Position numbers and translations under genes: made by a program | Notes under the pieces: model-generated | Told to the model about the DNA's origin: nothing | Databases searched by the model: none | The model's input: the letters and a program-made list of their open reading frames with translations, nothing else | Virus record (IMG/VR): IMGVR_UViG_3300031711_000017 | Span: 1 to 32,131 of that record | Source: a virus | Direction: 5' to 3' (one strand) | Length of the DNA stretch: 32,131 nt | Shown: in pieces, positions 1 to 32,131 of the stretch | Layout of the letters: every line of letters starts with the position of its first letter | Position numbering within the stretch: position 1 is the first letter of the stretch

Positions 1-502
1 TTTTATTAAGTAACGATTTAACTTCTATTTCCTGTTCTTTGCTTATTTTTTTATTAAAAGGAATGATTCCTTTAGCAAAGTTTCCTTTATTTCTTTTTTT
101 ATTGTTCATATCTCTAATATTATCTTTAAGAGTACCCAAAAATAAATGATCAGGATTAGTACATATTCTATTGTCGCAGGTATGGCAAACGAATATGTTT
201 TTAGGTATTTCTCCTTTATGTATAATCCATGAAGCTCTATGAGCATCAATCCTATTAGGCTTAATAGAACCAAACCTAATTTGTCCATAGCCAGGAGTAG
301 ATATAGGTCCTTTCCAATTCCAACATTCCCTTTGTTTAATAACAAATTTATTATAATCCGTTTTAATTTTTTCTATTTTTTTATCTTCCGTTAATCTTTG
401 ATTAAAACCTTTGCATTTATTTGAACAATAAATTCCATAAGATGATTTATCACAATAAATAAATGAGTTAGAACACCATTTACAAATCGATTGTTTATTC
501 AT
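1..502 (-). CDS. HNH endonuclease, free-standing, cut by the left window edge
   Basis: Reading the minus strand from the ATG at 502-500 gives 167 residues with no stop before the edge. Residues 7-30 have Cys pairs (CKWC, and C26/C30) suggesting a small zinc finger. Residues 60-132 carry the HNH core of phage homing enzymes: CWNW.G, GYG, AHRASW, then CHTCDNRICTNPDHL and GT..DN. The last visible part (KKISKEQEIE) resembles the start of the DNA-binding helix that usually follows. It is the same family as the gene at 30727. It lies downstream of the RHH gene and is probably co-transcribed with it. Its likely role is site-specific DNA nicking or cutting that spreads the gene; the target is unknown. 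Family assignment is strong, the true C-terminus is outside the window. Confidence 0.85.
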   Translation of the reverse strand, partial: MNKQSICKWCSNSFIYCDKSSYGIYCSNKCKGFNQRLTEDKKIEKIKTDYNKFVIKQRECWNWKGPISTPGYGQIRFGSIKPNRIDAHRASWIIHKGEIPKNIFVCHTCDNRICTNPDHLFLGTLKDNIRDMNNKKRNKGNFAKGIIPFNKKISKEQEIEVKSLLNK

Positions 503-532
503 ATATCCATCGCCACCAGTCCAATCCATCCA

Positions 533-706
533 TTAGAGATCCTTTATATTTAAATCTATTTCTTCTTCTATCCGTTGTCGTATAGCAATCAAAACCCATT
601 GAGTAAGCGTGCATCCCCTGAAAAGGGCACGTTTCTTCATATCTTTATGCAATTCTTCATTTATGTTGATGATTAATCTCTTAGGATTTTTTAGCGGTTT
701 GTTCAT
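533..706 (-). CDS. small ribbon-helix-helix (Arc/MetJ-type) DNA-binding protein
   Basis: This 57-residue protein starts at the ATG at 706-704, with AAGGA about six bases upstream. The pattern is basic start (MNKPLKNPKR), one strand LIININEEL, then two helices (HKDMKKRALFRG and LTQWVLIAIRQRIEEEI), as in Arc-like repressors, which bind DNA as dimers through the strand. An inverted repeat ATGATA-N7-TATCAT at 737-755 lies just upstream and could be its operator, giving autoregulation and control of the divergent fibre gene at 826. The HNH gene follows after 30 bases. It is too short for a closer name. Confidence 0.6.
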   Translation of the reverse strand: MNKPLKNPKRLIININEELHKDMKKRALFRGCTLTQWVLIAIRQRIEEEIDLNIKDL

Positions 707-736
707 CTTTTATCCTTCTTTTATGCATATGTATAT

Positions 737-755
737 ATGATAACACGCATATCAT
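737..755. promoter_or_regulatory. inverted repeat, candidate operator
   Basis: ATGATA, a 7-base spacer and TATCAT form a perfect 6-bp dyad between the divergent RHH gene and the fibre gene. A second dyad, CAACTA-N11-TAGTTG, lies at 763-785. A weak plus-strand promoter, TTGCAA (760-765) with a 17-base spacer and TTGGAT (783-788), overlaps the second dyad. The position fits an operator for the adjacent RHH protein; that link is inferred. Confidence 0.35.
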
Positions 756-825
756 GATTTTGCAACTAACTCTTTTCCGTAGTTGGATAAAGGCATGAAT
801 ATAACCATTTCTCAAGGAGAGAACT

Positions 826-1857
826 ATGCCTTCAGGTTCACAAAATCAACAACAATTGTATGGATTCACTTCGCCGTTATCGGTTGGTGCTCCAATTCCT
901 ATAGTTGCCAATAGAGCTCCTACGGTAACTGATCATTTTCCTTTGGGAAGTGTATGGGTATGGCCAGCTCAAGAAGAATCATGGATTGCTGTTGCAGCTC
1001 TTAATGGCCAAACCATATGGAATCTTAACGAGTCCGGTGGTGGATCAGGTGCCTTTAGTACTTTAACCTCTACAGGAGCAACCACTTTAGCCACCACCGG
1101 TGCAAGCAATAATACCTTTGGTAACACGACCGGTACTACAAGCCTTGCATTATCAGTCGGTACCGGCGGCTTTAGTTTAAATGGCGTTGCTTCATCTACG
1201 TATACCATTGGTGCTGCAACAACTACCGGCACCATTACCATTGGTGGTACAGCTCAAAGCGGAACCATTACCTTGGGTTCAAGTTCTGCAGCTAACAGTT
1301 TAGTAATCGCAAATGGTGTAGGAGCCACTGCAGTAGCCATAGCTAATAACCAAGTTGGTGGCACCGTTGCAATTGGCACTTCCATGACCACCGGCAGCAT
1401 TACGGTCGGTACTTCTATGACTACCGGGAATCTCGTCCTAGGATCCACCGCAGGAACTACCGGTAATACGACTATTTTTGGTGGCGGTAATTCTGCTTCA
1501 GGAATATTACTTTCTACCGGTTCGGGAACTGCAGCAGGTTTTGTAAGAATTGCTCCTCAAACGGGCACCAGTGCAAGCCCAACAGCCTCTATTACGATGA
1601 ATACCCGTGTTGGTGTAGCTACCTTTACCGGATTTACTACTGCTGCTAATGGTACTCAAGCATTTACGATTACGAACTCCACTATATTAACCACTTCATT
1701 TGTGCAAGTAAGTGTAACTACGGTTGGATCAGCTACCGCATTTATGGGTATTAATGGAATAGTTCAAGCAGCAGGATCTATTGTGGTTAACTGCCAGAAC
1801 TTTGGTAGCACTGCAGTAGCGGGTAACATTCTCATCTCATTTGTTATAAATAGCTAA
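826..1857 (+). CDS. tail-fibre-like protein, Ser/Thr/Gly-rich
   Basis: The 343-residue product follows AAGGAGAG. Residues 25-65 carry NRAPTV.D......G..W, also present in the fibre at 4912, so this is probably the domain that joins the fibre to the virion. Residues 80-260 are short beta-type repeats rich in G, T, S, A (GTITIGG, GSITVGTSMTTG, GNLVLGST), as expected of a trimeric fibre shaft. The C-terminal 80 residues are less repetitive and may be a tip or trimerisation domain. There are no predicted catalytic residues. It is first in a compact run of fibre genes at 826-6567. Fibre identity rests on composition, repeats and context. Confidence 0.65.
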   Translation: MPSGSQNQQQLYGFTSPLSVGAPIPIVANRAPTVTDHFPLGSVWVWPAQEESWIAVAALNGQTIWNLNESGGGSGAFSTLTSTGATTLATTGASNNTFGNTTGTTSLALSVGTGGFSLNGVASSTYTIGAATTTGTITIGGTAQSGTITLGSSSAANSLVIANGVGATAVAIANNQVGGTVAIGTSMTTGSITVGTSMTTGNLVLGSTAGTTGNTTIFGGGNSASGILLSTGSGTAAGFVRIAPQTGTSASPTASITMNTRVGVATFTGFTTAANGTQAFTITNSTILTTSFVQVSVTTVGSATAFMGINGIVQAAGSIVVNCQNFGSTAVAGNILISFVINS

Positions 1858-1865
1858 GGAAGTAT

Positions 1866-2090
1866 ATGAACCAGTATGGATTTATCGAGATATCTGTAAT
1901 AAAGAATGAACGTCCTTATCGAGCGCTGTTGCCTTTAGGGGTTTCTTGGAAGGATGCCCATGGGGCACTCCTAGAACTGACACAACAAGTGGCCGATCAT
2001 ATAGCTGCTATAGAGGCCCAACAAGCCGCTGCAGAATCCCAACAAGCGGAAGCTGAACAAACCGAACCGACCGAACCACCTTCGGCTTAA
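1866..2090 (+). CDS. small protein with Ala/Gln/Glu-rich helical tail, unknown
   Basis: This 74-residue protein begins eight bases after the preceding fibre gene, with AAGGA upstream. Residues 1-35 look like a small beta/alpha domain (FIEISVIKNERPYRALLPLG). Residues 36-62 form a continuous Ala/Gln/Glu helix that could coil, ending in TEPTEPPSA. Such short proteins between fibre genes may be assembly factors or adaptors, but no family was recognised. The TEPTEP codons are part of a repeated ACCGA-type base pattern noted elsewhere in the window. Confidence 0.6.
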   Translation: MNQYGFIEISVIKNERPYRALLPLGVSWKDAHGALLELTQQVADHIAAIEAQQAAAESQQAEAEQTEPTEPPSA

Positions 2091-2099
2091 GGAGAAGAT

Positions 2100-2432
2100 A
2101 TGGCATTTTTTGTAGATATGCATGCAGATGCATTACGAACTACCGCCTTTGGTGCTATAAGTGGTACCTATGCGCCTATTGGAACACCTTTTAATCATCC
2201 AACCCGTCTCATGATTGCTCAGAATTATACGGATGTGCAATTAACTTTTTCCTTTGATGGTATTGTAGATCATTTTGTCCTGCCAAGTGGCGGCCAGCTT
2301 ATATTAGACGTCTCTAGTGATGAATTCCAGGGCAGTGGATTGGTAATATCGGTAAATACCCAGATGTCGGTTAAAGGATCTCCTACTTTAGGGAATGTCT
2401 ATATATCCGCATTCTACGCAAGGGGTTCCTAA
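2100..2432 (+). CDS. small beta-rich virion-associated protein, unknown
   Basis: The 110-residue product has a good AAGGAG site. It is mostly predicted beta strand (RLMIAQNYTDVQLTFSFDG, HFVLPSGGQLILDVS, GLVISVNTQMSVKG) and ends with VYISAFYARG. There is no signal peptide or membrane segment. Proteins of this size and pattern occur among phage tail-fibre genes as small structural subunits. Its stop codon overlaps the ATG of the next fibre (TAATG), so the two are translationally coupled and may be made in fixed ratio. Function is inferred from context only. Confidence 0.6.
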   Translation: MAFFVDMHADALRTTAFGAISGTYAPIGTPFNHPTRLMIAQNYTDVQLTFSFDGIVDHFVLPSGGQLILDVSSDEFQGSGLVISVNTQMSVKGSPTLGNVYISAFYARGS

Positions 2433-4159
2433 TGTCACAGATAACAACCTCTATAAGCGCTGTACCGGGAGAACCAGTTGTACAGACGTTAACCGGAAAT
2501 AGTGGGGGAGCAGTTCCCCCTACTGCGGGTAATATAAATATTGTAGGATCTACCGGCATTGTAGTTACCGGTAACCCGGGCACCAGTACACTTACAATAT
2601 CTGGCGCCACAGAAGCGGGTACATTCACTGCCGACTCAGGCTCTGCTACTCCTGCAGCTGGTGTAATAGTCATGAAAGGCGGAAGTAATATATCCACTTC
2701 AGGCGCTACTAATGTGGTTACCTATAATGTTTCTGGTACTACAAACCATGCAGTCCAGATTGGAAATGTTGGCGGTAGTCTTACTTCATTAGCAGTAGGT
2801 ACTAATGGCCAAGTTCTTATAGGATCTACCGGAGCCGATCCAGCCTTTTCTACCCTTACTTCTACCGGTGGTACGATTGCTTTTACTCCAGGAGCTCATA
2901 CGCTTAATTTGGAAACATCGGGCACTGTTAATACGATTACCGGTAATACTGGTGGTGCTATTTCACCTACTGCGGGTAATATAAATATTGTAGGATCTGG
3001 TGCTATTACTGTAACTGGTAATCCAGGAACTTCTACCTTGACGATAAGTGGAGCTACTGATGCCAGTTCATTCCCAACTGATAGTGGTACCGCAGTTCCT
3101 GCAGCAGGTGCTTTAACCATTCATGGTACTCATGGTCTTAATACATCGGGCGCTGGATCTACGGTAACGGTTGCGGTTAATAATACCCTTACGCTTGGGG
3201 ATCTTTCCGTTGTTGGAGCGAATAATCCAGCACTTACCATAACAACAGGTGATATTGATATCGTTGCGGGTAATCTCGTAATGCCGACCACAGCATCTGC
3301 ATCAGTAGGCGTTATTAAATTTGGGGCTGATCCGTATATTCAGTTCTTTAATGGTAATACTTACGTTGGGGATAATGCCGGTAACTTTGTAGGAACTACC
3401 GCTAATACTGGTATAGGAAACAATGCTCTGTCGTCTAATACGAGTGGATCTTCCAATACTGCAGTAGGTTCAGGAGCCGTTTTAGGATCATTAACTTCTG
3501 GACAAAGTAATACGGCGTTAGGAGGCGCTGCATTAACGAGTCTTCTTACGGGTAATGCTAATATTGGGATTGGTCTTCAGACTGGTAGTGCTTATACCGG
3601 ATCTGAGTCAAACAATATTCTTATAGGTACTGCACAAATTGGTACAGCAGCTGAAAGCAATGTTATCCGTTTAGGACTTACAAGCGGTGGAAGTGCTCAT
3701 ACTAAGGCATTTATTGGTGGTATTAATGGAATCAATGTTGGTTCTATAGCAAATGTTGCTACCGTGGCTTCAACGGGACAGATAGGTAGTGCAGTGATTA
3801 CTGCAGGAACCGGTATTACCGTAACCCCTGGCGCTAATACAATTACTATTGCTGCTTCGGGAACCTCTAATTTCACCTATACCAATGTTAATACAACCCC
3901 ATATGTCGTTCTTACTACTGATGAATATATTTCAGTAGATAGTTCTGGAGGCGCCAGGACTATACAGCTTCCTAATGCGGCTACTTCTGGTCGTGCTTAT
4001 ATTATTAAAGACCGAACCGGGTCAGCGGCAACTCATAATATCACCGTAACTACGGTGGGAGGAGCGGTAAATATTGATGGTGCAACAACCTATGTAATGA
4101 ACAATAATTATCAAGCCATTCAAATTATCGGTAATGGATCCACATATGAAATATATTGA
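2432..4159 (+). CDS. large tail-fibre protein with duplicated shaft and YadA-like head repeats
   Basis: This is a 575-residue fibre. Residues 10-75 and about 165-230 are two copies of one module (GNSGG/GNTGG, PTAGNINIVGS, TVTGNPGTSTLTISGAT, DSG.A.PAAG). Residues about 325-385 have NTGIGNNAL, SNTAVGSGA and SNTALGGAA, the left-handed beta-roll pattern of trimeric adhesin heads. Residues near 425-440 have AHTKAFIGGINGI, seen in many fibre and adhesin stalks. The last 90 residues (YVVLTTDEYISVD to the end) form a distinct C-terminal domain that is probably receptor-binding or trimerising. A 33-bp perfect repeat (2519-2551 = 2966-2998) lies inside the two modules. The start overlaps the preceding stop. 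Confidence 0.7.
   Translation: MSQITTSISAVPGEPVVQTLTGNSGGAVPPTAGNINIVGSTGIVVTGNPGTSTLTISGATEAGTFTADSGSATPAAGVIVMKGGSNISTSGATNVVTYNVSGTTNHAVQIGNVGGSLTSLAVGTNGQVLIGSTGADPAFSTLTSTGGTIAFTPGAHTLNLETSGTVNTITGNTGGAISPTAGNINIVGSGAITVTGNPGTSTLTISGATDASSFPTDSGTAVPAAGALTIHGTHGLNTSGAGSTVTVAVNNTLTLGDLSVVGANNPALTITTGDIDIVAGNLVMPTTASASVGVIKFGADPYIQFFNGNTYVGDNAGNFVGTTANTGIGNNALSSNTSGSSNTAVGSGAVLGSLTSGQSNTALGGAALTSLLTGNANIGIGLQTGSAYTGSESNNILIGTAQIGTAAESNVIRLGLTSGGSAHTKAFIGGINGINVGSIANVATVASTGQIGSAVITAGTGITVTPGANTITIAASGTSNFTYTNVNTTPYVVLTTDEYISVDSSGGARTIQLPNAATSGRAYIIKDRTGSAATHNITVTTVGGAVNIDGATTYVMNNNYQAIQIIGNGSTYEIY
2519..2998 (+). repeat. 33-bp perfect direct repeat inside the fibre gene
   Basis: Positions 2519-2551 and 2966-2998 are identical over 33 bases, 447 bases apart and in frame (149 codons). 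The surrounding module copies have diverged at many third positions, so this block is either recently converted or conserved at DNA level. Recombination between the copies would delete one shaft module without a frameshift. Confidence 0.8.
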
Positions 4160-4183
4160 AACATTTCATAGCATCATTATACA

Positions 4184-4252
4184 ATGAGAAAATGGCGTTT
4201 GGGTACCAAATGGGATCCAATTAATAAAACTTGGATTAAGGAAAACAAATAA
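4184..4252 (+). CDS. possible 22-residue Trp-rich mini-gene
   Basis: ATG at 4184 opens 22 codons (MRKWRLGTKWDPINKTWIKE...) that end in TAA overlapping the ATG of the C1q-like gene at 4252 (TAATG). The same coupling is used at 2432 and 20296, which supports real translation. Against it, there is no clear ribosome site and it is very short. It may be a leader peptide for the next gene. Confidence 0.35.
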   Translation: MRKWRLGTKWDPINKTWIKENK

Positions 4253-4845
4253 TGGCTTATAAAGAAAAAGCACCTCTTGTAATTGCTGAGGGTGGCACGA
4301 ATGCCATTACTATGGCAACATCGACTGGTATTGTAAAATATGATGGTACGAGTTTAGTAACGTCTTCAGCAGCAAAAATAGATAGTTCTAATAGAATGAC
4401 TAATAGTTCTCAGCCGGCATTTTTTGCTTATTTATCTGCAAGTGTAACTAATGTAACTGGCGATGGAACCATTTATCAATTAGGAACTAGTCCTAATCCT
4501 TTAACTGTTTTGTTTGATCGTGGTTCTAATTTTAACACTAATGGAACATTTACAGCACCTGTTACAGGAATCTATTTTCTTTCCACCTATATTCTATGTC
4601 AAAATCTTACTGCTACTATGCAAACTAATATGGGTATTTTGACTACTTTAAGTCCTTATTTTTCTTCTTTTGGTGGTAGTTTTACTGGTAACAATACCTT
4701 GCAGATAACAGTATTGGCTTCAATGACAGCAGGAGATACAGCGATTGCTCAAGTAGCAGTAAATAATGGAACTAAGACTGCAGGAGTGTTTGGCGATGGA
4801 GTAGGAGATCTTAGAACCTATTTCTGTGGTTATTTAGTGTGCTAG
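4252..4845 (+). CDS. tail-fibre tip protein with C1q-like domain
   Basis: This 197-residue protein has a short N-terminal fibre segment (VIAEGGTNA.TM.TSTGIVKYDG, residues 10-35), a common shaft-end motif. A C1q/TNF-like jelly-roll follows from about residue 54: FFAYLSASVTNVTGDGTIYQLG, LFDRGSNFNTNGTFTAPVTGIYFLSTYI and the closing TYFCGYLVC. C1q-like domains in phages form trimeric heads at fibre tips and are candidates for host binding. It is closely followed by a strong terminator at 4874, so it is the last gene of this fibre transcript. The tip role is inferred; the domain call is fairly firm. Confidence 0.7.
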   Translation: MAYKEKAPLVIAEGGTNAITMATSTGIVKYDGTSLVTSSAAKIDSSNRMTNSSQPAFFAYLSASVTNVTGDGTIYQLGTSPNPLTVLFDRGSNFNTNGTFTAPVTGIYFLSTYILCQNLTATMQTNMGILTTLSPYFSSFGGSFTGNNTLQITVLASMTAGDTAIAQVAVNNGTKTAGVFGDGVGDLRTYFCGYLVC

Positions 4846-4873
4846 CAATCTTGAACTCAAACTTCTAACTTTC

Positions 4874-4897
4874 AAGGAGGGCTATCCCTCCTTTTTT
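4874..4897 (+). terminator. rho-independent terminator after the C1q-like gene
   Basis: AAGGAGGG, loop CTAT and CCCTCCTT form a perfect 8-bp stem running into TTTTTT (4892-4897). It lies 28 bases after the stop at 4845 and just before the ribosome site of the fibre gene at 4912. That gene therefore needs read-through or its own promoter. Confidence 0.85.
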
Positions 4898-4911
4898 ATC
4901 AGGAGAGTAGT

Positions 4912-6567
4912 ATGTCTTTTAAACTATCTGGCCTTAATGGGCTTCCTTATTTGGGAGTCCAGGCCACCCAGCCTCCGCAGCTGCTGTATGTTAACCGCGC
5001 ACCAACCGTAAATGACTTTATCAACATCAACGTTGGTACCTTATGGCTGTTTGTAGGTCAACCTAATAATTCACCTATTGAACTGTATATGGCTGCGACA
5101 GTAATACCTCATAATGCTGAATGGATATTGTTATTCCCTTCAAGTGGTAGCGGTGTTGGAGAATTTGTTACCGATGCAGGCAGCGCTATTCCCGCAGGGG
5201 GAATTATAAACTTCCCTGGTGGTACGAATACGAACACATCTGCTGCTGGTAATACGATGCGGGTTAATCTTAATCCAAATGTTGATCTTGCCGGCAATCT
5301 TACGGTACGCGGAGCAGCCTTCTTCCCTGGATCGCCATTAGGCGTATTGGAGATTACTGATACCGTTACCGGCACAGTAACGGTACAAAATGGTACTAGT
5401 GGACAAGTTCTTATTGCCGGTAATGGTACCTATCCTCGATTTGCAACCATAAGTTCAAGTGATAATAGTATTACTTTTACTCCTGGTGTTAATACTCTTG
5501 ATATGAAAGCTGCTTTTGCGCCAGGTACCATTATACAAACTACTTTTACCAATTCTGGTACATGGACGCCTAATGTTAATACTAAATATGCCACTATCTA
5601 TGCATGGTCAGGAGGCAATGGAGGCGGTTCGGGAAGGCGTGGAACACTTGATGCATCAAGTGGTGGTGGCGGTGGAATGGGCGGTAATGGCCTTCAAGTT
5701 TCTATTCCAGGAGTTTATTTAAATAATAGTGCACCAGTTACTGTAACTATTGGTAATGGGGGAGCTGGCGGAGCCGCAGTTACTGTTGATAATACTAATG
5801 GTAATCCAGGAATCATTGGACAACCTACAACTGTTGGTTATTTTACAGTACCAGGAGGTCAATTTTCACAAGGAACGCCAGGATTTACTGCTGGATGGGG
5901 GGGCGGGACAATAGTTTGGACTGATAATGTTAATTCCAAGACCCCTGCATTAGGAACCAATGGAGGTTATACCGGAACCGGGATAATCTCTGGGTCTGCT
6001 TGGAATTATGCCGGTGTCAATACAGCTATTATTTCAGGAGAAGCTACTATGGGAGGGCTTGGCACTACTTATCCTATACTTGATTTATCAGGTATATCAG
6101 TAAATAATTCTGCTTTTGTTGATTCGCTCTTTTTCCAAATTAGCCCAGGGTTGTTTAATGGAGGAGTTGCTATTAATAATCCATATTTCCCTTTTCCTAG
6201 TGGTGGTGGAGGTGGATCGGGAGCGGCAACAGTTCCTTATAGTGGAGGAGATGGCGGTTATTTAGGTGTGTATCCATCTACTTTTTATACAACGCCTGCT
6301 CCTGGTGGCATCCAAGGTGGTACTATTAATGGAGCCAATGGAATAAATTATCTTACTGCGGCCACAGAATCTGGCTATGGAATTCTGGCGGGAGGCATGG
6401 GCGGCGGTGGTGGCGGTGGGAATAGTGCTGGCCCGGGTGGTAATGGTGGTATTGGTGGGGTGCCTGGTGGTGGCGGTGGTGGCGGAGGGGGCTCTGTAAA
6501 TGGTAATAATTCGGGTGCTGGAGGTGCTGGAGGTAAAGGATTAGTAATAATCTATGAATATCTGTAA
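4912..6567 (+). CDS. glycine-rich tail-fibre / adhesin
   Basis: The 551-residue product follows AGGAGAG. Residues 1-80 hold the NRAPTV.DF......GTLWLF..........W.LL domain shared with the fibre at 826. Residues 80-200 are beta-repeat shaft (GSGVGEFVTDAGSAIPAGG, SGQVLIAGNGTYPRF). From residue 205 (TFTNSGTWTPNVNTKYATIYAWSGG) to the end is a glycine-rich domain with polyglycine runs (GGGGGMGGNG, GGGGGSGAA, PGGGGGGGGGS) closing with GKGLVIIYEYL, the ending of the Gly_rich_2 family. Polyglycine sandwiches form receptor-binding tips in some phage adhesins. This is the likeliest host-range protein here, though the receptor is unknown. Confidence 0.75.
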   Translation: MSFKLSGLNGLPYLGVQATQPPQLLYVNRAPTVNDFININVGTLWLFVGQPNNSPIELYMAATVIPHNAEWILLFPSSGSGVGEFVTDAGSAIPAGGIINFPGGTNTNTSAAGNTMRVNLNPNVDLAGNLTVRGAAFFPGSPLGVLEITDTVTGTVTVQNGTSGQVLIAGNGTYPRFATISSSDNSITFTPGVNTLDMKAAFAPGTIIQTTFTNSGTWTPNVNTKYATIYAWSGGNGGGSGRRGTLDASSGGGGGMGGNGLQVSIPGVYLNNSAPVTVTIGNGGAGGAAVTVDNTNGNPGIIGQPTTVGYFTVPGGQFSQGTPGFTAGWGGGTIVWTDNVNSKTPALGTNGGYTGTGIISGSAWNYAGVNTAIISGEATMGGLGTTYPILDLSGISVNNSAFVDSLFFQISPGLFNGGVAINNPYFPFPSGGGGGSGAATVPYSGGDGGYLGVYPSTFYTTPAPGGIQGGTINGANGINYLTAATESGYGILAGGMGGGGGGGNSAGPGGNGGIGGVPGGGGGGGGGSVNGNNSGAGGAGGKGLVIIYEYL

Positions 6568-6623
6568 ACCTGATGACATTCCCTGAAAAATAGTTATTCT
6601 AAACCTTCGTAACTTTCCTTTAT

Positions 6624-6658
6624 AATACCCAGGAGTTTTTGTTTCGCTCCTGGGTATT
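6624..6658. terminator. long hairpin between convergent operons
   Basis: AATACCCAGGAG and CTCCTGGGTATT form a perfect 12-bp stem with an 11-base loop. It lies 57 bases after the fibre stop and before the convergent operon whose last stop is at 6697. No U-run follows on either strand. It could be a two-way terminator or an RNA 3'-end protecting hairpin. A second imperfect hairpin (AGACGG/CCGTCT) followed by TTAATTTTTTA lies at about 6664-6706. Confidence 0.55.
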
Positions 6659-6696
6659 GAGTGCAGACGGTTGACGATTTGAGCAGTGTCGCCGTC

Positions 6697-6984
6697 TTAA
6701 TTTTTTATCATTCTCTTTTTTATAATACGCTTAGCGGTTATCTCATGATGTCTAAAAAGCCTAAGGCTTTCTTGCATAAACTCTTTATCTGCAAACATCT
6801 CTTGCAGCGCTACCTCAAGAAAATGACCCAGGCTTTCCCATTGTGGTGTAGTGGCATCATTACTCACCTGTATATGAAGGACGAATCTGTTGTCATCTTT
6901 CATCTGTTTCCAGATGGTTCCTTCAGCAGCGGTGTCAAACTTAGTTGGCGCATTAAACTTAATGACCTTATTATCGTCGCTCAT
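6697..6984 (-). CDS. unknown 95-residue protein of the recombination operon
   Basis: The product is a soluble protein with a short beta region (NRFVLHIQVSNDATTPQW) and a helical, basic C-terminus (HHEITAKRIIKKRMIKN) that could contact nucleic acid. It is the last gene of the minus operon, 12 bases after the ERF gene. Position suggests a recombination or replication accessory, but no family was recognised. Confidence 0.6.
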   Translation of the reverse strand: MSDDNKVIKFNAPTKFDTAAEGTIWKQMKDDNRFVLHIQVSNDATTPQWESLGHFLEVALQEMFADKEFMQESLRLFRHHEITAKRIIKKRMIKN

Positions 6985-6996
6985 ATACTTCCTTTT

Positions 6997-7722
6997 TTAG
7001 AGATTTAAACTTTTCATCGCAATGTTAATATCTTCAAGTACGGTATCATAATCTTTTATTAGTAACTCGTTCCAGAACTTTACTTTATATTTTTCCTTAA
7101 GTGGATTACTTATTTCTGGCAAATCTTTTATTAATTTAGCCAATAGATCCAGTTGGGCATCGGTAATACGTTCTTCAATTGACTTCTGTTTTGGAGTATT
7201 TAATTTTTCTTTTTTGGGCATCAATGTGGCGGCATCATTATCATTTTTAACATCTTCATCTGTTACAGCACCTGTCATGGCCGATAAAGTATACCGACGC
7301 AGATAAGTTAATGCGCTTCCTAAATCCTGCATCTTATTAAGGGTGGCCACCCGTTCTATTTCTATACGACTTTCTGCATATTGCCCAGATGTATGTAAAA
7401 GACGCGCATAAAAAATAAGTCCATTGGCTTCACTTGAAACATACGTATAAAAAGCTAATCCATGTTTAGGCAATAGTTGATAAAGTGGTTCATGTAGCGT
7501 AGCAATATTTGCATATTTATAGTTATGACCTTTGGTGTCTTTTCCTATAACATAAAGTTCTGTCCATAATTGACATATAGCATCAGCAAACTCTTTTCCC
7601 TGAATTGGGACTTGCTTGCGTTCTTCGTTCATTGCTAGATGATTCCTGATCTCCCCTAAAGAGACATGAACATCTTCAAGGGATCGATTAAGTGCAGTGA
7701 TATCGTGCATATCTATTTGCAT
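6997..7722 (-). CDS. erf: ERF-family single-strand annealing recombinase
   Basis: This 241-residue protein has the ERF core. GHNYKYANIATLHEPLYQLLPKHGLAF lies at residues 65-91, and NKMQDLGSALTYLRRYTLSAMTGAVTDEDVKND at about 129-161, including the family's GS..TY.RRY.L..MTG and acidic D.D stretch. ERF proteins form rings on single-stranded DNA and anneal complementary strands during phage recombination and genome circularisation. The C-terminal 70 residues are charged and helical, as usual for the variable tail. The ribosome site is AAGGAATAGT before the ATG. It is the middle gene of a three-gene operon and works naturally with the RusA resolvase at 12958. No exonuclease partner is visible in the window. 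Confidence 0.9.
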   Translation of the reverse strand: MQIDMHDITALNRSLEDVHVSLGEIRNHLAMNEERKQVPIQGKEFADAICQLWTELYVIGKDTKGHNYKYANIATLHEPLYQLLPKHGLAFYTYVSSEANGLIFYARLLHTSGQYAESRIEIERVATLNKMQDLGSALTYLRRYTLSAMTGAVTDEDVKNDNDAATLMPKKEKLNTPKQKSIEERITDAQLDLLAKLIKDLPEISNPLKEKYKVKFWNELLIKDYDTVLEDINIAMKSLNL

Positions 7723-7723
7723 A

Positions 7724-7966
7724 CTATTCCTTATTTTTGATGGATTCTAAATGTGCTTTCAATCTGTCTGGATACTTCTGTATCTCTTTTAAGTCTGCGG
7801 GAAAGTTCTTATTAAATAGTTCGGTCAACTTTTCCCGTGATAAAAATGCTCCATAGTGGTCAAACAGATCTTGTAACATCTCTGCGCGTTGCTTTGCAAA
7901 GAGGACATCTTCATCAAGTTTCTCTTGAAGCATACTTTCTATGTCTCGTCGCGATAATTTAGCCAT
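7724..7966 (-). CDS. unknown charged helical protein, first gene of ERF operon
   Basis: This 80-residue all-helical protein (SRRDIESMLQEKLDEDVLFAKQR...) has alternating charged residues and no membrane segment. The start at 7966 has GAAAGGAA upstream and lies about 16 bases from the predicted transcription start of the minus promoter. The ERF start follows its stop by one base. It may be a recombination helper or a regulator; no motif decides. Confidence 0.6.
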   Translation of the reverse strand: MAKLSRRDIESMLQEKLDEDVLFAKQRAEMLQDLFDHYGAFLSREKLTELFNKNFPADLKEIQKYPDRLKAHLESIKNKE

Positions 7967-7989
7967 GATGTTCCTTTCGATATACTTAT

Positions 7990-8054
7990 ATTGTACTCAA
8001 TTGTATTGTAATGTCAACTATTGCATTGTAACGTGTTATGGTATATTATATACT
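7990..8054. promoter_or_regulatory. divergent promoter pair with ATTGTA operator repeats
   Basis: Minus promoter: TTGACA (plus bases 8012-8017), 16 bases, TACAAT (plus 7990-7995), leading to the ERF operon. Plus promoter: TTGTAA (8026-8031), 17 bases, TATACT (8049-8054), leading to the Cro-like gene at 8088. The hexamer ATTGTA occurs at 7990, 8000, 8005 and 8025. Two longer copies, at 8003-8015 and 8023-8035, match at 10 of 13 bases and are exactly 20 bp (two helix turns) apart, covering both -35 regions. This is the layout of a phage transcription switch; the adjacent HTH protein is the natural ligand. Confidence 0.6.
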
Positions 8055-8087
8055 ATGAAACTGAACCGAACCGAAAAGAAAGTAACT

Positions 8088-8309
8088 ATGAAGACACATA
8101 AGACACTAAAAGACTTTACCGATATCGACAACCAACAGAATTTACGCGAACGCTTGATTACCATTATGCGTAAAGAGCATATGGTGCTCTCAGTTATGGC
8201 AAAAGAGATGAAAATGACCCGAGATACATTGACCACATTCCTTGATGGGAATGATGTTACCTATCCTACCTTGATACGATTAGAAGAGTTTATATTGCAT
8301 TATGAATAG
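8088..8309 (+). CDS. Cro/XRE-like helix-turn-helix regulator
   Basis: The 73-residue protein has a helix-turn-helix at about residues 33-57 (LSVMAKEMKMTRDTLTTFLDG), followed by a helix (YPTLIRLEEFILHY), close to the size of phage Cro and small XRE proteins. Two in-frame ATGs lie further upstream. The one at 8055 abuts the predicted -10 box and the one at 7941 lies before the promoter, so 8088 is chosen; its ribosome site (AAAGAAAG) is weak. It probably binds the ATTGTA repeats at 7990-8035 and sets expression of the ERF operon and of itself. No second repressor is visible nearby. Confidence 0.7.
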   Translation: MKTHKTLKDFTDIDNQQNLRERLITIMRKEHMVLSVMAKEMKMTRDTLTTFLDGNDVTYPTLIRLEEFILHYE

Positions 8310-8318
8310 GAGATAAAC

Positions 8319-8561
8319 ATGGAATGGATTAGCGTTAAAGATGGACTTCCTCCTTTAAATAAGATCATTTTAGTTATAGATAAAGATAATGAAATGTGGG
8401 TAAGTGTATTAACAGAATGGAAAGATTTTCATGATAGAACGCGAATAGATTTTTTCTTAAAAACTACCGCTGAAACTTTTGGATGCTGTGGATGTGATGA
8501 TCCTTCTATAAGTGACGTAACTCACTGGATGTCATTACCACCAGAACCAAAGGAATCATAG
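8319..8561 (+). CDS. DUF551 protein, copy 1
   Basis: This 80-residue protein has the DUF551 signature at both ends: MEWISVKDGLPPLN at the start and VTHWMSLPPEP at the end. The family is common in phage early regions and has no established biochemical role. A CCGC cluster at residues 56-59 plus nearby Asp may bind metal. It is translated from AGGAG and is followed by two relatives, suggesting local duplication. Confidence 0.8.
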   Translation: MEWISVKDGLPPLNKIILVIDKDNEMWVSVLTEWKDFHDRTRIDFFLKTTAETFGCCGCDDPSISDVTHWMSLPPEPKES

Positions 8562-8588
8562 AAAGATCAATCTCAGTAAAGGAGATAT

Positions 8589-8978
8589 ATGTGCGGATGG
8601 TTCTCTGAGTGTGAAGCAGTAGAAAAAGTAAAAATACTCAGAAAAAGTTTGGAAAGGCTGGAAGAATATAAAGATTATTGGCATAAAGAATATAAAGATA
8701 TATGGGAATTGAGTTATAAACAGGGAATGGAAAACTGTCGATTACTTAAACAATTAGAATTATGCAAACAGGATCACAATAGTCTTTCTTGGATAAAAAC
8801 ATCTGATAAAAGACCAGAATATGGCCAAAAAGTTCTTGTTAAATGTCCTTATGGAGAATTAGAAACTGCTTTATATTGCCATGAAAGCAAACCGTATTTT
8901 TTGCTATATAGTAAATTAAAAATTTGCGCTTCTTTTATTTTCTACTGGATGCCATTACCTCCACAACCAAAGTATTAA
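8589..8978 (+). CDS. coiled coil fused to a DUF551 domain, copy 2
   Basis: The 129-residue product has residues 10-60 as a charged helix (EKVKILRKSLERLEEYKDYW), likely a coiled coil. From residue 67 comes a DUF551 domain: SWIKTSDKRPEYGQKVLVKCPYGE...FIFYWMPLPPQP. The usual initial MEWISVKDRLP is replaced by SWIKTSDKRP, so the helical part was added in front of the domain. The coil could give dimerisation. It has a good ribosome site (AAAGGAG). Confidence 0.75.
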   Translation: MCGWFSECEAVEKVKILRKSLERLEEYKDYWHKEYKDIWELSYKQGMENCRLLKQLELCKQDHNSLSWIKTSDKRPEYGQKVLVKCPYGELETALYCHESKPYFLLYSKLKICASFIFYWMPLPPQPKY

Positions 8979-8979
8979 C

Positions 8980-9237
8980 ATGGAATGGATCAGCGTTAAA
9001 GATCGGTTGCCAACAGATTCTTCATTTAAAAATGCATGTAAATATGACTACTGCTTGGTTTATGGAGAAAAGCAAAATGATTATGCAACTTCTCTTTATA
9101 GTATAGCTCAATATCGTGATGGCAAATGGGATATATTAAACGACGTAGGCGCTTCCTCATGCGAAGGATACTATGATTTATCTTCTGAAGAGGTAACGCA
9201 TTGGATGTTCTTGCGAAGTCCAGGGTATAAGGATTAA
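8980..9237 (+). CDS. DUF551 protein, copy 3
   Basis: The 85-residue protein begins MEWISVKDRLPTDSS and has EEVTHWMFL near the end, both family marks. Its ATG follows the previous stop directly (TAACATG) with no clear Shine-Dalgarno, so translation probably depends on coupling to copy 2. Two in-frame Cys (residues 20 and 25) and one near residue 65 are not shared with copy 1, so the central part evolves fast. Confidence 0.75.
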   Translation: MEWISVKDRLPTDSSFKNACKYDYCLVYGEKQNDYATSLYSIAQYRDGKWDILNDVGASSCEGYYDLSSEEVTHWMFLRSPGYKD

Positions 9238-9238
9238 C

Positions 9239-9286
9239 ATGGAATGGATTAATGCATCTCTTTACTTTTGTGTATTTCTGCCCTAA
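9239..9286 (+). pseudogene. vestige of a fourth DUF551 gene
   Basis: Directly after copy 3, in the same TAACATG arrangement, ATGGAATGGATTAATGC encodes MEWIN... and then stops after 15 codons. The first 13 bases are shared with copies 1 and 3. This looks like the start of a further tandem copy whose body was lost when the region before the gene at 9336 was rearranged. Confidence 0.5.
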
Positions 9287-9335
9287 AGTATTCTGTAAGC
9301 AGTTTATTTTAAACCAATTACACAGGAGTAACTAT

Positions 9336-10019
9336 ATGTTACACAATACACATTTCAGGAGAGCTTTGTTATGTGTGAGCTTGCTTTCATCGGGAATGGC
9401 TTTAGGAGTATCTAATACTCTTCTAAAAATTACCGATCAAGGGTTTCAACTTCACGAAGAGAATGGTCAAGTGCATCAGATTCATAAATATGATGTTGAT
9501 CCAATGATTCGCCAAATGAACAAGAAGCAGTTAAAGGCTTTCTTGAAACATGGTTATATTACCACGGCTAAGATGAGTAATGGCGAACATAAGGTAAAAG
9601 CCCATGCACGTATTAAAGGTGGTGGCTGGCTTTTAGGAACTGCATTGGGAGGATTAGTCCGTCTAGTGGGATATGGTACTCCTGTTGTAGCTGGAGGCGC
9701 AGCATTAGCTACGGGAGTGGGAACGGTAGCTGGAGGTATAGCAACTGCCGTTGGAGCAAGTACAACTACTACCGCTGTTGTTACGACAGGTGCAACATTA
9801 GGTACTAAAAGTGCCGTATATAAAGCAGTAGGACTTGGAGGAGCGGCTAAAGTGGTTGTGGCTACTGCAGCTACTTCTAAAGTAGCGGTAGCGACTGCAG
9901 TAACTGCAACTACTACAACGGTAGCTACTACAGGCACCGTTGCAACTTATGTTGGCTGGGTTGAGTTCTTGGCTAATTCAGCTCAAGTTCTTGGTACAGC
10001 TGTAGCTTGGCTTCCATAG
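9336..10019 (+). CDS. secreted or membrane-active Gly/Ala/Val/Thr-rich protein, unknown
   Basis: The start at 9336 is chosen because CACAGGAG lies just upstream; a longer reading frame from 9252 has no ribosome site. The 227-residue product opens with a signal-peptide-like segment (HFRRALLCVSLLSSGMALG, residues 6-24). Residues 25-90 are soluble and charged (ITDQGFQLHEENGQVHQIHKY). Residues 95-220 are small-residue-rich and hydrophobic, with glycine-zipper spacing (GTALGGLVRLVGYG, GGAALATGVGTVAGG). Such stretches insert in membranes, so it could be a pore-forming lysis protein, a superinfection factor or an exported effector. No family was recognised. A 25-base hairpin follows the gene. Confidence 0.55.
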   Translation: MLHNTHFRRALLCVSLLSSGMALGVSNTLLKITDQGFQLHEENGQVHQIHKYDVDPMIRQMNKKQLKAFLKHGYITTAKMSNGEHKVKAHARIKGGGWLLGTALGGLVRLVGYGTPVVAGGAALATGVGTVAGGIATAVGASTTTTAVVTTGATLGTKSAVYKAVGLGGAAKVVVATAATSKVAVATAVTATTTTVATTGTVATYVGWVEFLANSAQVLGTAVAWLP

Positions 10020-10037
10020 TTTAGGAATAGGGTTTAC

Positions 10038-10062
10038 GAGAGGCAGGATACTCCTGCCTCTC
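10038..10062 (+). terminator. strong hairpin without U-run
   Basis: GAGAGGCAGGA, loop TAC and TCCTGCCTCTC form an 11-bp perfect stem. The following bases are ATTCTAGG, not a U-run, and the downstream ribosome site begins within ten bases. It may be a weak terminator, an RNase processing site or a 3'-end stabiliser for the preceding mRNA. Confidence 0.5.
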
Positions 10063-10076
10063 ATTCTAGGAGAGCA

Positions 10077-10412
10077 ATGAACATCTTAAAAAAAATACAT
10101 CCTGGAGTATATGAATGGACATTTATATTCGGTCTTATATTTATAACGCAATATCTGGGATTTGGAAGGTTTGAGACCGGTTCATGCAAGGAGACACTGC
10201 TCTATATGTGTCTGTATCCATATCTAGGATCTCTTTTTAGAAAATATGTAATCAATAATGAGCGTGAAAAGACTATATATTTATCGGATTCAGAGTTACA
10301 AGATCTCTATGAAGTAACACCTCCAACTAATTTTGTATCTGAGGGGATAAAAGCAGCTGCCATGATAGCCGTCTCGATAACGGCTTATATGATTTTAAAG
10401 TATGTAATGTAA
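10077..10412 (+). CDS. small integral membrane protein, unknown
   Basis: The 111-residue protein has hydrophobic segments at about residues 13-28 (WTFIFGLIFITQYLGF), 40-52 (LLYMCLYPYLGSL) and 91-110 (AAAMIAVSITAYMILKYV), with a charged stretch between. Size and topology would suit a holin or a membrane-altering early protein, but no lysin gene is next to it, so holin is only a possibility. AGGAG precedes the start. Confidence 0.55.
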   Translation: MNILKKIHPGVYEWTFIFGLIFITQYLGFGRFETGSCKETLLYMCLYPYLGSLFRKYVINNEREKTIYLSDSELQDLYEVTPPTNFVSEGIKAAAMIAVSITAYMILKYVM

Positions 10413-10446
10413 CAAACAACCATCAAATACCAATTAAGGAGCTCTA

Positions 10447-10647
10447 ATGACAGATCTAAAAGATATCTTCTATCAAGATATGAAGCAAACCCAATCCAAT
10501 CCACCAAATAAGAAGCGCCTTGCACTGACTATCAGCAAAGAGATCCATGATCTTCTGCGTCTAAAATCGGTAGAGAACGATTGTAATATCAAGCAGTATA
10601 TCTTGCAGGCAGTGTTTGAGAAAGTGACGAGAGAAGAAGAAAAATGA
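10447..10647 (+). CDS. ribbon-helix-helix DNA-binding protein
   Basis: This 66-residue protein has a disordered N-terminus (residues 1-23), then KRLALTISKEIHDLLRLKSVENDCNIKQYILQAVFEKV. That is one strand and two helices, as in Arc/CopG-type regulators. It is probably a dimeric transcription regulator of the early genes or a partner in plasmid-like copy control, given the replication-type region that follows. AAGGAG lies upstream, and its stop overlaps the next start (ATGA). Confidence 0.6.
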   Translation: MTDLKDIFYQDMKQTQSNPPNKKRLALTISKEIHDLLRLKSVENDCNIKQYILQAVFEKVTREEEK

Positions 10648-10853
10648 CTCATAAATCGATGAGCATATTGATTATAACTATTTCGTGTTTGGCAAGAATG
10701 TGCTCTATAGAATATGGCTGGTGGATGTTAGCTATTTGTAGTTTTTCTTATTTCGTTCATATCACAAATCTATTACTGGATATCTGGATACAAATAGAGA
10801 GTGTAAAATATAATATTCATGAATTGAAATTGGCTACAAAGAGAAAAGATTAA
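10644..10853 (+). CDS. small membrane protein coupled to the RHH gene, unknown
   Basis: The 69-residue product starts in the ATGA overlap. Two hydrophobic segments (residues 7-20 and 25-45, with a GWWML turn) precede a charged helical tail (IQIESVKYNIHELKLATKRKD) probably in the cytosol. No family was recognised. Translational coupling suggests co-expression with the RHH protein. Confidence 0.5.
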   Translation: MTHKSMSILIITISCLARMCSIEYGWWMLAICSFSYFVHITNLLLDIWIQIESVKYNIHELKLATKRKD

Positions 10854-11195
10854 ACCTTAATCTAAATCTTTCACTAACAAAGAAATAAAGTCACTATTAC
10901 TAACTTTACTATCGACGAAAGATCCAGATTAAGGTACCTTGTAACTAATTTAAGCACTCATAGTTACGTGAGTGAATCAGAAGTTGGTAAAAAAAATCCC
11001 TAAGGATTTTAATCCATTCCTGATATTTGAAATAAACTTGATTACTAAACTTTTAATCAACACGTTAATTAATTCTGAGAGCTTCCCGGCACGACGACTT
11101 AATTAAGTGTTTAGAGATAAACGCATGCACCCGCCAATTGAATCAAAACCTTCGAATATGAATCTCAGGAAAAATTCTTCAGGGAGGGATATTTC
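10854..11195. other. 342-bp structured non-coding region before the Rep-like gene
   Basis: No convincing gene was seen. A 10-bp inverted repeat ACCTTAATCT/AGATTAAGGT spans 10854-10935 with a 62-base loop. Small hairpins follow: CACTCA/TGAGTG near 10955-10973, AAAATCC-CTAA-GGATTTT near 10993-11010 and TTGATT/AATCAA near 11037-11060. Two TTAATTAA palindromes occur near 11065 and 11100, and AAGGTACCTT lies at about 10931-10940. The mix of dyads and AT-rich palindromes beside a winged-helix initiator-like gene suits a replication origin or a structured leader RNA; neither is proven. Confidence 0.5.
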
Positions 11196-12536
11196 TTGAA
11201 TAATATTAATGCTGTTCTTGAATTTAGTCAAGGCAAAATCCAATCCAATTATCAAAGTGTCTTACCTGAATTTACCTGGTTCCCGGTTTCCTTTATAAAC
11301 TCTTTATCTGTTTTCAATGGTAAATCTCGAGAACAACTGGTTGAGTTCCTCAAAGATAAACTAACTCCTTACCAACTCAGAATATTTGAGTATCTCTATA
11401 AGTTTGCCTTTACGGCAGATAAGATCTTTCCCAGCCAAAAGAAGATCGCCCAGGCTTTAGGAATGTGCCGTGATACGGTTACTGAGGCTGTGGCCGTATT
11501 TCATCGTTTAGGGATTATTTATAAAGCAGAACGCCAATACTCATCCAATAGATATTATATTAATGACAATTTCCTTAAGTCTCCGGTACGAAGTTTGCTT
11601 ATGTCATTCTTTGTGAACATGTCATTTGCGTTATTCAGTTTGTCTTTGCTGCTTCCAAAAGCCCACCAGATGGATCTTCCGGCACTATTAATATTATCTA
11701 AGGAAAAAAGATTAAATAATCCAATCCATCCACGCCAGAATAATCCAACCTGCGGGGGATCGCTACCGATCTGGACTGGATTTCGAAAAAGTATAAGTAA
11801 GAGAGAGTCGTTTTCTTTGATGATGGGTGATGTATTGATCCAACAAGGCATCATCAAAGTACAAGAAAGGAAGTGTGTTTTGAACAAGGACTCATTGGAG
11901 TTGATCCAGAAGAATACCGACAAGTTACCATTGACGTTGCATGGCATGTTGAAGCTGTCTGTGTTTCCGGTTCCGGTTATTGAGCACCTGCTCAGTAAGC
12001 CATTTAATTGCGAAGCGAATGACTCATTTGCTTATCTGTTCAGGATAGCTACTAACTTTGCAAAGCAGGCCTCATTGGGATCTCCTGATTTTGATCTGTT
12101 TAACAAGATCGCGGCACAGCTAAAAGTTACTTGGCAGCCTTTGATTGACGCTGAGTTGCTTACGCAGTTGAAGGAATCCCAGCAACAGGAGCAGATGCAT
12201 AAAGCTGGCAAGAAGATAGCCACACCCGAGCAGAAACAGAAAGCCTTTAGTGCTGCTGAAAGTCGCTATAAGAGCGCAGCTGAAGCACAACAAAAAGCTC
12301 GCAATAATCGCATTCGCTTGTTGGGATTTGAGCCGGATGAGTTGTCGTTCTACTGGAAGAATCAACTGCTCAAGGGCAACATTACTCCCGAAGCATTACG
12401 CCAAGAACTGAGTAAAGATCTGGCCGTGTCGTATAATAATAGCGCTCTGTCAAATAATAAACCCAGCATCCCCGAAGAGTTTTTCCAAACCCGTCGCGAA
12501 CTTGTTATCTTTTTGGAGTCTCAACTTGGAATCTAA
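11196..12536 (+). CDS. winged-helix protein, probable replication initiator
   Basis: The product has 446 residues. The start is TTG at 11196, eight bases after a very strong GGGAGG site; no in-frame ATG fits. Residues 55-125 form a helix-turn-helix: LTPYQLRIFEYLYKFAF, IFPSQKKIAQALGMCRDTVTEAVAVFHRLGII and an RYYIND wing. This pattern is seen in plasmid and phage replication proteins and GntR-like readers. The middle (130-215) is poorly conserved looking, and residues 320-370 are Gln/Ala/Lys-rich helix. The non-coding dyads at 10854-11195 may be its binding site. A transcription regulator remains the alternative, as no helicase or primase motif is present. Confidence 0.6.
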   Translation: MNNINAVLEFSQGKIQSNYQSVLPEFTWFPVSFINSLSVFNGKSREQLVEFLKDKLTPYQLRIFEYLYKFAFTADKIFPSQKKIAQALGMCRDTVTEAVAVFHRLGIIYKAERQYSSNRYYINDNFLKSPVRSLLMSFFVNMSFALFSLSLLLPKAHQMDLPALLILSKEKRLNNPIHPRQNNPTCGGSLPIWTGFRKSISKRESFSLMMGDVLIQQGIIKVQERKCVLNKDSLELIQKNTDKLPLTLHGMLKLSVFPVPVIEHLLSKPFNCEANDSFAYLFRIATNFAKQASLGSPDFDLFNKIAAQLKVTWQPLIDAELLTQLKESQQQEQMHKAGKKIATPEQKQKAFSAAESRYKSAAEAQQKARNNRIRLLGFEPDELSFYWKNQLLKGNITPEALRQELSKDLAVSYNNSALSNNKPSIPEEFFQTRRELVIFLESQLGI

Positions 12537-12656
12537 ACTTTCTGTGGGATCAATCCCTTGGATCCATCCAGTCCAACCATTGGGCACGTACTCTCTTCCT
12601 TTGTCGGATAAAATGTCGTAGGATAACGCCAGTATGTATATAAAACGGGAGCCTTG

Positions 12657-12950
12657 ATGAAACTACATTTTTTAGACAATTGCCAAGAAGAAGCGCTACG
12701 CGAAGAATTAAGACGATTGAAGAACTCTAAGCAAGAATTATCTTCCCAATATGAACATCTTAAGAAGAAACATGAATCTCTTGATAACGAAAAAAAGAAA
12801 CTATCAGCTGCCTACAATAAATGCATGGCCGATCTACTAGAGGCACAACAGATGTACGATGATCTACTTAAGAAAACCGAACCAAAGAAGAACCGTACCG
12901 GACCAAAGACTACCGCCATACAAGTTGCCCTACATGAACTAACCTTTTGA
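12657..12950 (+). CDS. coiled-coil protein, unknown
   Basis: The 97-residue product starts at the ATG at 12657, five bases after GGGAG; the adjacent TTG at 12654 is too close to that site. Residues 8-70 are a continuous charged heptad helix (EEALREELRRLKNSKQEL, DNEKKKLSAAYNKC), followed by a basic KKTEPKKNRTGPKT linker. It is possibly a replication or recombination accessory, as RusA follows after eight bases. No family was recognised. Confidence 0.6.
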   Translation: MKLHFLDNCQEEALREELRRLKNSKQELSSQYEHLKKKHESLDNEKKKLSAAYNKCMADLLEAQQMYDDLLKKTEPKKNRTGPKTTAIQVALHELTF

Positions 12951-12957
12951 GGGAATC

Positions 12958-13398
12958 ATGAAAGCAAATGCCAAAACTATAGGATTTGCCAGTGAACGAA
13001 CTCAACGTCGCAAACATTTTAAGATAGATGATGTACCCATACCATTACGCAGAGCACGATTTACGGGAACTCATTGCTGGGATTCACAAAAGCAACAGAA
13101 AATGATTATAGGTCTTGCATTACAATCTCAATTGGCTGATGAGCCTTTGTTTGAAGGGCCACTGGATATTGATATCCTCTTTTATTTTCCCATCAGTAAA
13201 CGTCTGAGCAAAGAGAATCAACTCATTTATAAAGATAAGCCCCATATATTCAAACCAGATCTCGATAATCTTATAAAGATGTATCTTGATTGTTCAAACA
13301 ATATTCTATTCAAAGATGACTGCATTGTGTCTACAATACATGCCCGTAAGTTATATGGTATACCCCGAACTGAGATAATAATTACCGAGTTAAGATGA
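12958..13398 (+). CDS. rusA: RusA-family Holliday junction resolvase
   Basis: The 146-residue protein has the RusA signature KPDLDNLIKMYLD at about residues 99-111 and ILFKDDCIVS at about 116-125, containing the conserved acidic residues that bind Mg2+ and cut junctions. KLYG...TEIII closes the fold. RusA dimers resolve four-way junctions during phage recombination and before packaging. The N-terminal 40 residues are more basic than usual and may be an extension. It lies directly before the TerS candidate and pairs functionally with the ERF protein at 6997. Confidence 0.9.
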   Translation: MKANAKTIGFASERTQRRKHFKIDDVPIPLRRARFTGTHCWDSQKQQKMIIGLALQSQLADEPLFEGPLDIDILFYFPISKRLSKENQLIYKDKPHIFKPDLDNLIKMYLDCSNNILFKDDCIVSTIHARKLYGIPRTEIIITELR

Positions 13399-13408
13399 AG
13401 GGAAATAA

Positions 13409-13927
13409 ATGAAAGGAAAGCGCACTCCATCGCAATTGCAATATAGAAAAGAGAGAATGGATCTGATAAAATCTGCGCGCGCACAAGAAGAAGAGACGAA
13501 AAAGCACTTCTTCTGCTCCGATGACGTAAAGTGGCAGAACGAAATAGCGAATGATCTTATGGATTGGGCAGATATCGATGATTCAAGATTGTTAGATTCG
13601 TTTCCGTTATCAAGAAGGCTGTCTCCACGGAGATTTTATAAGATGGCAGAGAAGAATGCATATTTTGCAGAATGCCTTGAATATGCTAAAGCTAAACTTG
13701 GCGAACGCATGGAAATAAAGATTGTAGATCAACCGCAGTACATTTCCAAGGCGTTGCCGATGTATTCTACCTTGTGGGAAATGGCCGAAGAAAAGAAGAA
13801 AGCCGAAGTTGATCAAGCAAATGTACCTGTTTATTTTGCTCCCACGTTTAAGCTCAACGAGAAAGGAGATTATGAAGTTGTCAACCCTGTGTCCGCTGTG
13901 CGATCAGGAAATACCGGATCACAATAA
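13409..13927 (+). CDS. probable terminase small subunit
   Basis: The 172-residue protein has a basic N-terminus (residues 1-35), a helical HTH-like centre (WADIDDSRLLDSFPLSRRLSPRRFYKMAEKN, about 51-80), a helical stretch (YFAECLEYAKAKLGERME) and a loose C-terminus. This is the plan of small terminase subunits, which recognise the packaging site and load TerL. It is the largest unassigned gene just upstream of TerL, the usual place. Two small genes lie between, so the assignment is by fold impression and order, not by a named motif. Its last 56 bases overlap the next gene. Confidence 0.55.
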   Translation: MKGKRTPSQLQYRKERMDLIKSARAQEEETKKHFFCSDDVKWQNEIANDLMDWADIDDSRLLDSFPLSRRLSPRRFYKMAEKNAYFAECLEYAKAKLGERMEIKIVDQPQYISKALPMYSTLWEMAEEKKKAEVDQANVPVYFAPTFKLNEKGDYEVVNPVSAVRSGNTGSQ

Positions 13928-14045
13928 GATATTTATAGATGGCGATGAAGCATTTGCTTGTTACGAATCCAGTTCAGATGAAGAGACTAAGAAGATGAAG
14001 ATTATGGATTGGATAGAAAAGTTGGAACGAGACACTGAACAGTGA
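13872..14045 (+). CDS. small Cys-containing acidic protein, unknown
   Basis: The ATG at 13872 is chosen for its GAAAGGAG site, placing the start inside the preceding gene. The 57-residue product has CPLC at residues 7-10 and a lone Cys at 30, possibly half a zinc ribbon that completes on dimerisation, then an acidic/charged helix (SSDEETKKMKIMDWIEKLERD). No family was recognised. Confidence 0.5.
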   Translation: MKLSTLCPLCDQEIPDHNKIFIDGDEAFACYESSSDEETKKMKIMDWIEKLERDTEQ

Positions 14046-14054
14046 AAGGTATTC

Positions 14055-14243
14055 ATGAACAGAATCAATGTTATGTTTACGGTCTATGCCGTTGAAGTAA
14101 TATTTGTGTTGTCCTTGTATGCACTTCTAGGCATCAATGCTATTCTGTGCGGCATGTTTATCTTACAACTCATGATGTTTATCAACGTAGACTTCTTTGA
14201 TGACATCATCCATGACGAAGAATGTGAAGATGAAACCACTTAA
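14055..14243 (+). CDS. small membrane protein, unknown
   Basis: The 62-residue product has two hydrophobic segments (residues 5-25 and 27-47) separated by GINA, then an acidic tail (FFDDIIHDEECEDETT). Its last 14 bases overlap the TerL start. Two-TM size would fit a holin-like or membrane-anchoring protein; nothing else supports that. Confidence 0.5.
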   Translation: MNRINVMFTVYAVEVIFVLSLYALLGINAILCGMFILQLMMFINVDFFDDIIHDEECEDETT

Positions 14244-15615
14244 CTCATTTGTTCCACGCCGTTATCAAGGCCCATTCTTTGATGCCATGGAATCGGGCAA
14301 ATATCGCCATGCAATCTTTATTGGTCCACGAAGACTTGGTAAAGACTATATGTGCTGGAACTTTGCCATTCGCTGGGCATTCAGACGTACCACTTCTGTA
14401 TTGTACTTGTTGCCTACCTATGGACAATGCCGTTCCGTAATATGGGATGCAATTTCTAATGATTCGACCCGTTTTTTAGATCTAATTCCGAAAGACAAGA
14501 TAGCTAATATAAACAGTTCTGAGATGAAGATCACGCTTGATAATGGCTCGCAAATACAACTACGTGGTGCCGACAACTTTGACCGTTCCATTGTAGGATC
14601 TAACGCTTCGCTTATTATCTTCAGTGAATATGCGATGTGTGACGAACGTGCCTATGAATATGCCTCACCCATTGTAGCCGCTAATGGGGGAACTATGATC
14701 TTCTTATCCACGCCTCGCGGGCGCAATCATCTATTCAAGTTATGGAATCAGGCACAGAAATGGCCAGACTGGTTCTGTTATAAGCTTACGCTGGATGATA
14801 CCAAGCATATAAGCCCCGAGGAACTTGAGCGTGAGAGACTCAAACATTCTGAGGAGTTTATCGCACAGGAATGGTTTTGTAGTTTTGATCGTGGTATTGA
14901 GGGATCGTTCTATGCGCGCTATATTACCGCTATGCAAGAAGATGGGCGCATTGGTCGCGTTCCTTATGATCCATCGTTACCAGTATTTACAGCATGGGAC
15001 TTAGGTTTCAATGACCAGACGGTTATCATACTCGGACAGATAACCAAGACCAATACGGTTAACATTATCGATTGTTATTACAATACCAACCAACCGCTCA
15101 ACCATTACATCAAATGGCTTCATGCACAGCAATATATCTACTCCAAGCACTTTGCTCCGCATGACATCGAAGTACATGACTACCAGACTGGCCAGACGCG
15201 TATCGAGATGGCACGTTCTTTAGGGCTTCATTTTGAAGTACGTGAAAGCAAAGGTAAGTTAATGAGCGCAACGCCACGCGTATCCGTTGCTGATGGTATA
15301 GAGCGTGTTATGGCCTCATTCTCCCGTATCTATATAGACCAATCCAGATGCAGTCGCCTCATAACTGCCCTCGAATCCTATCACCGTGAATGGGATGATG
15401 ATAAAAAAGTTTATAAACAACAACCGTATCATGATCAGCATAGTGACTTTGCAGATGCTTTTAGGGTATTATGTTTGACGCTCGATATGCACGGCACCGG
15501 TATGACACCCGAAGACGCACAACGCGAATACAATAAGACGATACATGGCACTGAAACCGGTTATGATAATCCATTTAGCAATGTGGGACATAAATTCCCC
15601 GGGAGATTCTTTTGA
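14230..15615 (+). CDS. terL: terminase large subunit (TerL)
   Basis: This 461-residue packaging motor has Walker A GPRRLGKD (residues 32-39) and the adenine-side QCRSVIWD region. Walker B is IIFSEYA at about 128-134, with Ser in place of the usual Asp before Glu, as in related phage terminases. The coupling motif is MIFLSTPRGRN at about 156-166. The C-terminal RNase H-like nuclease has AWDLGFND (about 254-261), the APHD segment near 310 and HSDFADAFRV (about 403-412). It binds the portal, pumps DNA and cuts the concatemer. The start at 14230 gives a normal N-terminus (MKPLNSFVPRRYQ); ATG 14197 is possible. Its stop overlaps the next start (TTGA). Confidence 0.95.
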   Translation: MKPLNSFVPRRYQGPFFDAMESGKYRHAIFIGPRRLGKDYMCWNFAIRWAFRRTTSVLYLLPTYGQCRSVIWDAISNDSTRFLDLIPKDKIANINSSEMKITLDNGSQIQLRGADNFDRSIVGSNASLIIFSEYAMCDERAYEYASPIVAANGGTMIFLSTPRGRNHLFKLWNQAQKWPDWFCYKLTLDDTKHISPEELERERLKHSEEFIAQEWFCSFDRGIEGSFYARYITAMQEDGRIGRVPYDPSLPVFTAWDLGFNDQTVIILGQITKTNTVNIIDCYYNTNQPLNHYIKWLHAQQYIYSKHFAPHDIEVHDYQTGQTRIEMARSLGLHFEVRESKGKLMSATPRVSVADGIERVMASFSRIYIDQSRCSRLITALESYHREWDDDKKVYKQQPYHDQHSDFADAFRVLCLTLDMHGTGMTPEDAQREYNKTIHGTETGYDNPFSNVGHKFPGRFF

Positions 15616-16103
15616 AAGACTTTTTTAATCCAGAAATAGTACTAGATATATTCACCAAATCACCTGGTTTACAGGCAACCCTTGGTAATAATGGTAAAAC
15701 ACCAACAGAAATTACGCGTGAAGAGATTGATAATGCCATCACTCGTATGTTTACCGATAGTCATTATACATTAAGTCATTATATGGTGTTTCCAAAGTTT
15801 TTGAGCGGACCTATAAGGTCAGACTTTGCGATGTATATTCATCCCGAGGTTCAACAAGATTTTGAATCTCTTCCGGGTTTCATTAAAAGAAGAGACTATC
15901 CTACGCGAGGATTTGAAGACGAACTAGGATGCATTGGTAATATGCGATTGTTTGTAAAAGATTATGTGCTTCAAGGTTTTGTAAAAGATTATGTGCTTCA
16001 AGGTGCTGACTTCTATCAATGTATTGTATTTGGTGGCCCTAAAGGCAAAAACTATGAATACGAAATGCCTGACTTCTTAAATATTTTAATAAGCAAACGA
16101 TAA
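15612..16103 (+). CDS. short paralogue of the major capsid protein
   Basis: The start is TTG at 15612, overlapping the TerL stop, six bases after GGGAG. The 163 residues align by eye with exon 3 of the capsid gene at 26176. PTEITREEIDNAITRMF matches PTELSRFDVDDAVTTLL, FLSGPIRSDFAMYIHPE matches FGTGPVRRAYFGLTHTD, and GFIKRRDYP...ELGCIGNMRLFV matches GFIHAANYP...EWGSIGSVRFLV. It lacks the N-terminal arm and first third of the capsid fold. A perfect 27-base tandem duplication repeats FVKDYVLQG at residues about 114-131. It may be a minor capsid subunit, an assembly regulator or a decaying copy; the frame is open and coupled to TerL. Confidence 0.65.
   Translation: MKDFFNPEIVLDIFTKSPGLQATLGNNGKTPTEITREEIDNAITRMFTDSHYTLSHYMVFPKFLSGPIRSDFAMYIHPEVQQDFESLPGFIKRRDYPTRGFEDELGCIGNMRLFVKDYVLQGFVKDYVLQGADFYQCIVFGGPKGKNYEYEMPDFLNILISKR
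15951..16004 (+). repeat. 27-bp perfect tandem duplication
   Basis: Bases 15951-15977 and 15978-16004 are identical and encode FVKDYVLQG twice, in frame. Perfect identity at all codon positions points to a recent slippage or duplication event within the capsid-paralogue gene. Confidence 0.95.
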
Positions 16104-16125
16104 ATATGCATAAAGGAGATTAGTA

Positions 16126-16461
16126 ATGTCCAAAGCACTCAGTAAATACACGCGAGAAGAACTTGAACGAAAACTACTGCATATGACCGCCTTTATAGCG
16201 TTTAAACTGGCTACCGAATACATAGAACGAACCGAACCGACCGCCAAGGTAATACGCACCAAGGAAGCAGAAGAAGAGAACGATCAACGCATTGCAGATC
16301 ATATTGTGTGTATCTTCCCCGCATGGGATATTGTAGAAGAAACACATCCAGGATATAAAGAAGCGATGCGTGAATGGGTAGAGAAGAACCATAAAGCGAT
16401 TCTTGTACGGCCATGCATATGTGATGGTTGTAAAGATCTTGTAAAGGATGCTAAGGCATGA
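16126..16461 (+). CDS. unknown 111-residue protein
   Basis: AAGGAG precedes the start. The product is a soluble, charged protein with a helical N-terminal half (TREELERKLLHMTAFIAFKLATEYIERTEP). A C-terminal Cys motif (CICDGC at about residues 98-103, with an upstream Cys near 64) could bind zinc. It overlaps the next gene by four bases (ATGA). No family was recognised; it lies in the head-gene interval between TerL and portal. Confidence 0.6.
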   Translation: MSKALSKYTREELERKLLHMTAFIAFKLATEYIERTEPTAKVIRTKEAEEENDQRIADHIVCIFPAWDIVEETHPGYKEAMREWVEKNHKAILVRPCICDGCKDLVKDAKA

Positions 16462-16811
16462 AAACGACAAACTATAAAAATCCTACTAAAATTACTTATC
16501 TTATGCCAAAAGAAATGGCCGCAGATCTTTGCATTCCTTTTAATCATATGTCTGATGAAGAACAAGCGCATGTGTTAAAAGAAATGAATATATCAAATGA
16601 GTATTTTTTGGTATATCCGTGCACAAAACCAGAATGTTTTGTTGTTGATGAGGAAGAACAAGAAAATAAGAGAAAGCGTAAAGAACTACAAGAACTACGA
16701 AAAAAACAAAGTAAGGAATTCGAACAAGCAGGAAAAGAAGCGGAAGAAAAAGGTATATTATATGCAGATTTCATTAGAGATTGGATAAGGCAAAAGTTAA
16801 ACAATGCATGA
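16458..16811 (+). CDS. unknown 117-residue protein with charged coil
   Basis: It is coupled to the previous gene through ATGA. Residues 1-62 look globular (YLMPKEMAADLCIPFNHMSDEE, YFLVYPCTKPECFVVDEEE). Residues 67-100 are a Lys/Glu-rich coil (ENKRKRKELQELRKKQSKEF). It ends with a short helix (YADFIRDWIRQKLNNA). It is possibly a partner of the 16126 protein, as both end up Cys- and charge-rich and are co-translated. Confidence 0.6.
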   Translation: MKTTNYKNPTKITYLMPKEMAADLCIPFNHMSDEEQAHVLKEMNISNEYFLVYPCTKPECFVVDEEEQENKRKRKELQELRKKQSKEFEQAGKEAEEKGILYADFIRDWIRQKLNNA

Positions 16812-16881
16812 TTATTATTTTATTATGTTAATGAGCTTCATGCTTGCCATATTCATCATCAGACAATTAATTTGCATGTAA
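16804..16881 (+). CDS. possible 25-residue membrane peptide
   Basis: ATG at 16804 overlaps the preceding stop (ATGCATGA) and encodes MHDYYFIMLMSFMLAIFIIR..., a single hydrophobic helix, ending at 16881. The overlap and clean hydrophobic profile support it; the lack of its own ribosome site and its size argue against. Confidence 0.35.
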   Translation: MHDYYFIMLMSFMLAIFIIRQLICM

Positions 16882-16942
16882 GACATTCTCTTTCTAGAAT
16901 AACGTGAAGAATCTGATTCACGCAATTCAAGGAGACTAGTCA

Positions 16943-19084
16943 ATGTCAACTTCCCCTTATTCTCAATTAGCTCCTCTTTATATGGATGAACAGCACCGAA
17001 ACGTTCTGCGGATGATGGAAACCGCGTATGAGCAATATATCTCTATCGGACAGACATATTGGTATGAGGCTAACCAGGACATAGAGTATTATGCGGGAAA
17101 CCAGTCTGCATGGTCTACCTCTTATGGGGTTGGCATTCCCGATTCTCGCAAGAAACAGTACACCTTTAACCGCATACGGCCCATTGTTAACAACATAGAT
17201 GGCCACCAACGACGTAACCGTAAGTCCTCAGTCGTTACTCCAATTGAGAATGGCGACTCGATGACTGCTGATCAGTTCACCAAGATACTGATGTGGATCA
17301 ACCAACAAGATGGTGTATATCATACCGTTTCTGATGCGTTTCTGGGTTCTTTAATTACTGGGATGACATTATTGCATACGTATATGGACTTCAGAGAAGA
17401 TCCAGTGAACGGTAATATCAAAACTGATGCTCTTGCGTTCAATGAGTTCCTTATCGACCCATTTTTCCGCAAGCAAGATCTTTCCGATTGTAACTATATT
17501 TGGAGGCGATCTTTTCTGACCAAACGAGAATGTATATCTTTATGTCCAGATCAAGAAGAGACGATCATGTCTCTTACCTCAAATACATCGGTAAATGGTC
17601 GTGATGCTAAGTTTCAATTTCTTCCTGAAACATACAATCCAGCAATTACAGATCTATTGACATACGATGAATATTATTACCGAGACTACCGTACCCAGCT
17701 TATGTTGGCTGACCGAGAAACCGGTGAAGTAATCGAATGGAAATCAAACGACAAGGAAAAACTTCGCTATATACTCCAGTCCAGTCCAAACATAGAGCTT
17801 ATCAAACAGGAGATACCAACCGTTAATATGGCACTTGTTATCCAAGGCAAGGTTGTATATTCCGGCCCAAATCCGTCGGGCAGTGATAAATATAATTTTG
17901 TGCCGGTATTCTGTTACTTTCATCCGGAGATGGTAGATTTTCCAAATAGAATACAAGGGATCGTTCGTGGGCTGCGTGATTCTCAGTACGTTTATAATCG
18001 TCGTAAAGTTATAGAGCTCGATATCCTAGAATCACAGCTGACCAGTGGATTCATTATGAAGGAAAACGCTATTGTTAACCCTAATGATGCGTATCTGACT
18101 GGCCAAGGGCGAACGATATTTGTCAAACAGAATGCCCAGATGGCAGACATACAACGCATTGAATCTCCAGCAATTCCACCAACAACGCTGCAAGTATCTG
18201 AGTATCTTGCTAAAGAGATGAACTATATCTCAGGTCTGTCTGAAGAGGCTATGGGTATGGCTGCTGATGATGTGCCGGGCATTCTTGCTATGGTGCGCAT
18301 GAAGTCTTCGGTTAACACTCTTGAAGGTATATTTGATCAACTTGATCGATCACAAGCACTGCTTGCTCGACTGCATATGGATATGATCCAGACAAACTTC
18401 ACGCCAGGAAAGATACAACGCATTCTTGAAGGGGAGCAACCGGCACCACAATTCTACAGTAAAGCATTTGGTAGATACCATGTTGCAATAGAAGATGGCT
18501 TGAATACTTCCACGCAACGTCAGATGCAGCTCGCTCAGATGGTTCAACTTAAAGCAGAAGCCGGTATTAACTTCAGCGAAGAGGACTTTATTGAAGCATC
18601 TACCTTACAGAACAAGAAGCGTATTCTTGATAATCTCGCGAAGCAGAAACAGGAAGCACAACAACTTGCCCAACAAGCACAACAGGCTGAGATGCAGGTC
18701 AAGGCTGCTCAAACCGAAGATCTTACTGCTCGCGCAGAGGCTAATCGTGGTCTTGCTATAGAGCGTGCATCACGGGTTGATGAGAACGAAGCCCTTGCCG
18801 TAGAACGAAGAGCTGCTGCCATCAAAGACCAGGATATGGGACTTCTCGCTCTGGTTAAGGCTATGAAGGAGATAGACACTGCTGATCTATCACACTTGGA
18901 GCAGTTGCTTGGTATACAGAATCTATTATCAGCGCGTCAATCACAACAAGATGAGATAAACAAGGACGTAACCGAGGATAAAAAAGCTGAAGCGATAGCG
19001 GCTGTATCCTCTAAATCGCGCAATCAACCCGAAGCGCAACCTGAGCAATCCCAAGTTGGCACGCAAGCCGGATTTATGGTATAG
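16943..19084 (+). CDS. portal protein, P22-like
   Basis: The 713 residues are close to the 725 of P22 portal. Early features are typical: YWYEANQDIEYYAGNQ, then KKQYTFNRIRPIVNNIDGHQRRNR (about residues 71-94), FNEFLIDPFFRKQDLSD and YIWRRSFLTKRE. The stem and crown region contains ISGLSEEAMGM near 430. Residues about 545-640 form a long Gln/Ala-rich coiled coil (AQQLAQQAQQAEMQVKAA), the barrel-like C-terminal part. A dodecamer forms the DNA channel at the capsid vertex and docks TerL and the tail adaptor. AAGGAG precedes the ATG, with a 6-bp hairpin (16903-16922) just before it. Confidence 0.9.
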   Translation: MSTSPYSQLAPLYMDEQHRNVLRMMETAYEQYISIGQTYWYEANQDIEYYAGNQSAWSTSYGVGIPDSRKKQYTFNRIRPIVNNIDGHQRRNRKSSVVTPIENGDSMTADQFTKILMWINQQDGVYHTVSDAFLGSLITGMTLLHTYMDFREDPVNGNIKTDALAFNEFLIDPFFRKQDLSDCNYIWRRSFLTKRECISLCPDQEETIMSLTSNTSVNGRDAKFQFLPETYNPAITDLLTYDEYYYRDYRTQLMLADRETGEVIEWKSNDKEKLRYILQSSPNIELIKQEIPTVNMALVIQGKVVYSGPNPSGSDKYNFVPVFCYFHPEMVDFPNRIQGIVRGLRDSQYVYNRRKVIELDILESQLTSGFIMKENAIVNPNDAYLTGQGRTIFVKQNAQMADIQRIESPAIPPTTLQVSEYLAKEMNYISGLSEEAMGMAADDVPGILAMVRMKSSVNTLEGIFDQLDRSQALLARLHMDMIQTNFTPGKIQRILEGEQPAPQFYSKAFGRYHVAIEDGLNTSTQRQMQLAQMVQLKAEAGINFSEEDFIEASTLQNKKRILDNLAKQKQEAQQLAQQAQQAEMQVKAAQTEDLTARAEANRGLAIERASRVDENEALAVERRAAAIKDQDMGLLALVKAMKEIDTADLSHLEQLLGIQNLLSARQSQQDEINKDVTEDKKAEAIAAVSSKSRNQPEAQPEQSQVGTQAGFMV

Positions 19085-19124
19085 GTAAATAAACGATATA
19101 TAGAAAGAATATTAAGGAGAATAT

Positions 19125-19304
19125 ATGGATTTCTTGAATCTTATAAATGCTATCAGTGCAGAGATCAACTCAGACAATGTTCACTACTTTGCTGATCTTG
19201 TAGAGAACCTTATTGGATTAGCTGAATCTATTGAACATCATCAAGTTAACTCTTCAAAAGTTCCAGCAAATCAACCAGAGCAACCATCTTCTAATGCTAG
19301 TTAG
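19125..19304 (+). CDS. unknown 59-residue protein
   Basis: A strong AAGGAG site lies seven bases before ATG 19125. The product is helical (MDFLNLINAISAEINSD, FADLVENLIGLAESIEHH), then has a Pro/Gln/Ser tail. It is possibly a small scaffold- or portal-associated protein, since it sits directly after the portal gene. No family was recognised. Confidence 0.55.
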   Translation: MDFLNLINAISAEINSDNVHYFADLVENLIGLAESIEHHQVNSSKVPANQPEQPSSNAS

Positions 19305-19356
19305 AGGAATTATTAATCCTTGCGGGTAATGCCGCAGTTACTAGAAAGGCCATACT

Positions 19357-19767
19357 ATGGCAAAACGTTACTATCAATCCAAACGCGACAGAATGGATGA
19401 ACGAATTGGCGAAGATCGTGGATACAACGACTTCGAACTCTACGGAAGCCCTAACCGAGTTGAAGGGAGAGAATATATATCACGCGGCGCAGAAAGAGAT
19501 AACTTGAACTATATGCCAAGTCGTCATGCAGGTCGCAGGTATATGCACTCTGATTCAGAAATGACCCAAGAACGTAGAGATGCAGGCATGATCAGCAACG
19601 ACTACAGCAAAATAGCAAATCTACCAACCGAAGTTATGATGAAAGCGTACCCACCGTGTCCAGCATATATGGATTGGGAAATGCAAGACAATATCATCGG
19701 CATTGATAGACAACTGTCTAACGACAATGCTAAACGAAGATCTGGTTTCGATCCACATAAATATTAA
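19357..19767 (+). CDS. small Arg/Tyr-rich virion-type protein, unknown
   Basis: The 136 residues are rich in Arg, Asp, Tyr and Met (MAKRYYQSKRDRMDERIGEDR, SRHAGRRYMHSDSEMTQERRD). There is no hydrophobic core in the first 80 residues, so it is likely disordered until bound to DNA or capsid. The C-terminal third (PTEVMMKAYPPCPAYMDWEMQDNI) looks ordered. Similar small basic proteins occur in phage head operons, but the role is not known. AAAGG precedes the start. Confidence 0.6.
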   Translation: MAKRYYQSKRDRMDERIGEDRGYNDFELYGSPNRVEGREYISRGAERDNLNYMPSRHAGRRYMHSDSEMTQERRDAGMISNDYSKIANLPTEVMMKAYPPCPAYMDWEMQDNIIGIDRQLSNDNAKRRSGFDPHKY

Positions 19768-19775
19768 GGAATACT

Positions 19776-19934
19776 ATGCCTACCCAAATACGTCCAAAGG
19801 GTCCCGCTAAAAAGATCGCTTTTGCTATTTTAGGCATTCCTAACAATATGCTCTATAAGAAAACGAGAGAAGAAAAAGAGCGTGATGATCAGATATATCT
19901 GCGTCAGAGCGCCACGAGCTCTCGAATATTTTGA
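19776..19934 (+). CDS. unknown basic 52-residue protein
   Basis: AAGGA precedes ATG 19776, nine bases after the last gene. The product begins MPTQIRPKGPAKKIAFAILG, then has a charged helix (YKKTREEKERDDQIY). Its basic start and small size resemble neighbouring small head proteins. It ends 18 bases before a strong terminator, closing the portal transcript. Confidence 0.5.
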   Translation: MPTQIRPKGPAKKIAFAILGIPNNMLYKKTREEKERDDQIYLRQSATSSRIF

Positions 19935-19951
19935 CGATCAATCTGTTGTGG

Positions 19952-19981
19952 GGTCTGTACATGGTGTACAGACCTCTTTTT
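19952..19981 (+). terminator. rho-independent terminator closing the portal operon
   Basis: GGTCTGTACA, loop TGG and TGTACAGACC form a 10-bp perfect stem followed by TCTTTTT. This is one of the clearest terminators in the window. Confidence 0.85.
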
Positions 19982-19993
19982 GCGAGTGAGATT

Positions 19994-20296
19994 ATGGCTA
20001 AAAAAGTTACAGTTGATAAAGGAGTTAAGGTAAAACATGGGGCCGAAGAAAGAATGCGATCCAAAAAAGGTTCATCATCTGCTGGTAAGTATAAAACTGT
20101 GGCTCCTAAGGAATTTGCTGGTGCTTCTGGTGGGACTGATAAGTATTCTTTTCCTATCAACACATTGGCGCGCGCCAGAAACGCCCTCGCGCGAGCGCAC
20201 TACGCCCCGGATCCCGCAGGCATTAAGAGAAAAGTCTATGCAAAATACCCGGAGCTTAAAAAAAGAGCTTTGGTACGCAAAAAGAAGGAAGAGTAA
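19994..20296 (+). CDS. basic phage protein of the ARARNALARA family
   Basis: The start at 19994 (weak GAG site) is chosen because the upstream frame crosses the terminator. The 100 residues are very basic at both ends. The centre FPINTLARARNALARAHY, then AGIKRKVYAKYPEL, is a widely shared phage motif (similar to DUF6582 proteins) of unknown function, probably virion- or DNA-associated. Its stop overlaps the next start (TAATG). Confidence 0.65.
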   Translation: MAKKVTVDKGVKVKHGAEERMRSKKGSSSAGKYKTVAPKEFAGASGGTDKYSFPINTLARARNALARAHYAPDPAGIKRKVYAKYPELKKRALVRKKKEE

Positions 20297-20382
20297 TGGC
20301 GATGAAATGCAAAAAGTGCAAAAAGATGCCATGTGGGTGCAAAAAAAAGAAGAAGCCAGTGCTGATATGCAAAGGTAAATAA
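20296..20382 (+). CDS. 28-residue Cys/Lys-rich mini-protein
   Basis: ATG 20296 shares bases with the previous stop (TAATG). The peptide MAMKCKKCKKMPCGCKKKKK... has five Cys, with CxxC and CxC spacing suited to one zinc, and 13 Lys. Coupling to the basic phage protein supports translation. It would bind nucleic acid if made; no family was recognised. Confidence 0.5.
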   Translation: MAMKCKKCKKMPCGCKKKKKPVLICKGK

Positions 20383-20457
20383 GAGAAATGGAGGTGAAGA
20401 TAACAAACAGGCCATCTGGTTTCTTGCAATGATGTTATAAGGATATGGAGATCTTAT

Positions 20458-21276
20458 ATGTGTATGAATTGCAAAATGGATTGTTTAGATGCTGATAAAA
20501 TAAATGCTACTAAAATATGTTCCGCTGAAATTGACGCAGTCCAGTTTTTAGGAAATTCGGCAAGCATTAATGATTTGTGTGTTTCGGGAAGTATTAAAGC
20601 TACTAATGCGGGTGCGATTAATCTCAATGCTAACAACCTCTGTGCCCAAGCTGGTACTATAAACAAACTTTGTGTTAACGATCTTACCGTTCAAAATATG
20701 AACAGCTGTGTTAAATGGCGCGCTGCAGCAACCTTATCTACTAATAGTACCTATACTTTAGGTACTAATGTTAACTGGAATGTTACCCTGGATGATCCTA
20801 ATAATAACGTAACATTATCTCCATTTGCCTATACGGTGCCCGTATCTGGTTATTACCTGATAAGTTACTACTTGAACTGCGATTCTTTATCCGGCGCATC
20901 CGTAATAACGGGTATTCCAATTGGTCTTCTTACGATATCGGTAAACAACGTTGAGTTGCGTCAAGCACAAGCTCCTTACCTTTCCTTTAGCGTATTGCAA
21001 AAGGGTAACTTAAGTGCTCTTGTTATGCTCAATGCTGGTGATGTAGTACGTATGAAATACGATGTTCTTGCTTTTGATGCTAATTTGGGTCTTGTGCCAT
21101 TCGTAGGTACCGTATCACTCAAAGGTAACGGATTGTTCCCGGGACAAAGCGGATTCGAAATACACTACCTATCGTCTCTTGTTTGTATGCCAGGTGGTTC
21201 TTGCCAAATCTGTCCTCCAGTTATAGTATCTTGCCAACCAAATATGATTAACTGTACTCCTTGTTCAAATTGTTAA
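20458..21276 (+). CDS. Cys-rich fibre-like protein with C1q-like domain
   Basis: The 272-residue product has three parts. Residues 1-83 are short repeats with regular Cys (LCVSGSIKATNAG, NLCAQAGTINKLCVNDLTVQN), probably a beta-helical shaft. Residues 84-245 are a C1q-like jelly-roll (WRAAATLSTNSTYTLG, FAYTVPVSGYYLISYYL, FEIHYLSSLVCM). Residues 246-272 are a Cys tail (CQICPP, CQPN, CTPCSNC). About 17 Cys is unusual for a cytosol-assembled phage protein and suggests metal binding or disulphides after release. It lies in the head operon, far from the other fibres, so it may decorate the capsid. GGAG lies upstream of the ATG. Confidence 0.6.
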   Translation: MCMNCKMDCLDADKINATKICSAEIDAVQFLGNSASINDLCVSGSIKATNAGAINLNANNLCAQAGTINKLCVNDLTVQNMNSCVKWRAAATLSTNSTYTLGTNVNWNVTLDDPNNNVTLSPFAYTVPVSGYYLISYYLNCDSLSGASVITGIPIGLLTISVNNVELRQAQAPYLSFSVLQKGNLSALVMLNAGDVVRMKYDVLAFDANLGLVPFVGTVSLKGNGLFPGQSGFEIHYLSSLVCMPGGSCQICPPVIVSCQPNMINCTPCSNC

Positions 21277-21295
21277 CCCATACAAAGGATAAATT

Positions 21296-21544
21296 ATGCC
21301 TACAAAGCATGAAAAAAGGATAAAAAAAGCAATGAGGCATAAAGATGTTTTAGGTGCTGGAGCTAAAAAAAGAAAAAAGCTTCCACCAAAAGACAAAGTT
21401 GAAGTTGTCATGAAAGAATTTAAGCGCGGCACACTGAATAGTGGTAGTGGATCTAAGGTAACTAATCCAAAGCAAGCTATTGCTATCGGTTTATCGGAAG
21501 CACGAAAAGTCGGTGCGAAAATTCCAAAAAAGAAAAAGAAGTAA
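21296..21544 (+). CDS. DUF6496-type basic protein
   Basis: The 82-residue protein contains VVMKEFKRGTLNSGSGSKV and TNPKQAIAIGLSEARKVG, the family's two blocks, between Lys-rich ends (KKRKKLPPKDK and IPKKKKK). The family occurs in phages and bacteria and is of unknown function; its charge suggests DNA binding. AAGGATAA precedes the start. Confidence 0.7.
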   Translation: MPTKHEKRIKKAMRHKDVLGAGAKKRKKLPPKDKVEVVMKEFKRGTLNSGSGSKVTNPKQAIAIGLSEARKVGAKIPKKKKK

Positions 21545-21574
21545 ACTGCTTTCACTCTTCTTTATACTCGTGTT

Positions 21575-21599
21575 CCCTGGCTAACAGCTCTAGCCAGGG
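21575..21599 (+). terminator. hairpin, possible terminator after DUF6496 gene
   Basis: CCCTGGCTA, a 7-base loop and TAGCCAGGG form a 9-bp perfect stem, followed by GCTCGTTCTT rather than a U-run. It is one of two hairpins in this gap. Confidence 0.5.
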
Positions 21600-21643
21600 G
21601 CTCGTTCTTATGGCATATTCACTACTGCTGTTACTACGATATA

Positions 21644-21670
21644 GGGGCCAGTTCAACCTCCACTGGTCCC
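21644..21670 (+). other. second hairpin in the 21.6-kb gap
   Basis: GGGGCCAGT, a 9-base loop and ACTGGTCCC form a 9-bp stem with one G.U pair. It lies about 40 bases before the gene at 21708. There is no U-run, so an RNA processing or protein-binding element is as likely as a terminator. Confidence 0.4.
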
Positions 21671-21707
21671 GCTTAAAAGGTAGAAGTAGAGCATGATAAG
21701 GTAAAAT

Positions 21708-21902
21708 ATGATAAAGTTAAAAGTAATAAAAGATACCCAACCATATGCTTTTGAATCCATGGTTAATGAAGAAATAGATAAGTTGGAAGAACAAGGGTTT
21801 ATTATTTGTTCTATTGATATCCCAAGAAATAGTAATGAAGATTTTACCGCCGTTATTGTTTATAAAGCAACTGTCTCGGAAAAAAGAGAAATCATAATAT
21901 GA
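21708..21902 (+). CDS. small beta/alpha protein, unknown
   Basis: The 64-residue protein has a strand (IKLKVIKD), a helix (FESMVNEEIDKLEEQG) and two strands (FIICSIDIP, FTAVIVYKA). This plan resembles short Cse60/DUF2758-type proteins, but the match is by impression only. It is coupled to the next gene through ATGA. Confidence 0.55.
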   Translation: MIKLKVIKDTQPYAFESMVNEEIDKLEEQGFIICSIDIPRNSNEDFTAVIVYKATVSEKREIII

Positions 21903-22411
21903 CCACACGAGAAACGGCCGGCAAGATCTATTCGCAACTTAAATCAAAACAATCTGACAATGCCAATGTATTTGAATTTACTACTGCTATTGGCGCCGAT
22001 CTTATGCCTAAGTTGGTAGAACTCATTGAGCAAGACAAGAAAAAGACTGACAAGGATTTCTTTGTTGAAGTGTGCATCAGAATGAATCCACTCATGCCGG
22101 GTGTTCCAGAATATTACATGAAATCACGTTATACGTGCCCTACGCCATTTCCTGATCGCGCGGCCTTCCATTATGATCGTAAAAAAGATGACATCTTCTT
22201 CTTGTGGCACGTTCCTTCGCTACAAGAATGTGACTATTATATAAATAATATGCTATCTTTGCGTCCAGATGAGAAAGAAGCACTGCAAAACGTATTAGAT
22301 TACCGAGACGGTACCCTACTACGTCGAGCAAAATTATTAAATGGCGAAGTTAATGATTATGAATTAACTTTCTTTAGAAAGGACACGAATGGACAACCAA
22401 TTACATCCTGA
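21899..22411 (+). CDS. unknown 170-residue phage protein
   Basis: The protein is soluble and mixed alpha/beta. TRETAGKIYSQLKSK and LMPKLVELIEQDKKK are helices. The middle FFVEVCIRMNPLMPGVPEYY to RYTCPTPFPDRAAFHYDRKKDDIFFLWHVPS looks like a compact beta domain with aromatic residues. The end is helical and charged. There is no catalytic pattern. It starts in an ATGA overlap and its end overlaps the primase-finger gene by 23 bases, so the set is co-translated. Confidence 0.6.
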   Translation: MTTRETAGKIYSQLKSKQSDNANVFEFTTAIGADLMPKLVELIEQDKKKTDKDFFVEVCIRMNPLMPGVPEYYMKSRYTCPTPFPDRAAFHYDRKKDDIFFLWHVPSLQECDYYINNMLSLRPDEKEALQNVLDYRDGTLLRRAKLLNGEVNDYELTFFRKDTNGQPITS

Positions 22412-22796
22412 TCGCGAATTAACTAAAGATGAATTGTTATGGCGATTTATAATAAAGACTATACCGCTTTTAGATATAATGAATGAATACATTCCACAGC
22501 CTTTATGTACTAATAAAAATCAGAATGCGACAGCGTGTCTTTTTTGTAATGATTCAGGACAACATTTAACAGTCAACCCTGATAAAAATATATTTTACTG
22601 CTATGAATGCCATATAAGTGGTGGCGTTATTGAATTCATTTGTCGTGTAAAAGATCTTTCTTTTAATGATTCTGTTAAATATCTTGTGAATATTCTTTTA
22701 GATGGCAAAAAATATGAAAAACACGATAAAGAAATCTTAATGAAAAGATACGAAGAAGCAAAAATAAAGAAGGAAAAAAAAGATGACAACAAATAA
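22389..22796 (+). CDS. stand-alone CHC2-type primase zinc-finger protein
   Basis: The 135-residue protein carries the DnaG-type zinc domain: C50-x2-C53, then HLTVNPDKNIFYCYEC with C71 and C74, SGGVIEF, and LSFNDSVKYLV. Here the usual second ligand His is Cys. This fold reads template DNA in primases, but TOPRIM and helicase domains are missing, and the tail is a Lys/Glu helix. It could serve a primase encoded elsewhere, inhibit the host one, or bind DNA on its own. AAAGGA precedes the ATG. Confidence 0.75.
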   Translation: MDNQLHPDRELTKDELLWRFIIKTIPLLDIMNEYIPQPLCTNKNQNATACLFCNDSGQHLTVNPDKNIFYCYECHISGGVIEFICRVKDLSFNDSVKYLVNILLDGKKYEKHDKEILMKRYEEAKIKKEKKDDNK

Positions 22797-22989
22797 CGAA
22801 ATTATTCCATTACTTGAAAAAATGAATGCAGCATTAGATGCAATTATTGAAACTATGGATGAAATAAATAGTGAATTACAGGAAATACGCAAACTAAAGA
22901 ATTGTGATGCAACGTGTGGGATTGGCGAAGATAAAAAACTGAAACCAACGCCATCATGTGAATTTAAAAAGCATCCAATCTATATTTGA
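22783..22989 (+). CDS. small coiled-coil protein, unknown
   Basis: The 68-residue product overlaps the preceding gene by 14 bases, with AAGGAAAAAAAAG as ribosome site. Residues 5-38 form a heptad helix (IIPLLEKMNAALDAIIETMDEINSELQEI). Two Cys (CDATCG) and a third near the end follow. It lies just before the scaffold gene and could assist assembly. Confidence 0.5.
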   Translation: MTTNNEIIPLLEKMNAALDAIIETMDEINSELQEIRKLKNCDATCGIGEDKKLKPTPSCEFKKHPIYI

Positions 22990-23006
22990 TTAGTTAAAGG
23001 ATAGTA

Positions 23007-23870
23007 ATGGAAAATCAACTTCACCCTGAATTGGCATTTCAAGCGGGAATTCAACAGGTACCACAAAAACAGTATGAAACCCATCCATCTCTTATTGCTG
23101 AAGTAGAAGCAGAGCCTCAAGTTGCCCAAGAAGCTCAACCAGAACAAGAACAAACCGACCCGACCGTACCGGAACCAGTCCAGTCAATAGATATCGTTGA
23201 AGAAAAGCGTCACAATGATAAAGAAACAAATTTACGTGAATTGAGGGCTCAAGCGCAACGAACTAAGCAGATAGAACGTGAAGCAAAAGAACGGGAAGAT
23301 GCCCTTGCTCGCGAACGTGACTTCTACCGCGAACAGGCTATGCGTACCCAAAAACAGCAAGAAGCGGATGAAGATTACCGTACCGAAACCGAAAAGCAAT
23401 TGTCGCGCCAGATGGAAGAACTTAAACAACAGATGGCCCGACAAGCTCAAGAGACCGAGAAGGCTAAGCGCCAAGCCGCAGTTACCCAAGCAGAACATCG
23501 TCTTTTGCAGGATTACCCTGATATGAGAGAGGTGGTTACCAATGAGAACATACAACGTCTGGAAACTGAATATCCTGCTCTTTATAATTCTGTTATCGCT
23601 TCAAATGATGTTTACTCTGTGGGAGCTGCTGCGTATGAGCTTATCGTAGCTAAAGGGATTGCGCAGAAGAAAACGCCATTATCCCATTTGGCTCAATCAT
23701 CCAATCCAAATCGCAACAAACCTCGTTCGGTTTCTACGATTGCTCCACAAACCGGTGAGACGCCAATCCAAAGAGCTGGAAACTTTATGGGAAATTCGAT
23801 ATCCTCTGAAGAAGAACGTAAAGCATTATACGCTGAGATGATTAATGCATCTCGTAATAGAGCATTTTAA
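23007..23870 (+). CDS. probable capsid scaffolding protein
   Basis: The 287-residue product is almost entirely helical and charged. Residues 30-60 are Gln/Glu/Pro-rich, and residues 75-165 form a long coiled coil (LRELRAQAQRTKQIEREAK, QLSRQMEELKQQMARQAQE). A folded C-terminal third (LLQDYPDMREVVTNENIQ, YSVGAAAYELIVAKG) ends in a basic NPNRNKPRSV stretch, and basic ends are what scaffold proteins use to hold coat protein. It is the last gene before the major capsid gene and follows portal, the standard order. It is followed by a terminator-like hairpin at 23917. Confidence 0.8.
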   Translation: MENQLHPELAFQAGIQQVPQKQYETHPSLIAEVEAEPQVAQEAQPEQEQTDPTVPEPVQSIDIVEEKRHNDKETNLRELRAQAQRTKQIEREAKEREDALARERDFYREQAMRTQKQQEADEDYRTETEKQLSRQMEELKQQMARQAQETEKAKRQAAVTQAEHRLLQDYPDMREVVTNENIQRLETEYPALYNSVIASNDVYSVGAAAYELIVAKGIAQKKTPLSHLAQSSNPNRNKPRSVSTIAPQTGETPIQRAGNFMGNSISSEEERKALYAEMINASRNRAF

Positions 23871-23916
23871 AAGCGCTTCTCTTGCTGTTCACGACAGTAA
23901 GTGCTTCATTTACCCT

Positions 23917-23950
23917 TCTATGACCTGTATCATAGAGTGGTTTTTATTTT
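23917..23950 (+). terminator. terminator after the scaffold gene
   Basis: TCTATGA, loop CCTGTA and TCATAGA form a 7-bp stem, followed by GTGGTTTTTATTTT. The stem is AT-rich, but the T-rich tail and its place 46 bases after the scaffold stop support it. Confidence 0.6.
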
Positions 23951-23954
23951 AAAA

Positions 23955-23972
23955 GTCCCACAATTGTGGGAC
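23955..23972. promoter_or_regulatory. 18-bp perfect palindrome
   Basis: GTCCCACAATTGTGGGAC reads the same on both strands without spacer. Such ungapped palindromes are usually sites for dimeric proteins. It could alternatively act as a terminator stem, since the tract before it is T-rich. No second copy was found. Confidence 0.55.
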
Positions 23973-24009
23973 AAATTGCCTTAAACCAGAAGAATCGGCT
24001 TGTTTTCTG

Positions 24010-24038
24010 CTTCCAGACCTTCCCTTGTTGGCTATAAT
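24010..24038 (+). promoter_or_regulatory. candidate promoter with perfect -10 box
   Basis: TATAAT at 24033-24038 is preceded, 17 bases upstream, by a poor -35 (CTTCCA). Predicted transcription would start near 24045 and meet the hairpin and T-run at 24336-24369, giving an RNA of about 320 bases with no good reading frame. Confidence 0.4.
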
Positions 24039-24237
24039 CGAGGCGCTTTTGACAACTAGATGCTCACTCTCAAAGCATTATTACTATTTCTTTTTTAAAA
24101 CCGAACCAACCGTACCGTTACTAACCTTTTTTAAATCCAGTCCATCCAGCCTGAGCATTATTGAGGACTTGGTTTGTGACGGGCGTGACTGCTCGAGTGA
24201 CGACCTAATGATTTTAAAACCTGCGATCTTATCGTTA

Positions 24238-24450
24238 TTGTGACAGGTGTGACGAGTGTGACAGGTAAAAAATAAAAGAGTGTAAAAATGATTTTTATTC
24301 TTTACGCAACCGCTGAATCAATTACCGCCTCTACAGAAGGCGAGACTGGCTTCACGCCTTCACTTTTTTCAACCTGTTTTGCATCGATCCGGTATATGAT
24401 TTGTTATAAAGTAATTTTGGTACCTGTCACACTCGTCACACCTGTCACAA
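24238..24450. repeat. 30-bp perfect inverted repeat made of 9-bp GTGAC iterons
   Basis: Positions 24238-24267 and 24421-24450 are exact reverse complements, 153 bases apart. Each arm holds three 9-mers: TGTGACAGG, TGTGACGAG, TGTGACAGG. Further GTGAC cores lie upstream at 24176, 24185 and 24197, and GTCAC cores downstream at 24487, 24509 and 24733. All upstream cores point one way and all downstream ones the other. The dyad centre (24344) falls in the hairpin at 24336-24361. This is an iteron-type protein-binding array; the binder is unknown. Confidence 0.85.
24336..24369 (+). terminator. terminator-like hairpin at the dyad centre
   Basis: GAAGGCG, a 12-base loop and CGCCTTC, followed by AC and TTTTTT (24364-24369). 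CGCCT at 24326-24330 can instead pair with AGGCG at 24338-24342, an alternative fold that would destroy the terminator stem, as in attenuators. Confidence 0.6.
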
Positions 24451-24502
24451 AGCTTTTGTAGTCAATATTTTTATGTTTTATTACTTGTCACACTACCTTG
24501 GC

Positions 24503-24706
24503 TCACTTGTCACTTTCTTCTATTCTTTTGAAAATTTTATCATAGGGTGTTTTTGTTTTTCTGCAGTATTCTTGCAAGCAAGTTTCAAGGACTGGAAGTT
24601 CGATGATTCGTTTTTGCTTAACATAATTTTCAAGTCCTAACATACATGATAGGTTTTCTTCATTCATTTTTTGTGGAACGCATAGAAAAACATTCACGAA
24701 ACTCAC
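24503..24706 (-). CDS. weak candidate ORF in the regulatory region
   Basis: The reading frame of 67 codons starts with GTG at 24706. An internal ATG would give about 54 residues (MNEENLSCMLGLENYVKQKR...). The amino-acid make-up is protein-like and helical, but there is no ribosome site for either start and the frame lies among the iterons. It is kept only because its composition looks coding. Confidence 0.25.
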   Translation of the reverse strand: MSFVNVFLCVPQKMNEENLSCMLGLENYVKQKRIIELPVLETCLQEYCRKTKTPYDKIFKRIEESDK

Positions 24707-24733
24707 AAACTCACGGTTTATAAAAAATATTGG

Positions 24734-24771
24734 TCACGAAAAGTTACGAAAGCTCGCGAATTAGTTGCGAA
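24734..24771. repeat. four helically phased TYRCGAA heptamers
   Basis: TCACGAA (24734-24740), TTACGAA (24744-24750), TCGCGAA (24754-24760) and TTGCGAA (24765-24771) are spaced 10, 10 and 11 bases, one per helix turn. Another TCACGAA lies at 24694-24700. An AT-rich tract of about 80 bases follows. Phased boxes next to an unwinding-type tract resemble initiator-binding sites of a replication origin. Confidence 0.55.
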
Positions 24772-24852
24772 TATTTTTATATCGAAACGATGTATCAATC
24801 AATATAAATATATAATCAATACGTTAAAAGTACGCTATTACATTATATATTT

Positions 24853-24881
24853 TTGCACTTAAAGACTTTTCTTTGTAGTAT
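24853..24881 (+). promoter_or_regulatory. candidate capsid-gene promoter
   Basis: TTGCAC (24853-24858), a 17-base spacer and TAGTAT (24876-24881). Transcription would begin near 24888 and give a leader of about 150 bases before the capsid ATG. The leader has GATGGA/TCCATC near 24900, GCCT-AATC-AGGC near 24950 and CGCCA-CAT-TGGCG just before the ribosome site, so it is probably structured. Confidence 0.45.
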
Positions 24882-25040
24882 GTGACCGAGCTGTACAAGA
24901 TGGACGTCGCTCTCCATCAAAAATTGGAGTCGTAATTGAGGAGTCGCTCCGCCTAATCAGGCTGTAATCTCTAAGTCTCGCCGAGCTTATTGTTATCGTA
25001 TTTTTTCTTATTACGCCACATTGGCGGAAAAGGCAAACCT

Positions 25041-25197
25041 ATGGCAATAACTACCACAACGAGCTTGCCTGCTCCTATTCAGGCCTCGTTTAATAAAAAG
25101 TTATTAGCAGTTCCCGTACCTAATTTCATATTCGCCATTCCTGCAATGAAGATGCAAATGCAGAGAAATGGTGGTACGACTGAACGCTGGAGACGAT
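25041..25197 (+). CDS. capsid gene exon 1
   Basis: This exon encodes the N-terminal arm, residues 1-52, plus one base. The start ATG follows GGAAAAGGC. The 5' splice site T at 25197 is the first base of an in-frame TAG that continues in the intron, so unspliced mRNA stops exactly at the boundary. Bases 25192-25197 (GACGAT) pair with the intron guide to make P1. Confidence 0.85.
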
Positions 25198-26823
25198 AGA
25201 ATTATGTCGTCTATATAAATCTTCTCTGATAGACTTGGAAGCCTTAGCGTAAATAGTGTCATAAAGGCACCAAGACGAAGGTAACAAGGGGCAAGATTAT
25301 GAAATGGATATCAATCAAAGATGGCTTTCCATCATATAGAGATCAATTAATACTAATATGGCATCCTGAATGTATTTTTTCCCCAGCAGATAAAGGACTA
25401 GATATGATCTCTTATTCTGGAGACTGTTTTAAATATTATGATAAAAATATTCTTGATGATAGATGTGAAGTCAAATATTGGATGTCCATTGATCAGCCTG
25501 AACGTAGCAAGCGAGAAGACTCACAATCATGTGAGATGCGGTGCTCTGAACATTGTGGAAACACAGTGAGGGATAAGTAGAGAAAGTCCCCGCCTTACTT
25601 TGCTAAAAGCTTCGTAAGGTCACAAAAGTAACAGATTGATAATCCATTACAACCAGCTTTAGTTCCACTTGGAAACTCTGGTATAACTCCACCGCCGCAA
25701 AATCTAACGGCTGTTGACATAGATGCTAAAATGAGTTTTTACGGAACTTACATAGCGATCAACGAGCAGGTTACTTTACAGAATCAGGACCCTAGACAAG
25801 CTATATTTGCATAATTGACGATGGCAGTAATATCTAAACGTAAAGCTGCTATTGAGTTACTACAATTTTGTGAAACGTTTAAGCAAATGCATGGAACTAA
25901 AGGTGTTTCAAGCGATGAATTGGCTTTACGTCAACAAAGTTATGAACTAATAATTGCATATAATAATGGGGTCGTTAAATCTCCTCTGATGGACTTAGAA
26001 CCCTTACCGGATAATGCCGGAGGCAATAAGGCGGAAGCAGCGAAAGCGTGCACCGTGAACGCAGTAAGCGAGGAGACGCCGAAGGGCGATGCGGTACTCT
26101 GAACTCTATGGAAACATAGAGAGGTAGGCTGAGAAGATCTACCCGCCTAGAAATAGGTCATTAAGTAACAGATTGGTATTAAACGAAGCTGCGATCCGTT
26201 TGGGTGTATCCCTTCGTCAAACAGAAGATCAGTTAACGTCAACCATGTTAGCCTCCACAGCCAGTTTCTTGAACTGTATTGGCGGATTTAACGGCGATGT
26301 TCCTACTGAACTATCACGTTTTGACGTTGATGATGCGGTTACTACGCTATTAGGCGCTAATGCTTATACGATCATGGACCAGATCCAAGGTGAAGACAGA
26401 TTTGGTACGGGCCCAGTTCGTAGGGCATACTTTGGTCTTACCCATACTGATATGGCGGGATCACAAGGATTAGATAACGTGCAAGGATTCATCCATGCCG
26501 CTAACTATCCTAACAACCGTAATGTCCTTGATTCTGAATGGGGATCAATCGGTTCCGTTCGCTTCTTAGTGTCCAGTATTGCTCCTACCTTCCAAGGTGG
26601 ATCTTCTATGGGCAATACCATCTATAACAACTTTATTATTGGTATGCAGTCTTATGGGATCGTTCATCAGGACGGTTATACGAGCACATTTGTCTATCGT
26701 CCCGCAATTTATTCAGGCCCATTGGCTCAGAACGTTACGGTAGGTTGGAAATCGGCTATGGTTCCTCGAATATTTAATGACCAATGGTTATTAAATTTAC
26801 GTTGCACATTGGCTAATGCATAA
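25041..26823 (+). CDS. major capsid protein, split by two group I introns (three exons)
   Basis: Joining 25041-25197, 25639-25793 and 26176-26823 gives one continuous 319-residue frame (52.3 + 51.7 codons, then 215 codons plus stop). Junction 1 reads WRR-Y-NPLQPALVPLG, and junction 2 reads LQNQDP-VLNEAAIRLG. The sequence fits N4-gp56-type HK97-fold coat proteins. It has an N-terminal arm (MAITTTTSLPAPIQASFNKKL) and a long spine region (GTYIAINEQVTLQNQ). A later block, GTGPVRRAYFGLTHTD to NYP..R.VLDSEWGSIGSVRFLVS, is the family's best-kept stretch. It forms the icosahedral shell with the scaffold (23007) and portal (16943). Without splicing only 52 residues would be made, so expression depends on ribozyme activity. 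Confidence 0.88.
25198..25638 (+). ncRNA. group I intron 1 in the capsid gene (441 nt)
   Basis: P1: exon GACGAT with guide GTCGTC (25206-25211), U.G at the splice site. P10: intron ATTAT (25201-25205) with exon 2 ATAAT. P3: TCTTCTC (25220-25226) with GAGAAGA (25513-25519). P7: G25504, bulged T, AGCA (25506-25509), with TGCTC (25542-25546). P8: CTCACA-ATCA-TGTGAG (25520-25535). P9: CATTGTG-GAAA-CACAGTG (25551-25568). The last base is G25638. Every helix has covarying counterparts in intron 2. A DUF551 ORF sits between the 5' helices and P7, probably in the P6 loop. The subgroup was not determined. Confidence 0.88.
25299..25580 (+). CDS. intron-encoded DUF551 protein
   Basis: The 93-residue ORF has AAGGGG seven bases before its ATG. 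MKWISIKDGFPSYRD at the start and VKYWMSIDQPE at about residues 59-69 are the DUF551 ends, so the domain is complete. The last 24 residues (ERSKREDSQSC...) are read from the ribozyme core (P7, P3, P8, P9) and look non-conserved. Homing introns normally carry an endonuclease; this one carries a copy of a gene family found at 8319-9237. It may be a passenger, a splicing helper or a replacement of a lost enzyme. Confidence 0.65.
   Translation: MKWISIKDGFPSYRDQLILIWHPECIFSPADKGLDMISYSGDCFKYYDKNILDDRCEVKYWMSIDQPERSKREDSQSCEMRCSEHCGNTVRDK
25639..25793 (+). CDS. capsid gene exon 2
   Basis: This 155-base exon encodes capsid residues 53-104 (NPLQPALVPLG, then FYGTYIAINEQVTLQNQDP). Its last six bases, GACCCT, pair with the guide of intron 2. 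Read-through into intron 2 meets TAA at 25812-25814. The exon is too short and start-less to be a gene alone, but its codons continue those of exons 1 and 3. Confidence 0.82.
25794..26175 (+). ncRNA. group I intron 2 in the capsid gene (382 nt)
   Basis: P1: exon GACCCT with guide GGGGTC (25968-25973), U.G at the splice site; the P1 loop is enlarged by about 170 bases. P3: TCTCCTC (25980-25986) with GAGGAGA (26070-26076). P7: G26061, bulged C, AGTA (26063-26066), with TACTC (26095-26099). P8: CGCC-GAAG-GGCG (26077-26088). P9: CTCTATG-GAAA-CATAGAG (26104-26121). Last base G26175. From the guide onwards it aligns with intron 1 (TAAATCT.CTCTGAT.GACTT, GATGCGGT.CTCTGAAC, AAGTAACAGATTG at the end), with paired changes in the helices. 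The guide differs, matching its own exon. Confidence 0.88.
25821..26102 (+). CDS. intron 2 ORF, unknown, runs through the ribozyme core
   Basis: The start ATG at 25821 (an in-frame TTG lies at 25815) is seven bases after the TAA that ends read-through from exon 2, so reinitiation on unspliced RNA is possible. The first 52 residues (ISKRKAAIELLQFCETFKQMHG, ELALRQQSYELIIAYNNG) look like a small helical protein and sit in the enlarged P1 loop. The last 40 (PLPDNAGGNKAEAAKACTVN...) are simply the P3-P8 ribozyme bases read as codons. It has no endonuclease motif. It may be a remnant or a new small protein. Confidence 0.45.
   Translation: MAVISKRKAAIELLQFCETFKQMHGTKGVSSDELALRQQSYELIIAYNNGVVKSPLMDLEPLPDNAGGNKAEAAKACTVNAVSEETPKGDAVL
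26176..26823 (+). CDS. capsid gene exon 3 (main body)
   Basis: This exon encodes capsid residues 105-319 and carries the shell core. SRFDVDDAVTTLLGANAYTI, FGTGPVRRAYFGLTHTD, and SEWGSIGSVRFLVSS are the regions shared with the short paralogue at 15612. The C-terminal part (FVYRPAIYSGPLAQNVTVGWKS) is typical of the end of N4-gp56-type coat proteins. A TTG at 26173 could be taken as a gene start, but there is no ribosome site and the frame joins exactly to exon 2. Confidence 0.88.
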   Translation, partial: VLNEAAIRLGVSLRQTEDQLTSTMLASTASFLNCIGGFNGDVPTELSRFDVDDAVTTLLGANAYTIMDQIQGEDRFGTGPVRRAYFGLTHTDMAGSQGLDNVQGFIHAANYPNNRNVLDSEWGSIGSVRFLVSSIAPTFQGGSSMGNTIYNNFIIGMQSYGIVHQDGYTSTFVYRPAIYSGPLAQNVTVGWKSAMVPRIFNDQWLLNLRCTLANA

Positions 26824-26832
26824 GGAGATACT

Positions 26833-28050
26833 ATGGACGGAACTATATTAGGACAAGGAACGTTTAGCGCTTCCTATAGCGGTACCAATCCAAATCCAGG
26901 CGTAGCAAGCGTACAAGCGGGTAATCAAGTTATTATCCAGATTCCTTCAGCTGCTGACTGGGTTAAAGTATATAACTTAAGACAATATGGTACTGCGGGT
27001 ATAAATACCGCTTATTTCCAAGGTACTGGGAATGCTGTTGTAGGAAGAGAATTCTATTGGCAGCGTGGCATGGTTGCTGGTACTGCCTTAGTGAAATATT
27101 ACGGCAATGGCGGCCAGGTATTTAGTGGTGATGTTATTACTACCGGTGGATTTACTATTTATGATCCATCAGGCCTTCAAACCGGATCACGCCCATTATT
27201 GGGTAATCCCGTAGCGACTACCGCTTCTACCGATGCTATCCAACCCGTCGTGAGCACTGCTTCAACTGCCGGTCTTTCTATCGGTTCAGTTGTGCGTTTA
27301 AGCAACACGGCGCAAACCGATGTTAATGGTATTGATTTTGTAGTTGGTGCAGTTGTTGCCAATACCAGCTTTACCCTATTAACAGCAAGTAACCGATTAG
27401 CAAATGCTCCCGGTATTGCAGGTGGTGCTGGATTCTACCGTATTGTGTACAATCCACCATTGTTCTACCCGGCACGTAAAACAGTAGTTAACATTACTCA
27501 AGCGGTTAACGCTCAGGTTTCTACTGCTACCGAGCATTCATTGACGGTTGGTCAAGCAATTAGATTCAATATTCCTAATTTGGGAACAACACCAAGTACC
27601 ACCAGCATGATCCAATTGAATCCAACCCCATTGAACAACTACTTGGTAGCTACGGTATTGACTGTTGTTGATCCTTATAACTTCACGATCAATATCAATA
27701 CGGTTAACTTTAATCCATTCATTTGGCCTCTTTATACCAATGAGCCAACTGGTGCTCCTAGCTATGAGCCAATCGGTGAAAACAGTGCGGTTGCTCTTGC
27801 AGCCAATAATAGCCTCTATCCTCAATATCAAGGCCAGAACATATTCAATGCTAATAACGGTGTCTTTGCTGATGCTACTATTAACACTGGATTCTATGGC
27901 ATGATCTTGGGTTCTGGTGGTAATGGTGCTGTCTTGGGGACGCCAATTATTGGTCCTGCTGGCACGGTGCATTTTACCTCTGGCGATGTTATCGATACAA
28001 CCGATAATATTCTATGGGTGTCAGGTAAAGCTGAGTTTGGTGGACTTTAA
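26833..28050 (+). CDS. virion structural protein downstream of capsid, unknown
   Basis: The 405 residues follow AAGGAG. Residues 1-125 form one beta-rich domain (VQAGNQVIIQIPSAADWVKVYNL, YWQRGMVAGTALVKYY). Residues about 130-300 hold two segments of a fold with STASTAGLSIGSVVRLSN and VSTATEHSLTVGQAIRFN, alike enough to be repeats of a small FCCH/Ig-like beta domain. The C-terminus is Gly/Asn-rich. It has no signal peptide. Its place directly after the coat gene suggests a capsid decoration or head-vertex protein; no named family was recognised. Confidence 0.6.
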   Translation: MDGTILGQGTFSASYSGTNPNPGVASVQAGNQVIIQIPSAADWVKVYNLRQYGTAGINTAYFQGTGNAVVGREFYWQRGMVAGTALVKYYGNGGQVFSGDVITTGGFTIYDPSGLQTGSRPLLGNPVATTASTDAIQPVVSTASTAGLSIGSVVRLSNTAQTDVNGIDFVVGAVVANTSFTLLTASNRLANAPGIAGGAGFYRIVYNPPLFYPARKTVVNITQAVNAQVSTATEHSLTVGQAIRFNIPNLGTTPSTTSMIQLNPTPLNNYLVATVLTVVDPYNFTININTVNFNPFIWPLYTNEPTGAPSYEPIGENSAVALAANNSLYPQYQGQNIFNANNGVFADATINTGFYGMILGSGGNGAVLGTPIIGPAGTVHFTSGDVIDTTDNILWVSGKAEFGGL

Positions 28051-28067
28051 TACTTAATGATTAATCA

Positions 28068-28103
28068 CGGGGGTAGGTTCCGAGCCTGCCCCTGGTCTCG
28101 GAG
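28068..28103 (+). promoter_or_regulatory. alternative hairpins over a ribosome binding site
   Basis: Fold A pairs GGGGTAGG (28070-28077) with CCTGCCCC (28085-28092), one G.U. Fold B pairs CCGAG (28080-28084) with CTCGG (28097-28101), which covers the GGAG (28100-28103) of the gene at 28110. The two exclude each other. Fold A is stronger and leaves the ribosome site open. Confidence 0.4.
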
Positions 28104-28109
28104 AAAATT

Positions 28110-28700
28110 ATGAACGAACTAGAAATAAAAAAGACTGAACTGGTTGCTGAATCTACGACCCCAGAAGTTACAAAACGTACACGCGCTCCACGAAAAAAGG
28201 CCGCTTCTACTGCGGTTGAAGTACAGCAAACGCAGCCTATATTACCAAGAGATATTCCTTTCATCGATCCAAAAGAAGCCCGACGACGTGAAAACAAGGA
28301 AAGATGGATGAAAGAGCGTGAGCGTAAGTCTAAGATGGTAACCGGAAAGTTTCTGTTTAATGAATGCCCGGGTGGAGAATTAACTTTCTACTTCCGTGAA
28401 TTTCCCGGTGAAACACTCAAGAAGTATACGATGCGTCATGATTCTATTCATACGATTCCTCTTGGTGTAGCTATTCACCTTAATGACAATTGTGCCTATG
28501 TTGAATACCAACATAATCTGGATGGCGGTAAAGCCGTTGATATCAAGAATATGTATATTCAAAGCAAGGTGCATCGTACCAACTTCATTCCTATGGACTG
28601 GTCTATTGATGCAGGAAACTCCTCGGGAAGATCCATTGCTCAAGTAAGTTTTACCAATCCATTGGATAGTCGTTTTAACCTTGACGCGACCGGGAGATAA
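28110..28700 (+). CDS. virion-associated protein, unknown
   Basis: The 196-residue product has a charged, disordered N-terminus to residue 70 (KRTRAPRKKAAST, RRRENKERWMKERERKSK). A compact beta domain follows (GELTFYFREFPGETLKKYTMRHDSIHTIPLGVAIHLNDNCAYVEYQH), then KVHRTNFIPMDWS. A basic tail plus folded domain suggests an internal or DNA-contacting head protein. No family name can be given. It lies in the structural operon after capsid. Confidence 0.6.
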   Translation: MNELEIKKTELVAESTTPEVTKRTRAPRKKAASTAVEVQQTQPILPRDIPFIDPKEARRRENKERWMKERERKSKMVTGKFLFNECPGGELTFYFREFPGETLKKYTMRHDSIHTIPLGVAIHLNDNCAYVEYQHNLDGGKAVDIKNMYIQSKVHRTNFIPMDWSIDAGNSSGRSIAQVSFTNPLDSRFNLDATGR

Positions 28701-28702
28701 TA

Positions 28703-29053
28703 ATGAGTAGTGTCTGTATCGCGAATCCATTTCCCGTATTCCAACCAGCCATGAGAATAATTACGGCTATTAGCCAATCCAATCCAGCCATCATAACAAC
28801 CTCATTCGCACATCAATATGCGAATGGGATCATTGTACGTCTGGATATACCTCTTACGAATGGCATGCAGCAGATTGCGGGACCAACCTACCCGATAACC
28901 GTAACAGGCACTACTACCTTTACCGTACCGACCGATTCTACTGCGTACCAGGCATTCACCAATGTTAACTGTGCGATGGTAGTACCCGTAGGTGAACTAA
29001 ATAGTCAATTAACTGATGCCACAAGAAATGTATTGCCCTATCCGGCAATGTAA
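28703..29053 (+). CDS. FCCH-like beta-domain virion protein
   Basis: The 116 residues match the pattern of the ubiquitin-activating-enzyme FCCH-like domain often met in phage tail proteins: ITAISQSNPAIITTSFAH, NGIIVRLDIPLTNGMQQI, and YPITVTGTTTFTVPT. It is purely a beta-barrel module, not an enzyme. The start has GGGAG upstream. It is probably a minor head-tail or tail component. Confidence 0.6.
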   Translation: MSSVCIANPFPVFQPAMRIITAISQSNPAIITTSFAHQYANGIIVRLDIPLTNGMQQIAGPTYPITVTGTTTFTVPTDSTAYQAFTNVNCAMVVPVGELNSQLTDATRNVLPYPAM

Positions 29054-29062
29054 GGAGATATT

Positions 29063-30709
29063 ATGGCAACGTATCCTACAACACCACCCGGAAATACGCT
29101 CACGGCAATACAGCAAAAAGTGCGTAGGTTAACTCGATCGCCTTCTGAAAATATGTTGAGCACTGATGAACTTAATAACTATATTAATACCTGTGTGCTC
29201 TATGATTTCCCGGCTCATTTAAGGACCTTCCAGTTACGACAACCATTCACCTTCTGGTGTAATCCCTATCAAGATACCTATCAGCTTGATATACAAAGTT
29301 TTGGAGGAGCAACCAATGCAGGACTTAATCCTTTATATGATTTCCAGAATCTCTATATCGCGATCCATAAACCGGTCTATGTTGCGGGATATGAAACATT
29401 TTATACGCAAGACCGCCAAGAATTTTATGCGAACTATCCGATAAATAACTTCATCCAAAGTATTGGGGTAACTGGTGACGGTGTTACTAAGAGATTTGCG
29501 GGAACTATTCAGTTTGGCGGGACGCTTAACAATCAACTTAATTTTGGTAGTCCAATTAATAATCAACTCAATAATGCCGCATTAACACTACTGAAACGCA
29601 ACGTGCTCTTTGATTCGATAGATATAAACAACAACGGCCTTTCGATGGTTGATGTGCCAGTTCTTGATGCAACTACCGGTGTAGAAACAATATTCGGTAA
29701 TTTGTATGTAGCTGGCACACAGCCAACAACACCACCAGCACCACCTGAAGGGCTCGGGCCTATTCAGCCGCCATTAGCCAATGCCCCATATATACCATCA
29801 GTCATCATCGCTCCCGTTAAAGCCGCTTCTACGGTTGCCCTGACGGTTACCTATGCCAATGGTGTGGCAGGTGTTGGCGCTACATTGACTAATGCGGGTG
29901 CACAAGCGGCGTTTGCTATTGATGGTTACACAGCAAATTTAAATGATCGTATTTTGATTAAGAACCAGGCAAGTCAGTTCCAGAATGGTATATATTCTGT
30001 CACAACATTAGGTTCTGGTGTGACTAACTGGGTTCTCACGAGAACAACAGATTATGATCAGACGTCTGAGATTGTAGTAGGAAGTGCTACTTCAGTGCTT
30101 AATGGTACCGTAAACGTTAATACGAGCTGGATACAGGCAAATACCGTAAACACTATCGGTACCGATCCTATATTCTTCAATCCGTTTTCAGGTGTGAATA
30201 TTAATAATTATATAAATTACCTAACTGGACAGTTTGTCGTAACATTCCCCGTAGCTCCTAGACCTGGAGTTGCTATTAATAGCCAAACCGTACCGACCAT
30301 ACCTTCCCGACCGTTTGCTATGTTGTATCACAATAACACGATCACCTTACGTCCGGTTCCCGATCAGCCCTATGCGATTAACTTTGAAGTAGACGCCCGA
30401 CCAACGCAGTTATTCCAAACTAACTCAATACCTCAACTACAAGAGCTTTGGCAGTATCTGTCGTATTTGGCCGCAAAGAAGATATTCGAAGACAAATTAG
30501 ATATGGATTCAGTTGCGCTCATATTGCCCGAACTTGATACCCAAGAACGATTATGTCTACGCAGAACATTAGTTACGATAGCAAATCAACGCGCAGCCAC
30601 GATATATGCTGGTGTTACCGGAGACAATAATCAGTTCAATCAGGGTTGGGGTTATGGAGGCACTTTTATACTTGCATTATTCTTAATTCAGAATATATTG
30701 TTAATATAA
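29063..30709 (+). CDS. head-tail adaptor / tail tubular protein with an inserted fibre-type domain
   Basis: The 548 residues have two halves of one adaptor protein. Residues 1-250 include IQQKVRRLTRSPSENMLSTDELNNYINTCVLYDFP, and residues 375-530 include LRPVPDQPYAINFEVDARP, LSYLAAKKIFEDKLDM. Between them, about 253-373, is a separate beta domain (KAASTVALTVTYANGVAGV, AFAIDGYTANLNDRILIKNQ, FQNGIYSV, WVLTRTTDYD, TDPIFF) otherwise found in phage fibres. The last residues (TFILALFLIQNILLI) are hydrophobic and unlike the rest, and the HNH gene begins 18 bases later, so the original C-terminus may have been displaced. It probably docks onto the portal. Confidence 0.7.
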   Translation: MATYPTTPPGNTLTAIQQKVRRLTRSPSENMLSTDELNNYINTCVLYDFPAHLRTFQLRQPFTFWCNPYQDTYQLDIQSFGGATNAGLNPLYDFQNLYIAIHKPVYVAGYETFYTQDRQEFYANYPINNFIQSIGVTGDGVTKRFAGTIQFGGTLNNQLNFGSPINNQLNNAALTLLKRNVLFDSIDINNNGLSMVDVPVLDATTGVETIFGNLYVAGTQPTTPPAPPEGLGPIQPPLANAPYIPSVIIAPVKAASTVALTVTYANGVAGVGATLTNAGAQAAFAIDGYTANLNDRILIKNQASQFQNGIYSVTTLGSGVTNWVLTRTTDYDQTSEIVVGSATSVLNGTVNVNTSWIQANTVNTIGTDPIFFNPFSGVNINNYINYLTGQFVVTFPVAPRPGVAINSQTVPTIPSRPFAMLYHNNTITLRPVPDQPYAINFEVDARPTQLFQTNSIPQLQELWQYLSYLAAKKIFEDKLDMDSVALILPELDTQERLCLRRTLVTIANQRAATIYAGVTGDNNQFNQGWGYGGTFILALFLIQNILLI

Positions 30710-30726
30710 ATCTCTAGGTTGAGATT

Positions 30727-31395
30727 ATGTTTTCAATATATGGATTAAATGTGAATAAGATTTGTAAATTTTGTAATAAACCAATAACGGAATTAACAGC
30801 TGCATACAAATTGGGAAAGTTGAGAAATGAATGCAAGCCTTGTAGGTCTAAGATTAATGTTAAATACAAACAACTTACTGATGAACAAAAGTCAGTTCCT
30901 TGCGAATATTGCAATACGGGATGCATTAAAAAATTTTTTCGTGCTTTTTGTTCTGAAAAATGCAGATTTATGGGATTTGTAAAAAAAGAAGAAAATGGTT
31001 GTTGGATTTGGCAGGGAACTATTAAGCGAGATGGATATGGGGTTTTGATGGTCAATGGAATTTGGACAAGAGCTCATAGGCATTCTTATGAATTGTTTAA
31101 AAGGTATATTAAAAGAGCTATGCGCATATTGCACTCATGCCATAACACCAAATGCGTAAATCCTGATCATTTGAGAGAAGGCACTCCTAAAGAAAATAGT
31201 GAGGAAATGGTTGCTGCTTCACGGCAAGCAAAAGGAGAATCTTGTTCACTTTCTAAATTAAATAATCAACAAGTTATGGAAATACGAAAATTACGATCGC
31301 AGGGATTAAAAGTAAAAGAAATTTCTATGATTTTTAATATGACTATAGGTGCTATAAGCGATATTGTTAATTATAAAACATGGAAGCATATATAA
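30727..31395 (+). CDS. HNH homing endonuclease, free-standing
   Basis: The 222-residue product has two Cys-pair zinc fingers at residues about 13-39 and 59-79 (CKFC...CKPC; CEYC...CSEKC). The HNH core follows at about 92-155 (CWIWQG, DGYG, RAHRHSYE, CHNTKCVNPDHL, GTPKEN). The C-terminal HTH is at about 176-222 (KLNNQQVMEIRKLRSQGLKVKEISMIFNMTIGAISDIVN), which sets site specificity. It is the same family as the gene at the left edge. It sits between the adaptor and a tail gene, a typical spot for a mobile endonuclease gene. It could be the enzyme that moves nearby introns, but it is 4.5 kb from them. Confidence 0.88.
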   Translation: MFSIYGLNVNKICKFCNKPITELTAAYKLGKLRNECKPCRSKINVKYKQLTDEQKSVPCEYCNTGCIKKFFRAFCSEKCRFMGFVKKEENGCWIWQGTIKRDGYGVLMVNGIWTRAHRHSYELFKRYIKRAMRILHSCHNTKCVNPDHLREGTPKENSEEMVAASRQAKGESCSLSKLNNQQVMEIRKLRSQGLKVKEISMIFNMTIGAISDIVNYKTWKHI

Positions 31396-31417
31396 ATTAC
31401 AAATTGGAGATTTAAAA

Positions 31418-31993
31418 ATGGCGTACAATGCAAACATTCCACAAGCAACTGATAATCCATCCCAGTCCCAAAGTCAGATACTGGGTAACTTCCAAGCAAT
31501 ACAAACCTTGATAGGAGTTAATCATGAAAACTTCGGCTCTGCGCAGGAAGGTAACCACTTTATGGTTACTTGGACTGATAATACTGGGAGTTTACCTGCT
31601 GCGCCTACTGGCACCAACTTAAACATCTACAATGCTAAAGATGCAGCAACGGTAAATCAGTTATACCTCCAAGGACCAGCAGCCACAAGATTTGCGACCG
31701 CATTTCCATTTACCCAATGCGGTGCATCGGTTAATGGATGGACCTATTTGCCTTCTGGTATCATTATCTTATGGGGTAATACTGCCTTAGTAGGATCTTC
31801 TTTTACAACTATAAGTTTCACAAGTCCTACATTCACTGGTTTTCCGGGGTTTTCGAATGCATTCTCGGCTGTTTTGGGTGTAAATAATATATCTAACAAC
31901 ATTAATATTTCTTCGCTAAGTAATACAGCGCTTCAAATAAGAAACAATATTGCTACAGCAAGTGCTACCTATTTTATAGTTATAGGGAACTAA
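31418..31993 (+). CDS. tail protein with gp53-like C-terminal domain
   Basis: The start at 31418 has TTGGAGAT upstream; the longer frame would begin inside the HNH gene. The 191 residues start with a helical N-terminal part (NPSQSQSQILGNFQAIQTLI) and the middle is beta. From about residue 100 comes a receptor-tip type domain: GASVNGWTYLPSGIIILWGNTAL, then TFTGFPGFSNAFSAVLGV. This is close to the gp53-like C-terminal domain of phage tail fibres. It is probably a short fibre or tail tip protein. Confidence 0.65.
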   Translation: MAYNANIPQATDNPSQSQSQILGNFQAIQTLIGVNHENFGSAQEGNHFMVTWTDNTGSLPAAPTGTNLNIYNAKDAATVNQLYLQGPAATRFATAFPFTQCGASVNGWTYLPSGIIILWGNTALVGSSFTTISFTSPTFTGFPGFSNAFSAVLGVNNISNNINISSLSNTALQIRNNIATASATYFIVIGN

Positions 31994-31994
31994 C

Positions 31995-32131
31995 ATGGCA
32001 TACGATCGTTTTCTTATCGCACCATTTGATGAAAACTCTGGTCTTACCACTAACGTTCGGCCATGGCAGATTCCCGATCAGGCATGGGCAGCTATGGATA
32101 ATGCCTACGTATTTCGTGGACGCATCAGAAA
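31995..32131 (+). CDS. start of a further tail/virion protein, cut by the right edge
   Basis: ATG 31995 lies two bases after the preceding stop (TAACATG). The 45 visible residues begin MAYDRFLIAPFDENSGLTTN and include WQIPDQAWAAMDNAYVFRGRI, a beginning typical of large phage structural proteins in this position. No function can be given from the fragment. Confidence 0.6.
   Translation, partial: MAYDRFLIAPFDENSGLTTNVRPWQIPDQAWAAMDNAYVFRGRIR

What the first reader, a model, noticed from the sequence alone, without database searches (positions are those of the whole stretch)
25041..26823. Two sister group I introns split the major capsid gene into three exons
Seen: an exact 319-codon frame after removing 25198-25638 and 25794-26175. 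Both introns have U.G at the 5' site, a terminal G, and shared cores. Compensatory differences occur in P3 (TCTTCTC/GAGAAGA versus TCTCCTC/GAGGAGA), P7 (AGCA/TGCT versus AGTA/TACT), P8 and P9, and a P10 pairing is seen for intron 1. Known: group I introns need P3, P7 and a guide sequence. Inferred: both are active and related by duplication. Two introns 155 bases apart in a coat gene, in a window where neither would be called by gene finders, is unusual.
Basis: partly seen in the sequence, partly recalled or inferred. Interest (0 to 1): 0.88.

Follow-up and report, generated by a model that had tools for sequence, protein, structure and literature searches.

The report
Group I introns riddling phage capsid genes
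The main shell-protein gene of this uncultured phage is split by two self-splicing group I introns, part of a large family (missed by the standard RNA library) found at dozens of sites in the same gene of related phages, some of which also carry tiny coreless inserts that seem to rely on the next intron for removal.

Summary
Confirmed. Joining 25041-25197, 25639-25793 and 26176-26823 gives an exact 319-codon gene matching a phage major-head-protein family (E 2.8e-26). A blind spliced alignment finds the same four boundaries, and uninterrupted relatives show both sites empty. Rfam finds neither intron, but it also scores T4's proven td and nrdB introns below its cut-off. A covariance model built from 35 other phage introns of the same kind (98.9% of core pair cells intact, strong covariation) finds intron 2 (E 1e-15) and intron 1 (E 2e-4). 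Intron 1 is split by a 93-codon ORF.

The two belong to one family but are not a local duplicate. Intron 2's closest relatives sit at the same site in other phages, and it keeps the tail of a LAGLIDADG nuclease. Intron 1's closest relatives sit elsewhere in the capsid gene. Relatives show about 40 insertion positions in this gene, up to six per gene.

The real surprise lies in relatives, not in the window: about 80 contigs carry 28-59-nt inserts, and seven carry 4-nt inserts, with group I splice-site anatomy but no catalytic core. Each complete case is followed by a full intron, with pairing placed 7-8 nt before that intron's splice site.

The parts
25041..25197 (+). Capsid gene exon 1 (codons 1-52 and first base of codon 53)
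25198..25638 (+). Group I intron 1 (441 nt), phase 1, ends in G
25192..25197 (+). P1 exon strand GACGAT of intron 1, pairs with guide 25206-25211 GTCGTC, U.G at the cut
25220..25226 (+). P3 5' strand of intron 1, pairs with 25513-25519
   Evidence: covarying in family
25234..25237 (+). P4 5' strand of intron 1, pairs with 25285-25288
25289..25292 (+). P6 5' strand of intron 1, pairs with 25496-25499; ORF lies in this loop
25299..25580 (+). 93-codon ORF in the P6 loop of intron 1, running on into the core; start resembles DUF551 proteins
25506..25509 (+). P7 5' strand of intron 1 (AGCA), pairs with 25542-25545; a further G-C pair precedes it across a bulged U
25520..25525 (+). P8 5' strand of intron 1, pairs with 25530-25535
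25551..25568 (+). P9 hairpin of intron 1
25639..25793 (+). Capsid gene exon 2 (155 nt)
25794..26175 (+). Group I intron 2 (382 nt), phase 0, ends in G
25836..25964 (+). Remnant of the C-terminal end of a LAGLIDADG endonuclease, before the guide of intron 2 (coordinates approximate)
   Evidence: against the ORF of L014, which is LAGLIDADG_1
25968..25973 (+). Guide GGGGTC of intron 2, pairs with exon 25788-25793 GACCCT (P1)
25973..26100 (+). Core of intron 2 (P3 to P7)
   Evidence: model R1, 73.9 bits, E 1.3e-15
26104..26121 (+). P9 hairpin of intron 2
26176..26823 (+). Capsid gene exon 3 with stop codon

Best explanation
The window's capsid gene carries two group I introns. Each folds into a P3-P8 ribozyme core, pairs its guide sequence with the last six bases of the upstream exon (U.G at the cut), lets a free guanosine cut there, and then joins the exons after the intron's last G, which yields the 319-residue coat protein. 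Both belong to one family, not in Rfam, that lives mainly in the capsid gene of a clade of uncultured podovirus-like phages. Intron 2 sits at a favoured site (codon 104) probably reached by LAGLIDADG-driven homing, and has lost most of its nuclease gene. Intron 1 sits at a site seen only here and most likely arrived from another site of the capsid gene with a change of guide sequence. Shown by sequence: boundaries, core, covariation, empty sites, nuclease remnant, family relations. Inferred: splicing in the cell, guanosine use, routes of movement.
For: Exact joined frame and head-protein match; blind recovery of the boundaries; uninterrupted alleles at both sites (11 and 36 loci with at least 34 of 48 identical bases across the joined junctions; 80 further uninterrupted genes). 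Covariation of the family core including the P3/P7 pseudoknot: 192 cells with two-sided changes against 48 shuffled, score 0.572 against 0.180, 0 of 500 shuffles as high. Held-out hits on both introns and profile score of intron 1 without its ORF. The T|..G| rule costs nothing in 64 of 68 sampled genes (164 insertions), while six other base rules cost 23-33 points on average and something in every one of 12 genes. In the window's record the family model matches only these two places. LAGLIDADG remnant. Relations among introns.
Against: No RNA data. Rfam group I model silent. P7 of both introns carries an extra bulged base not seen in the 35-member core alignment, and P10 of intron 2 is weak, so one or both might splice poorly. 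The tree of about 130-nt cores has no support values.
Confidence: 0.93

Rival explanations
1. The introns have the anatomy of group I introns but are no longer able to splice by themselves, so the gene is dead in this phage or depends on a host or phage protein.
For: Extra bulge in P7 of both, weak P10 in intron 2, lost nuclease in intron 2.
Against: Exons are open and conserved in frame with no stops; the same bulged P7 occurs in other phages with open capsid exons (12 of 159 distinct cores).
Confidence: 0.05
2. Intron 1 and intron 2 arose by a local duplication within this gene.
For: Same family and shared P7 variant.
Against: Each has closer relatives in other phages: intron 2 at the same site, intron 1 at codons 223 and 79; distance between the two is 1.33 against 0.14 and 0.37 to their nearest.
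Confidence: 0.05
3. Assembly artefact or two unrelated inserted genes rather than introns.
For: Metagenomic contig; each insert holds a small ORF.
Against: Covarying RNA core and exact T|..G| boundaries repeated in many independent contigs; empty sites in relatives.
Confidence: 0.02

Closest known systems
Major capsid gene of a crAss-like Zeta-group phage, split into five fragments by group I introns (PMC7886860)
   Same: Several group I introns in one major capsid gene of uncultured phages; annotation hidden by fragmentation.
   Different: Inferred there from encoded intron-type protein domains, in gut phages; no shared RNA core family or coreless inserts described in the passages read.
LittleE mycobacteriophage and lactococcal Tuc2009 capsid introns (PMC3706429)
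   Same: Group I-type intron in a phage capsid gene; splicing of the LittleE intron shown by RT-PCR and protein sequencing; its LAGLIDADG-like ORF lies on the opposite strand, as seems so in L021.
   Different: One intron per gene, unrelated phages.
Twort orf142 with three group I introns and a 23-nt exon that can be skipped (described in PMC10136302)
   Same: Related group I introns close together in one phage gene with a very short exon between.
   Different: Group IA2 introns with full cores; not a capsid gene.
T4 td and nrdB introns (group IA)
   Same: Group I phage introns with homing endonucleases.
   Different: They match Rfam RF00028 (40.3 and 35.7 bits) and not model R1; the present family does the reverse.
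Engineered trans excision-splicing ribozymes and spliceozymes (PMC6155759, PMC4094466)
   Same: A group I core removes an internal segment that has splice-site pairing but no core; the coreless inserts of relatives would have to be removed in this way.
   Different: Engineered and acting in trans; the phage inserts are natural and lie in the same transcript as the presumed core.

Membership tests
Group I intron (window introns 1 and 2) | U.G wobble at the 5' splice site within a P1 helix of exon and internal guide | tested here: met
   6 of 6 pairs for both, U.G at the site
Group I intron (window introns 1 and 2) | Terminal G of the intron | tested here: met
   Both end AACAGATTG
Group I intron (window introns 1 and 2) | Core with P3, P4, P5, P6, P7, P8; P3 and P7 as pseudoknot | tested here: met
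   Family covariation, held-out hits, explicit helices; P5 of intron 2 is the weakest
Group I intron (window introns 1 and 2) | G-C guanosine-binding pair next to a bulge in P7 | tested here: met
   G-C invariant in A1 with bulge and covarying outer pair; kept in the window, with one extra bulged base after it
Group I intron (window introns 1 and 2) | Match to Rfam RF00028 above its cut-off (a convenience test, not a definition) | tested here: not met
   T4 td and nrdB also fall below it
Group I intron (window introns 1 and 2) | Interrupts a gene that is uninterrupted in relatives | tested here: met
Group I intron (window introns 1 and 2) | Splicing of the transcript with guanosine as cofactor | not testable with these tools
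   No RNA data
Homing (mobile) group I intron | Intact homing endonuclease gene | tested here: not met
   Intron 1 ORF is DUF551-like, intron 2 keeps only a LAGLIDADG tail; a same-site relative in L014 has an apparently whole LAGLIDADG gene
Group IA (T4-like) subgroup | Likeness to T4-type introns | tested here: inconclusive
   R1 does not find the T4 introns, RF00028 does not find these; no subgroup models at hand
Excision-splicing substrate (coreless inserts in relatives, not in the window) | Splice-site pairing and terminal G, no core in the insert, a group I core elsewhere in the transcript | tested here: met
   (P10 weak in the 4-nt loci)
Excision-splicing substrate (coreless inserts in relatives, not in the window) | Removal by that core | not testable with these tools
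   No RNA data

The most novel reading that the evidence does not exclude
The family that includes the window's two introns has natural coreless group I inserts in relatives (not in the window). Inserts of 28-59 nt at capsid codon 88, and of only 4 nt at codon 118, have group I splice-site anatomy (P1 with U.G, terminal G; P10 in the longer ones) but no ribozyme. They are cut out in cis by the core of the next full intron, to which they are tied by a covarying helix (for the 4-nt inserts by P1 itself) ending 7-8 nt upstream of that intron's 5' splice site. One ribozyme would splice two introns in order: a natural counterpart of engineered excision-splicing and, at 4 nt, possibly the smallest intron known.
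Probability: 0.6. Interest if true: 0.95.

Novelty: new variant of a known kind. Interest (0 to 1): 0.74.

Why it matters
Gene finders and Rfam both miss these introns, so capsid genes of this phage clade look absent or broken in databases; a model of the family repairs that. A capsid gene that bears up to six interruptions, at about 40 positions across relatives, by one intron family is a natural experiment on how group I introns reach new sites by changing their guide. If the coreless inserts are removed by a neighbour's core, an old question becomes directly testable in a test tube: can a self-splicing ribozyme become a shared splicing device that serves introns which have lost their own catalyst, a step often proposed for the origin of spliceosomal introns.

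Tried and rejected
Rfam at gathering and at E up to 10 on the window and on nine relatives, and RF00028 alone by genome search: nothing useful; the T4 control showed why this is uninformative. DNA search in named phages with the window's introns: only short weak hits. The first T4 stretch fetched held no intron. Duplication of one window intron from the other: rejected by the tree. Tail-helix-like pairing upstream of the window's own introns: not present (best 5 and 4 bp), so the window has no coreless insert. Ribosome hopping for the 28-59-nt inserts: take-off codon GGT in 55 of 55, the last insert triplet is never GGN, and an in-frame stop is met in all 55 (54 within the insert), so the matched landing codon that hopping needs is missing. 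Frameshifting for the 4-nt inserts: no conserved slippery sequence seen, the insert varies (TATG, TTCG, TACG). P10 in the 4-nt loci is short (2-3 bp) and not convincing.

Full report
Observation. The joined protein matches PHROG 1357 'major head protein' over nearly its whole length (E 2.8e-26) and weakly Pfam Phage_capsid_4. The neighbourhood is that of a podovirus-like phage: P22-type portal at 16943-19084 and large terminase at 14197-15615. The record is a 32,131-base viral contig without end repeats. Named phages are at most about 25% identical in the coat protein.

Empty sites. Of 25 relatives found with the joined protein, 13 have an uninterrupted gene and the others are interrupted, at varied places, or cut off by the contig end. 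At nucleotide level 11 loci match across the joined first junction and 36 across the second at 34 or more of 48 bases. A second scan returned 80 more uninterrupted genes out of at least 544 loci. A spliced aligner that I wrote, told only that exons end in T and inserts in G, recovered 25198-25638 and 25794-26175 exactly.

Why Rfam is silent. cmscan finds no group I match in the window at gathering score or at E up to 10, none in nine relatives, and RF00028 alone gives only one weak match away from the capsid gene in one relative's record. The T4 control region, searched in the same way, finds the proven td and nrdB introns at only 40.3 and 35.7 bits, below RF00028's cut-off of 50. PMC11878797 also states that the Rfam group I seed lacks whole subgroups. 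So a negative here says little.

A model of the family. I aligned 35 compact cores, none from the window, and counted an explicit group I core: P3, P4, P5, P6/P6a, P7 as pseudoknot, P8. 98.9% of cells pair; 18 of 30 pairs change on both sides; 192 cells with two-sided changes against 48 in shuffles; covariation 0.572 against 0.180, none of 500 shuffles as high. P7 has a bulge with a covarying outer pair (A-U, G-C, C-G, U-A) and an invariant G-C pair. Model R1 from this alignment finds intron 2 at 73.9 bits, E 1.3e-15, and the 5' half of intron 1 at about 30 bits, E 2e-4; intron 1 has a 93-codon ORF in its P6 loop. With the ORF removed, a plain sequence profile scores intron 1 at 41.4 and intron 2 at 43.8 bits; the best of 400 shuffles scores 3.9. 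Both introns carry one extra bulged base in P7, a variant found in 12 of 159 distinct capsid-gene cores.

What the introns carry. Intron 2 keeps about 43 codons of the end of a LAGLIDADG endonuclease between its 5' splice site and its guide. L014 has an apparently whole gene there, a Pfam LAGLIDADG_1 match (E 1.6e-10; BLASTP E 1e-8 between remnant and gene), and L016 a similar ORF seen by eye. Intron 1's ORF begins like the DUF551 proteins of which the window has copies at 8319-9237. L005 and L021 carry other ORFs in the same P6 loop, so the loop seems to take up cargo.

Relations. In a tree of 159 distinct cores, intron 2 groups with codon-104 introns of L014, L055 and L016, and intron 1 with introns at codons 223 (L072) and 79 (L005); the two window introns are far apart (1.33). 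Nearest neighbours share the insertion site in 88 of 159 cases (shuffled mean 21) and otherwise sit at another site: same-site inheritance or homing, plus moves to new sites. No support values were obtained, and some of the 40 position labels may be alignment shifts of neighbours.

A hotspot gene. Spliced alignment of the loci gives clean frames with up to six insertions in one capsid gene (L276: codons 79, 88, 96, 104, 261, 274) and about 40 position labels overall. The T|..G| rule costs no alignment score in 64 of 68 genes with 164 insertions; six other base rules cost 23-33 points on average and something in each of 12 genes. In the window's record the only R1 matches are the two introns, and in the relatives' records that I placed the matches lie in or next to the capsid gene.

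Coreless inserts in relatives (not in the window). At codon 88, 81 loci (61 distinct) have an insert of 28-59 nt, with T before it and G at its end in all 81. Most were found by a pattern that required the P1 hairpin TTACGGT..GTGCCGTA, so P1 is not independent evidence for those; L009, L020, L043, L079 and L109 were found without it. Independent evidence: (a) wherever the stored sequence extends far enough, the next interruption is a full intron at codon 96, 104 or 116; in the rest the alignment stops at or near one of those sites. (b) P10-type pairing between insert and next exon: in 51 of 55 the three insert bases match the exon's first three, as GGT/ACC, AGT/ACT, TGT/ACA or CGT/ACG; mean run 4.4 against 3.5 permuted, maximum 3.8. 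[quoted passage not shown] Positions of this helix show up to five pair types. (d) Minimum-energy folds of four such stretches give P1, this helix and the next intron's P1 back to back. At 28-59 nt the inserts are too short for a P3-P8 core.

Four-base inserts. Seven loci have TATG, TTCG or TACG at codon 118, exactly where full introns sit in L016, L032, L055, L079 and L094. All seven are followed by a full intron at codon 144, and all have GGCGGAGTT in the exon, giving a 7-bp P1 (ACUCCGU with GCGGAGU, U.G at the site) that ends 7 nt before the next 5' splice site. Among 67 uninterrupted genes that codon trio is not among the ten commonest, and 1 of 67 reaches 7 pairs; coding constraint alone gives 5-6 in most, and the seven may share ancestry.

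Reading. The simplest account is that the next intron's core also cuts and joins these inserts, as engineered ribozymes do in trans (PMC6155759, PMC4094466). Ribosome hopping lacks a matching landing codon. This is inference from anatomy; no RNA was seen.

Known background. Phage capsid introns are known (PMC3706429), as is a crAss-like capsid gene split into five fragments (PMC7886860) and three introns in one Twort gene with exon skipping (PMC10136302). I found no paper in the library on this family or on natural coreless inserts, but most subscription journals are not held.

Noticed in passing
L009 4216-4244, L020 5265-5299, L072, L079, L096, L144, L232-L299 (capsid codon 88): Out-of-frame or stop-bearing 28-59-nt inserts with P1, P10 and terminal G but no catalytic core, tied by a covarying helix to the next full intron.
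   Followed up: yes
L072, L112, L119, L228-L231 (capsid codon 118): Four-base inserts TATG/TTCG/TACG at a known intron site; P1 formed with exon sequence just upstream of the codon-144 intron.
   Followed up: yes
L051, L127 (codon 81) and L128, L134 (codon 86): Further coreless inserts of 38-41 nt with P1 and P10 at two more sites; in L051 and L127 the helix at the 3' site is local rather than next to the following intron.
   Followed up: partly
L021 1808-2631: Codon-104 intron with a probable LAGLIDADG ORF on the opposite strand of the intron (read by eye, not searched).
   Followed up: no
L300, L302, L304: Three of six relatives of the coat protein in bacterial and archaeal genomes lie on contigs binned into Chlamydiota genomes (Simkaniaceae, Parachlamydiaceae): a hint at the host of this phage clade, or binning errors.
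   Followed up: no
window 8319-9237: Three consecutive small genes; two (8319-8561 and 8980-9237) match DUF551 and the middle one looks similar by eye; intron 1's ORF resembles them.
   Followed up: partly
window 30727-31395: Free-standing HNH endonuclease gene between probable tail genes.
   Followed up: no
window 15612-16103: Tandem repeat in a small ORF (FVKDYVLQG twice), just after the terminase gene.
   Followed up: no
MW202674.1 16877-17067 and OR420741.1 35071-35183: Probable sister introns, not annotated as such, in deposited phage records (79% and 77% DNA identity to a family member).
   Followed up: no
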